Below are positions 1 to 64,000 of a DNA stretch of 64,000 bases, in pieces. The notes under the pieces are model-generated. The model did no database searches and had not been told where the DNA came from. It saw only the letters and a program-made list of their open reading frames with translations. Position numbers and translations under genes: made by a program. Source of the DNA: Methylobacterium mesophilicum SR1.6/6 (GTDB lineage: Bacteria > Pseudomonadota > Alphaproteobacteria > Rhizobiales > Beijerinckiaceae); assembly GCF_000364445.2 (NCBI RefSeq), contig NZ_CP043538.1, positions 2,425,612-2,489,611 of the forward strand. The letters are read 5' to 3'. Within the stretch, counting starts at the first letter, position 1. The number at the start of each line of letters is the position of its first letter.

Positions 1-1112
1 ACGAACAGGATCATCAGGCCGAACACCGTCAGGCGGTAGTCGGTGACGGATTCGAGCGCGAGCGTCGCCGGGAAGAAGGCGAGGCAGAGCCCGACCGGGA
101 CCAGCAGGGCGAACCGGTCGTCCCGGCGGCGCAGGAAGGCCAGGGCGCCCGCCACCAGGGCAGCGAGGGCGATGACACCCGCCATGATCCGCACCAGCCC
201 GATATCGGCGAGCACGTTCGGCATCATCACGATGATCGCCGAGCCGATGATCGGCCCCGCGCGCGACTTGCGACCGCCCATCGTGACGGCGAGGAGGAAC
301 AGCACCGTGAGTTCGAACCCGTAGGAGTTCGGCGCCACGTAGCGCTCCGACCACGCGAACAGCGCGCCCGCGAGGCCCGCCAGCGCCGCCGAGATCACGA
401 AGGCGTAGACCTTGTAGCGGTAGACGCTGACGCCCATGCAATCGCAGGCGATCGGCGAATCGCGCAGCGCCTCGAAGGCGCGGCCGTAGGGCGAGCGCAC
501 CACCCGGTTGACCACCAGGATCGTGGCCAGCAGCGCGAGACAGACGAGATAGTAGAATTCGAGCTTGCGCCCGGCGGCGCCCCAGGGGGCCTGGATGCCG
601 AGGAGCGAGAAGTCGAGGACGCGGGCCGGCGGCAGGGTGATGCCCAGCGGGCCGTTGGTCAGCGGAGTCAACTCGTTGATGAAGATCTGCACGATGGTGC
701 CGAAGGCCAGCGTCACCATGGCGAGGTAGGGGCCGGTGACCCGGAGCGCCGGCACGGCCAGCAGCACGCCGAAGGCTGAGGTCACGCCGATCCCGGCCAG
801 GATTCCCCACCAGATCCCGAGCTTGAAGTGGAGGAACAGCACCGCCGCCGAGTAGGCACCGACACCGAACAGGCCGGCATGGCCGAGGCTCACCTGACCG
901 GTATAGCCGACCACGATATCGAGTCCGAGGATCAGGATCGCGTAGATGGCGATCACCACCATCAGGTGGATGTAGTACGAGCTCGTGACCACGTGCGGGA
1001 ACACGGCGAGGCCGACGACCAGCAGCACGGCGCCGAGGATGCCGATGTGGCGTGACAGGCTCGGGGCGGCGGCCGGGACGGGCGCGTCGGCGGGGGCGAG
1101 GGTCTGCGCCAT
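1..1112 (-). CDS. livM: Branched-chain amino-acid-type ABC transporter permease LivM (3' end outside window)
   Basis: The protein begins MAQTLAPADAPVPAAAPSLS with ATG at 1112 and stays open to base 1, so the C-terminus is missing. It is highly hydrophobic with repeated membrane segments. It carries the LivM-type blocks GLDIVVGYTGQVSLGHAGLF and, later, GRAFEALRDSPIACDCMGV, which form the EAA-like loop that contacts the ATPase. In this family LivM pairs with LivH to form the inner-membrane channel. It is the third gene of a minus-strand livK-livH-livM run and starts 38 bp after the livH stop. The ATPases livG and livF are expected beyond the left edge. The true substrate (amino acid, amide, urea or aromatic acid) cannot be read from the sequence. 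Confidence 0.9.
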   Translation of the reverse strand, partial: MAQTLAPADAPVPAAAPSLSRHIGILGAVLLVVGLAVFPHVVTSSYYIHLMVVIAIYAILILGLDIVVGYTGQVSLGHAGLFGVGAYSAAVLFLHFKLGIWWGILAGIGVTSAFGVLLAVPALRVTGPYLAMVTLAFGTIVQIFINELTPLTNGPLGITLPPARVLDFSLLGIQAPWGAAGRKLEFYYLVCLALLATILVVNRVVRSPYGRAFEALRDSPIACDCMGVSVYRYKVYAFVISAALAGLAGALFAWSERYVAPNSYGFELTVLFLLAVTMGGRKSRAGPIIGSAIIVMMPNVLADIGLVRIMAGVIALAALVAGALAFLRRRDDRFALLVPVGLCLAFFPATLALESVTDYRLTVFGLMILF

Positions 1113-1150
1113 GGCTCAGACTGCCGTGAGGGTTGCGCGGGCGGTCACGG

Positions 1151-2023
1151 TCAGACCTTCTTGATGACGGCCTTGCCGAATAGGCCGACCGGGCGGATGG
1201 AGAGGACGACGAGAAGCAGGATCAGACCCGGCACATCCTTGTAGCCGGTCGAGATGTAGAAGCCCGTCAGCGTCTCCGCGACACCGAGGATCAGGCCGCC
1301 GACGATGACGCCGAGCCCAGATTCGAGGCCGCCGATGATCGCCACCGCGAAGGCCTTGAGGGCCAGGACGGAGCCCATGGTGGCACCGGTCAGCGTCACG
1401 GGCGCCACCAGCACGCCCGCGAAGGCCGCCGTCATGGCGCTGATCGAGTAGGACAGGGTGATGACCTTCTGAGTGTTGATGCCCATCAGCCCGGCGGCAT
1501 CGATGTCGTTGGAGGTGGCGACGACCGCCTTCCCCCAGATCGACTTCCGATTGAAGATCTCCACCGCCAGCATCATGAGCAGTGCCCCCGCGACGATCAG
1601 CAGTTCCATCGGCAGGATGCGCACGCCGCCGACCTGCAGGGCGGTCTCGGGGAGCGGGGACGGGAATTTCAGGTCGTCGCGGCCCCAGATATTCTCGGCG
1701 ACGTTCTTGAAGATGATGCCGAGCGCGATGGTGGCCATGATCCACCCGTACTCGGACTTGATCTTCACGGCAGGGCGCACGCCGAGGCGCTCCACCACGG
1801 CCCCCAGGGCGAAGCCGAAGACTAGGACCAGCGGGATCATCAGCCAGTAGCCGACGAACGGCACCAAGGTCAGTCCGAAGAGGGCTCCGAGCGCCAGCGC
1901 CTCGCCCTGTCCGAAGTTGAGCGTCTTCGAAGTCGCGAAGGTGAGCTGATAGCCGAACGCGATGGCGGCGTAGATCATGCCGACCGCGACGCCGGACGCG
2001 ATGAGCTGGAGCAGGATTTCCAT
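1151..2023 (-). CDS. livH: Branched-chain amino-acid-type ABC transporter permease LivH
   Basis: 290 residues, the usual LivH length. It opens MEILLQLIASGVAVGMIYAA and has about eight hydrophobic segments. Family blocks are TLNFGQGEALALGALFG near residue 35 and the C-terminal GGLESGLGVIVGGLILGVAE. It forms the inner-membrane channel together with the downstream LivM. A 134-bp spacer with a strong hairpin separates it from the binding-protein gene upstream. The start is the first ATG of the frame; no strong Shine-Dalgarno is visible. Confidence 0.92.
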   Translation of the reverse strand: MEILLQLIASGVAVGMIYAAIAFGYQLTFATSKTLNFGQGEALALGALFGLTLVPFVGYWLMIPLVLVFGFALGAVVERLGVRPAVKIKSEYGWIMATIALGIIFKNVAENIWGRDDLKFPSPLPETALQVGGVRILPMELLIVAGALLMMLAVEIFNRKSIWGKAVVATSNDIDAAGLMGINTQKVITLSYSISAMTAAFAGVLVAPVTLTGATMGSVLALKAFAVAIIGGLESGLGVIVGGLILGVAETLTGFYISTGYKDVPGLILLLVVLSIRPVGLFGKAVIKKV

Positions 2024-2122
2024 GGGACCGCTGTCACCGGAGGGACGTCCGTTCGCGCGGCGGGCGCCGCGGGACCGCTTCGCGCGGGGCCAGCCGGCCG
2101 AGGGGCCGCCGGATGCCGGGGA

Positions 2123-2150
2123 GACGCCGCGCCCTCGCGGGCGCGGCGTC
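2123..2150 (-). promoter_or_regulatory. GC-rich hairpin between livK and livH
   Basis: A perfect 12-bp inverted repeat (gacgccgcgccc, loop tcgc, then its complement) lies just behind the livK stop codon at 2158. There is no T-run, so it is more likely an mRNA-stabilising or partial-attenuation element than a full terminator. Such hairpins often let the binding protein be made in excess over the permeases; that role here is inference. Confidence 0.6.
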
Positions 2151-2157
2151 CGGGTCC

Positions 2158-3372
2158 TCAGTTCGAGGACTTCTCCTTCAGGCGAACGACGCCGGCGTTC
2201 TTGGCGTCTTCGGCCTTGTCGTAGACGATCTTGCCGTCCTGCACCTTCCCGAACACGACCATGTTGCGCGAGATCGCGTTGTGGTCCTTGGCGGTGAAGG
2301 GCTTGTCGTAGGTGGTGACCACGCCCTCCACCTTCTCGTTCAAGTTCTCGAGGGCGGCGCGGATCTTCGGGCCGTCGGTGCCGCCCGCCTGCTTGATCGC
2401 CGCGGCCAGCAGGTAGATCGAGTCGTACGCCTGCGCACCCGCCACGGGGGTCGGGATCTTCGTGACGCCGTAGGTCTTGTAATAATTCTCCAGGAACGCC
2501 TTGCGCTTCGGCAGTGTCTGATCCTCGATAAAGGTCTGCGGCATGATCACGCCGTTGCCGTTCGCGCCGGCGATGTCGATGAAGCTCTGCATCGAGGACG
2601 GCCAGCTGGTGATCATCGGGACCTTCCAGCCGAGCTTGGCCATGCCGTTGGCGATCTGGGCCAGCTCCGGTCCGATCCCGTAGGCGAGGATCACGTCGGC
2701 GCCGGCCTGCTGCGCCTTGAGCAGTTGGGCCGTCATGTCGACGTCCTTGATGTTGAACTTCTCGACGGCGACGGGCTTCACGTTCTTGGTGGCGAGGTAC
2801 TTCTCGATGTCCTCGCGCCCGAGCTGGCCGTAATTGGTGGAATCGGCGAGGACCGCGATCTTCTTGTGGTTCTGCGCCAGGGCCTCGTCGACCATCAGGC
2901 CGGCCTGGAGCACGTCGTAGGCGGAATTCCGGAAGACGTAGTTGGAGTCGTAATCCGGCTCCTTGAACTGGTTCGTGATGATCGTCCCGGTGGCGACGTT
3001 GTTGAAGACCGGAATCTCGGCCTCCTGGTAGAAGCGCTGGGCGGCCAGCGCGACACCGGTGTTGATGAACCCGACGGTGGCGACCACCTTCTCCTTGTTG
3101 ATCAGCTCCTGTGCGACCTGCGCGCCGACCTCGTTCTTGGCCTCGTCGTCGCGCTCGATGAGCTGTATGGGGCGGCCGAGCACGCCGCCGGCCTTGTTGA
3201 TCTCGGCGGCTGCGAGCTTGGCGCCGTCGCGCATCGAGACGCCCATCGAAGACGAGCCGCCGGTATAGGGGCCACTCAGCCCGATCTTGATCGGGTCTGC
3301 AGCGTGCGCCGGCACCGCTGCGAGCGTGAACAAGAGCACGGCAGCAGCCGTGCGACCTGCGAAGACCATCAT
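2158..3372 (-). CDS. livK: Liv-type periplasmic substrate-binding protein (LivK/AmiC family)
   Basis: 404 residues. I start it at the ATG at 3372 because ggagaggaa lies directly upstream; an upstream in-frame ATG at 3459 would only add a non-signal-like stretch. Residues 1-24 form a Sec signal peptide ending AHAADP. The mature protein starts KIGLSGPYTGGSSSMGVSMR, the type I periplasmic-binding fold, with later blocks such as NVATGTIITN and GAQAYDSIYLLAAAI. It would capture the ligand in the periplasm and deliver it to the LivH/LivM channel encoded next. The ligand is not predictable. Confidence 0.9.
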   Translation of the reverse strand: MMVFAGRTAAAVLLFTLAAVPAHAADPIKIGLSGPYTGGSSSMGVSMRDGAKLAAAEINKAGGVLGRPIQLIERDDEAKNEVGAQVAQELINKEKVVATVGFINTGVALAAQRFYQEAEIPVFNNVATGTIITNQFKEPDYDSNYVFRNSAYDVLQAGLMVDEALAQNHKKIAVLADSTNYGQLGREDIEKYLATKNVKPVAVEKFNIKDVDMTAQLLKAQQAGADVILAYGIGPELAQIANGMAKLGWKVPMITSWPSSMQSFIDIAGANGNGVIMPQTFIEDQTLPKRKAFLENYYKTYGVTKIPTPVAGAQAYDSIYLLAAAIKQAGGTDGPKIRAALENLNEKVEGVVTTYDKPFTAKDHNAISRNMVVFGKVQDGKIVYDKAEDAKNAGVVRLKEKSSN

Positions 3373-4049
3373 TTCCTCTCCAGACGAGCGTTTGCGTCGC
3401 GTGCCCTTCGTCGTGGCACTCTGGACGCAGGATCTCTTCGAATCAGGACGGGCCGTCAAGCTGCAAAGCCAACAAGCCCAAGATGATCAATACGGATTGT
3501 TCAAGGTCTTCGTTCGAGACCGCAACATGCGGCCGAAATTTCTGCGGCGCGGGGATCGCGTGGATTAAGAGCCGCGCCTGCACGTACAATCCGCCTTGCT
3601 GCGTTGTATCGGACCGATACCGCTGTCGCCCTGTCTCGCGCCGTGACCGATTGGCGCTCCGGGCATCTCCGGGGCGACCGAGAATGTCTCCGTCCTGAAG
3701 GTGAGGTCCGATCGTCTCGTCCCCGACCGGAGATGGGGCGGTCCGATGTAAGGACGGGTGGCCCGATCGCGCCGGATTCCGCAGGTCCGCTCCAAAACGT
3801 CGGCCAGAGCGGTCAGGCCGCTTCCGGCCAGACGCCATCGCAGCATGTTGCGGTCGCTTTCGAAACCAAGCCTTCGGCTTTGCGCGTTGCAGCGGCGCGG
3901 CTGCACTGACCTGTAACCCGAAGCGGAACCGTGCCGGAACGAGCGGCTCCGATGTCGAAGAGTACCGCGAGGCATATTTGACATGATTCAATCGGGCGAC
4001 AGCCTCCAGATCCTCCGGGCGGCCATCGCCGCTGTCCTATCACGCCACA
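3373..4049. other. Intergenic region upstream of livK
   Basis: About 680 bp between livK and the aldehyde dehydrogenase terminator. Several short ORFs occur but none has a convincing start, ribosome site or recognisable protein. It must hold the livK promoter. It contains a perfect 7-1-7 palindrome at 3606-3620. Confidence 0.5.
3606..3620. promoter_or_regulatory. Candidate operator palindrome upstream of livK
   Basis: gtatcgg-a-ccgatac is a perfect 15-bp inverted repeat, 234 bp upstream of the livK start. Its size fits GntR- or TetR-family operators. No regulator gene is adjacent, so ownership is unknown. Confidence 0.35.
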
Positions 4050-4076
4050 GCCGGCCCCACGGTCAGTGGGGCCGGC
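4050..4076 (-). terminator. Terminator hairpin after aldehyde dehydrogenase
   Basis: Perfect 11-bp stem (gccggccccac / gtggggccggc) with a 5-nt loop, 8 bp beyond the stop codon of the minus-strand aldehyde dehydrogenase. It lacks a clear T-run, so it could be a weak or Rho-assisted terminator. Confidence 0.6.
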
Positions 4077-4083
4077 GCGGAAG

Positions 4084-5616
4084 TCAGAGCGATCCCAGGC
4101 GCGTGGTGATTGCCTTGGTCTCAAGGTAGTTTGACAGCACGGCCTGCCCCATCTCGCGCCCCCAGCCGGACTGCTTGTAGCCGCCGAACGGGAGCGCTGC
4201 GTCGAAGACGTGGTAGCAGTTGATCCACACCGTCCCGGCCCGGAGCCGGTGCGCGACCTGCTGGGCCCGGCCCGTGTCCTTACCCCAGACGCCGGCCGCG
4301 AGCCCGTAGACCGTGTTGTTGGCCTCCGCGATCAGCGCGTCGTCCACCTCGTCGAAGGGCGTGGCGACCAGCACGGGCCCAAAGATCTCCTCGCGCACCA
4401 CCTTCATGCCGGGGTTGGTGTCGGTGAGGATCGTCGGCGGCACGAAGTAGCCCTTCCCTGAGGGCACGGCATTGCCGCAGCCGATCGCCCTGGCGCCCTC
4501 GCTCTTTCCGGCCTCCAAGTAGCCGGTCACGCGCTCGTACTGGACCGCGGAGACGAGCGGCCCCATCTCGGTGCCGGCGTCGAGCCCGTGGCCGAGCTTG
4601 ATCTTGCCGGCCTCGGCCGCGATGCCCTCAACCACCTTGTCGAAGATCGAGCGGTGTACGAACAGGCGCGATCCGGCGTTGCAGCACTGGCCATGGTTGA
4701 AGAAGATTGCCGCGTTGGCGCCCGGGATGGCCAGCGACAGGTCGGCGTCGGGCAGGATGATGTTGGGGGATTTGCCGCCGAGTTCCAGCGACACGCGCTT
4801 CAGGTCGCCGGCCGCGGCCTTGACGATCAGCTTCCCGACTTCTGTGGACCCGGTGAAGGCGACCTTGTTCACGTCCGGATGCGCCGCGAGGGCCGCGCCC
4901 GCGGTCTCGCCGAAGCCGGCGATGATATTGACCACGCCGCCGGGCAGGCCGGCCTCCAGCAGGAGTTCGCCGAGGCGCAGCGCGGACAGTGGCGTCTCCT
5001 CGGCGATCTTGAGCACCACGGTGCATCCGGTGGTTAGCGCCGGAGCGAGCTTCCAGGCTGCCATCAGCAGGGGGAAGTTCCACGGGATGATCTGCCCGAC
5101 CACGCCGATCGGCTCGGGCCGCGTCACCGAGAAGAAGTCCGAGCCCGGGGCGGCGAGCGCCGAGATCGGGATCGACTTGCCTTCGATCTTGGTGGCCCAA
5201 CCGGACATGTAGTGGAACATGTCGGCCGAGAGGGTGACGTCGGCGGCCTTGGCGACCGCCATGGGCTTGCCGTTGTCGATGGCCTCCAGGGCGGCCAGTT
5301 CGTCGGCATGCTCCAGGATCAAGTCTCCGATCCGATGCAGCAGGCGGCCGCGGGCCGAGGGCGTCATCCTGGGCCAGGGGCCGCTCTCGAAGGCCCGGCG
5401 GGCCGCCTTCACGGCGGCGTCGACGTCGGCCTTGTCGCCCTCGGCGACCTTGGCGATGACCTCGCCGGTGGCGGGATCGGTGACGTCGAAGGTCTTGCCG
5501 GATTGGGCGGGCACCCACTTTCCGTCGATGAGGAGCGTGCGGTCCTTGGACAGCCAGTCGCGGATCGCGGGCGGGATGGTCGGCGAGAGGGCCGGAATGT
5601 CGGCACGGACGTTCAT
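4084..5616 (-). CDS. NAD(P)-dependent aldehyde dehydrogenase
   Basis: 510 residues from the ATG at 5616, which is preceded by agggagaca; two upstream ATGs (5640, 5655) lack this. All ALDH-superfamily landmarks are present: cofactor-side IIPWNFPLLMAAWKLAPAL, the FTGSTEVGK turn, the general-base glutamate in SLELGGKSPNI, and the catalytic cysteine in GQCCNAGSRLFVH (the second Cys aligns with the usual nucleophile). The C-terminal EIFGPVL and PFGGYKQSG blocks are intact. It oxidises an aldehyde to a carboxylate in the cytoplasm. Its overall look is like phenylacetaldehyde or betaine aldehyde dehydrogenases, but the substrate cannot be fixed. It is divergent from a ModE-like regulator gene 182 bp away. 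Confidence 0.92.
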   Translation of the reverse strand: MNVRADIPALSPTIPPAIRDWLSKDRTLLIDGKWVPAQSGKTFDVTDPATGEVIAKVAEGDKADVDAAVKAARRAFESGPWPRMTPSARGRLLHRIGDLILEHADELAALEAIDNGKPMAVAKAADVTLSADMFHYMSGWATKIEGKSIPISALAAPGSDFFSVTRPEPIGVVGQIIPWNFPLLMAAWKLAPALTTGCTVVLKIAEETPLSALRLGELLLEAGLPGGVVNIIAGFGETAGAALAAHPDVNKVAFTGSTEVGKLIVKAAAGDLKRVSLELGGKSPNIILPDADLSLAIPGANAAIFFNHGQCCNAGSRLFVHRSIFDKVVEGIAAEAGKIKLGHGLDAGTEMGPLVSAVQYERVTGYLEAGKSEGARAIGCGNAVPSGKGYFVPPTILTDTNPGMKVVREEIFGPVLVATPFDEVDDALIAEANNTVYGLAAGVWGKDTGRAQQVAHRLRAGTVWINCYHVFDAALPFGGYKQSGWGREMGQAVLSNYLETKAITTRLGSL

Positions 5617-5798
5617 GGCGCGTTGTCTCCCTGTTTTCATCGTCGACCGGAGCAATGTCCTGGCGGCGAGGGCCAGTCAGCTGCATCCGCGCGATGTACG
5701 CAGAAGGATATGGCGGTCCCGCGGGGGAGCAACCGCCTTGGCGCAAGGGTGTGGCGAACGGGAGTGATACACACGTGGTGGGATCGAGGAAGGACGTG

Positions 5799-6143
5799 AT
5801 GGCCCGGCTCAGTATTCGAATCGACTTGGAACCCGGCAACCGCGTCGGTCCGGGCAAGGTCCAGCTCCTGGAAATGATTGCGCAGCACGGCTCGATCAGC
5901 GCTGCCGGGCGGGCACTCGGCATGTCGTATCGCCGCGCTTGGCTGCTGATCGAAGACCTCAACAAGGGGTTCGGTCAACTCGTGGTCGAGGCGCAGATCG
6001 GCGGCAAGGCAGGAGGCGGCGCGCGGCTGTCGGCGTTCGGAGCCGATCTGGTCGCCCATTATCGCGCGATCGAGCGGGCGGCGGAGCTTGCGGCGGCGCC
6101 GTTCCTGGCGCGGATCGCGCCCTCCGCTCAGGGCAGCAGCTGA
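5799..6143 (+). CDS. ModE N-terminal-like winged-helix DNA-binding protein
   Basis: 114 residues from the ATG at 5799, with aggaagg six bases upstream. It shows the ModE/LysR-type HTH: GPGKVQLLEMIAQHGSISAA, then GRALGMSYRRAWLLIEDLN. No C-terminal molybdate-binding (TOBE) domain is present, as in the many stand-alone ModE-N proteins of alphaproteobacteria. It is transcribed away from the aldehyde dehydrogenase, so local control of that gene is possible. Whether it responds to molybdate is unknown, though a molybdenum hydroxylase operon lies about 10 kb away. Confidence 0.8.
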   Translation: MARLSIRIDLEPGNRVGPGKVQLLEMIAQHGSISAAGRALGMSYRRAWLLIEDLNKGFGQLVVEAQIGGKAGGGARLSAFGADLVAHYRAIERAAELAAAPFLARIAPSAQGSS

Positions 6144-6614
6144 ACGCCCGCCTTCTGGCGGACGGTGTCGCGACATGACGGTCTTCATTTGCATTGGGTC
6201 TGGCGGCAAGCGGCGCTGCGGAAGGCAGCGGTTCGGCCGTCTCACGGTTCACAGGGATCGACGTCCGTCGTGGCGGCTTTCTGCGCGGGTCGGGCAAGCA
6301 TGTCCGAAGAGGGTAGCCGCGTTAGCAGGCTGACCGCACACGCGGATGGGCACAGCATCGGTCCCGGACCGGGGCCGGGCTTTCCATGGCGACGCGGCAG
6401 TCCAACGATCCAGCGGTGCGGATGGGTGTGATTGTCGGCCATCCAGCAGAGCTCAGCTGGGATAGGCCCGTCCGGAACGGGGATCGGCTGAGACCGCTCC
6501 TGATCGATGACCGTCCAAATTTTGCATCCTCCATATAGATGATGCCGGAGCCGCTTTTGGACTGATATTGGTCCTATCTGTGAGAGGACGCTCTTCCAGT
6601 GACGAGGCCGAACT
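6144..6614. other. Intergenic, no supported gene
   Basis: 470 bp between the ModE-like gene and the LuxR-type gene. Only short overlapping ORFs with no family resemblance or ribosome sites are seen. Confidence 0.5.
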
Positions 6615-7694
6615 GTGCTCGAAGCGCTCATCGATCGAATTTATGAGGCTGCGGGCTCACCCAAGCTCTGGGCCGAAGCCATACGGTGGTTCAACAATTA
6701 TGCCGAGGCGGACCGAAGCTCGCTGATCGTCGTCCCACAGTCCGGGTCCGCGCGCTGGATCGTCTCCTCCTCCCCCGAATGCAGATCCACCTCCGTTGTT
6801 GCCTCGCCCGCCCTTCGCAATACGGGCCGCAACACGCAATGGCAGACGCTCGCGCATAGCCGGTTCGTTCAGGACGTCGAGGGCGCATTCGTCTGCTGCG
6901 ACTGCGAGCTGTGCCGCAGCAACGAACTCGCGTGGCGGGCCGGAACGGCGATCCAACTTCCCGCCGGCGATCTCGCGATCGTCACCGCTGAGCGGCGCGC
7001 CGAAAGCGGCCCCTTCGAGACAGGCGCTCTGTCCCGCCTCGACGCCCTGAGGCCGCACTTGGTCCGCGCGTGCCACCTGAGTGCGCAGTTCGGCTACGAG
7101 CGCGCGCGGGTGACCGCGGCGGCACTGGACCATATCGGACTTCCGGCCGCCATCCTGACCGCGTCCGGCCGAATCCTGGCCACCAACACATGCTTGCAGG
7201 GAAGCCACGAACGAATAGCGTCAGGCCAGCACAGCGAAGTGCTATTCAGGCATTTCTCAAGCAGCAAGTCACTGCACGACGCGATCAGCTTGGTCGCGGA
7301 CGGCCGCCGCGTCTCGTCGACCCTACCAGTGCGCGCTGTCTCCGATCATCGTGCCTTCATCGCCCACATCCATCGCATCGCCAGGCCGGAGAACGACATC
7401 TTCGATGCGTCCGCGATGCAGTTGATCCTGAGGAAGATCGGCGTCCCGCCCGCGCCCGACAACGATCTGCTGCATCTCCTGTTCGACCTGACTCCCGCGG
7501 AGGCCCGGCTTCTGCGAGCGCTCGCCGGTGGACTGCGTTTACAGCTTTACGCTGAGAATACAGGTGTCCAAGCCAGTACCGTGCGAAGCCAACTCAGATC
7601 GATTTTCATCAAGACGGGAACGAATCGCCAATCGGAACTGCTCAGCATCGTCGCGTCGATCTCGACATTCAGCGGCGCTTCGGCGAGCCTATGA
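6615..7694 (+). CDS. LuxR-family (HTH) transcriptional regulator with cysteine cluster
   Basis: 359 residues from a GTG start. The C-terminus is a LuxR-type helix-turn-helix (LTPAEARLLRALAGG, then STVRSQLRSIFIKTGTNRQS). The N-terminal ~280 residues form a sensor region of the type seen in orphan LuxR proteins of Methylobacterium and rhizobia. Residues 94-100 read CCDCELC, a dense cysteine cluster. The start codon is weakly supported. The protein resembles in layout the LuxR-type regulator at 60060-61199 (N-terminal IYEAAGSPKLW against IYDRVGQPDEW; matching tail with TVRxQLRxIFxKT spacing). Targets are unknown; it is a single gene between unrelated neighbours. Confidence 0.8.
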   Translation: MLEALIDRIYEAAGSPKLWAEAIRWFNNYAEADRSSLIVVPQSGSARWIVSSSPECRSTSVVASPALRNTGRNTQWQTLAHSRFVQDVEGAFVCCDCELCRSNELAWRAGTAIQLPAGDLAIVTAERRAESGPFETGALSRLDALRPHLVRACHLSAQFGYERARVTAAALDHIGLPAAILTASGRILATNTCLQGSHERIASGQHSEVLFRHFSSSKSLHDAISLVADGRRVSSTLPVRAVSDHRAFIAHIHRIARPENDIFDASAMQLILRKIGVPPAPDNDLLHLLFDLTPAEARLLRALAGGLRLQLYAENTGVQASTVRSQLRSIFIKTGTNRQSELLSIVASISTFSGASASL

Positions 7695-7717
7695 CAGCGG
7701 GCTGGCGCCGCGCCGCG

Positions 7718-8653
7718 TCAAGTCTTCGGGGCGTTCCGCTCCACGAAGGCCGCGAGCGTGCGCGCGGACGGAAAGCTCCCGAAGGCGCCGAAGTGTAGCG
7801 TGGTAAGCGCGCCGCACGCGGCAGCGCCCTGCAAGGCGTCTTCCAGCGGTTTGTCAGCGAGTAGGCCGGCAATGAGCCCGGCCGAGAAGGCGTCGCCCGC
7901 GCCGACCGTGTCGACGGCAGCCACCTCGAAAGCCGATTGATGAAATGGCCGAGCCTGCTTTCTGAAGGCGACCGCACCGCGCGATCCCAGCGTGACGATC
8001 AGTAGTTCCAAGCCGCCGCCGAGAAGCCTCTCGATCGCGGGTGTGGCCTGCAGCGCCCCGTCGCTCTGGCTGGCTGCGCCGAGGCCGAGCGCGTTGGCTT
8101 CCACCGCGTTGACGACGAGAATCGATGTCTGGGCGAGAATGGATGGCGCGATCGGGCGATAGGGCGATGGATTGAGCAGGGTCTTAATTTCTCGCGCCCG
8201 AGCTAGCGCAAAAGCTGCTTCGATGGGCGCGTCCGGGCTCTCAAATGTCGCAGCCACGAGATCCGAACGATGGAGGCGCGGAGCGAAGGCGCGGACATCC
8301 GCGGCCGTGAGCGCGTTGTTGGCGCCGAGGCACACGGCGAGACAGTTTTCCCCGGCGGGATCGACGAAGGCGACGCCTGCGCCTGTCGAGCCCTCGCGAT
8401 GCACCAGCATCTCCGACGTATAGCCGACCTGCGCGAAGGTCGATGAGATGAGGGAGGAAAACATGTCCTCTCCGACGGAGAAGATGCCGTCCACGCCGAT
8501 GCCCAGGCGGCTCAGCGCGAGGGCAAGGTTGAAGCCCTTCCCACCAGGCTCCGCCAGGAAGGCCGATCCGCTCAGAGACTCACCCGCAAGCGGCAGCCGT
8601 GTTACTTTGACAGAACAGGCGACAACGACGCTGCCAACGACGAAGACCTGCAT
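7718..8653 (-). CDS. PfkB-family carbohydrate kinase (ribokinase-like)
   Basis: 311 residues. The N-terminal PfkB signature GGKGFNLALALSRLG and the C-terminal DTVGAGDAFSAGLIAGLLAD with its catalytic aspartate are intact. The fold would phosphorylate a sugar or nucleoside with ATP in the cytoplasm. Canonical ribokinases read GGKGANQA at the first motif, so a ligand other than ribose is possible. It is divergent from a GntR regulator 53 bp away, the usual arrangement for a sugar-responsive repressor and its target. No transporter gene accompanies it. Confidence 0.88.
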   Translation of the reverse strand: MQVFVVGSVVVACSVKVTRLPLAGESLSGSAFLAEPGGKGFNLALALSRLGIGVDGIFSVGEDMFSSLISSTFAQVGYTSEMLVHREGSTGAGVAFVDPAGENCLAVCLGANNALTAADVRAFAPRLHRSDLVAATFESPDAPIEAAFALARAREIKTLLNPSPYRPIAPSILAQTSILVVNAVEANALGLGAASQSDGALQATPAIERLLGGGLELLIVTLGSRGAVAFRKQARPFHQSAFEVAAVDTVGAGDAFSAGLIAGLLADKPLEDALQGAAACGALTTLHFGAFGSFPSARTLAAFVERNAPKT

Positions 8654-8706
8654 GTCGCGCTCGGATCCCGATCAGCCTAGGATATAGTACCGGAGCGCGG
8701 CAGGAA

Positions 8707-9516
8707 GTGCGATTCGGAATCCAGATGACAGACGGCGACGCCGGAACTCTCGCTGCGACAGGCAATCGTCCTTCCGTTCTGTCCCTCGTGCGTCTGCGCG
8801 ACGATACCGCCATGCCGCTCTATCGGCAGATCGAAGAGCAACTGCGCGACCTGATCCTGTCGGGCTCACTGCCGCCCGGCGTCATTTTGCCGGCCGAGCG
8901 ACAACTCGCCGATCGTCTCGGTGTCAGCCGCATCACGGTTCAGCGCGCCTATGCGGAATTGCGCGACGACGAGCTACTCGTGCCGCGCGGACGCTCAGGC
9001 TTCGTCGTGCGGCATCGGCCTGAGCCAGTCCGGCCCGGGATGGACCGCCTCAAGGGGTTCACGGAAGAGATGCGCGAGTTGGGCAAAATCCCCTCCTCGC
9101 GCGTTCTGGAGCGGGTGATCACGGAAGATCGTTCCATCGCGTCCATCTTCGGTTTGCCGTCAACATCACCCTTCCTGAGACTCATCCGGGTTCGGTCCGG
9201 CGACGGCGTACCGATGTCGCGCGAGATCGCCTGGTACAACGTCAGGGCCGTGCCGGGTCTTGAGACCGGCGACTTGTCGGGTTCGGTCTACGCGTTCCTG
9301 GCACAACATGAGGGCGGCCGTCTTGTACGCTGCGACCAGACGGTCGAAGCCACAATGCCAACCCCTGCAGAGTGCGAGATCTTCGGTTTCGACACGCCGA
9401 TGCCATGCCTGTTGATCAAGCGGCACAGCTACAATCAGCATTCCGTCATGATCGAATATGTTGAAGGTCTATTCCGGGGCGATGTTTATCGATACCGATT
9501 GAGTCTCAGTAATTAG
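8707..9516 (+). CDS. GntR-family (HutC subfamily) transcriptional regulator
   Basis: 269 residues from a GTG; an in-frame ATG at 8725 is an alternative start. The winged helix is clear: PLYRQIEEQLRDLILSG, PAERQLADRLGVSRITVQRA, then LVPRGRSGFVV. Residues ~110-265 form the UTRA ligand-binding domain of HutC-type regulators (FLRLIRVRSGDGVPMSREIA, with a closing FRGDVYRYRLSLS). It likely represses the divergent PfkB kinase gene and itself, with a sugar phosphate as effector; that pairing is inferred from the 53-bp shared promoter region. Confidence 0.9.
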   Translation: MRFGIQMTDGDAGTLAATGNRPSVLSLVRLRDDTAMPLYRQIEEQLRDLILSGSLPPGVILPAERQLADRLGVSRITVQRAYAELRDDELLVPRGRSGFVVRHRPEPVRPGMDRLKGFTEEMRELGKIPSSRVLERVITEDRSIASIFGLPSTSPFLRLIRVRSGDGVPMSREIAWYNVRAVPGLETGDLSGSVYAFLAQHEGGRLVRCDQTVEATMPTPAECEIFGFDTPMPCLLIKRHSYNQHSVMIEYVEGLFRGDVYRYRLSLSN

Positions 9517-9898
9517 AAATCTTGGTGCTTTTTAATTCATCGATCGATATGACCTCCTGCGGAAGCAGGTTGCGAATATGCCGACAATCGAGTCGTCCGC
9601 GTTCGCAGCCAAATATGCGCCTGCATCCCAATGAGCCGCATTGCCGTCGCGGGTCGAGGTATCGCGTGGGGACTTCGGCGCGAGGTTGGCCGGCTGCTCC
9701 TTCGGGATGCCGTGGAACGGCTTCGCGCCGAACCGGCGCATCGGCATCGTCCGGCTCTGATCGACGGACGCCAACCTCAGACCGAGGACAGGCCGGGGAG
9801 CAGCATCATTCGCCGAACCGCCCCCGTGGCGCCATCATCGGCTTCCAAGCCGTCGCCGGTCCAACAAACGGGCCGCTCTCCACATTCGGTCGCGCCAC
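9517..9898. other. Intergenic, no supported gene
   Basis: 380 bp between the GntR gene and the hybrid kinase. The first ~30 bp are AT-rich. Nothing further could be supported. Confidence 0.5.
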
Positions 9899-12229
9899 TT
9901 GCCCTCTCCCAAACCGCCGCCAAGCCTTGTCGAGCGCCCGCCATCGACGAGATCCCGGGCGACGAAGACGGCCCGCTGGATTCCGCCTGCAATCCTGGCC
10001 GCAGGCCTGATCGCGACCGGGTTGAGCACCGCCCTGATCTGGCGGGCGGCGAAGCTGCGGGACCGCCTGACCTTCGAGCACGCCACCGAGATCGAGTTGC
10101 GCACGATCGAAGACCAATTCCGCACCTACACGGCCCTTCTGCGCGGCGGCGCCGCCCTGTTCGCTGCGAAGAACGACAGCGTCACGCTGACCGAGTTCCG
10201 GGCGTACGTGCAACGGATTGAATTCCAGGGCCTATATCCGGGTTTCCTGGGGATCGGCTTCACGCCGACCATACCGGCCTCCGAGCGGGAGCGCTTCGCC
10301 GCGCGGGCCGATGCGTTGGGCGTTGCCGACTTCCGCGTGCGCCCAATCACCGACAACACGATGATCAGCCCGGTCCTGTTCGCCGAGCCGCCCCACCCGC
10401 GCAACCAGGCCGCAATCGGCTTCGACGTGATGTCTGACCCCGTCCGGCGCGACATGGTCGAGCGTGCGCGCGACACCGGCCATCCGGCGGCCTCGGCTCG
10501 CATCCAGCTCGTGCAGGAGATCGACGCGAACAAGCAGGCCGGCTTCCTGGTAGCCATGCCGGTCTATGCAGGGGGGATAGTGCCCCCGAACCTCGACGAG
10601 CGGCGGCGAAAATTCCTCGGCTTCGTCTTCGGCGCGTTCCGTGCCGACGACCTGTTCGGAAGCATCGTGGCGGCCGAGGCCGGTGAGGACGCCGCCTTCG
10701 CGATCTACGATGGTGCGCCGGAAGAGGCGACGCTGCTGCACCGCTCGCGCGGATCGTCCGCCGGAACATCCGGCCGACTGAGGCGAGCGGCAAGCCTCGA
10801 ACTCGGCGGCCGCACTTGGACGGTCCTCTTCCAGCAACGGGTTTCGCCTCGGCAATCCTCGGCGCTTCCGGAGATCTGGCTCGTGTGCGGCGGCGGCTTG
10901 TTCGCGACGACGCTGCTGGGGTTGGCAGCCTATCGGCAGCGTCGCACTCAGGACGAGATCCGTCGGTTCAACGCGTCTTTGGAAGCGCGGGTCGAGGAGC
11001 GGACGCGTGATCTCCGAGCCGCGGCCGACCGCCTCCGGGAGGCCGGCGAGGAGCGGGCGCGGATGGAGGACGTGCTGCGTCAGTCGCAGAAGATGGAGGC
11101 GGTCGGCCAACTCACCGGCGGCCTGGCCCACGATTTCAACAACCTGCTGGCGGGCATCTCAGGTTCGCTGGAGTTGATCGAGACCCGCATCGGCCAGGGC
11201 CGGTCCAAGGATGTGGGCAAATACATCGCCGCCGCCCAGGGCGCCTCAAAGCGGGCCGCGGCGCTGACACACCGGCTGCTCGCGTTCTCGCGGCGTCAGA
11301 CGCTGGCGCCCAGGACGATCGACGCGAACGCGCTGGTGGATGGGATGCTCGACTTGATCCAGCGGACGGTCGGGCCGAGCGTGGAGGTCCGGCGCGTGAG
11401 TGTTGACAGCCTCTGGCCCGCGCTGGCGGACCCTTCCCAGCTCGAAAGCGCCCTTCTGAACCTGTGCATCAACGCGCGGGACGCCATGCCGGATGGCGGC
11501 AAGATCATCATCGAGACGGACAATCGCTTGATCGATCGCCACCAAGCGGCCGTGCTGGACATCCCGGACGGTGAGTACCTCTCCCTGTGCGTGACCGATA
11601 CCGGCACCGGAATGCCGCCGGAAATCGTGGCTCGGGCGTTCGACCCATTCTTCACGACCAAGCCGATCGGCGAAGGCACGGGCTTGGGCCTCTCGATGAT
11701 CTACGGGTTCGCCATGCAGTCCGGCGGTCAGGCTCGGATCAACTCGACCGTTGGCGCCGGCACCACGGTGTGCATCTACCTCCCCCGGCACCACGGCGTG
11801 GCACAGGTGGACGGGTCCGATCCCGTGAAGCGCCCGATCGCCCAGGCCGAGACCGGCGAGGCCGTGCTGGTGGTGGACGATGAACCGACCGTGCGTATGC
11901 TCATCACCGACGTGCTGAGCGACCTCGGCTACACGGCTGTCGAGGCTGCGGATGGATCGAGTGGCCTTCGGGTGCTGCAATCGGACGCGCGGGTCGACCT
12001 GCTGGTCACCGATGTCGGCCTGCCAGGCGGCATGAATGGGCGCCAGCTGGCCGACGCCGCGCGAGTTGGCCGCCCGCACCTGAAGGTGCTGTTCATCACC
12101 GGCTACGCGGAAGCTGCGGTGCTCGGCGACGGTGATCTGGAACCCGGCATGGAGGTGCTGACCAAGCCTTTCGCGGTCGACGTTCTGGCCGCCCGCATCC
12201 GCGAGATGCTCGCTCGTCGAACCGCGTGA
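9899..12229 (+). CDS. CHASE-domain hybrid sensor histidine kinase with receiver
   Basis: 776 residues from a TTG start, which is poorly supported. Order: cytoplasmic tail, membrane helix ~28-48, periplasmic CHASE domain ~75-240 (FQGLYPGFLGIGFTP, then FLGFVFGAFRADDLF), a second membrane helix ~315-338, a coiled coil to ~385, then HisKA with phospho-acceptor His near 410 in GGLAHDFNNLLAGISG. The ATPase N-box (LNLCINARDAMPDGG) and G-boxes (FDPFFTTKPIGEGTGLGLSM) follow. A C-terminal receiver begins VLVVDDEPTVRML, with acceptor Asp near 703 in LLVTDVGLPGG. It would sense a small extracellular molecule and pass phosphate to its own receiver. No output protein is adjacent. Confidence 0.92.
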   Translation: MPSPKPPPSLVERPPSTRSRATKTARWIPPAILAAGLIATGLSTALIWRAAKLRDRLTFEHATEIELRTIEDQFRTYTALLRGGAALFAAKNDSVTLTEFRAYVQRIEFQGLYPGFLGIGFTPTIPASERERFAARADALGVADFRVRPITDNTMISPVLFAEPPHPRNQAAIGFDVMSDPVRRDMVERARDTGHPAASARIQLVQEIDANKQAGFLVAMPVYAGGIVPPNLDERRRKFLGFVFGAFRADDLFGSIVAAEAGEDAAFAIYDGAPEEATLLHRSRGSSAGTSGRLRRAASLELGGRTWTVLFQQRVSPRQSSALPEIWLVCGGGLFATTLLGLAAYRQRRTQDEIRRFNASLEARVEERTRDLRAAADRLREAGEERARMEDVLRQSQKMEAVGQLTGGLAHDFNNLLAGISGSLELIETRIGQGRSKDVGKYIAAAQGASKRAAALTHRLLAFSRRQTLAPRTIDANALVDGMLDLIQRTVGPSVEVRRVSVDSLWPALADPSQLESALLNLCINARDAMPDGGKIIIETDNRLIDRHQAAVLDIPDGEYLSLCVTDTGTGMPPEIVARAFDPFFTTKPIGEGTGLGLSMIYGFAMQSGGQARINSTVGAGTTVCIYLPRHHGVAQVDGSDPVKRPIAQAETGEAVLVVDDEPTVRMLITDVLSDLGYTAVEAADGSSGLRVLQSDARVDLLVTDVGLPGGMNGRQLADAARVGRPHLKVLFITGYAEAAVLGDGDLEPGMEVLTKPFAVDVLAARIREMLARRTA

Positions 12230-12347
12230 CCCGGCGACACGGCGACACGGCGATGACATCCGCGATGACCGGAGCGGGTCGCCTCATGAAGGTCCGGGAA
12301 TGCGCCGGGTCGATGCCGTGCCGGGTTCGGAGACGCCGACAGGTCGC

Positions 12348-13250
12348 TCAGCGCTGGCCAGCCGACGCAGGCGTTCGTGCGGGGTTGAGTGCTTCACCTC
12401 GTTCGGCCGCCGGCCCCTTCAAGGCTGCCTCGACGGCCGTCCGGAAGCTGCTGACCGGTACCGCGATCGAGGTGCCGGTCGTCGCACTGGCCACGAGGAT
12501 GCCGACGATCGCAGGCTCGTCGTCGCGCAGGATCAAGGCCGAGCCGGACTCACCGGGCGCGACACGACAGTAATGCTGGAGCAGCGGCAGGGCGGCGGGT
12601 TCGTAACGCGCTTGGCAGCCGCGCTCGACGCTGACGATCTGGTTTGCGTAGGATTTGTAGCCGGCGTGGACGATGCCGATCAGCATCGTGGCTCGGGCGT
12701 CCGGGCCGATGGCCCGGCTCAGGCCCAGCGGTTTCAGCGATATCGGTTCGGCGAGTTCCACAATGGCCCAGTCGCGGCCGAGATCCTCGCGGCTGGTACC
12801 GAAGCGATAGGCGTCGGGCTTGATGTAGGCCTTGGCGATGGAGTGCGCCGTGTAGCGGCCCTGCTCGTAGCCGGCCACGAAGTGCACACCGGCAGGGTCG
12901 GCCCAGCGCTCCCGCGCGCGGTCCCACAGGCAGTGCGCGGCCGTGAGTGCGTGACGCGGCCCGACCAGCGTCGCCGTGCAGTACTGCCGACTACCCGGTC
13001 CGGTCACGACGTTCAGCTTGCCCACTGCACTCAACGGCCAAGTGCGGGGGTCGAGATCGGGCGTGAGTGCCTGCGGCAGCGGCTGCACCATCGACTGCGC
13101 TTGCGCGACCGGAGCCGCTGCGAGACAGAGCATCGCATACGAGATGCCTTGCCAGATGGGTCCCGTGAACGAACGGCGCGGTCGACCGGAACCGGGGACG
13201 CAGGACATGTTCGAACGCAGGGCGTGCCACCAATATTGCAGCCAGATCAT
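12348..13250 (-). CDS. Secreted trypsin-like serine protease
   Basis: 300 residues from the ATG at 13250, which has ctggag seven bases upstream; the longer in-frame start at 13442 adds nothing signal-like. A hydrophobic stretch ending AAPVAQAQ around residue 50 looks like a late signal or anchor. The S1 catalytic triad is complete: His in ALTAAHCLWD, Asp in GRDWAIVELAEP, Ser in APGESGSALI. Cysteines in YCTATL and AAHCL fit the usual disulfide. It would cleave proteins in the periplasm or outside the cell. It is convergent with the hybrid kinase. Confidence 0.88.
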   Translation of the reverse strand: MIWLQYWWHALRSNMSCVPGSGRPRRSFTGPIWQGISYAMLCLAAAPVAQAQSMVQPLPQALTPDLDPRTWPLSAVGKLNVVTGPGSRQYCTATLVGPRHALTAAHCLWDRARERWADPAGVHFVAGYEQGRYTAHSIAKAYIKPDAYRFGTSREDLGRDWAIVELAEPISLKPLGLSRAIGPDARATMLIGIVHAGYKSYANQIVSVERGCQARYEPAALPLLQHYCRVAPGESGSALILRDDEPAIVGILVASATTGTSIAVPVSSFRTAVEAALKGPAAERGEALNPARTPASAGQR

Positions 13251-13727
13251 GTCAGCTCCAGCGTGATCAAAGCGCGATCGAAGTCGCTCCGGTAGTTCCC
13301 TTAGGCTTCGCTTCGTGGGTGTCGGGTCATCGTCGCACATGCCTGTGGCCCGGGCGTCGCGAACGCTTCGGCAGCCGTCCTTGAATCCGAGACTGAGACC
13401 GAGTGTAGTGAAGATGCGGCCGCCTCCCAGGGCGGCGTCCAACGTGCCGCATCTGCATCGTGGCGCGGCCGGACTTCATCTCAGAGCCGAACGGCGGGGC
13501 CGACGCTTCGTTTGTCGCGCGTAGCCGCTCCGTCGGCGACGCGCATCTCCGCACGTGCCGGGACTGGCGTGGCGATTTCGGCCGAAAGCGGCATGGCTGT
13601 CTCTGCGCCGGCCCGCTCAAGATCGATCGCGCTCCCGCCGAGCCGGCGGTGTGGCACGGCTTGGTAAAGCGTCCGGTTACGGCCATTCTGCCCGCCGTCG
13701 GGACCGCCGTCCCGGTTCGAGGGCTGC
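13251..13727. other. Divergent intergenic region, no supported gene
   Basis: 477 bp between the protease (minus) and the FAD monooxygenase (plus). It must carry both promoters. No recognisable protein or clear operator was found. Confidence 0.5.
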
Positions 13728-14951
13728 ATGAAGCGACTGGACGTAGCCGTGATCGGCGGTTCGATTGCCGGACTGACCGCGGCATGCCTGCTCGCACGGG
13801 GCGGCCATACCGTGTCGGTGTTCGAGCGCTCGGCGGGACCGCTCACCGGCCGTGGGGCGGGGATCGTCACGCATCCAGGACTTCGGACGGTGCTGGCGCG
13901 CTGCGGCACCCCGGCCGGCGTGAAAGATCTCGGCGTGATGGTGGAAGGCCGCAGGGTCCTCGATCAAAAGGGTCGTGTGATCGCTGAAGGCAGCCTGCCG
14001 CAGATCCTCGCGGGCTGGGGCCGGCTCTACCGCCGTCTGCTGGATGCTTTGCCTCCGGACACAATCCGCTTCGGCGCGACGCTCACCACGGTCGCGCACG
14101 AGGGAGATCACGTCGTAGCGCGTTTCGAGGACGGACATCGGATCGTGGCGGATCTCCTGATCGGAGCCGACGGGCAGTTCTCGACGGTGCGGGCCGGATT
14201 CCTGGGCGGCGTGGTGCCGACCTATGCGGGGTACGTGGCGTGGCGCGCGGTCGTGGACGCCGCGGTCCTCTCGCGTGCGACCCAAGAGGCGATCTGTGGC
14301 CACTTTGCATTCTGCCTGCCGCCGGGCGAGCAGATCCTCGGCTATCCTGTCTCCGGCCTTGAAGACGGTGACGGGGCCAAGCTGTGCTTCAACGCAGTCT
14401 GGTACAGGCCGACCCCAGAGACCGCGCTCAACGCGCTGCTGACAGATGCGGGCGGGATCCGCCACGCCCTTTCCATTCCGCCGGGCCGGATCAAGACCGA
14501 AGTGCTTGCGGCGATGCGCGCCGACGCGGAGAGGATCCTCGCGCCGCCGTTCACCGAGGTCATGCTACGCGCCAATGGGCCGTTCCTGCAGGCGATCCTG
14601 GACATCGAGACGCCGACCATGGTCCCGGCCCCCGGCGTCGCGCTCATCGGGGATGCCGCTTTCGTGGCCCGGCCCCATGTCGGGATGGGCGTAACCAAAG
14701 CCATGGAGGACGCGGCCGCCCTGGCCGACGCCCTCGACGCAGCGGCCGGAGACGTCGAAGCAGGACTCGCCGCCTTCGATGGCCGGCGATGTGGATACGG
14801 CGCCGCGATCGTGGCGCGGGGCCGGGAGTTGGGCGCCTACCTGCAGGCGCAGCAGAGGGGCGCAGCCGAGCGGTCAGCGGCGGAACGGTTCCGCAGCCCT
14901 GAGGCGGTCATGGCCGGAACGGCGGTCCCACCGGACCTGGCCCCCGGGTAA
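13728..14951 (+). CDS. FAD-dependent aromatic/heterocycle monooxygenase
   Basis: 407 residues. The N-terminal Rossmann FAD motif is VIGGSIAGLTAACLLARGG, followed by ERSAGPLTGRGAGIV. The second FAD/NAD(P)H motif is LLIGADGQFSTVR and the third is VALIGDAAFVARPHVGMGVT. The stretch PTYAGYVAWRAVV is characteristic of the group containing 2,6-dihydroxypyridine 3-monooxygenase and related ring hydroxylases. It would insert one oxygen into a hydroxylated ring using NAD(P)H. It lies two genes from a molybdenum hydroxylase operon, which hydroxylates rings with water, so a shared pathway is plausible but unproven. Confidence 0.85.
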   Translation: MKRLDVAVIGGSIAGLTAACLLARGGHTVSVFERSAGPLTGRGAGIVTHPGLRTVLARCGTPAGVKDLGVMVEGRRVLDQKGRVIAEGSLPQILAGWGRLYRRLLDALPPDTIRFGATLTTVAHEGDHVVARFEDGHRIVADLLIGADGQFSTVRAGFLGGVVPTYAGYVAWRAVVDAAVLSRATQEAICGHFAFCLPPGEQILGYPVSGLEDGDGAKLCFNAVWYRPTPETALNALLTDAGGIRHALSIPPGRIKTEVLAAMRADAERILAPPFTEVMLRANGPFLQAILDIETPTMVPAPGVALIGDAAFVARPHVGMGVTKAMEDAAALADALDAAAGDVEAGLAAFDGRRCGYGAAIVARGRELGAYLQAQQRGAAERSAAERFRSPEAVMAGTAVPPDLAPG

Positions 14952-15193
14952 GGCGCTGCGGATCGGGGCGCGACACGCGCCACGACGGGCGATCCGGAAG
15001 CTTTAGCCCATCAAGCTGCGCTTTATCCTGAGGCGCCGGAGCGCGGCGGAGTAGGAGGCCACGGAGCCGCCAGAGGTCGCGCGACTGGAGAAGCCTTCCT
15101 TCGAGGCCCGGTGACACCGGCACCTCGGGACGCGGGCTGGACGGTATCACTCCCATTTGGGCGCTGCGCGGATCAGTCCGCAGTGTCGTCGAG

Positions 15194-15628
15194 TCAGGCT
15201 GCGCGACGGGTCACCTCCGCGCGCACCGCGGCTGGAAGGGCGAGGGGCGCGTTGGCGCTGTCCAAGAACTCGACGGTGGTGAAGATCAAATCCGTGTCGC
15301 CGATGTTGGCGAGGTCGTGGGTCATCGACTCGCCCAACCCGAACGACAGGTGCTGGATGTCGCCTGACCGGTAATCGACCTCCGCGACGCGCCCGTCGCC
15401 GTAGTGCGAGCGGGCCCGCCCCGCCGTGACAGCGGTCCAGAAGTAATCGAGCACGTGCGTGTGGAACCCGATTCGCTCCCCGGGCGCCAGGACGATGGTC
15501 CAGACCCGGCAGCGGGCGTCCTCCGAGAGAAGCCGGGTGCCGACACAGCCGTTGTCCCGCGCCGCAGCGAACTCCTGAGCCAGCTCCGGCGGCAGCGCCG
15601 CCGAGCTCGGTTCTATTCCTTGGGTCAT
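15194..15628 (-). CDS. Small cupin-domain protein
   Basis: 144 residues from the ATG at 15628, preceded by ggaggaa. A single cupin barrel is visible: metal-ligand-type histidines in GERIGFHTHVLDYFW, then SGDIQHLSFGLGESMTHDLANIG. Proteins of this size are often small-molecule dioxygenases, isomerases or ligand sensors. It is convergent with the FAD monooxygenase and upstream of nothing on its strand. Function unknown. Confidence 0.75.
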   Translation of the reverse strand: MTQGIEPSSAALPPELAQEFAAARDNGCVGTRLLSEDARCRVWTIVLAPGERIGFHTHVLDYFWTAVTAGRARSHYGDGRVAEVDYRSGDIQHLSFGLGESMTHDLANIGDTDLIFTTVEFLDSANAPLALPAAVRAEVTRRAA

Positions 15629-15749
15629 GACGTTCCTCCGGCCCGCGAGGCTAATGCAGTTCCCGCGAAAGTCATCGGTGCGCCGGCCCTTTTCGGTAAC
15701 GCCGCGGGTCGGACCGGGCATCCTGTGATCCGGGGATCCCGGGACGGAC

Positions 15750-16442
15750 CTAGATCGAGTCGTCAGATCGCGCGGCGGTCACAACCCGGCGGTGGGTCGC
15801 GAGCAGCCCCGGCAGGGCGGCGTCAAGCATCGCGGCCCGGACCGCGTCGCGGTCCGCCGTTCCGTCCATGCCGTAGACCCGCGAGCGCAGGCCGACATAG
15901 ACCAGGGCACCGTGGATGCCGAACAGGAGCTCGAACTCGTCCGCGGCGAGCGGCTGCACCTCAGGGTCCGGCAGGTTCGACTCGGCGCGCATCCCGGCGA
16001 GCAGCGGCGCGAAGATGCGCGCGCGGACCATGCCGAGGTAGCGGCTCGGCAGATCGAACCCCTTGAGGCCGGCCGACACGAAGATCCGCAGCCACGCGTA
16101 GTCGTCGATCCGGCGCTGGTAGTCGATCTCGAAGCGCCGGAAGCGCTCGAGGACGGGGAGCGCGGTGTCGCGCACCGTCGCCTCCCAGCCGGGATCCCAG
16201 CGCCTGAGATAGACCTCCTCGTAGATGCGCTCGATCAGCGCCGCCTTGGTCGGGAAGTAGCGGAACAGCAGCGGCTGCGTGATGCCCAGCCGGCGGGCGA
16301 GCTCCCGGGTGTGCCCGTCGAGGCCGACCTCGGCGAAGTAGGCGACCGCGCCCTCGACGATCTGGCGCTCGCGGGCCTCCGGATTCAGCCGCCGGCCGGT
16401 CGGCACCCGACCGTCACTGTCCGCCGGCCTGCTTGACGCCAT
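15750..16442 (-). CDS. TetR-family transcriptional regulator of the cox/liv operon
   Basis: 230 residues from the ATG at 16442; an upstream TTG at 16475 would place the start inside the candidate operator. The N-terminal HTH reads RQIVEGAVAYFAEVGLDGHT, then RRLGITQPLLFRYFPTKAAL. The C-terminal ligand domain is helical and divergent, as usual. It is transcribed away from coxM, with under 100 bp between the two starts. It is therefore the likely repressor of the molybdenum hydroxylase/transporter operon, released by that pathway's substrate. Confidence 0.88.
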   Translation of the reverse strand: MASSRPADSDGRVPTGRRLNPEARERQIVEGAVAYFAEVGLDGHTRELARRLGITQPLLFRYFPTKAALIERIYEEVYLRRWDPGWEATVRDTALPVLERFRRFEIDYQRRIDDYAWLRIFVSAGLKGFDLPSRYLGMVRARIFAPLLAGMRAESNLPDPEVQPLAADEFELLFGIHGALVYVGLRSRVYGMDGTADRDAVRAAMLDAALPGLLATHRRVVTAARSDDSI

Positions 16443-16458
16443 CTCGGTTTCGCCTTCT

Positions 16459-16476
16459 ATTGAGCGAACGATCAAT
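16459..16476. promoter_or_regulatory. Candidate TetR operator
   Basis: attgagcgaacgatcaat is an 18-bp imperfect palindrome with 7 of 9 base pairs matching. It sits between the divergent TetR gene (start 16442) and coxM (start 16541), just upstream of the regulator's start codon. The size and the tga-N-tca outer arms fit TetR-family sites. Confidence 0.55.
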
Positions 16477-16540
16477 AAGGGCCTCCAGCCTGTCCCATCG
16501 GGGCGGTCATGGGCAAGCCCATCGGGAGGAGGACCAGGGC

Positions 16541-17413
16541 TTGAAGGCGCCCGACTTCGCCTACGCGCGTCCGGCCTCGCTCGACGCGGCGCTGGCCCTG
16601 CTCGCCGAGCACGGGGAGAACGCCGTTCCGCTGGCGGGCGGCCAGAGCCTCGTCACGGCCCTCAACATGCGGCTCTCGGCGCCCGGCCTGCTGGTCGACC
16701 TCAACGCGATCCCCGAACTCACCGGCATCTCGGAGGCCGGCGGCACCGTGCGGATCGGTGCCATGACGCGCCACCGCGACGTCGGGACCGCGGCGCTCGT
16801 GCGCGACCGCCTGCCGCTGCTCGCCGCCGCCCTCCCGCACATCGCCCATCCGGCAATCCGCAACCGCGGCACAATCGGCGGCTCGGTGGCGCTGGCCGAT
16901 CCCGCCACTGAATGGCCCGCCTGCTGCCTCGCCCTGGGCGCCACACTTGTGGTGCGCGGGCCGACGGCCGAGCGGCGGGTCGCGGCGGACGACTTCTTCT
17001 GCGGCCTCTACACGACGGCGCTGGAGCCCGGCGAGATTGTCACGGCGATCGAGTTTCCCGTCCCGGAGGCCGACGCGGTCTGGGGCTTCGACGAGCTGTC
17101 GCGCCGCCACGGGGACTACGCCCTCGTCGGCCTTGCGGCGACCGGGCGACGGAGCGCGCGCGGCCTGTCGGATCTGCGCCTCGCCTTCTTCGGGGTGGCC
17201 GACCGGCCGGTGCTTGCCCGCGCCGCCGCGGCGGCCTTGCAGGCCGGCGACCTCGCGGGCGCCAAGGCTGCGCTCGCCGGTGAGCTCGATCCGCCGGACG
17301 ATCCGACGACAAAAGCCGCGACGCGGCTCCACCTCGCCCGCGTGATCCTCGGCCGCGTGGCGGGCCGGATGCGCGACGGCTTTGTGCAGGCGGGAGTCCC
17401 CGATGGCGCCTGA
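16541..17413 (+). CDS. coxM: Molybdenum hydroxylase FAD-binding medium subunit (CoxM-like)
   Basis: 290 residues from a TTG with a strong ggaggagga seven bases upstream; the frame's earlier start has no such site. The FAD-binding blocks of the CoxM/xanthine dehydrogenase family are clear: AGGQSLVTALNMRLSAPGLL, then IAHPAIRNRGTIGGSVALADPATEWP. It passes electrons from the [2Fe-2S] subunit to an acceptor. It overlaps coxS by 11 bp, so the two are translationally coupled. Confidence 0.92.
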   Translation: MKAPDFAYARPASLDAALALLAEHGENAVPLAGGQSLVTALNMRLSAPGLLVDLNAIPELTGISEAGGTVRIGAMTRHRDVGTAALVRDRLPLLAAALPHIAHPAIRNRGTIGGSVALADPATEWPACCLALGATLVVRGPTAERRVAADDFFCGLYTTALEPGEIVTAIEFPVPEADAVWGFDELSRRHGDYALVGLAATGRRSARGLSDLRLAFFGVADRPVLARAAAAALQAGDLAGAKAALAGELDPPDDPTTKAATRLHLARVILGRVAGRMRDGFVQAGVPDGA

Positions 17414-17930
17414 GAGTCCGGACCGCGCGCACGCGGTCGCCTTCACACTGAACGGCGAGGCCGTGCGAGCGCACGTCCCGGCCCGGATGCATCTCGGAGA
17501 CCTCCTCCGCCAGTCCTTCGGCCTCACCGGCGTGCATCTCGGCTGCGAGCATGGCGTGTGCGGCGCCTGCACGATCCTGGTCGACGGCCGGGCTGTCCGC
17601 GCCTGCCTGATGCTCGGCGTCCAGGCCGACGGCGCCACCGTCGAGACCGTGGAGGGGCTGACCGAGAGCGGCCGCATCCGCGACCTGCAGGACGCCTTCC
17701 ACGCCCGCAACGCCCTGCAATGCGGCTACTGTACCCCCGGCATGCTGGTGACGGCCGCCGAGTTGCTGGACGACGCGGACGCGGCGGCGTCGCGGGAAGA
17801 GATCCGCGCGGCGATCGCGGGCAATTACTGCCGCTGCACCGGCTACCACGCCATCGTCGACGCAATCGCGGCGACCGCCGAGGCGCGCCAGCAAGGTCGC
17901 AGGAATGCCGGCCGGGAAGCTGCCGAATGA
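17403..17930 (+). CDS. coxS: Molybdenum hydroxylase [2Fe-2S] small subunit (CoxS-like)
   Basis: 175 residues from the ATG at 17403, inside the end of coxM. The N-terminal plant-type ferredoxin cluster is GCEHGVCGACTILVDG plus the cysteine in RACLMLG. The C-terminal second cluster is LQCGYCTPGMLV and NYCRCTGYHAIVDA. All eight cluster cysteines are present. It carries electrons from the Mo centre of CoxL to the flavin of CoxM. Its stop codon overlaps the coxL start (atga). Confidence 0.95.
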   Translation: MAPESPDRAHAVAFTLNGEAVRAHVPARMHLGDLLRQSFGLTGVHLGCEHGVCGACTILVDGRAVRACLMLGVQADGATVETVEGLTESGRIRDLQDAFHARNALQCGYCTPGMLVTAAELLDDADAAASREEIRAAIAGNYCRCTGYHAIVDAIAATAEARQQGRRNAGREAAE

Positions 17931-20311
17931 GCGCGGATCCCGCCGGCCTCACCTTCCTCGACCGGCCGAACAGCTATATCGGCCGCTCGGTCCCGCGGCC
18001 GAACGCCCGGCGCCTTCTGGAGGGCCGGGGCGTGTACGTGGACGACGTCGCCGTCGCCCGCCTCGGCCACGTCGCCTTCCTGCGCAGCCCCCACGCCCAT
18101 GCCCGCATCGTCGCGCTGGAGACCGCGGACGCCAAGGCCCTGCCCGGCGTGATCGCCGTGGTGACGGGGCCCGAACTGGCGGCCGTGTGCACTCCCTGGG
18201 TCGGCGTGCTCGGCCACTTCAAGGGCCTGCGCTCGGCGCCCCAGCACGCCCTGGCCCTCGACCGGGTGACCTGGGTCGGCGAGCCGTTCTGCGCGGTCGT
18301 CGCCCGCAGCCGGGCCGAGGCCGAGGACGCGCTGGCGGCGATCCTGGTCGAGTTCGACCCGCTCCCCGCCGTGGTCGACATGGAGACGGCGCTCGATCCC
18401 GCGACGCCGCCGATCCACGCCGAGCTCGGCGACAACCTCGCCTTCGAGCGCGTCCTCGACGTCGGCGACGTCGACGCGGCCTTCCGCGACGCGGCCCTGG
18501 TGGTCGAGGAGACGTTCCAGTTCGGCCGGCACACGGGCGTGTGCCTGGAGCCGCGGGCGATCCTGGCCGACTGGGCGGCGGCGGACGGGATGCTCACCGT
18601 CCACCACTCCTTCCAGGCGCCGCACATGATGCAGGACATCCTGTGCAAGCACCTCTCGCTGGCGGAAGGCGCCGTGCGGGTGATCTGCAAGGATGTCGGC
18701 GGCTCCTTCGGGATCAAAGTCCACATCTACCCCGACGAGATGGCGACCTGCGCGCTGGCGCTGATGCTGAAGCGCCCAGTCAAGTTCGTCGCCGACCGGC
18801 TGGAGAGCTTCCAGAGCGACATCCACGCCCGCGACCACCGGGTCACGGCGCGGATGGCCTTCTCGGCCGCGGGCGACATCCTCGCCCTCGACATGGACGA
18901 CCTCACGGGCATCGGGCCCTACTCGGTCTACCCGCGCACCAGCGCGGTCGAGGCCAACCAGGTCGTCAACCTGACCGGCGGCCCCTACCGACATCAGCAC
19001 TACCGGGCCCGGGCCCGCGTCGTGCTCCAGAACAAGGCGCCGACCTGCCAGTACCGGGCGGTGGGCCACCCGATCGCTACGATGGTCGCCGAGGGGCTCG
19101 TGGACCTGGGCGCCGCCCGGCTCGGCCTCGACCCCCTGGCCGTGCGCGAGCGGAACGTCATCCCCGACGATGCCTACCCGTGCGCGGGCGTCTCGGGGAT
19201 CAAGCTGGAGAAGCTGTCCCACCAAGCGGCGCTCGCCAAGCTCAAGGCGATGATGGATTACGACGGCCTCAGGGCCGAGCAGGCCCGTCTGCGCGATAAG
19301 GGGATCCACCGGGGCATCGGGCTCGCGGCCTTCATCGAGATCACCAACCCGTCGGCGGCCTTCTACGGGGTCGGCGGCGCGCGCATCTCCTCCCAGGACG
19401 GCTGCACGATCCGGCTCGATCCGCAGGGCGGCGTCGTCGCGTCGGTCAGCGTCACCGAGCAGGGCCAGGGCACCGAGGGCATCATCGCGCAGATCGTGGC
19501 CACCGCCACGGGCGTGCCGATGGACAAGGTCCGGGTGATCTCGGGCGACACGCAGACGACCCCCTACGGCGGCGGCACCTGGGCCTCGCGCGGGGCCGGC
19601 ATCGGCGGCGAGGCCGCGTGGCAGGCCGGCAAGGCCCTGCGCGGCAACGTCCTGGCAGTGGCGGGGGCGATCCTGCAGGCCGATCCCGGGAGCCTCGACG
19701 TCCGCGACGGCGCCGTGGTGGATGCCGCCACCGGGACCGAGCGCATGCCCCTCGCGGAACTCGGCCGCATCGTCTATTTCCGCCCCGACACGCTGCCGCC
19801 GGGGGTGCAGCCCGAATTCATGGCGACCCGGCACTACGTGCCGAAGGACTATCCCTTCGCATTCACCAACGGGGTGCAGGCCTCCTACATCGAGGTCGAC
19901 ACCGAGACGGGCTTCGTGCGCTTGCTCAAGCACTGGTGCGTGGAGGATTGCGGCACCGTGCTCAACCCGCTCCTCGTCGACGAGCAGATCCGTGGCGGCA
20001 TCGTCCAGGGGATCGGGGGCGCACTGTTCGAGCACTGCCTCTACGACGGCGAAGGCCAGCTCCTGAACGGGTCGATGGCCGATTACCTCGTGCCGATGGC
20101 CGGCGAGATGCCTGACATCGAAGTCGCCCACGTGGTCTCGGCCACCGCGTCGTCCGAGATCGGCGCCAAGGGCGCGGGCGAGGCCGGCACCGCCGGCGCG
20201 CCGGCGGCGATCGTCAACGCCATCAACGACGCGCTCGCGCCGCTGAACATCCGGGTCGCGCGCCAGCCGGTGACGCCCGAGGTGGTGCTGGAGGCGCTGG
20301 GACTGATCTGA
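17927..20311 (+). CDS. coxL: Molybdenum hydroxylase large subunit (CoxL / xanthine oxidase family)
   Basis: 794 residues from the ATG at 17927, which overlaps the coxS stop; the open frame runs upstream but only as a shadow of coxS. It shows RLLEGRGVYVDDVAVARLGH at the N-terminus, molybdopterin-binding blocks such as FQAPHMMQDI and KDVGGSFGIKVHIYPDE, and the catalytic glutamate in AKGAGEAGTAGAPAAIVNAI. The loop equivalent to the CODH form I motif (AYRCSFR) or form II motif (AYRGAGR) reads CQYRAVGHP here. It is therefore not a carbon monoxide dehydrogenase by that criterion. It probably hydroxylates an N-heterocycle or aldehyde; the substrate is unknown. Confidence 0.92.
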   Translation: MSADPAGLTFLDRPNSYIGRSVPRPNARRLLEGRGVYVDDVAVARLGHVAFLRSPHAHARIVALETADAKALPGVIAVVTGPELAAVCTPWVGVLGHFKGLRSAPQHALALDRVTWVGEPFCAVVARSRAEAEDALAAILVEFDPLPAVVDMETALDPATPPIHAELGDNLAFERVLDVGDVDAAFRDAALVVEETFQFGRHTGVCLEPRAILADWAAADGMLTVHHSFQAPHMMQDILCKHLSLAEGAVRVICKDVGGSFGIKVHIYPDEMATCALALMLKRPVKFVADRLESFQSDIHARDHRVTARMAFSAAGDILALDMDDLTGIGPYSVYPRTSAVEANQVVNLTGGPYRHQHYRARARVVLQNKAPTCQYRAVGHPIATMVAEGLVDLGAARLGLDPLAVRERNVIPDDAYPCAGVSGIKLEKLSHQAALAKLKAMMDYDGLRAEQARLRDKGIHRGIGLAAFIEITNPSAAFYGVGGARISSQDGCTIRLDPQGGVVASVSVTEQGQGTEGIIAQIVATATGVPMDKVRVISGDTQTTPYGGGTWASRGAGIGGEAAWQAGKALRGNVLAVAGAILQADPGSLDVRDGAVVDAATGTERMPLAELGRIVYFRPDTLPPGVQPEFMATRHYVPKDYPFAFTNGVQASYIEVDTETGFVRLLKHWCVEDCGTVLNPLLVDEQIRGGIVQGIGGALFEHCLYDGEGQLLNGSMADYLVPMAGEMPDIEVAHVVSATASSEIGAKGAGEAGTAGAPAAIVNAINDALAPLNIRVARQPVTPEVVLEALGLI

Positions 20312-20349
20312 TCACAGGAAGGATAGACCGGACAGGCTTGCCCATCTGT

Positions 20350-20428
20350 GCGAGCGCAGCGAAGCAACCCCGGGGCAGCGGGACGCTGCCGAACGGGACG
20401 GCTCCCCGGATTGCTTCGCTGCGCTCGC
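20350..20428. repeat. REP-like inverted repeat
   Basis: Perfect 18-bp inverted arms (gcgagcgcagcgaagcaa at 20350-20367 and its complement at 20411-20428) flank an inner 7-bp hairpin (20374-20390). It lies in the 236-bp gap between coxL and the binding-protein gene. Elements with gagcgcagcgaagcaa arms recur in Methylobacterium and related genomes. It may act as an mRNA-processing or transposase-mobilised REP/BIME element. Confidence 0.75.
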
Positions 20429-20547
20429 GAGGACGGATGGCCCTCTCCGGTCAGGACACATCGACCAAGACGACACATCGACCATAACGGGACACGGTCC
20501 GCCGAAGAGGCCGGTCCCGAAGAGGAAACGCCAACGGAGGGATGGGA

Positions 20548-21783
20548 ATGGGAACGGGCTTCGACAGGCGCCGGCTGCTTCAGGGCAGCGCCGCCGCATC
20601 CGCGCTGGCGCTCGCCGCACCGGCGCTCCTGCGCTCCGCGATCGCGCAGGGAGGCCCGATCCGCATCGGCTTCCCGGTCCCGCTCACTGGCGCCTTCGGC
20701 GCCGAGGCGAACGACCAGGTGCGCGCTGCCCAGCTCGCCATCAAAGAGTTCAACGAGGCCGGTGGCTTCCAGGGCCGGAACGCCGAACTCCTCGTGCGCG
20801 ACGACAAGCTCAACCCCGGCGAGGCAGCGACCCGGACTCTCGAACTCATCGAGAAGGACAAGGTCAACTTCCTGGTCGGCGGCCTCTCGGCGGCCGTGAC
20901 CCTGTCGACCAACAACGTCGCCCGCGAGCGCGGCGTGATCTACAACTCGATCAGCCAGTCCGACGCGATCAACGAGGCCAAGGATTTCGGCCGCACCACC
21001 TTCCACGAGGCCCTGAACCCGCACATGACCGCGGGCGCGGTCGGCCGCTACGTCTTCCCGAAGTCGGGCAAACGGGTCGCCTTCCTCAGCGCCGACTACG
21101 CCTACGGCCACGAGATGATGCGCGGCTTCAAGCGCGCCGGCGAGGCCACAGGCATCGAGGTTGTGGCCGACATCCGCCACCCGATCGGCGCCTCCGACTA
21201 CTCGGCCTTCCTGCCGCGGATCGCCGCCCTCAAGCCCGACGTGCTGTGCCTGTGCAATTTCGGCCGGGACCAGGTCGTCTCGATTCAGCAGGCCACCGAG
21301 TTCGGCCTGAAGCGTAATACCAAGCTAGTGGCGCCCGTCCTCCTCTTTACCGCCCGCAAGGCCGGCGGCGACGCCTTCGACGGTGTGATCGGCGGCACCT
21401 CCTACTACTGGCGCCTGGAGGACAGCGTGCCCTCCGCCAAGGCGTTCAACGACCGGTTCCGCGCCGCCTATAACGGCGCCGTGCCGTCCGATTACGGCGC
21501 GCTGGGCTATGCCGGCGTCCGCTCGGTGCTGGAGGGCGTGAAGGCCGCCGGGTCGGTCGAGACCGACAAGGTCGTGGCCGCGATGGAGAACCTGAAGGCC
21601 GATTTCTACAAGGGGCCGCAGAGCTTCCGGAAATGCGACCACCAGTCGGTCCAGTCGGTCCTGATCGTCGAGGCGAAATCGAAGGACATGAAGACGCCGG
21701 ACGACGTCTTCACGATCCTCGGCACCGAGGGACCCGACGAGCGCTTCCTGCGCGGCTGCGACGAACTCGGCCACAAGGCGTGA
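20548..21783 (+). CDS. livK: Liv-type ABC transporter substrate-binding protein, Tat signal
   Basis: 411 residues from the ATG at 20548, seven bases behind ggagg; an ATG six bases earlier is too close to it. The N-terminus FDRRRLLQGSAAASALALAA is a twin-arginine signal ending near AIAQGG. The type I periplasmic-binding fold follows (IRIGFPVPLTGAFGAEANDQ). It is exported folded and feeds the LivHMGF importer encoded directly downstream. Operon position behind a molybdenum hydroxylase suggests the ligand is that enzyme's substrate or a precursor. Confidence 0.9.
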   Translation: MGTGFDRRRLLQGSAAASALALAAPALLRSAIAQGGPIRIGFPVPLTGAFGAEANDQVRAAQLAIKEFNEAGGFQGRNAELLVRDDKLNPGEAATRTLELIEKDKVNFLVGGLSAAVTLSTNNVARERGVIYNSISQSDAINEAKDFGRTTFHEALNPHMTAGAVGRYVFPKSGKRVAFLSADYAYGHEMMRGFKRAGEATGIEVVADIRHPIGASDYSAFLPRIAALKPDVLCLCNFGRDQVVSIQQATEFGLKRNTKLVAPVLLFTARKAGGDAFDGVIGGTSYYWRLEDSVPSAKAFNDRFRAAYNGAVPSDYGALGYAGVRSVLEGVKAAGSVETDKVVAAMENLKADFYKGPQSFRKCDHQSVQSVLIVEAKSKDMKTPDDVFTILGTEGPDERFLRGCDELGHKA

Positions 21784-21817
21784 GGCGCGTCCTGCGAACC
21801 CGCGGGAGGGCGCGGCC

Positions 21818-22717
21818 TTGAGCGACATCACGATCGGCGGCTTCCCCCTCGATCTCCTCGCCCTTCAGCTCGTGACCGGCATCGCGCTGGGGGCGATCTA
21901 CGTCCTCGTGGGCATCGGCCTGTCGCTGATCTTCGGGCTGATGAACGTGGTCAACTTCGCCCACGGCGCCTTCTTCATGGCTGGCGCCTATGTTGGGGTC
22001 TTCCTTTACGGCTACACCGGCAACTTCTGGCTGAGCCTCGTCGCGGCGCCGCTGGCGATGGGGCTCCTCGGGCTCGCCGTGGAGCGGGTGCTCGTGCGCC
22101 CCCTATACGGACGTGGCATCGACGACCCTCTGCTCCTCACCTTCGGCCTGTCCTACGTCATGATCGAGGGTGTGCGCATCGCCTTCGGGCTGACCGGGCT
22201 GCCCTTCGGGGCGCCGCCCGAGCTGCGCGGCGCGGTCGATATCGGCATCGGCTACTTCCCTCTCTACCGCCTGTTCCTGATCGGCTTCGCGTTGGCGGTG
22301 GTGGGCGGCCTGTGGCTGTTCATCGAGCGCACACCCTTCGGCCTCGTGATCCGGGCCGGCGCCCGAGACCCGCAGATCGTGCAGGTGCTCGGCATCGAGA
22401 TCGCGAAGGTCTGGCTTGCGGTCTTCGCCCTCGGCTGCGCGCTCGCCGGGCTCGCCGGCATCCTCGCGGCGCCCCTCCAGGGCGTCACGCCCGAGATGGG
22501 GATCCCGGTGCTGGCCGAGGCCTTCGTTGTCACGGTGGTCGGCGGCATGGGCTCTCTGGGGGGCGCCGTGCTCGCCGGGCTGCTCGTCGGCATCGTCGTG
22601 GCGATGACGTCGCTCATCGCCCCCGACATGACCAAAATGGCGATCTTCGCCCTCATGGCCCTGGTGCTGCTGGTGCGCCCCCGAGGCCTGCTTGGCCGGG
22701 CCGGAGCCCTCGGATGA
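21818..22717 (+). CDS. livH: Branched-chain-type ABC transporter permease LivH
   Basis: 299 residues from a TTG with gggaggg eight bases upstream. Multiple membrane helices carry LivH blocks: GLSLIFGLMNVVNFAHGAFF, then VVGGMGSLGGAVLAGLLVG. It forms half of the importer channel. It lies 34 bp behind the binding-protein gene and overlaps livM by 4 bp (atga). Confidence 0.93.
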   Translation: MSDITIGGFPLDLLALQLVTGIALGAIYVLVGIGLSLIFGLMNVVNFAHGAFFMAGAYVGVFLYGYTGNFWLSLVAAPLAMGLLGLAVERVLVRPLYGRGIDDPLLLTFGLSYVMIEGVRIAFGLTGLPFGAPPELRGAVDIGIGYFPLYRLFLIGFALAVVGGLWLFIERTPFGLVIRAGARDPQIVQVLGIEIAKVWLAVFALGCALAGLAGILAAPLQGVTPEMGIPVLAEAFVVTVVGGMGSLGGAVLAGLLVGIVVAMTSLIAPDMTKMAIFALMALVLLVRPRGLLGRAGALG

Positions 22718-23754
22718 GCGCCCGCGTCCCTGCCCCCGCCGTCACGGAGGAAAGCGCCTTGCCGGCGACCTTGCCGGCGTCCCGGCCGGGCTCCGGCCGG
22801 ACCGGCCGCCGGCTGGCGTGGTGTGGCCGGCACCGCGTCGCCCTGACGCTCGTCTTCCTTGTCGTGTTTCCCTGGATCGCGCCCTACCAGGCGCTCGCCG
22901 TGAACATCCTGGTGCTCGGGCTCTACGCCCTCGGGTTCAACCTGCTGTTCGGCTATACCGGGCTCCTGTCCTTCGGCCACGCTGCCTTCCTGGGCGGCGG
23001 CGCTTACGGCTGCGGCATCGCCATCGTCCATTACGGGCTGCACCCGGCCATGGCCCTCGTCGCCGGCACGCTGCTCGCCACCGGGATCGCTGCCGTCATG
23101 GGCGTGCTGGCGATCCGTACCCGCGGCATCTACTTCGCCATGACGACGCTGGCGCTGTCCATGTGCGTCTACTACGCCTTCTACCAGGCGGAGGCGTTCA
23201 CCGGCGGCGAGAACGGCCTGCGCGGCATCAACGTGCCGGCGCTCACCCTGCCGGGCCTGCGCCTCGACCTCCACGACCCGGTCGTGAAGTACTACGCCGT
23301 TCTGGCGGTGGTCGGGGTTGCGGTCTGGCTGTTCTCGCGCCTCCTGTCCTCGCCGTTTGGGGCCGCCCTTGAGGCGATCCGCGAGAACGAGGGCCGGGCG
23401 CAGGCCTGCGGCTACGACGTGCGCCGCATGAAGCTCGCGGCGTTCGTGATCTCCGGAGCCCTATGCGGGCTGGCAGGCGGGATTCAGGCGATCCACCTCT
23501 CGATCGTACCGATCGAGACGATGCACTATTCGACCTCCGGCCAGGCCGTGATGATGGCGCTTCTCGGCGGCATGGGCACCTTCTTCGGGCCCTTCGTCGG
23601 AGCCGCAACCTTCGCGCTCCTGCAGGACGGGCTCGCCACCGTAACGAGCCACTGGCAGCTCTTTGTAGGCGCCATCTTCATCGGTTTCGTGCTCTTCCTG
23701 CCGCTCGGCATCTGGGGCGAGGTGCTGGCACGCCTCAGAAGGGCCGGATGGTGA
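22714..23754 (+). CDS. livM: Branched-chain-type ABC transporter permease LivM
   Basis: 346 residues from the ATG at 22714, overlapping the livH stop. The N-terminal ~45 residues are a basic, low-complexity extension before the first membrane helix. LivM blocks: LGFNLLFGYTGLLSFGHAAF, RGIYFAMTTLALSM, and the ATPase-contact loop ALEAIRENEGRAQACGYDV. It forms the other half of the channel. It overlaps livG by 7 bp. Confidence 0.93.
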   Translation: MSARVPAPAVTEESALPATLPASRPGSGRTGRRLAWCGRHRVALTLVFLVVFPWIAPYQALAVNILVLGLYALGFNLLFGYTGLLSFGHAAFLGGGAYGCGIAIVHYGLHPAMALVAGTLLATGIAAVMGVLAIRTRGIYFAMTTLALSMCVYYAFYQAEAFTGGENGLRGINVPALTLPGLRLDLHDPVVKYYAVLAVVGVAVWLFSRLLSSPFGAALEAIRENEGRAQACGYDVRRMKLAAFVISGALCGLAGGIQAIHLSIVPIETMHYSTSGQAVMMALLGGMGTFFGPFVGAATFALLQDGLATVTSHWQLFVGAIFIGFVLFLPLGIWGEVLARLRRAGW

Positions 23755-24566
23755 GCGCCGCCCCAGTCATCACCGCAACCGCCATGGCGCCCCATGTGGC
23801 ACCCCCGATTCTCGCCACGGAGGGGCTCGGCAAGCGGTTCGGGCATTTCCGCGCCCTGTCCGACGTGACGGTCGCGTTCCCTGAGGGCGGCATCACCGCC
23901 ATCATCGGGCCGAACGGGGCGGGCAAATCGACCTTCTTCAACCTGATCTCGGGCGCCTTCCCGCCGAGCGAGGGCCGCGTGCTGTTCCGCGGGCGCGACA
24001 TCACCGGCGCGGCCCCGCACGCCTTCGCCCGGATGGGCATCGCCAAGTCGTTCCAGATCACCAACGTGTTCCCGCACCTGACGGTGCGCGAGAACGTGCG
24101 GGTGGCCGCCCAAGCGCGACGGGTCCGCTTCGCCTTCTTCCGGGACCGCGGAGCCTATCCTGAACTCACACAGCGCGCTGAAGAGCTGCTGGGCGAGGTC
24201 GGGCTCGGCGCCCGAATGGACCGCCTCGCCCGTGAACTCGCCCACGGCGAGCAGCGCGCCCTGGAGATCGCCGTGGCCCTCGCCGCCGAGCCGAGCCTCC
24301 TCCTCCTCGACGAGCCGACCGCCGGGATGAGCCCCGAGGAGACGCGCGAGATGATGGATCTCGTGCAGCGCCTCGCCGAGACGCGGACGCTGATCCTCGT
24401 CGAGCACAAGATGAAGCTCGTCATGGGCCTGTGCCGCCGCCTCGTGGTCCTGCACCAGGGCCAGCTCCTGGCCGAGGGCAGCCCCGACGATATCCGCTCC
24501 CATCCCGAGGTGCGCCGCGTCTACCTGGGCAACTCGACGGGCAGAACGACGGGCACGACCGCATGA
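23748..24566 (+). CDS. livG: ABC transporter ATP-binding protein LivG
   Basis: 272 residues from the ATG at 23748; a GTG directly after it is an alternative. Walker A is GPNGAGKSTFFNL. The signature region is degenerate LAHGEQRALEIA, as usual for LivG. Walker B is LLLLDEPTAGMSP and the switch histidine lies in LVEHKMKLVM. It hydrolyses ATP to drive the LivHM channel together with LivF. Its stop overlaps the livF start (atga). Confidence 0.95.
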   Translation: MVSAAPVITATAMAPHVAPPILATEGLGKRFGHFRALSDVTVAFPEGGITAIIGPNGAGKSTFFNLISGAFPPSEGRVLFRGRDITGAAPHAFARMGIAKSFQITNVFPHLTVRENVRVAAQARRVRFAFFRDRGAYPELTQRAEELLGEVGLGARMDRLARELAHGEQRALEIAVALAAEPSLLLLDEPTAGMSPEETREMMDLVQRLAETRTLILVEHKMKLVMGLCRRLVVLHQGQLLAEGSPDDIRSHPEVRRVYLGNSTGRTTGTTA

Positions 24567-25315
24567 GCGCCGCCCCGCAGTACGACGCCACGCAGCCGCT
24601 CCTGGCGGTCGAGAACCTGCGGGCGTGGTACGGCCATTCCCACATCCTCCAGGACCTCTCGCTGGAGGTGCGCCCCGGCGAGATCGTCACGCTGGTCGGC
24701 CGCAACGGCGCCGGCAAGACGACGACGCTGAAGGCGATCATGGGCCTGGTGGCCAAGCGGGACGGACGCGTGACCTTCGCGGGGGCCGACATCCTCCACC
24801 GGCCACCCCACGAGCGCTTCCACCGGGGCCTCGCCTACGTGCCGGAGGAGCGGCGCATCGTGCCGGGGCTGACCGTGGAGGAGAACCTGCGCCTCGGCAT
24901 CCTGGCCGCCAGAGGAAAGCGGGCGACGCGCCGCGACGAGGCGCGGCGGATCGAGGTGATCGCCGAGACCTTCCCACGGCTGAAGCAGCGGCTGAAGCAG
25001 GAGGCGATCACCATGTCGGGCGGCGAGCAGCAGATGCTCGCCATTGCCCGCGCGCTCATGGCCGAGCCCGTGATGGTGCTCCTCGACGAGCCCTCCGAGG
25101 GGATCATGCCGATCCTCGTCGAGGAGATGTTCGCGCAGTTCGTCGCGATGAAACGGGCGGGCACCACGATCCTGCTCGTGGAGCAGAACGTGGAACTCGG
25201 TCTCGAAGTCTCCGACCGCGTCTACATCGTTGACGGCGGCGCCGTCGTCTATCACGCCCCCGCGGCCGCTCTGCGGGGCGATCCCGAGATCCAGGCACGC
25301 TACTGCGCGGTCTGA
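24563..25315 (+). CDS. livF: ABC transporter ATP-binding protein LivF
   Basis: 250 residues, the usual LivF length. Walker A GRNGAGKTTTLKAIMG, family block YVPEERRIVPGLTVEENL, signature MSGGEQQMLAIARALMAEP, Walker B VLLDEPSEGIMP, switch His region LVEQNVELGLEV. The signature motif is canonical, unlike that of LivG. It forms the second half of the ATPase pair. The 4-bp overlap with livG shows co-translation. Confidence 0.95.
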   Translation: MSAAPQYDATQPLLAVENLRAWYGHSHILQDLSLEVRPGEIVTLVGRNGAGKTTTLKAIMGLVAKRDGRVTFAGADILHRPPHERFHRGLAYVPEERRIVPGLTVEENLRLGILAARGKRATRRDEARRIEVIAETFPRLKQRLKQEAITMSGGEQQMLAIARALMAEPVMVLLDEPSEGIMPILVEEMFAQFVAMKRAGTTILLVEQNVELGLEVSDRVYIVDGGAVVYHAPAAALRGDPEIQARYCAV

Positions 25316-25364
25316 ACGCCCGCCCCGGCCTTCCGGCGGCGCGGCTTCCCGAGAGGAGACGAAC

Positions 25365-25841
25365 ATGGACATCGCCGGCGAGTACCGGATCCCCGCCGCC
25401 CGGGAGGCCGTCTGGGCGGCGTTGAACGATCCGGACGTGCTTGCCCGCTGCATTCCCGGCTGCAGGGAGCTGGTGCAGGTCTCGCCGGAGGAGATGAAGG
25501 CCAAGGTCGCGCTGAAGATCGGGCCTGTCTCGGCGGCCTTCATGGGCACGGTTCGCCTGGAGGACGTGCGTCCCCCGGAAGGCTATAGCCTTATCGGGCA
25601 GGGCAACGGCGGCATGGCCGGCTTCGCCAAGGGCCGCGCCGCGGTGACCCTCGCGGCCGAGGGTGGGGAGACGGTCCTGGCCTACACCGCCAAGGCCGAG
25701 GTCGGCGGCAAGATCGCCACCCTCGGCGGCCGCCTCATGCAGGCGACGTCGCGCAAGCTCGCCGACGAGTTCTTCAGCAAGTTCGCCGCCGAATTTGGTG
25801 CGAGCGGGGACTCCGCCGGGTCCATGCCGGCCCCAGCCTGA
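25365..25841 (+). CDS. coxG: CoxG-family SRPBCC protein
   Basis: 158 residues from the ATG at 25365 with gagaggagac just upstream. The SRPBCC/Bet v1-like START fold is typical of CoxG (MDIAGEYRIPAAREAVWAAL, NDPDVLARCIPGCRELV, then KVALKIGPVSAAFMGTV). In carboxydotrophs CoxG is linked to anchoring CODH at the membrane; homologues accompany many molybdenum hydroxylases. The C-terminal membrane anchor of classical CoxG is absent here. Here it closes the cox/liv operon, 49 bp after livF. Confidence 0.9.
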   Translation: MDIAGEYRIPAAREAVWAALNDPDVLARCIPGCRELVQVSPEEMKAKVALKIGPVSAAFMGTVRLEDVRPPEGYSLIGQGNGGMAGFAKGRAAVTLAAEGGETVLAYTAKAEVGGKIATLGGRLMQATSRKLADEFFSKFAAEFGASGDSAGSMPAPA

Positions 25842-25862
25842 GAACCGCCTGGTCGCACCACC

Positions 25863-25896
25863 GCGCCTTTCTTGGGGGCGGCAGAGGCGCCCGTTT
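25863..25896 (+). terminator. Candidate terminator of the cox/liv operon
   Basis: A 6-bp stem (gcgcct / aggcgc) with a long loop is followed by ccgtttt, 21 bp beyond the coxG stop. The T-run supports it, but the stem is short. Confidence 0.45.
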
Positions 25897-26101
25897 TCAT
25901 CCGGAACGACGGATGACGGACCTGAGGGCCGAATCCAGGCCCCCTCGCCCTCGTACGACCTCGCTCGCCGTTCCACGGAGCCCGGTCGAGCAAGCGGCTG
26001 GCGGTCAACGTCGCGTCGGCCCCCATCGCAGCCAGATGGCCCCGCCTAGGCGGGCGGCTGGATCTCGGCCCCCTGACACCTTCATCGACGGCCGCCGCCC
26101 G

Positions 26102-26782
26102 CTACATTGGCGGCGTGACACCGTCCTTGCCCACAGAGGCTCGTAGCGCCGTGAGCTTGTCGCCGTCACGCGCGGCGATGACAAAGATCTTGGAACCGGC
26201 GCGAATGACCGAACGATCGGCCGGCTCATAGGCCACGATCGGAGTTTGGGGCATTACCGCCACCGTCTTCGACTCGCCGTTACCGTAGGTCAGCGTGAGC
26301 ATCTGCGCGCCATTGGCTGCACTGCTCCTCGAGACTGTGCCGTTAGTCATCGCACTTTTCACCCTCGGCACTGAACCCGGGGCGGCTTTCACGGTGCCGT
26401 TCGTCATCGCGCTCTTCACCCGTTCGCCACCGGTAAGGGTGTCGGGGATCGTGTCCCAGTCGCGGTGCCCCTCCCCGGTCCCTCGCATGGCTTCTGGGAA
26501 GATGTGAATTTCCAGAGCCGTCGGCGGGTTGTCGCCTTTCGTGGCGGTACCGACGAACGAGCCGTCCGTAATGGCATCGAGGCTGGATTTCACCAGGGAT
26601 ACGACTTTCGTGTCCGTGGTCAGAGCGATTTTCGCCGTCTCGCCGTCGATGGTGCGGACAGTCATCGCGGTTGCATCGATTTCATCCACCGTGCCTCGGA
26701 TGCGCTCAGGCGCCGGTGCGGCCAGCGCCGGGACAGGGAGTGCGAGCAGGCTCACGACGGCCGGGACGATAAACAGTCTCAC
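26102..26782 (-). CDS. Secreted protein of unknown function with duplicated RVKSAMTNGTV motif
   Basis: 226 residues from a GTG at 26782 with aggagg six bases upstream; the open frame continues upstream but is not signal-like there. Residues 1-20 are a Sec signal peptide (LFIVPAVVSLLALPVPALAA). Then comes a small beta domain resembling DUF5666-type proteins (RIRGTVDEIDATAMTVRTID), a linker with two copies of RVKSAMTNGTV 23 residues apart, and a second beta-rich part (MLTLTYGNGESKTVAVMPQT). The two repeat copies differ at synonymous positions in DNA. Probably periplasmic; no function is assigned. Confidence 0.75.
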   Translation of the reverse strand: MRLFIVPAVVSLLALPVPALAAPAPERIRGTVDEIDATAMTVRTIDGETAKIALTTDTKVVSLVKSSLDAITDGSFVGTATKGDNPPTALEIHIFPEAMRGTGEGHRDWDTIPDTLTGGERVKSAMTNGTVKAAPGSVPRVKSAMTNGTVSRSSAANGAQMLTLTYGNGESKTVAVMPQTPIVAYEPADRSVIRAGSKIFVIAARDGDKLTALRASVGKDGVTPPM

Positions 26783-26879
26783 GCGATCCTCCTGAATTGG
26801 GTCAGGGGCATGTAGTGCAGCGTCGCATCCAGGGTGTGAACGACCGCGCACGCCGTGACGCAGACCGCCTCCGGACAGG

Positions 26880-26905
26880 AAAACGGCGGGGCTCGCACCC
26901 CGCCG
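26880..26905 (-). terminator. Intrinsic terminator of the small membrane-protein gene
   Basis: On the minus strand a perfect 8-bp stem (cggcgggg / ccccgccg, 6-nt loop) is followed by TTTT. It lies 54 bp behind the stop of the 32-residue gene and ahead of the GTG start of the next gene. Confidence 0.75.
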
Positions 26906-26959
26906 CTCACCGGCTCGTGGATCGCGGCCGTCCAAGAAGCCGCGTTTCAGCCTCAGTCC

Positions 26960-27058
26960 TCAGAGCCCCATCAGCACACCGGCTGAACCGGCGATCGTCA
27001 TGGCGATACCACTCAGGAAGGCACCGATCATCGCGTAGGAGAAGCCTTTCAGGACCAT
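26960..27058 (-). CDS. Small single-pass membrane protein, 32 residues
   Basis: The frame MVLKGFSYAMIGAFLSGIAM followed by TIAGSAGVLMGL has a short basic N-terminus and one hydrophobic, glycine-rich segment. The ATG at 27058 sits behind aaaggagtg at good spacing, and an intrinsic terminator follows, so it looks like a real independent transcript. Such peptides can be membrane-protein regulators or type I toxins. No toxin-like antisense RNA could be identified. Function unknown. Confidence 0.6.
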   Translation of the reverse strand: MVLKGFSYAMIGAFLSGIAMTIAGSAGVLMGL

Positions 27059-27675
27059 GTCGTGCACTCCTTTCATCGAGCGACAGGCCCTCAGCGGAGC
27101 CCGGCGAAACCAACTGCAATGAAGATGCCGGATGGGACCGGCGCGTGCGGTGCGGTACGTCACGCCGCACTGCGGAACCAATTTTGTGATCCCGAAAGGT
27201 GACTGGCGGCGAAGACGCTATGCACGAGGAGTGGGGAATCTGCCCCAGAGGACGCACGCACGTCCCCGATCGGTTGTATTGACTCGGTAGTTCCCCAAAG
27301 GCGGCCTCCTGCGGCTTGCGTTCGGACGCATCGGCCGATGGTCCCGGCCGCCATTCGGTCGAATGCCGAGATTCCAAGTCCCGCACGGTTATTTGCACGC
27401 TGTCGACGTTGGCGACCTGTTGCGGCCTGCATAAACGTGGAGAGGAATGCGACGCCGCCTTTGCCGGCGTGGACGATGGCTAGTCGCGGCATCCCATCGT
27501 GTCTGCCTCACCCGTTCGCTTGAAGTCGGATCCGCGGGCTGCAACCAATCGGCTCGGAACAAGGTTTCTCGAAGCTCAAGCGTAAGCTGGACACGGGATA
27601 GTCCGGTCCATCGATGCGATAAGCTCAACTCGACCGCTCTGATTCGACGGTCGGCGCATCTTCTGAGGTGTCCGC
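27059..27675. other. Intergenic, no supported gene
   Basis: 617 bp between the small membrane-protein gene and the next secreted-protein gene. Short ORFs on both strands lack ribosome sites and protein-like composition. It must carry two divergent promoters. Confidence 0.5.
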
Positions 27676-28287
27676 TTGGTCCACCGTTTGTCACTGTCCG
27701 CAGCGGGTGCCTGTCTCGCGCTCCTCGTCGCAGCACCGTCTCGCGCGGCATCGGATATCACTGCGGCGGCGATTGCCGTAGGGCGCCTGTATGTCGTCGG
27801 CACCACGGATCAGCCCCACACGAAGGTGAAGCTCGACGGCAAGTTCGAGACCGAATCGGACGATAAGTCTCAATTTCAGTTCGAACTCGTCTACCATCCG
27901 GCCGGCTGCATCGTCAGAGCGGCGATCGGCGACAAGATCGTCGAGGCTGTCGTCGGACAGTGCGGCGATGTCTGCCAGCCGAGCGGGTGGCCCGCGAAGG
28001 GATCTCCCACGTCCCAGCAGGGACGAAACGCGCTCGTCGACGCTCAAGCTCCGCCGACAACCAGCGCGCTGGTGGCGCCGCCAACATCGAACGGTGAGAC
28101 CAGATCGATACGGAATCCGCCCCTCCCACCGGTGCGCCCCGACGAGGCGGCCCTGTTTGCGATGGGTTATGATCCGCGTCCGGCGGCGGTACCGAGTATC
28201 AGACCGATGCTCGAACGGGCGCCTCGGGAGAGGCCGAAAGCCCCACCCGGCCCGGCTGAGCGTAGTTCAGACTGGCCCGACGACTGA
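27676..28287 (+). CDS. Secreted protein of unknown function
   Basis: 203 residues from a TTG with gaggtg six bases upstream. The signal peptide is LSLSAAGACLALLVAAPSRA. A compact domain of ~75 residues follows (LYVVGTTDQPHTKVKLDGKF, then GCIVRAAIGDKIVEAVVGQC). The C-terminal half is proline-rich and probably disordered (PPLPPVRPDEAALFAMGYDP). Cysteines at the domain end could pair in the periplasm. I do not recognise the family. Confidence 0.65.
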   Translation: MVHRLSLSAAGACLALLVAAPSRAASDITAAAIAVGRLYVVGTTDQPHTKVKLDGKFETESDDKSQFQFELVYHPAGCIVRAAIGDKIVEAVVGQCGDVCQPSGWPAKGSPTSQQGRNALVDAQAPPTTSALVAPPTSNGETRSIRNPPLPPVRPDEAALFAMGYDPRPAAVPSIRPMLERAPRERPKAPPGPAERSSDWPDD

Positions 28288-28419
28288 CGCCATGGGCCGG
28301 GTCTCGGCGCGGATCGGCACGTTTCCTGAAGGCAATACTGGATCGTCATGGCGCTCGTCCCGAGCGAGCGGCCGGTGAACTCGAAACAGGCGGCGATCTC
28401 GACGGGCAAAGCGGGCGCG

Positions 28420-28450
28420 AAAAAGCCCGCCGCGGCGAACCGGGCGGGCT
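28420..28450 (-). terminator. Intrinsic terminator for the PAS gene
   Basis: On the minus strand an 8-bp stem (agcccgcc / ggcgggct) is followed by TTTT. It lies ~137 bp beyond the stop of the PAS-protein gene. Confidence 0.6.
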
Positions 28451-28586
28451 GAAGGAGTCCTTGGGAGGAAGCTGAAGTGTAGGGCGGTGAAGACTGGCAT
28501 GCCAGCGCTTCCAGCGCATGCCAGGGATGCCGGAACGCCGTCGCATTGCCGGGATGAATGCACGATTGGCTTCCGCTCTGGGCTCT

Positions 28587-29141
28587 TCAGTGGAAATTAT
28601 CGAGGATGCGGCCCTTTCCCTCGGCCCGAGCGAGTTCGACGCCGACAGCGTGCAGAATATCTTCCATCAGGGGTCGGAGGCGATCCGCATCCGTGTGCGC
28701 GATGAGCGTGTGAGCCGTGAGCAGGTGGTCGGCGATCGCCTCGAGCGCGGAGGCTTGCTTCGTCGTGGATTGGGGCCGCGGCGGTGCGAAGCTCCCGATC
28801 GAGCCTTGAGCGCGCAGATCCGTTGTCCGATCCTCTGCGATCGGAGTGATCGAGCCGAGAAAGCCGAGAAAGGTCTGATCCGGGGGCCCGAAGGATGGGA
28901 CTGCCCCGGCCGCCACCCAGACGGCCTGACCATCGGGGGTCATTATCCGGTAGCGCAGGCTGAAGGCGCATTGTGCCTGGATGGCATCGGCAACGGTCTT
29001 GCGGGCGACCTCGCGATCCTCCGGGTGCACAACAGTGGTCCAGCCGAAGTTCACAGCCTCCTCGAGGGCTTGGCCGGTGAACTCCGTCCATTCGCGGCCG
29101 ACGAAGGTCGCCTGACCCTGCGCATTCGTGACGAAGATCAT
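28587..29141 (-). CDS. Stand-alone PAS-domain protein
   Basis: 184 residues if started at the ATG at 29141, which overlaps the stop of the preceding gene (atga). A longer start at 29243 exists (218 residues) but lacks a ribosome site. The PAS core is clear: MIFVTNAQGQATFVGREWTE, HPEDREVARKTVADAI, then RYRIMTPDGQAVWVAAGAVP. A helical C-terminal tail follows (LEAIADHLLTAHTLIAHTDA). No kinase, cyclase or HTH output is present, so it may bind a partner protein. Confidence 0.75.
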   Translation of the reverse strand: MIFVTNAQGQATFVGREWTEFTGQALEEAVNFGWTTVVHPEDREVARKTVADAIQAQCAFSLRYRIMTPDGQAVWVAAGAVPSFGPPDQTFLGFLGSITPIAEDRTTDLRAQGSIGSFAPPRPQSTTKQASALEAIADHLLTAHTLIAHTDADRLRPLMEDILHAVGVELARAEGKGRILDNFH

Positions 29142-29422
29142 GGCTGCGCCGAATGGAGGTAGCCCGAAACGGTCCCGTTCAAATACGGCGGCGTCTTCCA
29201 GGCCTTGGCGAGGCCAAATCGGGTCGCCCACATCCGTAGCCATCTGACTTGTTCGGGAAGGTCAGACGGGTAGACGGCCGTGTTGTCGAGCAAAGCTTCC
29301 GGCCAGCCAAGCGCGCGGGCAGCGCCTCGGATCGCACCGTGCTGCGCTGTTGGAGGTCTGACGAGTGGCTTCATGACACCGTCCGACAAGGCGCGCCTCC
29401 TCGCATCCCGCAGCTTCTTCAT
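29138..29422 (-). CDS. Small hypothetical protein coupled to the PAS protein
   Basis: 94 residues from the ATG at 29422, or 78 from an internal ATG at 29374. Its TGA overlaps the ATG of the PAS gene, the classic sign of translational coupling. The sequence contains DLPEQVRWLRMWATRFGLAK but no family I can name. A frameshift joining it to the PAS frame is the main alternative. Confidence 0.5.
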   Translation of the reverse strand: MKKLRDARRRALSDGVMKPLVRPPTAQHGAIRGAARALGWPEALLDNTAVYPSDLPEQVRWLRMWATRFGLAKAWKTPPYLNGTVSGYLHSAQP

Positions 29423-30347
29423 GATGCGACTTTGCTACACCTCAAGCTGCAGCCATGGACGCGCTCAACCTGTGGGCGACGTGCTCTATGTTGGATATGA
29501 GCCATAAGTGCAATTGGTGTCGCCGTGCGTGCATGACGCTCCAGCCATCCGGTCTGAAAAGTCTGGAGCGACGTGGCAGGAACACGGTCGCCATTCTGAC
29601 AGCGGAGGCCAAGCGATTTTCACGGATCCGTGCGACGGCGGGTCAAGCGACTTGCACACAGCCCCGTCGTCGAGCACGCGTCGACCTGGGTATCTGTTCT
29701 CAAACGGCGACGCTGATCGGCACGATTTACACAATCATTCTACGGCACCGCGGGCGTGCCTGGACCCCGAGAGTCACGCCGCAGCCGTACGGTCCGGAAC
29801 CGCTTACGGTGCAAGGCTTGGGCACGCCGCTTTGGTTCGCAGCGGCCGCAGCGGTCGGCCTGTCCTCCGATTGCCGGCGGACATCCTCCGGAGAGGTTGC
29901 GACACGCCCGGCAACCACGGCATCCGCCGGGCGGCCCCGTCTGCCGCACCGACCGGTCCCTAGACGCCACCGACAGTGATCGATGCGCCGCCACTCGCGC
30001 GCGAGGCGCCTTCCTTCTGGGCCGAGGCCGTCTTCTGCGTTCCGATGGGCGTGACGCTGCCGTTCGACGTACAGCCTCTGACTGACGGACATGGTCGCGT
30101 CGGCCAGCAGCAGCCGGAGCCCGTCGCGCGCGGACCGGCGCAGGGACCGGATGACGACAACGCGACCCTCAGTGAATGCGCTGCAACTTTGGTGCTCTCG
30201 CGCACCAAACCATCCAATCTCAGTACCCGCTGGCGCAACCGGCAACGAATTCTCCGTACCGGCGTGCGGAGCCGCACGGTTCCACTTTCTGACAGTTCTA
30301 AAACTCTTTCGGGCGGTCAACTGTACACGCCTTTAGAGGGCAACATC
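29423..30347. other. Long stretch without a supported gene
   Basis: 925 bp. ORFs on the minus strand (29727-30320 and 29960-30277) read through but look like shadow or decayed coding sequence. No ribosome sites, terminators or RNA motifs could be supported. Confidence 0.45.
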
Positions 30348-30548
30348 ATGGCATATGAAATCAAGATGCCCGCTTGGTTAGAGCGTCGAGGCTATTCTTC
30401 ACCGGTAAAGGCTCGTATAGGACGCTCGAAGGCCGGGCGACCGGATCTCGTACAAATCGATCCGGATCACAGGACTGAACCGGCCTGCGATGGAAAGGCC
30501 ATCCAACTTCAGCAATACCTGATCTGGCGGATGACCCGGATAGACTAA
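30348..30548 (+). CDS. Small hypothetical protein, 66 residues
   Basis: The ATG at 30348 follows agaggg at seven bases. The protein is basic (MAYEIKMPAWLERRGYSSPV, then IGRSKAGRPDLVQIDPDHR) with no membrane segment or known motif. The ribosome site and codon use favour a real gene, but no homologue is recognised. Confidence 0.45.
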   Translation: MAYEIKMPAWLERRGYSSPVKARIGRSKAGRPDLVQIDPDHRTEPACDGKAIQLQQYLIWRMTRID

Positions 30549-30685
30549 ACTGGAGCGAGTCGCTGCTCCGATAGGGTCCGGCAGATCGCCCGGCGCGCGG
30601 CTGCGCAGGATACGTCCGGTCTGGGCGCCGCTCGAACCGAGCAGCGCCTCAACCGTTTCCGAGCCACGGAAGCACGGATAAACGC

Positions 30686-30985
30686 ATGTTCCGCATCACG
30701 ATGACGATGGCCGGCGCGTTGACCATCGCCTTGGCTAACCCCGCCGAAGCTCAGGTGGTCACCGGAGGCGCAGGCAACACAGGTGTAGCGCCACCGGCTA
30801 CGGTCGGGGGCGTCACTCGCGGAGCCCGGAACCTGAGCTCCAGCTCGACGGCGCCCGGCAACATGGCAAACCCCAGCAACGCGCCCGTGCCCGGCACGAC
30901 GCCGGGCGTCAGCATCGGCGGCACCCCCACTGGTGGGCCGCCCGGGAGCGGTGGAACGTCGGGCGGTCCGTCGCTCGATCGCTGA
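30686..30985 (+). CDS. Small secreted Gly/Pro/Ser/Thr-rich protein
   Basis: 99 residues. The signal peptide is MFRITMTMAGALTIALANPA, with cleavage near AEAQ. The rest is low-complexity (VSIGGTPTGGPPGSGGTSGG) and likely disordered. Similar short secreted proteins are common in Methylobacterium. Function unknown. Confidence 0.6.
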   Translation: MFRITMTMAGALTIALANPAEAQVVTGGAGNTGVAPPATVGGVTRGARNLSSSSTAPGNMANPSNAPVPGTTPGVSIGGTPTGGPPGSGGTSGGPSLDR

Positions 30986-31207
30986 CGGCAGGTTCCAGGG
31001 CCCCTGCTAACCTGCAGACATGCGGGCTGGCGATGGATGAGGCGCTTTAGTCCGGCCCCGTCCGAGTTTGAGGTCGAAACACCCTCACCGCACCCTCAGG
31101 CGCGGACTTGAGGATCGACACGCTTCGCGCCGCAGGAGTGGCCCCCACTCCAACTGCCGCAATACTGCGTACGCACCTCGATCGGGCGACAAGCGCTCCT
31201 ATTTCAG

Positions 31208-31612
31208 ATGCATCGAGCTTGTGCGGTTAAGACCATGTCGCACGGTCAAGCGCATATTCAGCATGGATCGGCCCGAGGCGAAGCGCTCGTCGAGGCGTGG
31301 AACCGCTCGGACCGTGCCTACGTGGTCGCGCAGCTAGCCGACACCGTGCGGCTGGAGGCCGGGCGCCCCAAGATGCCAGGCTCGACCTCGGTCTTCCGGC
31401 TGACGACCAAGGCGGCGTTCGAAGCGGAACTGGCGGCGTTTCCTGGCGCCTTGCCAATGTTCAGCATCGTCGGCCTGTTCGAGGGCCTCAACACCATCTG
31501 CCTGGTTCTCGAGGATACGGACGGCGATGCTCTGGCCGTGACGATCGAGATGGACGACGACGGCAAGATCGCCTGCATCGTCAGCTACAGGGAGGGGGCC
31601 GCGGAGGCGTGA
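31208..31612 (+). CDS. NTF2-like (SnoaL-type) small protein
   Basis: 134 residues from the ATG at 31208; a second ATG at 31235 is equally plausible. The body EALVEAWNRSDRAYVVAQLA, then LPMFSIVGLFEGLNTICLVL and VTIEMDDDGKIACIVSYREG fits a cone-shaped NTF2-like barrel. Such proteins are isomerases, hydrolases or ligand carriers. No catalytic residue can be assigned. Confidence 0.55.
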   Translation: MHRACAVKTMSHGQAHIQHGSARGEALVEAWNRSDRAYVVAQLADTVRLEAGRPKMPGSTSVFRLTTKAAFEAELAAFPGALPMFSIVGLFEGLNTICLVLEDTDGDALAVTIEMDDDGKIACIVSYREGAAEA

Positions 31613-31674
31613 CGCGTGGTGGACTGGGAGCGGGATATGAGCTTCGCGCGGAGATGCGATGCTCTACTTGGATC

Positions 31675-32433
31675 TCAGAGCTTGATGCCTTCAAGATAGC
31701 CGCGGTTCCAGGTGGGACTGATCAGAATCTCGTTGACACACACGGTCGTCGGCATGCGGGCGACGAATAAAATCGTGTCCGCGAGATCGTCCGCCTGCAG
31801 CATTCGGCCCTTGTCATCCGCCGTGACGGGCACCGGCCGTTTGTCAAGGAGAGGCGTCGCGACCTCACCGGGGCAAATGCAGCAGGATCGGATGCCGTGC
31901 CCGCATTCCTCCTGGTTCAGGCTCTCCGAGAGCGCCACCAGCCCGTGCTTGGCCGCGGAATAGGCGGGCCCCGTCAGCTTGGAGACGTAGCGGCCGGCCC
32001 ACGAAGAAATATGGATGATCAGGCCGCTCCGCTGGGCGCGCATCGTCGGCAGCACCGCCCGCGATGCGTAGAAGGGCCCATTGAGGTTAACCCCGACCAC
32101 GGCGTCGATGCCTGCCGGCGTGATCTCGCTCCAGCCCCGCTGAGGCACGTTCAGACCCGCTGAGTTCACCAGCAGATCGCAGCGCCCCCAGGCCGCGTGA
32201 ACCACGTTCCAGGCTCGCTCCACCTCGGCGGCGACGCCCATGTCGGCGGGCGCGACCAGGGCTTGGCCGCCCGCCGCACCGACGAGGTCCGCGGTGCGCT
32301 CCAAAGACTCCCGCGCCCGGCCCGTGAGCGCGACACGCATCCCGGCCTTTGCCAGCGCCAGGGCGGCGGCCTGCCCGATGCCGGACCCGGCCCCCGTCAC
32401 CCATGCGATCTGCCCGTCAAGCGTGCGCATCAT
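31675..32433 (-). CDS. Short-chain dehydrogenase/reductase (SDR)
   Basis: 252 residues from the ATG at 32433 (a second ATG follows directly). Classical SDR motifs: TGAGSGIG cofactor turn, NSAG, catalytic Ser in IHISSWAG, and YSAAKHG with Tyr and Lys. The C-terminus NEILISPTWNRGYLEGIKL is not the usual GG(x)G-ending form. It would oxidise or reduce a hydroxyl/keto group with NAD(P). It starts 17 bp behind the binding-protein gene, so they form an operon. Confidence 0.9.
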   Translation of the reverse strand: MMRTLDGQIAWVTGAGSGIGQAAALALAKAGMRVALTGRARESLERTADLVGAAGGQALVAPADMGVAAEVERAWNVVHAAWGRCDLLVNSAGLNVPQRGWSEITPAGIDAVVGVNLNGPFYASRAVLPTMRAQRSGLIIHISSWAGRYVSKLTGPAYSAAKHGLVALSESLNQEECGHGIRSCCICPGEVATPLLDKRPVPVTADDKGRMLQADDLADTILFVARMPTTVCVNEILISPTWNRGYLEGIKL

Positions 32434-32450
32434 CCCGGTTAACCCTGTTC

Positions 32451-33665
32451 TCAAGGCTTGCCGACGAAGGGGCAGCCACCCTCGGCCAGGGGGCGGAAGG
32501 CTTGGTCGGCCGGTATGGTGTCGAGAAGCTTGTAGAGGTCCCAAGGACCCTTCGACTCGGACGGCGCCTTGACCTCGAAGAGGTACATCGGGTGGATCTT
32601 GCGCCCGTCCGGCCGGATCGTGCCCTGGCCGAACAGCGGGTCATCCGTCGGGTTGGCCTTCATCCAGGCCATCGTCGCCTGAGGGTCGGTTGACTTCGTG
32701 GCCGACACCGCCTTCAGGTAGTGCAGGAGCCCGGCATACACGCCCGCTTGGTTCATGGTCGGCATGCTGTCGCCATTGCGCTTGTAGAAGCGCTCGGAGA
32801 AGGCGCGGGTCCCGGGATTGAGATCCCAGTAGAATGATTCCGTGAGCACCAGTCCCTGTGCGGTCTGCAGGCCGATCGCGTGGACATCGACGGCGTAGAT
32901 CAGCAGAGCGGCGAGCTTCTGACCCCCATCCGTCAGACCGAACTCGTGCGCCTGCTTGACCGCGTTGATCGTGTCGCCGCCTGCATTGGCCAAGCCGACG
33001 ACCTTCGCCCCCGAAGCCTGCGCCTGCAGCAAGAACGAGGAGAAATCGGTAGCCGGGAACGGCACGCGGGCGGCCCCCAGGACCCGGCCGCCACCTTTGT
33101 CGATGACGGCTGTGGCCTCGTTCTGCAGCGAGAGTCCGAAGGCGTAGTCGGCGGTGAGGAAGTACCACGTGTCGCCGCCACGCTTCAGCATGGCGCCCGC
33201 CGTACCGTGGGCCAGGGCGTAGGTGTCGTAAGTCCACTGGATCGTGTTCGGCGAACATTGCTTGCCGGTCAGTTCCGTCGTCCCGGCGCCGGAGTCGATG
33301 AAGATCTTGTTCTTCTCGCGCGTGACTTGGCTTACCGCCAGCGCGACCGAAGAGGTCGGAACATCGAGGATGGCGTCGACGCCGTCGCGATCGTACCACT
33401 GACGGGCAACGGCAGCGCCGACATCGGGCTTGTTCTGGTGGTCGGCCGCGACAATCTCGACCCGCACATCCGGGTTTGACTTGGCGAAATCCTCAACCGC
33501 CATCCGCGCCGCGACGACGGAGCCTTTGCCGCCGGTATCCGCGTAGACGCCCGACATGTCGTTGAGGACGCCGACCTTGACGCGGATCGGCTCGGCAGAC
33601 GCTGTGCCGACCATGGCAGCGAGGCTGATCGCAGCTGTGAGCATGCAGCGTCTGATCAACGCCAT
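32451..33665 (-). CDS. Liv-type ABC transporter substrate-binding protein
   Basis: 404 residues from the ATG at 33665, eight bases behind ggagg. The signal peptide is ALIRRCMLTAAISLAAMVGT, cleaved near ASAEP. The type I periplasmic-binding fold follows (VKVGVLNDMSGVYADTGGKG). It differs from the other two LivK proteins in the window and has no permease genes beside it, so it must share a channel encoded elsewhere. The linked SDR suggests a role in catabolising its ligand. Confidence 0.88.
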   Translation of the reverse strand: MALIRRCMLTAAISLAAMVGTASAEPIRVKVGVLNDMSGVYADTGGKGSVVAARMAVEDFAKSNPDVRVEIVAADHQNKPDVGAAVARQWYDRDGVDAILDVPTSSVALAVSQVTREKNKIFIDSGAGTTELTGKQCSPNTIQWTYDTYALAHGTAGAMLKRGGDTWYFLTADYAFGLSLQNEATAVIDKGGGRVLGAARVPFPATDFSSFLLQAQASGAKVVGLANAGGDTINAVKQAHEFGLTDGGQKLAALLIYAVDVHAIGLQTAQGLVLTESFYWDLNPGTRAFSERFYKRNGDSMPTMNQAGVYAGLLHYLKAVSATKSTDPQATMAWMKANPTDDPLFGQGTIRPDGRKIHPMYLFEVKAPSESKGPWDLYKLLDTIPADQAFRPLAEGGCPFVGKP

Positions 33666-34170
33666 GACGGACCGTCCTCCCAAATAGATTATTGTTGCGA
33701 ACAGGAGGGCACGCTTGGCATCCCAGCGTCAAGCGCCCTGCCGCAGTACGGTGCGGGCACTCCGCGACCGCGCGGCGCCGACGCACCCGGCTGCTGACGA
33801 AACGAATATCTTCGATCAATCCCCCAGATCTCCAAATTTCTATCGCTGCTTCTGTTCCGCGCGGAGACCAGCTCGATGAGTTATTTTCGGCCAATGCTGC
33901 GCAATCGTTGCCTGCTGTAATAGGCTCGCAAATCGAATCATGGGTACACCAAGATTGCGCCGACTTAGTGATGATTGCCGATTTCCGTCCGGCAATTATC
34001 GAGAACTGTATATATCTCGCTTGCTAGCGCGACAACAGCTATGCCAATTGAGGGTGTGTGCTTCCGCAGGCTGCGCGCGTGAGCTGCCTTGAGGCTGCAC
34101 GGCGGTCGCGCAAGCCGCGAAAACGGTGTTGTGTCATCGAGCTGCGGAATTGGCGCAGGGACAGTTGTAC
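33666..34170. other. Divergent intergenic region, AT-richer than surroundings
   Basis: About 500 bp between the binding protein (minus) and the cyclase (plus). Stretches such as 33800-34040 are AT-rich. No supported gene or clear operator. Confidence 0.45.
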
Positions 34171-36432
34171 ATGGCGGCGACCTCCCCGAGGCTCGGTGGA
34201 CTAACGGGAACGGTCCTGCGACGACGGTTCGTCGGGATGGCGCGTGCCGTCGGCTTCGGCCGCGCGCTGGGCGTCCTGGTGCTGGCGGTCCTCGTTCTCG
34301 TGCGCATCTGGGATCCCTTCCCTGTGGAGACTGCGCGCCTGCGCACATTCGACGCGCTACAGACGCTGAAGCCGCGCTCCGTGGCCGAGGCTCCGGTTAC
34401 CATCGTGGACATCGACGAGGCGAGCTTGCGGGCGCTCGGGCAGTGGCCGTGGCCGCGCACGGTGATCGCGCGCCTGGTGGACCGCCTGACAGCGATGGGT
34501 GCGGCGGCCATCGCCTTCGACATTGTCTTCTCCGAGCCGGACCGGACCTCGCCCGCCGCGGTGGCGACGAGCCTGCCCGATCTCGACCCGCTTCTGCGAA
34601 CCCGCCTCGCAGCTCTGCCGGGCAACGACGAGCGCTTGGCTGAGGCGATCGCCCGGTCACGGGTCATCCTCGGACAGACGGCGCTCGGCACGCCGACGCC
34701 GGAGGCCGCCACCGCTGTCCCGTCCAGCATCGCCGTGCTCGGCCCGGATGCCGCGCCATTCCTGACCGCATTCCCAGGCCTTCAGCACAACCTTTCCGTC
34801 CTGGAGCAGGCTGCGGCTGGGCGTGGGCTGTTCACGATCGTGCCCGAGCGGGACGGGATCGTCCGCCGTGTCCCGGTGGTGCTGCGCGTGCGCGACACGA
34901 TCGTCCCGACGCTTACCCTGGAGGTCCTGCGCGTGCTGGCGGGTGGCAACGCCATTCTGATACGCACCGACGCTGTCGGGCTTCAGAGCGTCCGCGTTCC
35001 CGGCTTCACGCTGCCGACGGACGCGCACGGGCAGGTCTGGCTCCACTTCGCGGCGCACGACCCCGCACGCTTCGTCCCGGCGAAAGACGTTCTCGACGGG
35101 ACCGTCGACCCCGAGCGGGTGCGGGACCGCATCATCCTCGTAGGCACCTCCGCGATCGGGCTCCTCGATAGCAAGACGACCCCCCTCGACCGCGCGATAC
35201 CCGGCGTCGAGATCCACGCGCAGCTCCTGGAAAGCGCGCTGTCGGGCGGCCTGCTCGCGGTGCCGAACTACGCGCTCACAGTCGAACTTCTCGTCATGGT
35301 CCTCGTGAGCGCCGCGATGATCTGGCTTGCGCCGATCCTTGGTCCGGTCGCGCTCCTCAACGTCGGCGCGGTGATCGCGGCGATCCTCGCTGCCCTGTCA
35401 TGGTACCGCTTCGCCTATACCGGGGTACTGTTCGATGCGACGTACCCGCTCGGCGGAAGCTTCCTAGTCTACGCTGTCCTGGTCTTCACCAACTTCGCGC
35501 GGGAACAGTTCGCCCGCGACCGTATCCGGGCGGCCTTCAGCCAGTATCTCTCACCGGCCCTCGTGGACGAACTGGCCCGCTCGCCCGATCGGCTGCGCCT
35601 GGGGGGCGAGCAGCGGATGATGACCGTGATGTTCAGCGACGTGCGCAGCTTCACGACTATCGCCGAATTCTACCGGGATGATCCAGCCGGGCTCACGGAG
35701 CTGATGAACCGCTTCCTCTCGCCCCTGACGGACGCGATCATCGAGACGCGGGGCACCATCGACAAGTACATGGGCGATGCCATCATGGCATTCTGGAATG
35801 CCCCGCTCGACGATGCCGAGCAGGAGCGCAATGCCTGCTTCGCGGCGCTCGAGATGGAACGCCGCATGGCCGAGCTGAACGAGCGGCGCGCTCTGGAGGC
35901 GAAATCCGGCCGCCATCCCGTCCTGCCCATCGACATCGGCATCGGCATCAACACCGGACCCTGCGTGGTCGGAAACATGGGGTCGAATCTGCGCTTCGAC
36001 TATTCGGTGCTCGGCGACGCGGTGAATCTCGCCTCCCGGCTCGAGGGGCAATCGAAGATCTACGGCACCCGCATCCTGCTGGGGACCCGCACTGCGCTGG
36101 CGGTCGTCGACAGCTTGGCGATCCTCGAAATCGACCTCGTTCGCGTGAAGGGCAAGCAAGAGCCAGAACGCGTCTTCGCGCTCATCGGCGACTCCGACCT
36201 GCGCCGCACGGAACCGTTTCGCGCGCTGGTCGAAGCGCATACGACGCTGCTCGCCGGGTACCGCGCCCAGGATTGGAACGCGGCTGAGCAGGCGATGGAG
36301 GCAGCCCGCACCGCCGGGCGCGCCTTCGCCCTCGATACGCTCTACACTCTCTACGCCGACCGTATCGCAGAATTCCGCCTTCGACCGCCCGGCCCCGGCT
36401 GGGATGCGGTGTATGAAGCACTGACAAAATGA
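34171..36432 (+). CDS. CHASE2-domain class III adenylate/guanylate cyclase
   Basis: 753 residues from the ATG at 34171; a GTG at 34126 and an ATG at 34237 are alternatives. After a first membrane helix comes the extracytoplasmic CHASE2 domain (IVDIDEASLRALGQWPWPRT, GVEIHAQLLESALSGG), then three membrane helices. The cyclase domain has the first metal aspartate in MFSDVRSFTTIAEF, the second in DKYMGDAIMAFWNAPL, and DYSVLGDAVNLASRLEG, whose Asp favours ATP over GTP. It would make cAMP in response to an envelope signal. Confidence 0.9.
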   Translation: MAATSPRLGGLTGTVLRRRFVGMARAVGFGRALGVLVLAVLVLVRIWDPFPVETARLRTFDALQTLKPRSVAEAPVTIVDIDEASLRALGQWPWPRTVIARLVDRLTAMGAAAIAFDIVFSEPDRTSPAAVATSLPDLDPLLRTRLAALPGNDERLAEAIARSRVILGQTALGTPTPEAATAVPSSIAVLGPDAAPFLTAFPGLQHNLSVLEQAAAGRGLFTIVPERDGIVRRVPVVLRVRDTIVPTLTLEVLRVLAGGNAILIRTDAVGLQSVRVPGFTLPTDAHGQVWLHFAAHDPARFVPAKDVLDGTVDPERVRDRIILVGTSAIGLLDSKTTPLDRAIPGVEIHAQLLESALSGGLLAVPNYALTVELLVMVLVSAAMIWLAPILGPVALLNVGAVIAAILAALSWYRFAYTGVLFDATYPLGGSFLVYAVLVFTNFAREQFARDRIRAAFSQYLSPALVDELARSPDRLRLGGEQRMMTVMFSDVRSFTTIAEFYRDDPAGLTELMNRFLSPLTDAIIETRGTIDKYMGDAIMAFWNAPLDDAEQERNACFAALEMERRMAELNERRALEAKSGRHPVLPIDIGIGINTGPCVVGNMGSNLRFDYSVLGDAVNLASRLEGQSKIYGTRILLGTRTALAVVDSLAILEIDLVRVKGKQEPERVFALIGDSDLRRTEPFRALVEAHTTLLAGYRAQDWNAAEQAMEAARTAGRAFALDTLYTLYADRIAEFRLRPPGPGWDAVYEALTK

Positions 36433-36690
36433 GAAGCACACGCGGGCAACCGACGCAATTGATAGCTCGGGGCACGCAATACTATTTGTGTGTCAGGCGA
36501 ATCAGACAGCACGCCGCGTATCCGTCCCAGGAAACCGGAGTACGCGGCCTCGATTACGGTCGACACATCGGATGATCCCGTCAAGGCTTCTCATTCTGAA
36601 CCGACTGGGATGCGGCCCTCGTAGTAGGCTTCTGCGGATAGCAGTGCCGTCCAGAAGGTCGCTTCGAGGCCGTCGCGAAGCTCTAGGACG

Positions 36691-37092
36691 TCAGGATGCG
36701 GTGGAGGGGCGACGTTGCGCCCGGTCAGCCTGAGTTCGACCGTCGTAGCCCCAACTGTCCTTCGGGACCTCGTGGATCACCACATAGGACACTTCGGCAA
36801 GGGCGGTCCCGAGAACATCCTTCAGGAGCTGGTTCGTCTCGGCGATGAACCGCGCTTTCTCCTCGGCCGTGTTTGTCTCCGCACTGATGATCGCATCCAC
36901 CTGCGCGGCACATGCGACCGGGTGGCCGCCGACGCTCCATCCCGCAAGCGGCACCGCCTCCACCAGCACGCCGACCAGAGGACCCACCTTATGGAGGATT
37001 AGGGACATCTGGGATGTGATGCCCGCCTGAAGCCGCTCGACTTGGCTCTTCGCAAGCGTCCGGCCTGCCACCTTGACGTTGATGAAGGGCAT
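36691..37092 (-). CDS. Tautomerase-superfamily protein (4-oxalocrotonate tautomerase-like)
   Basis: 133 residues with aggagagg before the ATG. It starts MPFINVKVAGRTLAKSQVER, so the mature N-terminal proline, the superfamily's catalytic base, is present. It is longer than 4-OT (about 62) and has a two-beta-alpha-beta look. It could act on a keto-enol or halogenated acid. It lies behind a LysR gene and in front of an 8-bp inverted repeat; both point to LysR control. Confidence 0.8.
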   Translation of the reverse strand: MPFINVKVAGRTLAKSQVERLQAGITSQMSLILHKVGPLVGVLVEAVPLAGWSVGGHPVACAAQVDAIISAETNTAEEKARFIAETNQLLKDVLGTALAEVSYVVIHEVPKDSWGYDGRTQADRAQRRPSTAS

Positions 37093-37160
37093 GTTCGCCT
37101 CTCCTACGGTTCGCTACCGCGACGGCGGCACTCCGAGAGAAGCTGCTACAGATGGCCCGA

Positions 37161-37210
37161 AGTTCGGTAAATTTGAAAAATCGGGATGAAAACTTCCGAA
37201 TAACCGAACT
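37161..37210. promoter_or_regulatory. Inverted repeat upstream of the minus-strand tautomerase
   Basis: agttcggt (37161-37168) and its exact complement accgaact (37203-37210) flank a 34-bp AT-rich centre, 69 bp upstream of the tautomerase start. Possible regulator site or promoter-spanning element. Confidence 0.4.
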
Positions 37211-37248
37211 ATGCCCCGGCGGCGAGAATGGGGTCGCCGCCAATCATG

Positions 37249-38133
37249 TCACGCGACATGCTCCCGGATCGTCTCAAGAAGAATGTCCGTGAGCCGGGCG
37301 ACGGCCGGCGACAGTTCGGCTTCGGCTTGATGAAGGGTCAGCGGAGCATTCGGAAGGGCTGGAAGCCCGGTCGCGACCGGATCGAGCACGCTCAGCGTCT
37401 TCGGCAGGCTGACCATCGTCCGCGCGGTGATGCCAAGCCCGCCCTCGGCGGCGGCCCAGAGACCCGAGAGGCTGGGGCTCGTGAAGACCAGTCGCCAGGG
37501 CAGGCCGCCGTCGTCCAGGGCGGTCACCGCCGCGGATCGGAACGTGCATGGCGGCGCGAAGGCCGCGAACGGCAAGGGCTCGTTGCCGAGGCTCGCGAGG
37601 CCTGGCCAGTCGGGCTGGCCGATCCAGTGGATCGGCAATTCGGCGACCCGTTGCGCGTGGGGCGCATCGCCGCCGTCACCCCAGACCAGCGCGATGTCGA
37701 GATCGCCCTTCAGCGTTTTCTCGACCAGCTGCGCGCCGAGACCGACCTGGACCTCGATGCGCACCCGCGGATAGGCCCGGGAGAACCGCTTGAGCACCGC
37801 CGGGAGCCAGCTCTCGGCAAAATCCTGTGCAAGGCCGAGGCGCGCCCAGCCCTCCAGTTCCGTGCCGCGCAGACGGTCGACTGCCTCATCGTTGAGATCC
37901 AGCAGCCTCTTCGCGTAACCCAGCATGCTCTCGCCAGCCGCCGTTAGGGCGAGGCCGCGCCCCGCCTTCTGCACCAGAGGCTGGCCGACCTGCTCCTCCA
38001 GCTTCCGGAGCTGCGTGCTGACGGCGGATTGCGAACGACCCAGTCGCTCGGCCGCTCGCGCGAAGCTACCAAGCTCGAACCCCGTGACGAAGGTCCGGAG
38101 CACGTCCATGTCGAGGTTGGTGCGGGTCGCCAT
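37249..38133 (-). CDS. LysR-family transcriptional regulator
   Basis: 294 residues. The N-terminal winged HTH is MDVLRTFVTGFELGSFARAA, then RLGRSQSAVSTQLRKLEEQV. The C-terminal effector domain is complete (LGLAQDFAESWLPAVLKRFS). It lies between two tautomerase genes and is divergent from the second one, with a LysR-type box in the shared promoter. It probably controls both tautomerases and the YdfG-type dehydrogenase. Confidence 0.92.
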   Translation of the reverse strand: MATRTNLDMDVLRTFVTGFELGSFARAAERLGRSQSAVSTQLRKLEEQVGQPLVQKAGRGLALTAAGESMLGYAKRLLDLNDEAVDRLRGTELEGWARLGLAQDFAESWLPAVLKRFSRAYPRVRIEVQVGLGAQLVEKTLKGDLDIALVWGDGGDAPHAQRVAELPIHWIGQPDWPGLASLGNEPLPFAAFAPPCTFRSAAVTALDDGGLPWRLVFTSPSLSGLWAAAEGGLGITARTMVSLPKTLSVLDPVATGLPALPNAPLTLHQAEAELSPAVARLTDILLETIREHVA

Positions 38134-38149
38134 CGTTCGATCTGACAGA

Positions 38150-38170
38150 TGAAAGACTTCGAGAGTTTCA
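38150..38170. promoter_or_regulatory. Candidate LysR binding box
   Basis: tgaaa-N11-tttca forms the classic T-N11-A LysR box, located 16 bp from the LysR start and 83 bp from the divergent tautomerase start. An adjoining aaattttcag adds a second half-site. Autoregulation and control of the divergent operon would follow. Confidence 0.6.
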
Positions 38171-38252
38171 AATTTTCAGAACGATGCTCGTGCCATAAAA
38201 AGGGTCCGTCAAGCCCGCTGCGGTGGGGTTTGCACGTCAGAGGAGAAGTTTC

Positions 38253-38648
38253 ATGCCCCTCGTCCGCATCTCGCTGATCAAGGGCAAGTCGCCCGAGCAC
38301 ATCCGCGCCATCTCCGATGGGGTCCATCGCGGCCTGATGGAGGCCTACAGCGCACCGGCCGACGATCGCTTCCAGCTCATCCACCAGCACGCTCGAGACG
38401 AGCTGATCTACGATGCCGAGTATCTCGGGCTGCACCGCACCGACGACATCGCGATCATCAACATCATCGCCGGGAACTGGCGGGACACGTCGCAGAAGAA
38501 GGCGCTCTACCGGGCAATCACCGATAACCTCGTGGCGAACCCTGGCCTACGCCCTGAGGATGTCCTGATCGTCCTCTCGCCGAACGCCCGCGACGAGTGG
38601 TCCTTCGGCAATGGCCTTGCGTCCTACGTCAAGGACGACGCAGCCTGA
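38253..38648 (+). CDS. Tautomerase_2-family protein (malonate semialdehyde decarboxylase-like)
   Basis: 131 residues from the ATG at 38253, which has gaggagaag upstream. It begins MPLVRISLIKGKSPEHIRAI, leaving the catalytic N-terminal proline. The layout (ISDGVHRGLMEAYSAPADDR, FQLIHQHARDELI) is like malonate semialdehyde decarboxylase and its relatives. The next gene encodes a YdfG-type 3-hydroxy acid dehydrogenase that can make malonate semialdehyde, so a two-step route to acetaldehyde is an attractive guess. Confidence 0.82.
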   Translation: MPLVRISLIKGKSPEHIRAISDGVHRGLMEAYSAPADDRFQLIHQHARDELIYDAEYLGLHRTDDIAIINIIAGNWRDTSQKKALYRAITDNLVANPGLRPEDVLIVLSPNARDEWSFGNGLASYVKDDAA

Positions 38649-38665
38649 CGGTCTACGGGCGCACC

Positions 38666-39463
38666 GTGGGACATCCGGGGCGCACGCAGGAGATCGGCGG
38701 GAGCATCTTCGTTACCGGCGCGACGTCGGGTTTCGGCCTCGCGATCGCGCGCCGCTTCGCGCAGGCCAGCGACCCAGTTGCGACCGCCGAACGCCGCCGC
38801 GAGCGGCTCCAAACGCTGTTCGATGAGCTGGGGCCCCACACGATTCACGCCCTCGGACTCGACGTCCGGGACAGGCGGCCGGTCGAGGACGCGACGTCCG
38901 CCCTCCCCGCGGCTTTCGCCGCCATCGACGTGCTCGTCAACAATGCCGGCCTTGCAGTCGGGCTCGAACCCGCGCAGGCGGCCGACCTCGACGGCTGGGA
39001 GGCGATGGTCGACACCAACATCTTGGGCTCGATCTACGTGACCCACGCGGTGCTGCCGCGGATGGTCGCGCGCAACGCCTGCCACGTCGTCAACGTCGGA
39101 TCGACGGCGGCGAGCTACCCCTATCCCGGCGGCAACGTCTACGGGGCCACGAAGGCGTTCGTCCGGCAGTTCTCCCTCAACTCGCGCGCCAATTTCATGG
39201 GCAGGCGGGCGCGCGTCACCGAGATCGACCCGGGCCTCGTCGGTGGCACCGCGTTCTCCAGCGTGCGTTTCCGCGACGACGACGCCCGGGCGGCGGGCGT
39301 CTGCCACGGCGCCGACGCGCTCACGCCCGAGGACGTCGCCGACACGGTATACTCGGCCGCCACCCGGCCCGCCCGCGTGAACATCAACGTCATCGAGCTC
39401 ATGCAGGTGACGCAGGCCTTCGGCCCGCTGGTCGTGCACCGCGGCGGGCGGGATAGCCGCTGA
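38666..39463 (+). CDS. ydfG: YdfG-type 3-hydroxy acid dehydrogenase (SDR)
   Basis: 265 residues from a GTG at 38666, the best of weak starts. The sequence matches the YdfG pattern closely: FVTGATSGFGLAIARRFAQA, VNNAGLAVGLEPA, GSTAASYPYPGGNVYGATKA with catalytic Ser, Tyr and Lys, and FVRQFSLNSRANF. E. coli YdfG oxidises L-allo-threonine, serine and 3-hydroxypropionate and reduces malonic semialdehyde with NADP. It follows the tautomerase by 17 bp, so they are one operon. Confidence 0.85.
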   Translation: MGHPGRTQEIGGSIFVTGATSGFGLAIARRFAQASDPVATAERRRERLQTLFDELGPHTIHALGLDVRDRRPVEDATSALPAAFAAIDVLVNNAGLAVGLEPAQAADLDGWEAMVDTNILGSIYVTHAVLPRMVARNACHVVNVGSTAASYPYPGGNVYGATKAFVRQFSLNSRANFMGRRARVTEIDPGLVGGTAFSSVRFRDDDARAAGVCHGADALTPEDVADTVYSAATRPARVNINVIELMQVTQAFGPLVVHRGGRDSR

Positions 39464-39597
39464 GCCCGGTACCGGCGCTCGCGGAACGCGGAGGCGAGCG
39501 ATCCGCGGCAGGACCGTCGCGATGGGACTGACCGACCGGCCGAGCGGGCGTAGGAAGGACCGAGCACGCGCCACCGACAACCGCCTACGAGGATGCC

Positions 39598-40887
39598 ATG
39601 GACGTCACAGCCCTGCCACCCGAAACCCTTGGCAACGGCGTCATCCCCGGACCCGTGCGACAGGCCGAACCGGTCGTCTGGCGCAATCCGCACCGGCGGG
39701 ACGCCGCGTCCGTGCTGGCCGCCTCGGCGTTCTCGGAGGCCGACATGCGCGGTGCGGAGGCACGCTGGCGACGCTTCGATCCGCTCCTGGCACGACTGTT
39801 CGACGGTACGGAGGACGGGCGGATCGACTCGTCCCTGTTGCCCATCGGGCCAGATCTCGCCCGGACCCTACTCGGGGGCGGGGCCGGTTCGGTCTGGGTC
39901 AAGGCCGACCACGATCTGCCGGTCACCGGCTGCATCAAGGCGCGGGGCGGCGTCTACGAGGTCCTGACCTATGCCGAGACGCTGGCCGCAGCGGCGGGGC
40001 TCCTGCGGCCGGGCCTGTCCTACGCGGCGTTCGCGTCGGGCGCGTTCCGCGATCTCTTCGCCCAGCATACAGTCGCGGTCGGCAGCACCGGCAATCTGGG
40101 CTTCAGCGTCGGCGTGATGGGCCGCGCCCTCGGCTTCCAAGTCGAGGTGCACATGTCTCACGACGCCAAGGCCTGGAAGAAGGAGCGACTCCGCCAACTC
40201 GGGGCGCGCGTCGTCGAGCATCCGGGGGATTACGGGCTCGCCGTGGCCGCGGCGCGCGACGCCTTCCGGGATCGCGACGACGCCCATTTCGTCGACGACG
40301 AGGATTCCGTCGACCTGTTCCTCGGCTACGCCGCGGCGGCGCTCGACTTGCAGCGCCAGCTCGCTTCGGCCGGGATCGCCGTCGACGCGGCACACCCGCT
40401 CTACGTCTATCTCCCCTGCGGCGTCGGCGGCGCGCCAGGGGGCGTGAGCTTCGGCCTCGCGCTGATCTTCGGCGACGCGGTGCGGCCGGTCTTCGTGGAA
40501 CCCGTGGCCTCGCCCTGCATGCTCGTGCAGCTCGCGGCCGGCCTCGACCGTCCGGTCAGCGTCTATGAAGCCGGGCTCGACAATCGGACGGCGGCTGATG
40601 GCCTCGCCGTCGCGAGCGCCTCCATGCTGGTCGCCCGGACCGTCGGCGGTCTCATCGACGCGGTTGTGACCGTGCCCGATGCGGACCTCTTCGTCTGGCT
40701 GAAGGCGCTCTGGACCGGCGCGGGCATGCGGCTTGAGCCGTCGGCGGCCTCCGGCTTCGCCGCCCTCGCCAGGTTTCTCACGGAGGCGACGCCGCCAGAC
40801 GGCGCGTCTGCCACCCACGTAGTCTGGACCACGGGGGGCGCGCATCTGCCGGATGCGGAATTCAACGCCGCCCTAGCCCGCGCCTGA
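39598..40887 (+). CDS. dsdA: D-serine dehydratase (D-serine ammonia-lyase)
   Basis: 429 residues, within the usual DsdA length range. The PLP lysine is in TGCIKARGGVYEVLTY, and the phosphate-binding loop is AVGSTGNLGFSVGVMG. C-terminal GGAPGGVSFGLALIFG, then GLDNRTAADGLAVASAS are family landmarks. It converts D-serine to pyruvate and ammonia. It lies 134 bp behind the YdfG-type gene, which can also act on serine; no DsdC regulator or transporter is adjacent. Confidence 0.9.
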   Translation: MDVTALPPETLGNGVIPGPVRQAEPVVWRNPHRRDAASVLAASAFSEADMRGAEARWRRFDPLLARLFDGTEDGRIDSSLLPIGPDLARTLLGGGAGSVWVKADHDLPVTGCIKARGGVYEVLTYAETLAAAAGLLRPGLSYAAFASGAFRDLFAQHTVAVGSTGNLGFSVGVMGRALGFQVEVHMSHDAKAWKKERLRQLGARVVEHPGDYGLAVAAARDAFRDRDDAHFVDDEDSVDLFLGYAAAALDLQRQLASAGIAVDAAHPLYVYLPCGVGGAPGGVSFGLALIFGDAVRPVFVEPVASPCMLVQLAAGLDRPVSVYEAGLDNRTAADGLAVASASMLVARTVGGLIDAVVTVPDADLFVWLKALWTGAGMRLEPSAASGFAALARFLTEATPPDGASATHVVWTTGGAHLPDAEFNAALARA

Positions 40888-41037
40888 TACGGCTGGAGAA
40901 CGCGTCCCGTCTCCTTCGCCATGGTGTCGGAACGAGCCGAGATCGAGCATTTCGAGAGGTTGGCTAATCGCCGGCATGCCGGGCAACCGAGCCGCAAGCT
41001 TTGCCTTTCGGTCATGGCCCGGTCCATGTAGCCGCCC

Positions 41038-42156
41038 ATGATCCGCCTGATCCCCAGCGTGCCCGCCCTCTACGTCATCGCGCGGGTGGTGTGGCCCCTG
41101 CCGTGGCCGCCCGCGCTCAAGCTCGGCATGGCCGCCCTGCTGCTGGTCGCGTCGCAATACCATCTCTGGAGCCGCCTCTCTTCAGGATCGGTCTTCGCGC
41201 CTGAGTTCCCGCGACCGGTCGTGATCCTGTTCAATGGCGCGTTCGGTGCGATTGTCTTTGCGGCGGCCATGCAGCTCGCCCTCGATTTCGCAGTCCTGAT
41301 CTCCCTGGCGATTCCCGGAGGCGGTTGGGCGATCCCGTCCGCTTGGCGCCTCGCGGTCGTTCTGGCGGCCGCGTGCCTCGCGACCGTCGCCGTGCGGCAG
41401 GCCATGCGCGTGCCGCCGTTGAAAGACGTGCCCGTCGCGATGGCGGACCTCCCTCCCGGCTTCGACGGCTACACGATCCTCCACCTCACGGACCTGCACA
41501 TCAGCCGCTTGTTTCCCGCGGCCTGGGCGCGGGCCGTCGTGGCGCGCGCCAACGACCTGAAGGTCGACCTGATCGTCGTGACGGGCGACTTCATCGACGG
41601 CTCGCTGGAAGCCCGGCGCAACGACGTCGAGCCGTTGCGGACCCTCCGCGCGCGCGATGGTATCTGGGCTGTGCCCGGCAACCACGAATATTTCTTCGAT
41701 CACGACGCCTGGATGCGCCACCTCGAGGGTTTGGGAATCCGCGTTCTGGCCAATGCCCACACGGTCCTGAGGCGCGACGACTCCGCATTGGTGCTGGCCG
41801 GCGTCACCGACCGGTCGGCGCCCGCCACGGGACACCCGGGACCCGACCTCGATGCCGCCCTGTCGCGTGCCCCTGCGGAGGCGCGGATCGTGCTGCTGGA
41901 TCATCAGCCGGCCAACGCCGCGTGGGCTGCGGCCCGCGGCGTGGCGCTGCAGCTTTCCGGCCATACCCACGGCGGCATGATCCGCGGCTTGGACCGTTTG
42001 GTGGCGCGCGGCAACGCCGGCTTCGTCTCGGGTGCATACCAAGTCGGAAGCATGCTGCTCTACGTCAGCAACGGCACCGGGCTCTGGCCCGGCTTCGCCC
42101 TCCGGCTCGGGCGCCCGTCCGAACTGACGCGGATCACCCTGCGGGCAGCCTCCTGA
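41038..42156 (+). CDS. Membrane-anchored metallophosphoesterase
   Basis: 372 residues. Four N-terminal membrane segments (residues ~5-120) precede a calcineurin-like domain with all metal motifs: LTDLHIS, VTGDFIDG, PGNHEYFF, and LSGHTHGG. This is the YkuE/YaeI-type layout, proteins that act on lipid or nucleotide phosphoesters at the membrane. The substrate is unknown. Confidence 0.88.
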   Translation: MIRLIPSVPALYVIARVVWPLPWPPALKLGMAALLLVASQYHLWSRLSSGSVFAPEFPRPVVILFNGAFGAIVFAAAMQLALDFAVLISLAIPGGGWAIPSAWRLAVVLAAACLATVAVRQAMRVPPLKDVPVAMADLPPGFDGYTILHLTDLHISRLFPAAWARAVVARANDLKVDLIVVTGDFIDGSLEARRNDVEPLRTLRARDGIWAVPGNHEYFFDHDAWMRHLEGLGIRVLANAHTVLRRDDSALVLAGVTDRSAPATGHPGPDLDAALSRAPAEARIVLLDHQPANAAWAAARGVALQLSGHTHGGMIRGLDRLVARGNAGFVSGAYQVGSMLLYVSNGTGLWPGFALRLGRPSELTRITLRAAS

Positions 42157-42278
42157 CGCCGACGCGATCTCGCCACCCCGCCCGATCGCCGGTTCGTCGG
42201 AAGGCCGAACTGCGAGCCGGCCAAGGGCTGACCGGCGCTTCCGACGTCCTGCCGATACGCCGAACCTGGAGCCGCGGC

Positions 42279-42848
42279 TCAGCTCTCGGCCTCCGCCAGT
42301 AGTGCGATCGCCTCCGTGAAAGTGCGCTCAAGGCGTTCGGTGAGGGTCGGCGCCGGATCGTCGAGCCAGCAGATGACCGCGTGCACGAAGGCCGCCATAC
42401 CTATCCGGGCCGCCAGCGCCGCCCGCAGTTCCGCGACGCCGCGCTCCCGCAGCGCCTCGGCGAGCGCGGCCGTCAACGCGGCCGTCTTGGCCAGCTCGCG
42501 CTCGTAGAGGGCGGGCGTGCGAGCGATGATCTCATGCCGCGGCTTGGAATAGGGCCGGTTGCCCTCAAGCAGCGGTTCGATCGACCGGAATGACCAGAAC
42601 AGCGCCGCCAGGGGCCCAAGCGCAACGGGGGCCTTGGCGATGGCGGCCGTCAGGGCAGTCCGCAACACGGCCTCGCCGTCGAACAGCACCTCCCGCTTGT
42701 CAGGAAAATACCGGAAGAAGGTCCGCTCCGTCACGCCGACGCGGGCGGCGATCTCGGCGGCCGTGGTCCGCTCGTACCCGCGCTCCGTGAAGAGATCCAT
42801 GGCCGCCCGCCGGAGACGGGCCCGTACATCATCATCCGAGCGATCCAC
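42279..42848 (-). CDS. TetR-family transcriptional regulator
   Basis: 189 residues from a GTG. The HTH is RAAMDLFTERGYERTTAAEI, then ARVGVTERTFFRYFPDKREV. It is divergent from an SDR-type epimerase gene, with two palindromic sites between them. It likely represses both genes until its ligand binds. Confidence 0.9.
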   Translation of the reverse strand: MDRSDDDVRARLRRAAMDLFTERGYERTTAAEIAARVGVTERTFFRYFPDKREVLFDGEAVLRTALTAAIAKAPVALGPLAALFWSFRSIEPLLEGNRPYSKPRHEIIARTPALYERELAKTAALTAALAEALRERGVAELRAALAARIGMAAFVHAVICWLDDPAPTLTERLERTFTEAIALLAEAES

Positions 42849-42865
42849 GACCCTGCACTCCTGTT

Positions 42866-42902
42866 GTCAGTCACTGACACATCGGCTATGTCAGTGACTG
42901 AC
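42866..42902. promoter_or_regulatory. Tandem palindromic TetR operators
   Basis: Two near-palindromes, gtcagtcactgaca (42866-42879) and its exact complement (42889-42902), are 9 bp apart. Together they form a perfect 14-bp inverted repeat between the divergent TetR and epimerase genes. Confidence 0.7.
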
Positions 42903-42947
42903 GCGGGCACCCGGAGGGTGCGCCGTCGGCCACGACGAGGACCTAGC

Positions 42948-43838
42948 ATGCGCGTGTTTCTGACAGGAGCGAATGGCTGGGTCGGCTCGGCCGTCACCCG
43001 AGACTTGCTGGCGGCGGGCCATTCCGTCATCGGTCTCGTGCGCTCGCAGGAGAAGGCCGAGGCTTACGCTGCTTCGGGCGGCAGACCGCTGATTGGCGCA
43101 ATCGAGGATCTGGCCGTGCTCCGGGCGGGGGCCGAAACGGCCGACGGCGTCATCCACCTAGCCTTCGGCCTCGACCTCGCGCAGATCGACACGATGGCCG
43201 AGGCCGATCGTCGGGCGATCGAGACCTTCGGGGAAACCTTCGCGGGTACGGACCGGCCCATCGTTTCGGTCAGCGGTTTCCTGCTTCTGCCCCGCGGGGA
43301 GATCTTCCTGGAGGACGCGCGGCCGCCGGTCGACGCCGCCTTTCCCCGCGCGACGGAGCAGACCACCTTCGCGCTTGCCGAACGCGACTTGCGCGCCTCC
43401 GTCGTCCGTCTGCCGCGCTCCGTACACGGGCTCGGGGAGCGGCACGGGTTCATCCCGATGCTTGCGGCCGTGGCGCGCGCGACGGGCTGTTCCGCCTATG
43501 TCGGCGACGGGCAGAACCTGTGGCCATCCGTGCATCGTCTGGACGCAGCACGCGTTTTCCGCCTCGCCCTCGAACGCGGCGCGCGGGGCGAGGCCTACCA
43601 TGCGGTCGCGGACGACGGCGTGCCCTATCGGTTGATTGCCGAGGCGATCGGCCGGCAGGTCGGCGTTCGGGCGGTGTCTCTCACGCCAGAGGCGGCGGAG
43701 GCGCAGTTCGGCGGCTTGTCGATGTGGGTGGCCGGCAACGGGCCGGTCTCAGCCGCGCGGACGCGCGCCGCGCTCGACTGGCAACCGCGGGAGAGAGACC
43801 TCCTCTCGGATATCGATCGGCCGGATTACTACACCTGA
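42948..43838 (+). CDS. NAD-dependent epimerase/dehydratase family protein (extended/atypical SDR)
   Basis: 296 residues from the ATG at 42948, eight bases behind gagg; a longer frame starts inside the operators. The nucleotide-binding turn is MRVFLTGANGWVGSAVTRDL. The conserved YxxxK is not seen at the usual place (region LPRGEIFLEDARPPVDAAFP), as in atypical SDRs that act as reductases or ligand-binding proteins. Probably controlled by the divergent TetR protein. Confidence 0.85.
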   Translation: MRVFLTGANGWVGSAVTRDLLAAGHSVIGLVRSQEKAEAYAASGGRPLIGAIEDLAVLRAGAETADGVIHLAFGLDLAQIDTMAEADRRAIETFGETFAGTDRPIVSVSGFLLLPRGEIFLEDARPPVDAAFPRATEQTTFALAERDLRASVVRLPRSVHGLGERHGFIPMLAAVARATGCSAYVGDGQNLWPSVHRLDAARVFRLALERGARGEAYHAVADDGVPYRLIAEAIGRQVGVRAVSLTPEAAEAQFGGLSMWVAGNGPVSAARTRAALDWQPRERDLLSDIDRPDYYT

Positions 43839-43861
43839 CCGCCGCGCTCGCGGGGCGGTCA
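43836..43861. terminator. Hairpin between convergent genes
   Basis: An 8-bp perfect stem (tgaccgcc / ggcggtca) starts at the stop codon of the epimerase gene and faces the convergent methyltransferase gene. No T-run on either side. Confidence 0.45.
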
Positions 43862-43894
43862 GCTGGCTCGAACGCGACCGGACCTGTCCGCCGG

Positions 43895-44821
43895 TCATCG
43901 CTCGGCGAAAACCTCCAGATAGACCACGTTGCCGGGCTGATCGCGGAAGATGCGGATCGGCGCCTTCGGGCACGCGGCATCTGCGAGCGCTCGAAGATCG
44001 TTCTCGTCGCGGTAGATCAGGCACCAATCGAGGAAGCCGGCCATGAAGCCGCGGCCGTGGCTGTCGCGCGAGAAATTGCCGATCGACACGATGCCGCCGG
44101 GCTTCAGCCGCTTCACCATCGCGGCGATGATCTTGATGGCGGTCGCGTCCTGCAGGTAATCGAACAATCCTGCGGAGTATATGAGGTCGTACTGGCTTCG
44201 AATACGCTTCAGGCGCGGCAAAGAAAGGCAATTCCCCACGCAAGTCGCGATGTTGTATTCGGGATAGGCGGATTTCACCTCGGAGAGGGAGGCCGCGTCG
44301 GTGTCGAGCGCAGTGAACGATGCGTTCGTCTGGTTGGTCAAGGCGCGCAGCCGATCAAGCTCGCGCATATGGCCCGATGCCACCGACAGGATCTCCGGAT
44401 TGTCGCACCGGCGCATGCTGTTCTCGATGAGCGTCGCCAGGTAATCCTGACGCCACAGGATGCTCTTCGCGTTGGGCAGGGTCGTCGTCGCCGCGTGAAG
44501 GATCCCGGCGAGGCCGTCGAGGGACGATTGGTCGGGCCGGTAGATGTAATCCAGCATGACCGCGTCGCCGGCATAGCCGCGCGGCTTCTCGAAGGCGCGC
44601 CGGGCGTAGGGATCGAGCAGGAACGTCTCGGCCAAGGGGTGCGAGCGGCAGAGCTTCTGGAAATCCGGCAACTGCCCCTCGACGACGGCCTCGTCGAAGG
44701 TCGCGCCCAGTTCCAGCGCGAGCCAGTCCACGGTCCGCGTGCTGGGATCGACGGCAAGTCGCGTCTGCGCTTCAGCCAAGATGGCCTTCAACCGATCCAT
44801 GTGGTCCTCGGCCGCGTCCAC
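43895..44821 (-). CDS. Class I SAM-dependent methyltransferase-like protein
   Basis: 308 residues. The N-terminal ~110 residues carry the block DPYARRAFEKPRGYAGDAVM found in a group often annotated as 3-hydroxypalmitate methyl ester (PhcB-like) methyltransferases. The SAM domain begins ILSVASGHMRELDRL, a variant glycine motif (ASGHM), then FTALDTDAASL, YSAGLFDYL, and RLKPGGIVSIGNFSRDSHGR. The product may be a lipid-derived signal, but that is family-level inference. Confidence 0.75.
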   Translation of the reverse strand: MDAAEDHMDRLKAILAEAQTRLAVDPSTRTVDWLALELGATFDEAVVEGQLPDFQKLCRSHPLAETFLLDPYARRAFEKPRGYAGDAVMLDYIYRPDQSSLDGLAGILHAATTTLPNAKSILWRQDYLATLIENSMRRCDNPEILSVASGHMRELDRLRALTNQTNASFTALDTDAASLSEVKSAYPEYNIATCVGNCLSLPRLKRIRSQYDLIYSAGLFDYLQDATAIKIIAAMVKRLKPGGIVSIGNFSRDSHGRGFMAGFLDWCLIYRDENDLRALADAACPKAPIRIFRDQPGNVVYLEVFAER

Positions 44822-45474
44822 GACGCGTTAACCCTACCAATTTATTAACAAGCACATCGGCAGTTAAGAAGCCATTTTGTAGAAAAATCCCCAGAATTCT
44901 CGAAGCTCAATGCCAACACTCAAGCTACATCGACCCGCGTATCTGGCACGGTCGAACGTGATATTCCTTAGAAATTTCTGGCACCACGACGCGCAGAGGA
45001 ATGTTATATTCCATCGAAACGACGATATGTTTCGCCTAACAACGACACCGATCGTCAGGAAATTAAAGACTTCAAATTTCTAGTTCGGCCAATACGGATC
45101 GTCTGATCGGAGGCAGCCTAGGTAGAATTGCGGAAAACTGCTTAGACCCGGCGAGTCCGACATTTGCCGGGATGCAATCAGTAATTTTCGACCGGCGGAT
45201 CCGCGACATGCTTCCGATCTGCCTCCGGAGGCAGGACCTGGGTCCGGACACATCTCGTGAGAATACAGTCCGGGTCGTCCCTGATCGATCTTGTCGGACG
45301 ACCGGCCCGTCTCCGACGCCCCGACTTAATCGAAGCTTGCGACCCGGCTACGCGGGCAATGATCCGGAAGCCATAGCCCGCAAAGAATGTGTGAAGCGCA
45401 ACGTCCGATTATTCCGCTGACGTTACTCTACATTCAGTCGGGTTCGGCCGGGGGGTTCTGCGGTCCAGGACAGG
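44822..45474. other. Long AT-rich intergenic region
   Basis: 653 bp, clearly lower in GC than its neighbours. It holds short inverted repeats (agaaatttct 44970-44979; ggaat-N5-attcc 44998-45012) and two copies of atattcc 45 bp apart. A small ORF at 45172-45420 is unconvincing. It likely contains promoters for the methyltransferase and the GGDEF-EAL gene. Confidence 0.5.
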
Positions 45475-47499
45475 ATGATTGCAGCCGAGGGACGGATAGA
45501 AACGACGATGGTGCCGGGTCTTAGCGAATTGCTCGACAAGGAGCTGAGCCGGCCGTGGTACGCGCGCACGGGCTCGACGGTGCGGCAGCTCTACGAGGCC
45601 GATCGGGAGAGCTGGCGCCGCCGCAGCGCGCGCATCGCCGCGCATGTCGCCGGGCTGGTCTACGTCATCTTCGCGGTGACCGACTTCGTGCTCGTCCGCG
45701 ACGTCTTCGTGCCCAACCTCATCGCGCGGCTGGCCATCGCCTTGCTGTTCGTGCTGGGGACGGAGGGCCTGTTCAGGCGCGGCGCCCGGTCCCTCCTCAT
45801 TGAGGCGCATTGCGCGTCCGCGACGGTGCTGGCCTACGTGGCATGGCTTCAGATCTCCGATCTGAGCGTGCATCAGGTCAACATGTCGTATTACGCCGCC
45901 TACGGCGTGATCTTCATGACCGGCCAGAACGTGTTCTTCAAGTTCCGCTTCACGGTCGCGGCCGTATCATCCGGCGCGATCCTGCTCGTCTCACAGGTCG
46001 ATCTGCTGCAGCACCGCTACGTCAGCCTGGAATATGTGGTTGCCTACTCCTCCCTGTTCCTGTCGATGTACACGCTGACCCTTTACGTCAACTGGAGGCT
46101 CAACCAGGAGCGCTACCTGGTCTTCATCAACTCGGCGCGGGCGGAGATCCGGCAGAACGAGGCGGTCGAGCGCGGCGCGGCCCTGCTCCGCCTGTCCACG
46201 ACTGACGCGCTGACCGGGCTCGCGAACCGCCGCGCCGTGGACGAGGAGCTGCGGGCCTATTGGCGGGACTGGCAGATGCAGCAGACCAGCTTCGCCGTGA
46301 TCCTCGTCGATGTCGATTATTTCAAAATCTACAACGACTTCTACGGGCACCAGGAGGGCGACCTGTGCCTTGTGGCGGTGGCGGAGGCCATGGCGCAGGT
46401 CAGTGCCCCGGACGGTCACATGGTCGGTCGGTTCGGCGGCGAGGAGTTCATCGTCGTCGCGCCGGCGCGCGACCGCGAGCAGGTGCGCCAAATTTCCGAG
46501 CACCTCCGGCGCGCGGTGGAGGACCTGAAGATCGCGCACGAGCAGCGGCCGGATCAGTTCTGCGTCGTCACCGTCAGCGTGGGGGCCGCCTTCTCGCAGG
46601 ATATACCGGGTACCCGGGTCGAGAGCCTGATCACCGGCGCCGACCGCGCCCTCTACGAAGCGAAGAGGAGCGACCGCAACTGCGTCCGGGTGTTCGATCA
46701 GGACGAAGCGGACCGGCTGGACAGCGACGAGAGCCTCGCGGACCTGCTCCGGACCGCGCAGAGCCGCGACCTGGTGTCCTTGGTCTATCAGCCGGTGATC
46801 GAGGCCGTGTCCGGCACCATTGTCGGCGCCGAGGCGCTGATGCGACTGGCGACCCCGGGGGGCAAGGTGGTCTCGCCCGCGGTCTTCATCCCGCTGGCCG
46901 AGCGGATGGGCATCATCGGGAAGCTCGGCTTCTGGGCGATCCGGACAGCGTGCCGGGACCTCCTCGCCGAAAACGTGGTCCCGCTCGTCAGCGTCAACGT
47001 CTCGCCGATTCAGCTGAAGGCGCCGGGCTTCGCCCTGATGGTCGCGCAGATCCTGGGCGAGGTCGGCGTAGCCCCGTCGCGGCTCGCCATCGAGATCACG
47101 GAGAGCAGCCAGATCGAGAACGAGCCCGAGGTCCTCCGGACGATCCGGGAACTCCGAGCCCTCGGCGTCGAGCTGTGGCTCGACGACTTCGGCACCGGCT
47201 TCGCCGGATTGTCCTGCCTCAGGGAGATCGAATTCGACTTCGTGAAGATCGACCGATCCTTCCTTCACGCTGCCATCACCCCGCGAGGCGCCGAGATCTT
47301 CAGGAGCATCATCGAGCTGGTGCGCAGCACCGGATGCTCGATCATCGTGGAGGGCATCGAGAACGATAAGCAGCGCGACATCTGCATCGAGCAGGATGTC
47401 GATCTGCTGCAGGGCTATCACCTCGGTCGGCCGGCGCCCGTGCAGGTCCTGAAGCGCGCGATGTCCTCGCCCACGAACGTCCTCCGCCTCCAGCGCTGA
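45475..47499 (+). CDS. Membrane-bound GGDEF-EAL protein (diguanylate cyclase/phosphodiesterase)
   Basis: 674 residues from the ATG at 45475 with aggac close upstream; an ATG at 45508 is an alternative. Residues ~55-215 form about six membrane helices, a MASE-type sensor. The GGDEF domain has TDALTGLANRRAV, VDVDYFKIYNDFYGHQEGD and an intact GGEEF. The EAL domain has AEALMRL, NVSPIQL, EITES, LDDFGTGFAGLSCLREIEFD, KIDRSF and VEGIE, so its metal and catalytic residues also look complete. It could both make and break cyclic di-GMP. Confidence 0.93.
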   Translation: MIAAEGRIETTMVPGLSELLDKELSRPWYARTGSTVRQLYEADRESWRRRSARIAAHVAGLVYVIFAVTDFVLVRDVFVPNLIARLAIALLFVLGTEGLFRRGARSLLIEAHCASATVLAYVAWLQISDLSVHQVNMSYYAAYGVIFMTGQNVFFKFRFTVAAVSSGAILLVSQVDLLQHRYVSLEYVVAYSSLFLSMYTLTLYVNWRLNQERYLVFINSARAEIRQNEAVERGAALLRLSTTDALTGLANRRAVDEELRAYWRDWQMQQTSFAVILVDVDYFKIYNDFYGHQEGDLCLVAVAEAMAQVSAPDGHMVGRFGGEEFIVVAPARDREQVRQISEHLRRAVEDLKIAHEQRPDQFCVVTVSVGAAFSQDIPGTRVESLITGADRALYEAKRSDRNCVRVFDQDEADRLDSDESLADLLRTAQSRDLVSLVYQPVIEAVSGTIVGAEALMRLATPGGKVVSPAVFIPLAERMGIIGKLGFWAIRTACRDLLAENVVPLVSVNVSPIQLKAPGFALMVAQILGEVGVAPSRLAIEITESSQIENEPEVLRTIRELRALGVELWLDDFGTGFAGLSCLREIEFDFVKIDRSFLHAAITPRGAEIFRSIIELVRSTGCSIIVEGIENDKQRDICIEQDVDLLQGYHLGRPAPVQVLKRAMSSPTNVLRLQR

Positions 47500-47657
47500 C
47501 GCTGACAAGCCGCGCGCCGAGCCACGCACGATTGCGGCTTGGCCGACGTGCGGCCGATCCATCAGGTTTCCGTCGCGCCGGCCTTGGACCAATGTCCGGG
47601 CGCGCGGATGCATCGAACTCGATTGAGGACAAGGCGCTTGCGCACTACCTTGTTGAT

Positions 47658-47680
47658 CCGGCCGCCGTGAGGGCGGCCGG
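47658..47680 (+). promoter_or_regulatory. Hairpin in the leader of the selenoprotein gene
   Basis: A perfect 9-bp stem (ccggccgcc / ggcggccgg, 5-nt loop) lies 41 bp before the ATG at 47721 and 27 bp before its aggagg site. It could be a weak terminator of the upstream gene or a leader element. No T-run. Confidence 0.4.
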
Positions 47681-47720
47681 CCCTGCACGCCATGCACGGG
47701 TCAGAACAGGAGGAATGCGC

Positions 47721-49208
47721 ATGACAGCCCATGCGACCGGTGATCCAGGAGGCGGGCCGCCTTGGGGATCCCACAACACGGTGACGGTGGTCGATCCGTC
47801 GCCGGTGAACTGGCTCTCCATCACGTGGAATACCATGGAGGAGGCCAATCGCGTCGACCATAACGGCCTCGGTCAGCCGAGCCTCGCGGAATCCTGGCGC
47901 TGGCTCGACGGCGAGACGCTCGAGCTGAAGATGCGCGCCGCCGTCTATCAGGACGGCGAGCCGTTCAACGCCGCCATGTTCAAGCTCGGCTTCGACAAGG
48001 TCCAGGAATGGACCAACCCGCATCCGCCGGGCGCCTTCCTGAACTTCGCCCGGGACGTCACCTGCGAGGCGGTGGACGACCGAACCGTCCGCATGCGCTT
48101 CCCCGGAGGCGATTCGGCGGCGCTCATGAAGCTGCGGGGCATGCATCTGCCTTCGACCCGCTTCTGGAACGAGTGGGGCTTCATCGACCCCAAGACGGGA
48201 TCGGCCGAAGGCCATTGGTGAGTGATCGACGCGCCTGGTCCGTGGGGGACTGGCCCGTTCGTGCTTACCGAAGGCGTCTCGCTGATCGACTCGCGCTCCG
48301 ACCGCGTGGTCATGGAGCCCAACGCGACCTACTGGAATCCCGATCGAAAGCCGACGGTCCGGATCGTCTACGACAACGTGATCGGCAAGGACGAGGGCAT
48401 CAGGTCGGTGGCCGCCGGTGACGGCCGCGTCGACGTGGTGTTCGACCTGACACCGGACGAGGCCAGGGCCTTTCCGGCGAGCGCACATGGCAGGATCCAG
48501 ACGAAGAAGGCGAAGACGATCCTTACGGGCGTCTTCAACGAGAACCGTCCGAACTCGCCCTGGCGCAACCCGGAGGCGCGCAGAGCCCTCAACCTCACCA
48601 TCGACCGGCAGTTCGTGCTCGAACAGGGTGCGCACGGCTACGGCACGATCATCCCGGCCTTCATCCAGCCCGGCCGCTACGGCGCGGACCCGACGCTGGC
48701 GCCCTTCCCGCATGATCCCGAGGCCGCCAAGCGGGCGCTCGCGGCGGCGGGGATCGGCGGGCGGGAGCTCGTGTTCGTCGCCTCGCCGGCCTGGAAGGGC
48801 GTGATCCAGGCGATCAGCCAGTGCCTCGCGAAGGTCGGCCTCGGCTGCCGCTTCGTCAGCGCCAAGGAGGAGCCGCCGGAGGATTTCGACGTCAAGCTCG
48901 AATGGTACTTCGACTGGACGCCGCAATACCCGGTGGCCTGTGTGCACCGCGAGTTCTTCGGAAAGGACGCGACCCTGCGCCAGGGTCCGGAGGATCCGAC
49001 GTTCGATGCCCTCTACGAGAAGCTCCTGCACACGTCGGAGGCCGAGACGGAGGGCGTGGTGCGCGAGGTCGAGCGCTACCTGCAGGATAAGGCCAAGGCC
49101 CTGTTCCTGTATTCGCCCTACACGCTGTTCGCCGTGTCGGACCGGGTCGCGTTCACACCTTACGACACCTGCATGTCGGAACTCGCCGAGACCCGGATCA
49201 GGGGTTGA
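47721..49208 (+). CDS. Selenocysteine-containing family-5 solute-binding protein (in-frame TGA at 48219-48221)
   Basis: 495 residues if the TGA codon is read as selenocysteine (residue 167). The start ATG at 47721 is seven bases behind a perfect aggagg. The frame is the same before and after the TGA, and the SBP_bac_5 (DppA/OppA) pattern runs through it: [40 protein letters not shown], then past the [22 protein letters not shown], and [20 protein letters not shown]. Length is normal for the family without its signal peptide. No signal peptide or lipobox is visible, which is odd for a binding protein. selB follows 73 bp downstream on the same strand. A SECIS-like hairpin sits right behind the TGA. 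A nonsense-mutated pseudogene split at the TGA (GTG restart at 48222) is the alternative, but nothing else in the gene is decayed. Confidence 0.82.
48219..48259 (+). promoter_or_regulatory. Bacterial SECIS element (recoding hairpin behind UGA)
   Basis: After UGA (48219-48221) come 11 nt, then a hairpin: GCC (48233-48235), bulged U at 48236, GGUCC (48237-48241), loop GUGGG (48242-48246), GGACU (48247-48251) and GGC (48252-48254). Below a C/C mismatch, four more pairs extend the stem (48228-48231 with 48256-48259). The E. coli fdhF SECIS also has 11 nt from UGA to its minihelix, three pairs, a bulged U and a loop starting with G. The match is by eye; folding energy was not computed. Confidence 0.78.
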
Positions 49209-49216
49209 GGCGGCAA

Positions 49217-49242
49217 GCGGCGCGGGGCATCCCCCGCGCCGC
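49217..49242 (+). promoter_or_regulatory. Strong hairpin between the selenoprotein gene and selB
   Basis: A perfect 11-bp GC stem (gcggcgcgggg / its complement) with a catc loop starts 8 bp behind the stop codon and ends 39 bp before the selB GTG. There is no T-run. It may attenuate read-through or protect mRNA; SelB-binding leader hairpins are known for E. coli selAB, but no bulged U or G-starting loop is seen here. Confidence 0.55.
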
Positions 49243-49281
49243 CAACCCCGTGAGAGCGAAAACGACCGGAATGCGCTTCGC

Positions 49282-51195
49282 GTGATCGTCGCCACAGCCG
49301 GCCATATCGACCACGGCAAGACCGCTCTGGTGAAGGCGCTCACCGGGATCGACGCCGACCGCCTGCCGGAGGAGAAGGCGCGCGGCATCACCGTCGATCT
49401 GGGCTTCGCCTACACGCGTCTCGGCACCAGCACGGTCGGCTTCGTGGACGTGCCGGGCCACGAGCGCCTGGTGCGCACCATGGTGGCCGGCGCCACGGGA
49501 GTGGACTTCGCCCTGATCGTCGTCGCGGCCGACGACGGCGTGATGCCCCAGACCCGCGAGCACATCGCGATCCTCGACCTGCTCGGCCTGCGCCGGAGCC
49601 TCGTGGCCATCACCAAGAGCGACCGGGTCGATGCGCGCCGCCTGTCCGAGGTTGAAGCGCAGGTCCGCGCGGCGCTCGCCGACACCGGTCTCGCCGCGAC
49701 GCCCGTCCCAACCCCCGTTCTGGCCTGCTCGGCTTTGAGCGGCGCCGGTCTCGCCGAGGTGACCCGGGAACTGGGGGCGGCGGCGGCCATGCCGTCCGAT
49801 GCGGTCGCTGCCGGAGACTTCCGGCTCGCAGTCGACCGCTGCTTCACCATCGTCGGCGCCGGCCTCGTCGTCACCGGAGCGATCCACTCCGGCGCTGTCC
49901 GGCCGGGAGATCACCTTGTCGTCTGTCCGAGCGGGTTCGAGGCGCGGGTGCGGGGCGTGCGTGCCGGTGACGAACCCTGTGACGTCGCGCGGGCCGGTCA
50001 GCGCTGTGCCCTCAATCTCACCGGTCCGCGGTTGTCGCGGTCGGGCATCCATCGGGGCGACTGGATCCTGGCGCCGCACCTCCACGGGCCCACCAGCCGG
50101 CTCGACGTGTCGCTGCGCGTCCTCCCCGGCGAGGCGCGGCCGCTCCGGCACCGCACGCCCGTCCACATCCATCTCGGCGCGGCCTCCCTGACCGGACGTG
50201 TGCTGCTGCCACCCGAGACCACGGTCGAGCCCGGCGCGGCGGCACACGCGCAGATCGCCCTCGACGGCAGTCTCGGCGCGCTGCACGGGGACCGCTTCGT
50301 GCTGCGGGACGCATCCGCCGCCCGCACGCTCGGCGGCGGCCGGGTCATCGACGTCGACGGGCCGCGCCGGGGCGCCTGGGCGCCGGTCCGGCGCGCTGCG
50401 GTCGCGGCCTTGGACACGACGGACCACGGCGCCGCGCTCGCCGCTCTTCTCGACCTCAGCGAGGTGGGAGCCGACCTCGACCGCTTCGCCCGCACCCGCA
50501 ACATCCCGAGAGCGGAGATGAGCGCCCTCTCGGGCACGCTCGACCTCGTCACGGAGGCGGGGGGCCGCCGGGGCTTCGCCGGCGCGCGGATCGTCGCGCT
50601 CGGCGCGTCGGTCGCGGCGATCCTCGACGCCACGCACCGCTCGGAACCGGACAACCCGGGCCTGACGGTCGAGGAGATCGGCGAGCGCCTGGCCCCGGCG
50701 GAACGCCCGGCCCTGCGCGTGGCCCTCGACCGGTCGCTCGGGGGGCAGCACATCGCCCGGACCGGCCCCCACTTCCACCGTCCCGACCACGTCGTCCGCC
50801 TCGCGCCGCGCGAGGCCGCCCTCTACGACGTCGTCCGGACCGTGCTGGAGGAGGCCGGTCTCGATCAGCCCCGGCTGGCCGATCTCGCGGCGCGCGTCGA
50901 CCGCGCGCCGGAGGCGCTGCGCCCCTCCCTCGACAAGTTCGGTCGACTCGGCTGGCTGCGGCGCGTGTCCGGACATTACTACGTCCTGCCGGCAGTCCTT
51001 GCGGAATTGGCCGACAGGGCGCGCACGGTCGCGGCCGCGCATCCGCAGGCACTGCTCACGGTCGGCCGCTTCCGCGAGGCAACCGGGATCAGCCGGAACA
51101 TGACGCTGCCGCTGCTGACGTATTTCGACGCGCGCGGGTTCACGACGCGCGTCACGGACGGACGGCTGGTGCGGCCGGGCGGTTGCGACCTGTGA
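49282..51195 (+). CDS. selB: Selenocysteine-specific translation elongation factor SelB
   Basis: 637 residues from a GTG at 49282; E. coli SelB has 614. GTPase motifs: GHIDHGKT (7-14), the SelB-style [14 protein letters not shown] switch, DVPGH (56-60), and TKSD (111-114). EF-Tu-like barrels II and III follow ([20 protein letters not shown]). The C-terminal ~250 residues are the winged-helix arms that bind the SECIS hairpin ([40 protein letters not shown]). It carries Sec-tRNA to UGA codons in the ribosome. selA, selD and selC are not in the window and must be elsewhere. Confidence 0.95.
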
Positions 51196-51346
51196 CGATC
51201 GTCCCGGCCGCGCGCTTCCACCTCCGCCGCAGCATCCGGTCCGCGGCCCCTCCCCGCGTCACGCGGGCCGGACGCCGTCGTGAGCGAAGGCGGACCGGGC
51301 GGAGCACGCTGTCTGGACATCCGGCAGGCTGTCCGGACCCTGCGGT

Positions 51347-51805
51347 TCAGGAGCCGAGGCGCGGGGAACGGAATGCGCCGCCCACGCCCGATCGGCACGC
51401 GCACGGGAACCCGACGGCCCCCGACGAAGCCTGTCGGCTCGGCGCCCCGCACGCGATCAGATGCTCCAGCAACTGCTTCATTTGCACGTGCTGATAGGGC
51501 TTCTGCAGCACGGGAACGCCGCGATAGGTCGGCTCGAGACCCTCCAGGCCGTAGCCGGTCGCGAACACGAACGGCACGGCCAGCGCGAACAGCGCGTCGG
51601 CCACGGGGTAGCTGCGCGCAGCGCCGAGATTCACGTCGAGAATGGCCAGATCGAAGGCGCTGGAATCCAGGTAGGCCAGCGCCTGATCGAGGCGCATGGC
51701 GACGACGACATCGCAGCCGAGATCGATCAGCATGTCCTCGGCCATCATGGCCACCAAGCTTTCGTCCTCGACGAGGAGCACCCGCCGACCGTCAAGCACG
51801 CTCAT
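51347..51805 (-). CDS. Single-domain response regulator
   Basis: 152 residues from the ATG at 51805, which overlaps the kinase stop (atga). The receiver begins VLLVEDESLVAMMAEDMLID; the acceptor Asp is in LAILDVNLGAARSYP, and the Lys in PVLQKPYQHVQM. A ~30-residue basic/Cys tail follows without a known output domain. It should be phosphorylated by the HWE kinase encoded just before it. Confidence 0.88.
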   Translation of the reverse strand: MSVLDGRRVLLVEDESLVAMMAEDMLIDLGCDVVVAMRLDQALAYLDSSAFDLAILDVNLGAARSYPVADALFALAVPFVFATGYGLEGLEPTYRGVPVLQKPYQHVQMKQLLEHLIACGAPSRQASSGAVGFPCACRSGVGGAFRSPRLGS

Positions 51806-52914
51806 CGCACCGACCCGGTTTCGACCGTCTCCTGGCCGTGCCAGCCAAGAGCTGTCAGCGGAATGTGCAGACGGCACACGACGCCCTCGGGTTCGTAGGT
51901 GATGGTGGCCTGCCCATCGAACTCCATCGGCAATTGCCGCTCGATCAGGCGTGAGCCGAACCCCTTGCGCGTCGGCGGCGCGACCCTGGGTCCGCCGCGT
52001 TCCTCCCAGACCATCTCCAGCCGCTGCAGTCCGGTCTTGTCCGGTTGCAGAGCCCAGGCCACGCCGACCTGCCCGTCGGGGCTGGAGAGCGCGCCGTACT
52101 TCGTCGCGTTGGTCATCAGCTCGTGAAGGGCCATCGCCAGCGTCACGGCGACCTTGGGATGCAAACGCCCGTCCGGCCCGTCCAACCGGAACCGATGGCC
52201 GTCGGCCGTCGTCTGCAGGTGCGGCGCGAGGGCCCGCTCCACGACGCCCCGCAGGCTGGCGCTCTGCCAGTTGTCCTCGGTGAGCAGGTTGTGGGCGTTC
52301 GACAGGGCCCCCATGCGGGCGTTGAAGATGCCCAGGCGCGCGGCGTCGGCCCCCTTGAAGCTCTGGCCTGCGAGCGCCTGGACCGTGGCGAGGGTGTTCT
52401 TCACCCGGTGGTTCAACTCATTGATCAGCAGGCGCTGCCGCTCGGCCGCCGCCTTCTCGGCGCTGATATCGCGAACCTCGATGATCGTCCCGATGATGTT
52501 GGCGGCATCGTCGCGGATCGGGCTGGCGGTGAACGCCACGGGGAAGAAGTGCCCGTCCTTGTGGACGAACACCTCTTCGCCGCGCTCCTGGTTGTTCTCC
52601 GGGAACGCGCGATCGATGGCGCATTCCTCCAGCGGGAACGGCCGCCCGTCCGGATAGGTGTGGTGGACGATGTCGTGCAGCGGGCAGGCGCGCGCCAGCA
52701 CCTCCTGCAGGGTCCAGCCCGTCAGCTGCTCGGCGGCGCGATTCATGTAGATGCAATGCTGGCGGTCATCCATCAGGAAGATGGACACCGACGCATTGTT
52801 CAGAACCGCGTTGAGCCGCCGCTCGGTCTCGAACAGCTGATCGCCACGGCGCAGGCTCTGGAGCGGCTGCCGCGCCTCGGGAGTCGATTGCAGGGGTTGC
52901 CGGGGGTGCGGCAC
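51802..52914 (-). CDS. PAS-HWE/HisKA_2 sensor histidine kinase
   Basis: 370 residues from a GTG. One PAS domain (VLNNASVSIFLMDDRQHCIY, then HKDGHFFPVAFTASPIRDDA) is followed by the acceptor His in LLINELNHRVKNTLATVQAL, and an ATPase domain with ALHELMTNATKYGALS and VWEERGGPRV. No membrane helix, so it senses a cytoplasmic cue. Its stop overlaps the response regulator's start. Confidence 0.9.
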   Translation of the reverse strand: MPHPRQPLQSTPEARQPLQSLRRGDQLFETERRLNAVLNNASVSIFLMDDRQHCIYMNRAAEQLTGWTLQEVLARACPLHDIVHHTYPDGRPFPLEECAIDRAFPENNQERGEEVFVHKDGHFFPVAFTASPIRDDAANIIGTIIEVRDISAEKAAAERQRLLINELNHRVKNTLATVQALAGQSFKGADAARLGIFNARMGALSNAHNLLTEDNWQSASLRGVVERALAPHLQTTADGHRFRLDGPDGRLHPKVAVTLAMALHELMTNATKYGALSSPDGQVGVAWALQPDKTGLQRLEMVWEERGGPRVAPPTRKGFGSRLIERQLPMEFDGQATITYEPEGVVCRLHIPLTALGWHGQETVETGSVR

Positions 52915-53104
52915 AGGTCACGTGTCCTTCGGCGGTGGCGGGGCCCCGGGGATGGCTCGCGCCGTCGACGGCGCCGGACGGATCCGGGCCAACGGCGAAG
53001 CCTGCGGAACGGAACAGCAGCGGCGGGCCATTGTTCCGGGACGGCTGCGCCGCGCGCCTGAGCCGGACGCCACGGGCGTGGTCCGCGCTGCCGGGGCAGG
53101 CGCG

Positions 53105-54931
53105 CTACTCCTGTATCCAGGCCAGAGGCGCTTCGAGCCGGCAGACCAGTCCCGTCGGCGCATAGGTCATCGCGACCTCGCCCTGCACCTCGGCGGCGAA
53201 GCTGCGCTCGATGAGGCGCGAGCCGAAACCGCGCCGGGTCGGCGGAGTCAGGATCGGCGGCCCTCCGTGCTCGGACCAGGTCAGGCAGAACCGGGGCACC
53301 GTGTCCTCGTCCGTCACGCGCCAGCGGAGATCGATGAAGCCGCCCTCCGTCGACAGGGCTCCGTACTTGGCCGCGTTGGTCGCCAGCTCATGCAGCGCGA
53401 GGGCCAGCGACAGGGCGGGCTTGGCCGCCAACAGCACATTCGGGCCGCCGGTGCGGATACGCGCGCCGCTCGCGTCCCGGTGCGCCATCAGCGCGCCGGC
53501 CACGAGGTCGGCGATGGGCGCCTCGGTCCAGCTCGCCTGAGTCAGGATGTCGTGCGCACGCCCCAGCGAGATCAGCCGGGCGGCGAAGGCTTCCCGGGCC
53601 TCGTCGAGGTCGGCGGCGCCGCGCAGCGTCTGGCTGGCGATCGCCTGGACCATCGCCAGGGTGTTCTTGACCCGGTGCTGCAATTCGGCCGTCAGCAGCC
53701 GCTGGTGCTCCTCGGCGCGCTTGCGCGCGGTGATGTCGTGCACGGTCCCGATGAAGCGCACGGCGCGCCCCTCCGCGAAGAACACCTGTCCCTTGGCCGC
53801 CACCCAGCGCTCGACGCCGTCCTCCAGCCCGACGGTGCGGTAGGCGATGTCGTAGGTGCCGTTACCGCGCGGATCGAGCACGGCCTTCACCGCCTCGTCG
53901 ACCCAGGCGCGGTCGTCCGGGTGCAGGCCGGCCAGGAAGGTCTCGTAATCGACCGTCGCATCCGGCGGCAGACCGAACAGGGCGCACATCCGCGAGTCCC
54001 AGCCGAGATGGCCGGTGACGAGGTCATAGTCGAAGATCCCGACATCGGTGGCCGCCACGGCCAGGCGCAGCTGGTCCTGAACCTTGTGCAAGGCCGCCTC
54101 GTCGGCACGCTGCTGGCTGCGGTCACGCAAGATCTTGAGGAAGCCCAGTACGGCGCCGGCCTCATCCGTGAGCGGCGTCGTCTCGCTGCTGGCGAAGAAG
54201 CGCTCGCCCGTCTTGCGCAGATACCACCGCTCGTCGGTCGCGCGGCCGGTCTTCAGCGCCAGCGCCATCTCGATCTCCGGCCGGCCGCTCGCCCGATCCT
54301 CGGGCGTGAACAGCACGTGCGCGGACTGACCCAGCATCGCGTTCTCGCGCCAGCCCAGGATCCGCTCGGCGCCGATGTTCCAGCGGGTCACCCGGCCCTG
54401 CCGGTCCACCGCGATGATGGCGGAGTCGGTCACGCTGTCGAGGATCCGCTGATGCAGGATCTGCTGGCTCCGCTGTTCCTGCGCGGCATGCCGGCTCTCG
54501 AGAGTGCGCACCCCTTGCCGCGCAAGGCCGCGGAGGCAGGCCTGCTCCGCCTCGGTAAGGCCGCCAGGGCGCGGAGCATCGTCCAGCAGGATGATCACGC
54601 CCAGAGCGTGACCCGGACCCGCATGCAGCGGCACCGCCACGCAGAACCGCTCGGGTCCGTCGAGCACGACCGGCAGCCGGTCCCGTTCCGGCGCTGTCCG
54701 CAGGTCGGCCACGACCATTAGATCCGCCGGAACGCCCGCCCCGTCGCGGATGGACGGAACCGGCGCGGCACTGCCCGCGGCCGCACTGTAGCTGGCGCGG
54801 AGGAGCAGGCGCTCGCCGGCCTGCAGGCAGATGAGGGCGCGCGCGACCTTGCACAGTCCGGCCGCCAGACGGAGGAGATCGTCAAAGTCCTGTCCGGTCC
54901 CGCCGGACCACATGTCAGAGTCTTCGACCAT
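53105..54931 (-). CDS. GAF-PAS-PAS HWE-family sensor histidine kinase
   Basis: 608 residues from the ATG at 54931; a TTG at 54943 is an alternative. Order: GAF-like region ~25-155 (FCVAVPLHAGPGHALGVIIL), PAS ~160-285 (WNIGAERILGWRENAMLG), PAS ~290-410 (GIFDYDLVTGHLGWDSRMCA), then acceptor His in LLTAELQHRVKNTLAMVQAI, and ATPase blocks ALHELATNAAKYGALS and WSEHGGP. Soluble. It lies 190 bp upstream of the second HWE kinase, with no response regulator of its own. Confidence 0.9.
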   Translation of the reverse strand: MVEDSDMWSGGTGQDFDDLLRLAAGLCKVARALICLQAGERLLLRASYSAAAGSAAPVPSIRDGAGVPADLMVVADLRTAPERDRLPVVLDGPERFCVAVPLHAGPGHALGVIILLDDAPRPGGLTEAEQACLRGLARQGVRTLESRHAAQEQRSQQILHQRILDSVTDSAIIAVDRQGRVTRWNIGAERILGWRENAMLGQSAHVLFTPEDRASGRPEIEMALALKTGRATDERWYLRKTGERFFASSETTPLTDEAGAVLGFLKILRDRSQQRADEAALHKVQDQLRLAVAATDVGIFDYDLVTGHLGWDSRMCALFGLPPDATVDYETFLAGLHPDDRAWVDEAVKAVLDPRGNGTYDIAYRTVGLEDGVERWVAAKGQVFFAEGRAVRFIGTVHDITARKRAEEHQRLLTAELQHRVKNTLAMVQAIASQTLRGAADLDEAREAFAARLISLGRAHDILTQASWTEAPIADLVAGALMAHRDASGARIRTGGPNVLLAAKPALSLALALHELATNAAKYGALSTEGGFIDLRWRVTDEDTVPRFCLTWSEHGGPPILTPPTRRGFGSRLIERSFAAEVQGEVAMTYAPTGLVCRLEAPLAWIQE

Positions 54932-54975
54932 TCCGGCAAGCAAGCATGAGGAGGTGTTCGTCGCGCCGCGCGTGT

Positions 54976-55767
54976 TCAGACTGCCTGATACATCGGACCG
55001 TCATCGTTCGGCACCTTGCGGAGGGACACGAGCGCCCCGCTCGGGCTGTAGACCGCGCCCAGAACGACTTCGAAATGCCGCTTGACCGCACCGTGGCACT
55101 CGCAGGCGGCCTCTTCCACAGCGCGCCGGCCGACGATGATGATCCGCCCACGCCGCACTTGGATCAGTCCCTGCTGCTGAAGGGTGCGCAGCGCGCGCGA
55201 CAGGTAGGAGCGCTGCACACCCAGCAATTCTGCCAGCACCTCGTGGGTGATCGGGAGCACATCGGTGTCCAGGCGGTCCTGCAGGCTCAGCAGCCAACGC
55301 GCGCAGCGGGCCTCGATGGTGTGGCTGGCGTTGCAGGCAACCGACTGAAGAACCTGGGCGAGCAGGCAGTCGGAGTAGCGGGTCATCAGGTTGCGCAGCC
55401 CCGGCGAGGTCTGCTTGATCTGCTGCAGCACGGCGGCCTCGATGCGCAGCACGGAGCCGGGCACCTGCACGACAGCCCGGCTGAAAGCCGGCAGCGATCC
55501 CTGACTCACCACGCCGCCGATCGCGCCCTCGCGCCCCACCGTGGCAGTCTCCACCGCGCGGCCATCCTGCAGTCCGATCACCAGGGCGGCGACACACTGT
55601 CCGAGCGGGAAGGAGATGAAGCCGACGTCCTCACCGGCCTCGAACAGCGCTTCACCGCGGGCGTAGTCCCGCAGTTCGAGGTGAGGCTTGAGCAGGGCGA
55701 GATCGGGTATGCGCAGGGCGCTGAGGAGCAGGTTGCCGCTGAGGAGCGAATCGACGTCGGGGATCAT
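54976..55767 (-). CDS. Crp/Fnr-family transcriptional regulator
   Basis: 263 residues. The cyclic-nucleotide-binding-type barrel (LRDYARGEALFEAGEDVGFI, then ETATVGREGAIGG) lacks the phosphate-binding RxA signature of true CRP. The winged HTH is LPITHEVLAELLGVQRSYLS. It has no Fnr-type N-terminal cysteines. A ~40-residue C-terminal extension follows. It is transcribed in the same direction as the HWE kinases, 44 bp upstream of the larger one. Confidence 0.88.
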   Translation of the reverse strand: MIPDVDSLLSGNLLLSALRIPDLALLKPHLELRDYARGEALFEAGEDVGFISFPLGQCVAALVIGLQDGRAVETATVGREGAIGGVVSQGSLPAFSRAVVQVPGSVLRIEAAVLQQIKQTSPGLRNLMTRYSDCLLAQVLQSVACNASHTIEARCARWLLSLQDRLDTDVLPITHEVLAELLGVQRSYLSRALRTLQQQGLIQVRRGRIIIVGRRAVEEAACECHGAVKRHFEVVLGAVYSPSGALVSLRKVPNDDGPMYQAV

Positions 55768-55982
55768 GGGGCGTTGGCGGGTCGGTCCTGTTCGGCCTGA
55801 GAACGACCATACCGCAACGCTTGCGCCGCTGTCTGGTCAATACTGCCCCGAAGCCGGAAAGGTCCGTGACTTTCATCAGCTTGGCCGCGCACGCATTCTG
55901 CGCGCCTTAATCCATGCAACTTTTTGCGTTCGCACGGTTTCTCCGTGCGGAACCGTCAGCGTCAACCAGCCCGCGCATCGTG

Positions 55983-56231
55983 ATGCCTCGCTATTTTATC
56001 GACTACGAGGATGGTCAGGTGTGCCTGCGGGACGACGAGGGAGCCCACTATCAGGATCTCCTGGCCGCACGGAACGCGGCGATCGCGGCCCTCCCGGACA
56101 TCGGCCGCGAACCGCCGCCCGAAGATGGCCAGCGCGCCTTCACGGCATACGTCCGCGACGAGCGCGGGACGCTCCTCTGCACCGTGACCCTCAATCTCGC
56201 CACCGACTGCCATCCTGAACGCCGCGGATGA
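55983..56231 (+). CDS. DUF6894 small protein
   Basis: 82 residues from the ATG at 55983; an upstream ATG (55914) would span a 7-bp hairpin and is less likely. The sequence MPRYFIDYEDGQVCLRDDEG, then LAARNAAIAALPDIG and FTAYVRDERGTLLCTVTLNL matches the short DUF6894 pattern common in Methylobacterium. Function unknown. Confidence 0.75.
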   Translation: MPRYFIDYEDGQVCLRDDEGAHYQDLLAARNAAIAALPDIGREPPPEDGQRAFTAYVRDERGTLLCTVTLNLATDCHPERRG

Positions 56232-56622
56232 TGCGCCGGCTCGCGGCCGCGTGCGGGCGGCACGGCGACGTGACCGATCGCGCAGGGCGCCGGTGCCAGG
56301 ATCACTGCTTGGATACACATAGCGATGATTGCATTTGCAATGTAAATCCATTGTTTAAGCTATAAATTGTCAATCATGGCCGCGAATTGACGCCATGATT
56401 GTGATCGGTACAGAGTATCAAATCGACTCGCAGAGCAGTGAAGTGTGCGATCCGGACGCTTGGGTCCAGGCGGTGAGGCGGCCAGCCTATCCGAGTTCCT
56501 GGATGAAGGGGCCGCGCTCGTCCCGCTCCGCGCGGCGTCGTGGACGCCGGTGCTGAGGGACACCCTCGCAGGTCGTGATCGAGAGGCTTTTCACCTGCGT
56601 CCCGGATGGGAGTACTTGGCAG
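56232..56622. other. Intergenic region with AT-rich palindrome
   Basis: 390 bp. The part from ~56310 to 56420 is AT-rich and includes attgca-tt-tgcaat (56328-56341), a perfect 14-bp palindrome that could be an operator. No supported gene. Confidence 0.45.
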
Positions 56623-57789
56623 ATGGCACGGACGGTCACGGTCTACTTTGCGACGAACCGCGTGCCGTTGACCGATCCGAGCGGCACGCAGATCACGGAT
56701 TTCGGCTCGGAGCTCGGCCCGATCGACGGCACCGCGGTGCGGTTCGGCAGCGCACAGGCGCGCATCGCCGGCACCGGCGCCACTTTCGTCCCCGGTTCGC
56801 TTCAGGTCGCGCCCGAGCAGCTCATCGGACCGAATATCCAACGCGGCAGCCGTACGATCTTCGACCAGCTGCGCGACGATATGAAGACCGGTGGCCGCGC
56901 GACCCTCATCCACATCCACGGCTTCTCGAACACGTTCAGGGATGCCATCGAGCGAGCCGCCTGGATCGTGGACTTCTACGGCATCGACGCGAACGTGTTC
57001 TCGTTCACGTGGCCGTCGATCGGGTCGGCCCTGCCGACCCCGTTGCCCTACCGGGACTACTTCCACGACCGCGCCACGGCCCGCGCCTCCGGCGTGGCGA
57101 TCGCGCGGACGCTGCGGATCCTCTACGATTTCCTGGATGGGCTCGGACCCGACGACCTGTGCCGACAGCCGCTCCATCTCCTCTGCCACAGCATGGGCGT
57201 CTTCGCCTTGCGGCATGCCGTGCAGGCTCTCCTCGAAGCCCCGCAGGGCGAACCGCGCGAATTTGCGCGAAGCCTGGAGGGCCCTGGTCCGGCAGCGTCG
57301 GAGCCGGCCTTTCCGGCGCTCATCGCGCTCCCCACGGAAGGACCGGACCCGAATCGTCTGCGACGCACCTTCGATCAGATCATTCTCGCCGCCGGAGACG
57401 AGGACGAGGACGCCTTCGAGGATCCGCGCGAGCTGCGCTACCTTCCCAGGCTGGGTAACCGCGTCACCGTCTATCACACGCCGCGCGACTGGATCCTGTC
57501 GACGTTGAGTGACAAGACCAAGTTCAACGGACCGCGGCTCGGCGTGAATGGCCCGGAAAACATGGGGCCGATCAGCGACAAGGTGACCGCCGTCGACGTC
57601 AGCGACGTCATCGACACGCAGCAGGATTTCCAGGGCCACCAATACTACCGTCTCTTCCCGCCGGTCCGCGACGACATCGTGGCCGTTCTGCGGGGCGAGC
57701 GGCAGGACACGATCGCGAACCGCCTGCCCTCGGGCTCGCAGCGCTACCGGATCCAACCGGCTCCGAGGCGTCGGAACAGGACCGCTTGA
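56623..57789 (+). CDS. DUF900-like alpha/beta hydrolase
   Basis: 388 residues from the ATG at 56623, with gggag ten bases upstream; a GTG at 56575 is an alternative. The N-terminal TVTVYFATNRVPL and the pre-nucleophile LIHIHGFSNTFRDAIERA match esterase/lipase-like DUF900 proteins. The nucleophile is Ser in LLCHSMGVFALR. An acidic insert (DEDEDAFEDPRELR) sits after the nucleophile. No signal peptide. The substrate is unknown. Confidence 0.8.
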   Translation: MARTVTVYFATNRVPLTDPSGTQITDFGSELGPIDGTAVRFGSAQARIAGTGATFVPGSLQVAPEQLIGPNIQRGSRTIFDQLRDDMKTGGRATLIHIHGFSNTFRDAIERAAWIVDFYGIDANVFSFTWPSIGSALPTPLPYRDYFHDRATARASGVAIARTLRILYDFLDGLGPDDLCRQPLHLLCHSMGVFALRHAVQALLEAPQGEPREFARSLEGPGPAASEPAFPALIALPTEGPDPNRLRRTFDQIILAAGDEDEDAFEDPRELRYLPRLGNRVTVYHTPRDWILSTLSDKTKFNGPRLGVNGPENMGPISDKVTAVDVSDVIDTQQDFQGHQYYRLFPPVRDDIVAVLRGERQDTIANRLPSGSQRYRIQPAPRRRNRTA

Positions 57790-57853
57790 GGAACGCGGAA
57801 GCAGGAACAGCCTCGGCGCTCCCTGTCGGGGAGCCGCGATCCCGCACGGCGGC

Positions 57854-58030
57854 TCAGCACATGGGTGTCCTGAGCGTGGCGATCCGCCGGTAGGCCTCGA
57901 AGGCTCCGGTCGGCGGCACGGCGTCGATGGCGGCGACGTGGGTCGTCCCGTCGCTCTCGGTCATCCCGCTCTTCGCAGCCGTGACGATGCGGGACTGGAC
58001 AGGGGGTAACTCGCGCTGCGTTGTCGGCAT
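57854..58030 (-). CDS. Possible small protein, 58 residues
   Basis: A frame MPTTQRELPPVQSRIVTAAK, then SGMTESDGTTHVAAIDAVPP, then TGAFEAYRRIATLRTPMC ends at 57854. Composition is protein-like and balanced, unlike the arginine-rich shadows around it. No ribosome site is visible and a stop lies just upstream of the ATG. It could be the remnant of a longer gene. Confidence 0.35.
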   Translation of the reverse strand: MPTTQRELPPVQSRIVTAAKSGMTESDGTTHVAAIDAVPPTGAFEAYRRIATLRTPMC

Positions 58031-58157
58031 GGGGAGCGGGCAGATTTACCCGCTGGCCACGGCGGTGCATCTTCGGTCGGAACAGGCCGGTCGGCGCGTC
58101 GGCCGAGGCCTTGTGGTTCGCGCCGACGACGCCGAGCCGGCCAGCGGGAGATCGCGC

Positions 58158-58277
58158 GTGTTGAAGGTCCTGCGGTTCCTGAGGAACTGGACGCTGCTCT
58201 CGCTTCCGCTCGGCATCGCTGTCGGCAAGTTCCTCAAGGGTCGCGCGCGCGAGCCGCACCGCGGGGAGCGCGGCTGA
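58158..58277 (+). CDS. Possible small membrane protein, 39 residues
   Basis: A GTG at 58158 with gggag eight bases upstream opens MLKVLRFLRNWTLLSLPLGI, then AVGKFLKGRAREPHRGERG: one amphipathic or membrane helix with a basic tail. Start and ribosome site are reasonable; there is no family match. Confidence 0.4.
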   Translation: MLKVLRFLRNWTLLSLPLGIAVGKFLKGRAREPHRGERG

Positions 58278-58394
58278 CCCAGGTCGGCGCCGAACCGCCC
58301 GCCGCAGGCGCACGAACGGGCAGATTTTGCGATCCGTGGCGCTTGATATACCTAAAGCTTGGCCGCTGATTCGGCCTATGCTCGAGGAGTTTGG

Positions 58395-58583
58395 ATGACG
58401 TTAGACACGCAGCCCGAACGCTTAGTCGCGTCGCTCGCCTCTGTCTCAGACCAGACACAATCAGATCAACGAGAGCCGTCACCCGGAAAGACGTCGGAGG
58501 GTGACACCAAGACTTCAGAAGAATCGACACCGGTCGCGAAGCCAACCAATGCCTTTGAGGGTTTTGGGTCGTTCTCTGGCTGA
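58395..58583 (+). CDS. Small peptide with FEGFGSFSG C-terminus (possible RiPP precursor)
   Basis: 62 residues from the ATG at 58395, six bases behind gaggag. A hydrophilic, Ser/Thr/Glu-rich leader-like part (SPGKTSEGDTKTSEESTPVA) ends in a short aromatic-glycine tail, NAFEGFGSFSG. This leader-plus-core shape recalls ribosomally made modified peptides, but no radical SAM or cyclase gene is adjacent. A P450 gene lies convergently 165 bp away. Confidence 0.5.
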   Translation: MTLDTQPERLVASLASVSDQTQSDQREPSPGKTSEGDTKTSEESTPVAKPTNAFEGFGSFSG

Positions 58584-58748
58584 CCGTCGAACAGGCCTGC
58601 TGCAGCGGCGTCTCGCGCTGCGGTAGGCCACCGACCACAACCGCCACCCCAAACGCCACCCACGGCGCCGCCCCATGCGGCGGTCAGGGCTGCGGTTTCG
58701 CGGGCGTTTGAAGGCCGAGGCGGCCGGCGCGGATCCTCACATCCCCGT

Positions 58749-60020
58749 TCAAGGAGACGCGACCGCCCCGTAGGCGATCCGGAAGGATGTCGGGAACGGC
58801 GTGCCGCCATCCCCCACCGGTCCGAGGGCGCGAAGGCCGTCACGGAGCAGGATCCGGCGCACGATCTCGGGGATCATGGCACCGGCCACGTAGCGGCCCA
58901 GGCACTCGTGGTGGCCGAGCCCGAAATGCAGGTAGGCGTGGTCCGGCCGCGCCGCGTCGAACCGCTCGGGTTCCGGCACCCAATCGGCGTCGAACATCGC
59001 CGAGAGGCTGAGCGGCAGCACGACCTGGCCCCTCCGGATCTGGGCTTCCTGCGGGCCGCCGCGACAGAGAACGTGGTCTGACTCGGCCTGCCGGAACATG
59101 AAGGCCACGATCGGCGCGAAGCGCAGCGCCTCCCAGACGTAGCCGTCGAAGGCAGCGGGGCCCTCCGCGGCCGCGGCGCGCGCCGACGCGTACACGTCCG
59201 CCCGCCCGAGGATCTCCGCGAGGGCATTCACCGCCACCTCCGAGGTCGTCTCGATGGCGCCGATGAGCAGCCCGCCGACGTTGATGACGACGCGGTCCAT
59301 GCCGAAGCCCGCGGCGGACGGCAGGCGCAGCCGCAGGAGCCGCGTGAGGCTGTCGTCCGGCACCTCGGCCCCGGCCTCAAGGGCCGCCAAGCGCGCCGGT
59401 ATGAGCGACGCGAAGGCGGCCCGCATCTCCTCGCGGGCCTGGGCCGCCGCGGCCTGGACCGCGTCGGCGTCGGGGCGCCCGTCGAAAGGGAGGTTGTTGA
59501 ACTGGTCGAGCTGGTTCGCGTACGACCAGCGCAGCATGTCGCCGTCCGGCGCGGCGATGCCGAAGGCGCGCTGAACGATCCGCAGTGGCACCATGCGCGA
59601 GATCGCCGCGACGACATCGACCGCTCCCGCGCCGGCGTCGAGGGCCGCGTCGGTGAGGGATCCGGCGAGGTCGCGGATCGCCGGAAGGTCGCCCCAGGAC
59701 AGCACGGCCCGCATCACAGCCTTGTCGCGGTAATTCACCTCGGTGTTGTCGAGGGCCAGCATGAAGGTGCCCATCTTGGGCTTGTAGAGCGCGACCGAGA
59801 AGACGCTCGGTAATGACAGGATCTCGGCGACCGCGGCGCGCTTGGCGACGAGGACGACCGCACCGCAATCCAGCACCGGCCGCCGTTCGCGCAGCTGCGC
59901 GAAGAACGGCCGCGGTACACGCTCGATCCAGTCTCGGGCGACCGGCCAGCGCGCGTCCGCCGGCAGGTCGAGCAGGGTCTCGAGACAGGGGGCGTCTGGC
60001 GTGTCACTCCGCATGCGCAT
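58749..60020 (-). CDS. Cytochrome P450
   Basis: 423 residues. The I-helix oxygen-binding motif is LIGAIETTSEVAVNAL, the ExxR is EALRFAP, and the haem loop is HFGLGHHECLGRYVAGAMI with the cysteine ligand. It is a soluble class I bacterial P450 needing ferredoxin partners encoded elsewhere. It follows the LuxR-type gene by 39 bp on the same strand. The substrate is unknown. Confidence 0.92.
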   Translation of the reverse strand: MRMRSDTPDAPCLETLLDLPADARWPVARDWIERVPRPFFAQLRERRPVLDCGAVVLVAKRAAVAEILSLPSVFSVALYKPKMGTFMLALDNTEVNYRDKAVMRAVLSWGDLPAIRDLAGSLTDAALDAGAGAVDVVAAISRMVPLRIVQRAFGIAAPDGDMLRWSYANQLDQFNNLPFDGRPDADAVQAAAAQAREEMRAAFASLIPARLAALEAGAEVPDDSLTRLLRLRLPSAAGFGMDRVVINVGGLLIGAIETTSEVAVNALAEILGRADVYASARAAAAEGPAAFDGYVWEALRFAPIVAFMFRQAESDHVLCRGGPQEAQIRRGQVVLPLSLSAMFDADWVPEPERFDAARPDHAYLHFGLGHHECLGRYVAGAMIPEIVRRILLRDGLRALGPVGDGGTPFPTSFRIAYGAVASP

Positions 60021-60059
60021 CGCTCGCTCCTCGCCAAATTTTTGGACGCGCCCACGGCC

Positions 60060-61199
60060 TCAGTGAAGGGAAATGTCCAAGCCCTCCCGCAGGCGCGCGA
60101 CGAGCTCACCCTGCCGGTGCGTCTCCGTCTTGGCGAAGAGCGCCCGGAGCTGTGTCCGGACGGTCGAGATCGCGATCCCGCGATCCTGGGCGTGGGCATT
60201 GAGGGAGCGCCCGGAGGCGACCGCGTTGGCGAGGATCGCCTCGGCGGTGGTCAGGCCGAAGAGGCGCTGCAGGCGAACCGCGGAACTCTCCTGCGTCTTC
60301 GGCGATCCGCTGCGGATCACCACCGCGAGCTCCGCCTTGACCCGTGACCCGGTTCCCGCAGGCCGCTTCGAGAGCGGGTGCAGCGAGACCCGGTACGGCG
60401 TGCCGCTCTCGCTGCAGGTGATCGCGATATGGTCGGCCTGCGTGATCGTGGCATCGCCGCTGGCCGCGGCAAGCGCCTCGCTGGCGGCGCGCGCGATCCG
60501 GCGGGAGCAGTGGCCGTCCTTCAGGGCGAGGCTGCCCTTGTCGAGAGACAGGCCCGTGCGGGACTTCGCCAGCTCCTCGGCGGCGCGGTTGGCGTGCGCG
60601 ACCCGCAAGCGAGAATCCGTCAGGATCACCGCGGCGTCCAGCAGGTCGAGGGCGGAGGCGAGGTCCGAGGACCGTTCCGAGGCCTGTCGCATCAGCGCAT
60701 AGAACTCGAAGGCGCGCCGGAGATGTGGCACGAGCATCGCGAGGCGGCGCACCTCGGCGGACTGGAACGGCCCGGCCTCCTCGTCGCGCATGGCGGCGAG
60801 CGTCGCCATGACGTCGGCCTCCTTGGCGAAGTAGGTCACGAGGCTGTGCTCGATCCCGAACGGCCGCACGACTTCCTTGAACAGGGCGGTCTCGCGGAAC
60901 TGGGCCGGGTCCACGCCCTCCTCGGCGCGGATCACCTTGCCCTGGTTCGACAGGATGTAGGGAAGGCGCGGGTCCTCCGTGGCGTGACGGTAGAGGAAGG
61001 TGCGGTACTGCGTCCGGTCGAAGCCCGAGACCGCCCACATGGGCTTGCGGGTCCCGTCGAGGCTGAAGACCGCCAGCTGGCCGACCCGGCCGCCGACGAA
61101 GCCGGTCAGATCTTCGAGGAGCTCCGGCCACTCGTCCGGTTGCCCGACCCGGTCGTAGATCGACCCGATCAGGCGGGAATAGACCTCAAGTTCCTCCAT
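60060..61199 (-). CDS. LuxR-family (HTH) transcriptional regulator
   Basis: 379 residues from the ATG at 61199, nine bases behind ggag. The N-terminal sensor region (LEVYSRLIGSIYDRVGQPDE, then FVGGRVGQLAVFSLDGTRKP) includes a PAS-like part (AAVILTDSRLRVAHANRAAE). The C-terminal LuxR HTH is LFGLTTAEAILANAVASG, then STVRTQLRALFAKTETHRQG. It probably controls the co-directional P450 and perhaps the cytochrome upstream. It shares its layout with the regulator at 6615-7694. Confidence 0.85.
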   Translation of the reverse strand: MEELEVYSRLIGSIYDRVGQPDEWPELLEDLTGFVGGRVGQLAVFSLDGTRKPMWAVSGFDRTQYRTFLYRHATEDPRLPYILSNQGKVIRAEEGVDPAQFRETALFKEVVRPFGIEHSLVTYFAKEADVMATLAAMRDEEAGPFQSAEVRRLAMLVPHLRRAFEFYALMRQASERSSDLASALDLLDAAVILTDSRLRVAHANRAAEELAKSRTGLSLDKGSLALKDGHCSRRIARAASEALAAASGDATITQADHIAITCSESGTPYRVSLHPLSKRPAGTGSRVKAELAVVIRSGSPKTQESSAVRLQRLFGLTTAEAILANAVASGRSLNAHAQDRGIAISTVRTQLRALFAKTETHRQGELVARLREGLDISLH

Positions 61200-61321
61200 C
61201 GCCACACTCCACGGTGAGTGACAGGTTGCCAGAACCGAACGATACCTTCCCCCGATCAGAATCAGCGATCCGCGACGAGCCAATACTGTTGTACAGGAAA
61301 ACCGCACGCAATATCGAGGGC

Positions 61322-63117
61322 TCAGAGCGTGCGTAAATATTCCAGAAGCTGGCGTCTTTGCCCATCGTCGAGTTGCTCGGTGCCGTAGGCGGCACCCTCG
61401 TGGCCCCGGTTGGCGTTCCCGGGCCTCGTCGTGTCGAACAGAAACGGGCCGATGTCCGATCGGAAGCCGATGCGGTCCTCGTCCAGCTCGCGGCTCCCGA
61501 CGCGGAACGTCTTGGATCGGCGCTCGGCGGGGAGCAGGAGTTCGTACAGGTTGGGCACGGAGCCGTTGTGCAGGAACGGGCCTGTCGCCCAGATCCCGTC
61601 GAGGGGCCGGGCCTTGTAGACCCGGAGATCGCGATCCGCCCGGCGCTCGACGTATCCGGCGACCAGATCCTTGCCGCCGGAGGGCGACACATCGTTGAGC
61701 AGCGTGTTCTCGTTTGCGGCCGCGGCGGCCCCACGCGGGAGGAGGCGATCGATGATCGCGGTCTGGTCGGCGCGGACCTGGGACAGGTCCGGCGCCCGGT
61801 CGATGGGCGCCAGGATTGCACCGGCGACGATCGTCGACACGAGATCGAGGCTGAGGGTTTCCGCCGGCAGCGGCGGGGTCGTCGCCAGGAAGGGCATCCG
61901 GACACCTTCGAGGATGCCGGTGCGCGCGCGGCGGGTCGCGGCGTTCTCGGCCATCTTCGGGTCGGTCCCGATCGCGGCGAGCGGCGTCAGGACGACCGTC
62001 TGGCTGCGATCGGATCCCGTCCTGGCGATCGCGTGGCAGGAGAGGCAATACTGATCGTAGAGAACCTTGCCGGCCACCGCATCCTGCTTCTGCGCCGCGG
62101 TGCGCGGCGCGAGCGCGTCGGGCCAGGCCGGCGCCGTGAGCGTGCCCAGGCGCGCCTCGATCCGCAGGAGGTTGAGGCGGTCCGCCGAGGTCGCGAACCA
62201 CAGGGGCGGCAAGGTCGGCTCACGGATGTCGGCGTTGGCGAAGACGCCGAGCACCTCGCCCACGTTGCGGCCGAGGCGCTCGACGGGGAGGCCGTTCGGC
62301 GCCGAGCCGTTCCACTGCACCCGGTCGTGCCAGGAAGTGTCCCAGAGGAACGGGTAGCTGACGGGGGCGTCGGGCTCGGCGATGTTGCGGGGGTCGTGCA
62401 GGTCGAGCCCCGTCGCCCGGTTGAAGATCATGCCGAACGCGTCGAGGCGCGCGGGGCCCCAGGGCACCACCGCGCGGCTCGTCTCGACGAAACTGGAAAA
62501 GTCCCGCGCGAAGGTTTCGAGGCTCGTTCGGAGCCGGCGGCGGTCGATCTCCGACGTCCCGGGGAGCGGCGCGGACAGTTCGGGCGGGATCACCCGGTCG
62601 GCAAAGCGCGCGAACCGCTCCGGGTCACCCGTGGTCTGCGAGAGCGCGCGGCCGAGTTCCTCGATGAAGGCGAACATGTCCGCATCCGCGGGACCGCCAT
62701 CGATCTGGATCGTCCGCCCGCGGAGCGCGAGCCGATTCACGTGGCAGGCCGCGCAGGTCATGCCGATCCACTCGCCGCGGTCGTCGACATCCTTCGCGAA
62801 GCCGATGGGGAGGCCGGTGCGGGGCCCTCCCCCGCCCCGTCATAGGGGTTCGGGAGGTAGCCGAAGCGCGCCAGCCCGTCCGACACGAAGAGGTCGCGGC
62901 TGTCCGGCCGCTCCAGCGACATGAACCACGCGTAGGGCATGATCTGCGAGCCCTGGCTCGCGCCGTAGAACCAAGCCCTGTCCGCCGGGCTCCAGGATTG
63001 TTGCAGGAAGAGCGGAGTCGGGTCCGGCTCCTCCGCTTCGGCTCCCAGGCCCGCAGCCGTCGCGAGGACGATCGATGCCGCGGCGACGGCAACGCTTGCA
63101 ACCTGCGCCGGGGTCAC
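61322..63117 (-). pseudogene. Di-haem cytochrome c (peroxidase-like), frameshifted
   Basis: Two frames encode one protein. The first (63117-62758) has the signal peptide VAVAAASIVLATAAGLGAEA and QGSQIMPYAWFMSLERPDSR, ending in frame at YLPNPYDGAGEGP. The second (upstream part read before its ATG at 62761) resumes RTGLPIGFAKDVDDRGEWIG, then the first haem site TCAACH, and later CLSCH. Adding one base to the C4 run at 62821-62824 (GGC CCC becomes GGC CCC C) restores a single frame of about 600 codons. Such proteins are periplasmic electron-transfer or peroxidase enzymes. The lesion could be a real mutation or a sequencing error in a G/C run. Confidence 0.8.
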
Positions 63118-63321
63118 GATCGCACCTCAGGCATGGACCAACCTTGCGCCGACGGGATTGGAGCGGCCGATCAATAAGCATCGGCCGTAATGACCGCCTC
63201 ACCCAAATGGATGACGCTCACTCGCCGACTATTCGGCAGTCCATGTCTTTGCGAAAACTGGTTACTCGTTTCGGTCAGAGACGCGCGCAGGCCTTCCGCC
63301 CGCGCGCGGGCGGTCCGTGCG

Positions 63322-64000
63322 TCAGCGGATACCGCCGCCGACGTTGATCTCCTCGCCGGTCACCCAGCGGGCGCCGTCCGAGGCGAGGAAGGTGACGACC
63401 CCGGCGATGTCGTCGGGCTGGCCGGCGCGGCCGAGGGGCGTCTGGGCGACCAACCCCGCTTCCATCTCGGAGCCGGTGACGCCGGCGGTGCGCGTCCCTT
63501 CGGTCACCACGTAGCCCGGGCTCACCGCGTTGACGCGGATCTTGCGCGGCGCCAGCTCGTTGGCCAGGACACCGGTGATCGCGTTCAGGGCGCCTTTCGT
63601 GCCGCTGTAGACGGCCGTGGTCGCAGGCTGGAGGCTGGCGGCCACCGAGGAGATGTTGATGATACTGCCCCCCGCGCCGAGATGCGTCGCGGCGGCCTGG
63701 GTGGCGAGGAGCACACCGAGCACGTTGACGTCGAATTGCCTGCGGTAGTGCTCCTCGGTGACCTCCGCGATCGCGGCGAATTCATAGACACCGGAATTGT
63801 TGACGAGGATGTCGAGCCGGCCGAAGGCGGTCACGGCGGCGTCGATCAGACCCTGCGCCTCGGCGCGCTTGGAGACATCACCTTGGACCGCGATCGCCTT
63901 CCCTCCGGCTCCGGTGATCGCCGCCACCACCGTGTCGGCGCCCGACTTGCTGGACACGTAATTGACCACGACCGCGGCCCCTTCCTGCGCGAGGGCCTTG
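63322..64000 (-). CDS. Short-chain dehydrogenase/reductase, 5' end outside window
   Basis: The frame is open to base 64000, so the N-terminal cofactor turn is missing. Visible parts: VVVNYVSSKSGADTVVAAIT, the NNSG motif, IINISSVAASLQPATTAVYS with Ser, then Tyr and Lys in YSGTKGALNAITG, and the closing WVTGEEINVGGGIR. This is the 3-oxoacyl-ACP reductase / glucose 1-dehydrogenase type. The substrate is unknown. Confidence 0.9.
   Translation of the reverse strand, partial: KALAQEGAAVVVNYVSSKSGADTVVAAITGAGGKAIAVQGDVSKRAEAQGLIDAAVTAFGRLDILVNNSGVYEFAAIAEVTEEHYRRQFDVNVLGVLLATQAAATHLGAGGSIINISSVAASLQPATTAVYSGTKGALNAITGVLANELAPRKIRVNAVSPGYVVTEGTRTAGVTGSEMEAGLVAQTPLGRAGQPDDIAGVVTFLASDGARWVTGEEINVGGGIR

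Follow-up and report, generated by a model that had tools for sequence, protein, structure and literature searches.

At 47721–49208 on the forward strand of the window (the whole 64-kb stretch of DNA analysed here) lies a gene, SBP-U, for a family-5 solute-binding protein with a predicted selenocysteine (Sec) at residue 167. A likely ribosome site, AGGAGG (47708–47713, same strand), stands 7 bases 5' of the ATG at 47721, and the frame contains a single internal TGA, codon 167 at 48219–48221, before its final stop, which is TGA too, at 49206–49208. The Pfam domain SBP_bac_5 (PF00496) matches residues 52–381, on both sides of the internal TGA, with an E-value of 8.4e-38 and 130.9 bits against a gathering score of 32.4 bits. 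Seventy-three bases downstream on the forward strand, selB2 runs from a GTG at 49282 to 51195; its product, the second SelB of this genome, scores 346.2 bits with TIGR00475 (cut-off 242.25 bits). A preliminary description of this DNA had reported exactly one in-frame TGA, homology continuing across it in the same frame, an intact ribosome site and final stop, and selB as the next gene on the strand, and all of this is borne out. The gene 5' of SBP-U (45475–47499) encodes a GGDEF-EAL protein, to which, among the compared loci, only L022 has a partial match (34%), located 3' of selB. Rfam and tRNA scans of the 64-kb window found nothing. The genome (G000) is one contig of 6.56 Mb, and the closest named relatives at the SBP-U locus are Methylobacterium, namely M. 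pseudosasicola (91%) and M. fujisawaense (90%).

Conservation of the TGA and of a downstream hairpin

We aligned the window's SBP-U gene with those of 21 other loci, leaving out L001 (which is the window), L030 (which is L023), the broken copies L028 and L029, and the genus loci L036–L046, many of which come from genomes already in the alignment. The preliminary description had proposed looking for the TGA among relatives, and it is found at codon 167 in all 22 aligned genes, at identities down to about 50%. Among 99 genomes of the genus there were 21 SBP-U matches in 20 genomes, of which 20 matches have one in-frame TGA and the remaining one stops at residue 85; among 199 genomes of the family, all four matches (three genomes) have one TGA. 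Both samples contain the window's own genome. In six pairwise comparisons dN/dS was 0.08–0.12 before the TGA and 0.20–0.27 after it, values which indicate that purifying selection acts on both sides. SBP-U thus shows what is expected of a selenoprotein gene, a conserved TGA with coding sequence on either side.

A SECIS-like hairpin, GCC-Y-GGUCC-[GUGGG]-GGACY-GGC, is predicted at 48233–48254 (forward strand), with its loop at 48242–48246, from codon conservation and a consensus fold. Its codons 173–176 are identical in all 22 aligned genes, and in a set of nine diverged genes no other stretch of identical codons is as long, codons 91–93 being the sole other run of at least three. The consensus fold energy of these nine genes was −15.6, against −7.8 (SD 2.5) in synonymous randomizations, with 1 in 300 as low. 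Single-sequence hairpin energies were ordinary (z = −0.87, the mean being attained by 90 of 300 randomizations), and codon conservation over codons 171–180 was just modestly unusual (P = 0.016). The invariant codons and the consensus fold together point to a SECIS hairpin directly 3' of the UGA, with predicted SelB binding. The SECIS elements of the Sec formate dehydrogenases in the same genome are likewise hairpins directly after the UGA, with similar spacing and a loop that starts with GU; their loops are GUU or GUC (two genes), in contrast to the invariant GUGGG of SBP-U.

The selenocysteine pathway and a second SelB

Absence of selA, selC or selD had been named as an observation that would speak against a selenoprotein here, and all three are present in G000: selA scores 553.5 bits, tRNA-Sec 76.1 bits and selD 405.7 bits, and two selB genes lie above the cut-off (345 and 265 bits), so that the genome holds selA, selB, selC and selD. 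It also has two formate dehydrogenase genes with an in-frame TGA. Across the genus sample, selA was above the cut-off in 45 of 99 genomes (two more have weak matches), and SBP-U occurred in 20 of these 45 as opposed to none of the other 54, a distribution with a chance of 7e-9 under the assumption, not valid here, of independent genomes. The expectation that TGA copies would be confined to genomes with Sec machinery therefore held for the 20 genus genomes with SBP-U, every one of them selA-positive. The tRNA-Sec model gave a match above its cut-off in 98 of 99 genomes, because another match of about 50 bits occurs nearly everywhere; strong matches (at least 73 bits) were found in 44, all selA-positive. 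Taken together, the conserved TGA, the SECIS-like hairpin, the presence of selA, selB, selC and selD and the restriction to selA-positive genomes make selenocysteine at codon 167 well supported at the level of sequence, from which we infer that Sec is actually inserted into the protein.

Our search of 53 genomes for Sec formate dehydrogenases left eight with no match (G240, G1046, G1047, G1045, G282, G1048, G230 and G261), among which G240 and G1046 are apparently one genome, as are G282 and G1048 (85% complete). Among the genomes with SBP-U, those of two Methylorubrum species and a Rhodospirillales assembly yielded no related Sec formate dehydrogenase, and there SBP-U may contribute to keeping the Sec pathway in place. 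G230 and G261 possess selA, selB and tRNA-Sec with neither SBP-U nor the query Sec formate dehydrogenase; it is therefore likely that another selenoprotein exists in these two genomes, and hence in the genus, which leaves SBP-U unproven as the sole selenoprotein of the Methylorubrum species. One formate dehydrogenase gene, that of G257, appeared to have no stop at the Sec position; the codon contains an N and the case was dropped.

Several arrangements of Sec genes were observed along the way. tRNA-Sec lies directly after selB at G108:C149:48155-50138 and G228:C1:3265301-3267290, an arrangement similar to the overlap of selB and selC that the accessible part of PMC8124441 describes in Alphaproteobacteria. 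In two Methylorubrum an ABC transporter lies beside selB–selA–tRNA-Sec (L025:13785-16904 and L027:13757-16894); the binding protein of the L025 transporter matches TIGR04553, 'putative selenate ABC transporter' (341.9 bits, above the cut-off of 250 bits), and its L027 counterpart is 84% identical.

SBP-U was recovered from one of 385 genomes in a sample of the class and from one of 299 in the order of G1045, and the TGA-hairpin pattern from one of 397 in a sample of the order; in each case this was the centre genome itself, so the family appears to be rare in named genomes. Among viral contigs one stretch fitted the pattern and no SBP-U relative was found. A protein search returned 401 related proteins, many of them metagenomic with taxon unknown. 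The 120 listed are all 295–356 residues long, cover 31–66% of the query and mostly represent the part after the TGA, so gene callers have cut the SBP-U gene; split in this way, the family has been overlooked.

The SelB adjoining SBP-U is not the common SelB of the genus. SelB2 is 34% identical to the other SelB of G000 (L059). Eighteen genomes of the genus sample have a SelB of at least 331 bits, a set identical to the 18 genomes with an intact SBP-U; G257 and G268, the genomes with a broken SBP-U, have the lower-type SelB only (276 and 266 bits, respectively). The broken copy of G268 (L028:1369-1974) loses its frame near residue 190–202, and in that of G257 (L029:8001-9020) residues 1–85 continue into a SelB2 remnant. 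SelB directly follows SBP-U in 18 of 19 intact loci, the exception being G240, where it lies beyond tRNA-Sec and selA. In SelB trees of 35 rows, and then of 36 rows with the window's SelB, the SBP-U-linked SelBs, including SelB2, fall into a single group with those of Methylorubrum (support 99–100), while the common Methylobacterium SelB is distant (branch length 1.8). G236 has, besides its SBP-U-linked SelB, an extra SelB of 423 bits adjoining selA, and this one adjoins the SBP-U group in the trees. The two proteins are out of step in their divergence, the L009 locus having identities of 89% for SBP-U and 63% for SelB2. SBP-U and selB also occur on a 658 kb plasmid of M. radiotolerans (L049, NZ_CP090580.1 270133-287614), whose gene table, incomplete by design, gives selB and has no feature at SBP-U. 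The surroundings of SBP-U on this plasmid include molybdopterin and molybdate-type ABC genes.

An inserted Sec segment and two forms of the protein

Within the protein, the Sec closes an inserted segment of about residues 155–167 (48183–48221, forward strand), the exact ends of which vary with the alignment. This 13-residue insertion is absent from all 39 generic relatives aligned. When binding proteins from the same genome were aligned across the region, one of six (L006) showed no gap, and the insertion is therefore not unique with respect to every family-5 protein; in that alignment none of the six has Cys at the Sec position. Residues 1–166 searched against proteins of full-length size matched one generic binding protein, weakly, so the search revealed no relative of full length with Cys or Ser. 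Together with the absence of the insertion from generic relatives, this leaves the Sec-versus-Cys comparison proposed in the preliminary description without a Cys partner. Sec is the sole invariant Cys/Sec column of the SBP-U family, two members of which lack Cys altogether. The preliminary description had placed a GTGP motif ten residues after the Sec; the motif is there, and it starts nine residues after it. We take GTGP to mark the position at the ligand cleft of family-5 proteins, and the Sec would then lie in or near the binding cleft. The family-5 fold is predicted over the whole length of SBP-U, and transport-type structures were matched among the Foldseek matches listed. The first structure model (pLDDT 77.4) was poor around the Sec; the second was better, with confidence below 50 at residues 163–165.

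For the window's copy we found no support for the exported binding protein that the preliminary description implied. The window's clade has no signal peptide visible by eye, and thus appears to lack the export signal of an ABC importer binding protein; L010 and L016 have no room for one, because a stop in frame lies 9 codons (L010) and 5 codons (L016) 5' of the start. The window's SBP-U is therefore probably cytosolic and not part of an importer. Members of a sister clade do seem to be exported, since L025, L027, L032/L069 and L115 show, again by eye, a signal-peptide-like start ahead of the same mature sequence. In all four of these loci a TlpA/ResA-like CxxC gene stands 5' of SBP-U, with dsbD divergent to tlpA in L025 and L027; no TlpA-like gene was found in the searched flanks of six loci of the other form (L010, L013, L022, L023, L024 and L068). 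The two forms separate with 100% support in a 16-row tree, and can share a genome: in G1045 one locus (L024) lines up SBP-U, selB2, tRNA-Sec and selA on the same strand and another (L115) pairs tlpA with SBP-U, and G102 likewise has both forms. Among the neighbouring genes classified, no permease gene was identified beside SBP-U, nor any adjacent partner ATPase; such partners may be encoded elsewhere.

Decoding, function and comparison with known systems

TlpA and DsbD have a thiol-reducing role outside the cell membrane. The TGA conservation, the hairpin, the SelB linkage, the Sec pathway, the absence of a signal peptide and the tlpA arrangement are supported by the sequence comparisons, and suggest to us, with a probability of about 0.6, that SBP-U is a new selenoprotein family built on the family-5 fold, with a lone selenol that is kept reduced and a SelB of its own for decoding. 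UGA 167 would be read as Sec by means of the hairpin starting 12 bases downstream, probably by SelB2, leaving the Sec formate dehydrogenases probably to SelB1, the genome's other SelB; this assignment draws on the linkage of selB2 to SBP-U and on the loop differences in the two formate dehydrogenases. The Sec, on its inserted segment immediately ahead of GTGPF, may be a lone selenolate, kept reduced, inside the cleft or close to it, where it holds a soft metal or metalloid or, as a nucleophile, reacts with a thiol-reactive ligand; the preliminary description had suggested that it may bind a metal, thiol or selenium compound. Such single-selenolate working seems the most likely because the Sec stands just before GTGPF and there is no conserved Cys elsewhere. 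In the exported form, the TlpA-like thiol reductase and DsbD would keep the selenol reduced outside the cell membrane; the window's form would depend on the reducing conditions of the cytosol, where it would serve in binding or redox chemistry and not in import. A more specific version, in which one cell runs two Sec channels, SelB1 for the formate dehydrogenase hairpins and SelB2 for the SBP-U hairpin only, with SBP-U and SelB2 forming a movable private module and SBP-U being a cytosolic, single-selenol binding protein, is one that we put forward tentatively, at somewhat less than even odds.

How the two SelBs divide their work is where the nearest competing account departs from this. Sec could be real with both SelBs reading both hairpins, and the linkage of selB and SBP-U could be that of a mobile or selfish pair travelling together, as the M. 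radiotolerans plasmid, the discordant identities of SelB2 and SBP-U and the shared GU at the start of both types of loop would allow. We nevertheless regard this as unlikely, given the exact coincidence of the 18 intact-SBP-U genomes with the high-scoring SelB, and given that the two genomes with a broken SBP-U have no intact high-scoring SelB yet keep another one. A role as an importer component, in which Sec replaces a ligand-binding residue and SBP-U feeds an ABC transporter encoded elsewhere, would fit the whole-length match to transport-type family-5 structures and the signal-peptide-like starts of the sister clade; since the window's clade shows no signal peptide and no permease gene was identified beside SBP-U among the neighbours classified, we find it improbable.

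Two further explanations deny the Sec altogether. If the TGA were a true stop, the locus would encode two separate proteins, the second begun after the stop, and indeed the codon after the TGA is GTG in nine of the 22 aligned genes, including the window's, and the second part is stored as a separate protein in databases. The same codon is GTC, not a start, in the other 13, on which count we rejected a split gene; the conservation of the hairpin codons and the restriction to selA-positive genomes in the genus sample argue against it as well, and little credence can be given to it. Still less can be given to a pseudogene or a sequencing error, for which there are the broken copies in two relatives (L028 and L029) and against which stand the recurrence of the TGA in all 22 aligned genes and across separate assemblies from many species, together with the dN/dS of 0.20–0.27 after it; we rejected this explanation too, as having next to no chance of being correct.

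The favoured reading, a family-5 selenoprotein with its own SelB, has partial parallels. Most known prokaryotic selenoproteins are redox proteins, according to the accessible parts of reviews. Sec-containing ABC substrate-binding proteins are known from SaoX (NF040735), SaoB (NF040727) and BtuF with CxxU, as far as the accessible part of the 2026 review PMC13188914 reports, and share with SBP-U the character of binding-protein-type selenoproteins; the words 'solute', 'oligopeptide' and 'OppA' do not occur in that part. The SaoX and SaoB models were not among the eight NCBIfam matches of SBP-U (E of 0.01 or better), and SBP-U differs from all these proteins in belonging to family 5, in having its Sec in an inserted segment and in the adjoining second SelB. 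From SBP_bac_5 proteins such as NikA, DppA, GbpA, AccA and AapF it differs by its Sec segment and the lack of a signal peptide, and it scores 68.3 bits with the NikA model TIGR02294, well below the cut-off of 393 bits. The literature searched gave no description of a Sec-containing SBP_bac_5 protein and none of a bacterium whose two SelBs differ in specificity. In SBP-U, then, an unannotated family would have its Sec carried by a segment added to a binding-protein fold, no Cys counterpart having been found. SelB2 for its part resembles the Sec-specific elongation factor SelB, to judge from its TIGR00475 score, and what sets it apart is that the genome has another SelB besides and that its gene is linked to a single selenoprotein gene. 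This adjoining second SelB makes it testable whether two SelB–SECIS pairs of different specificity operate in one cell, which, if true, would help engineered Sec insertion.
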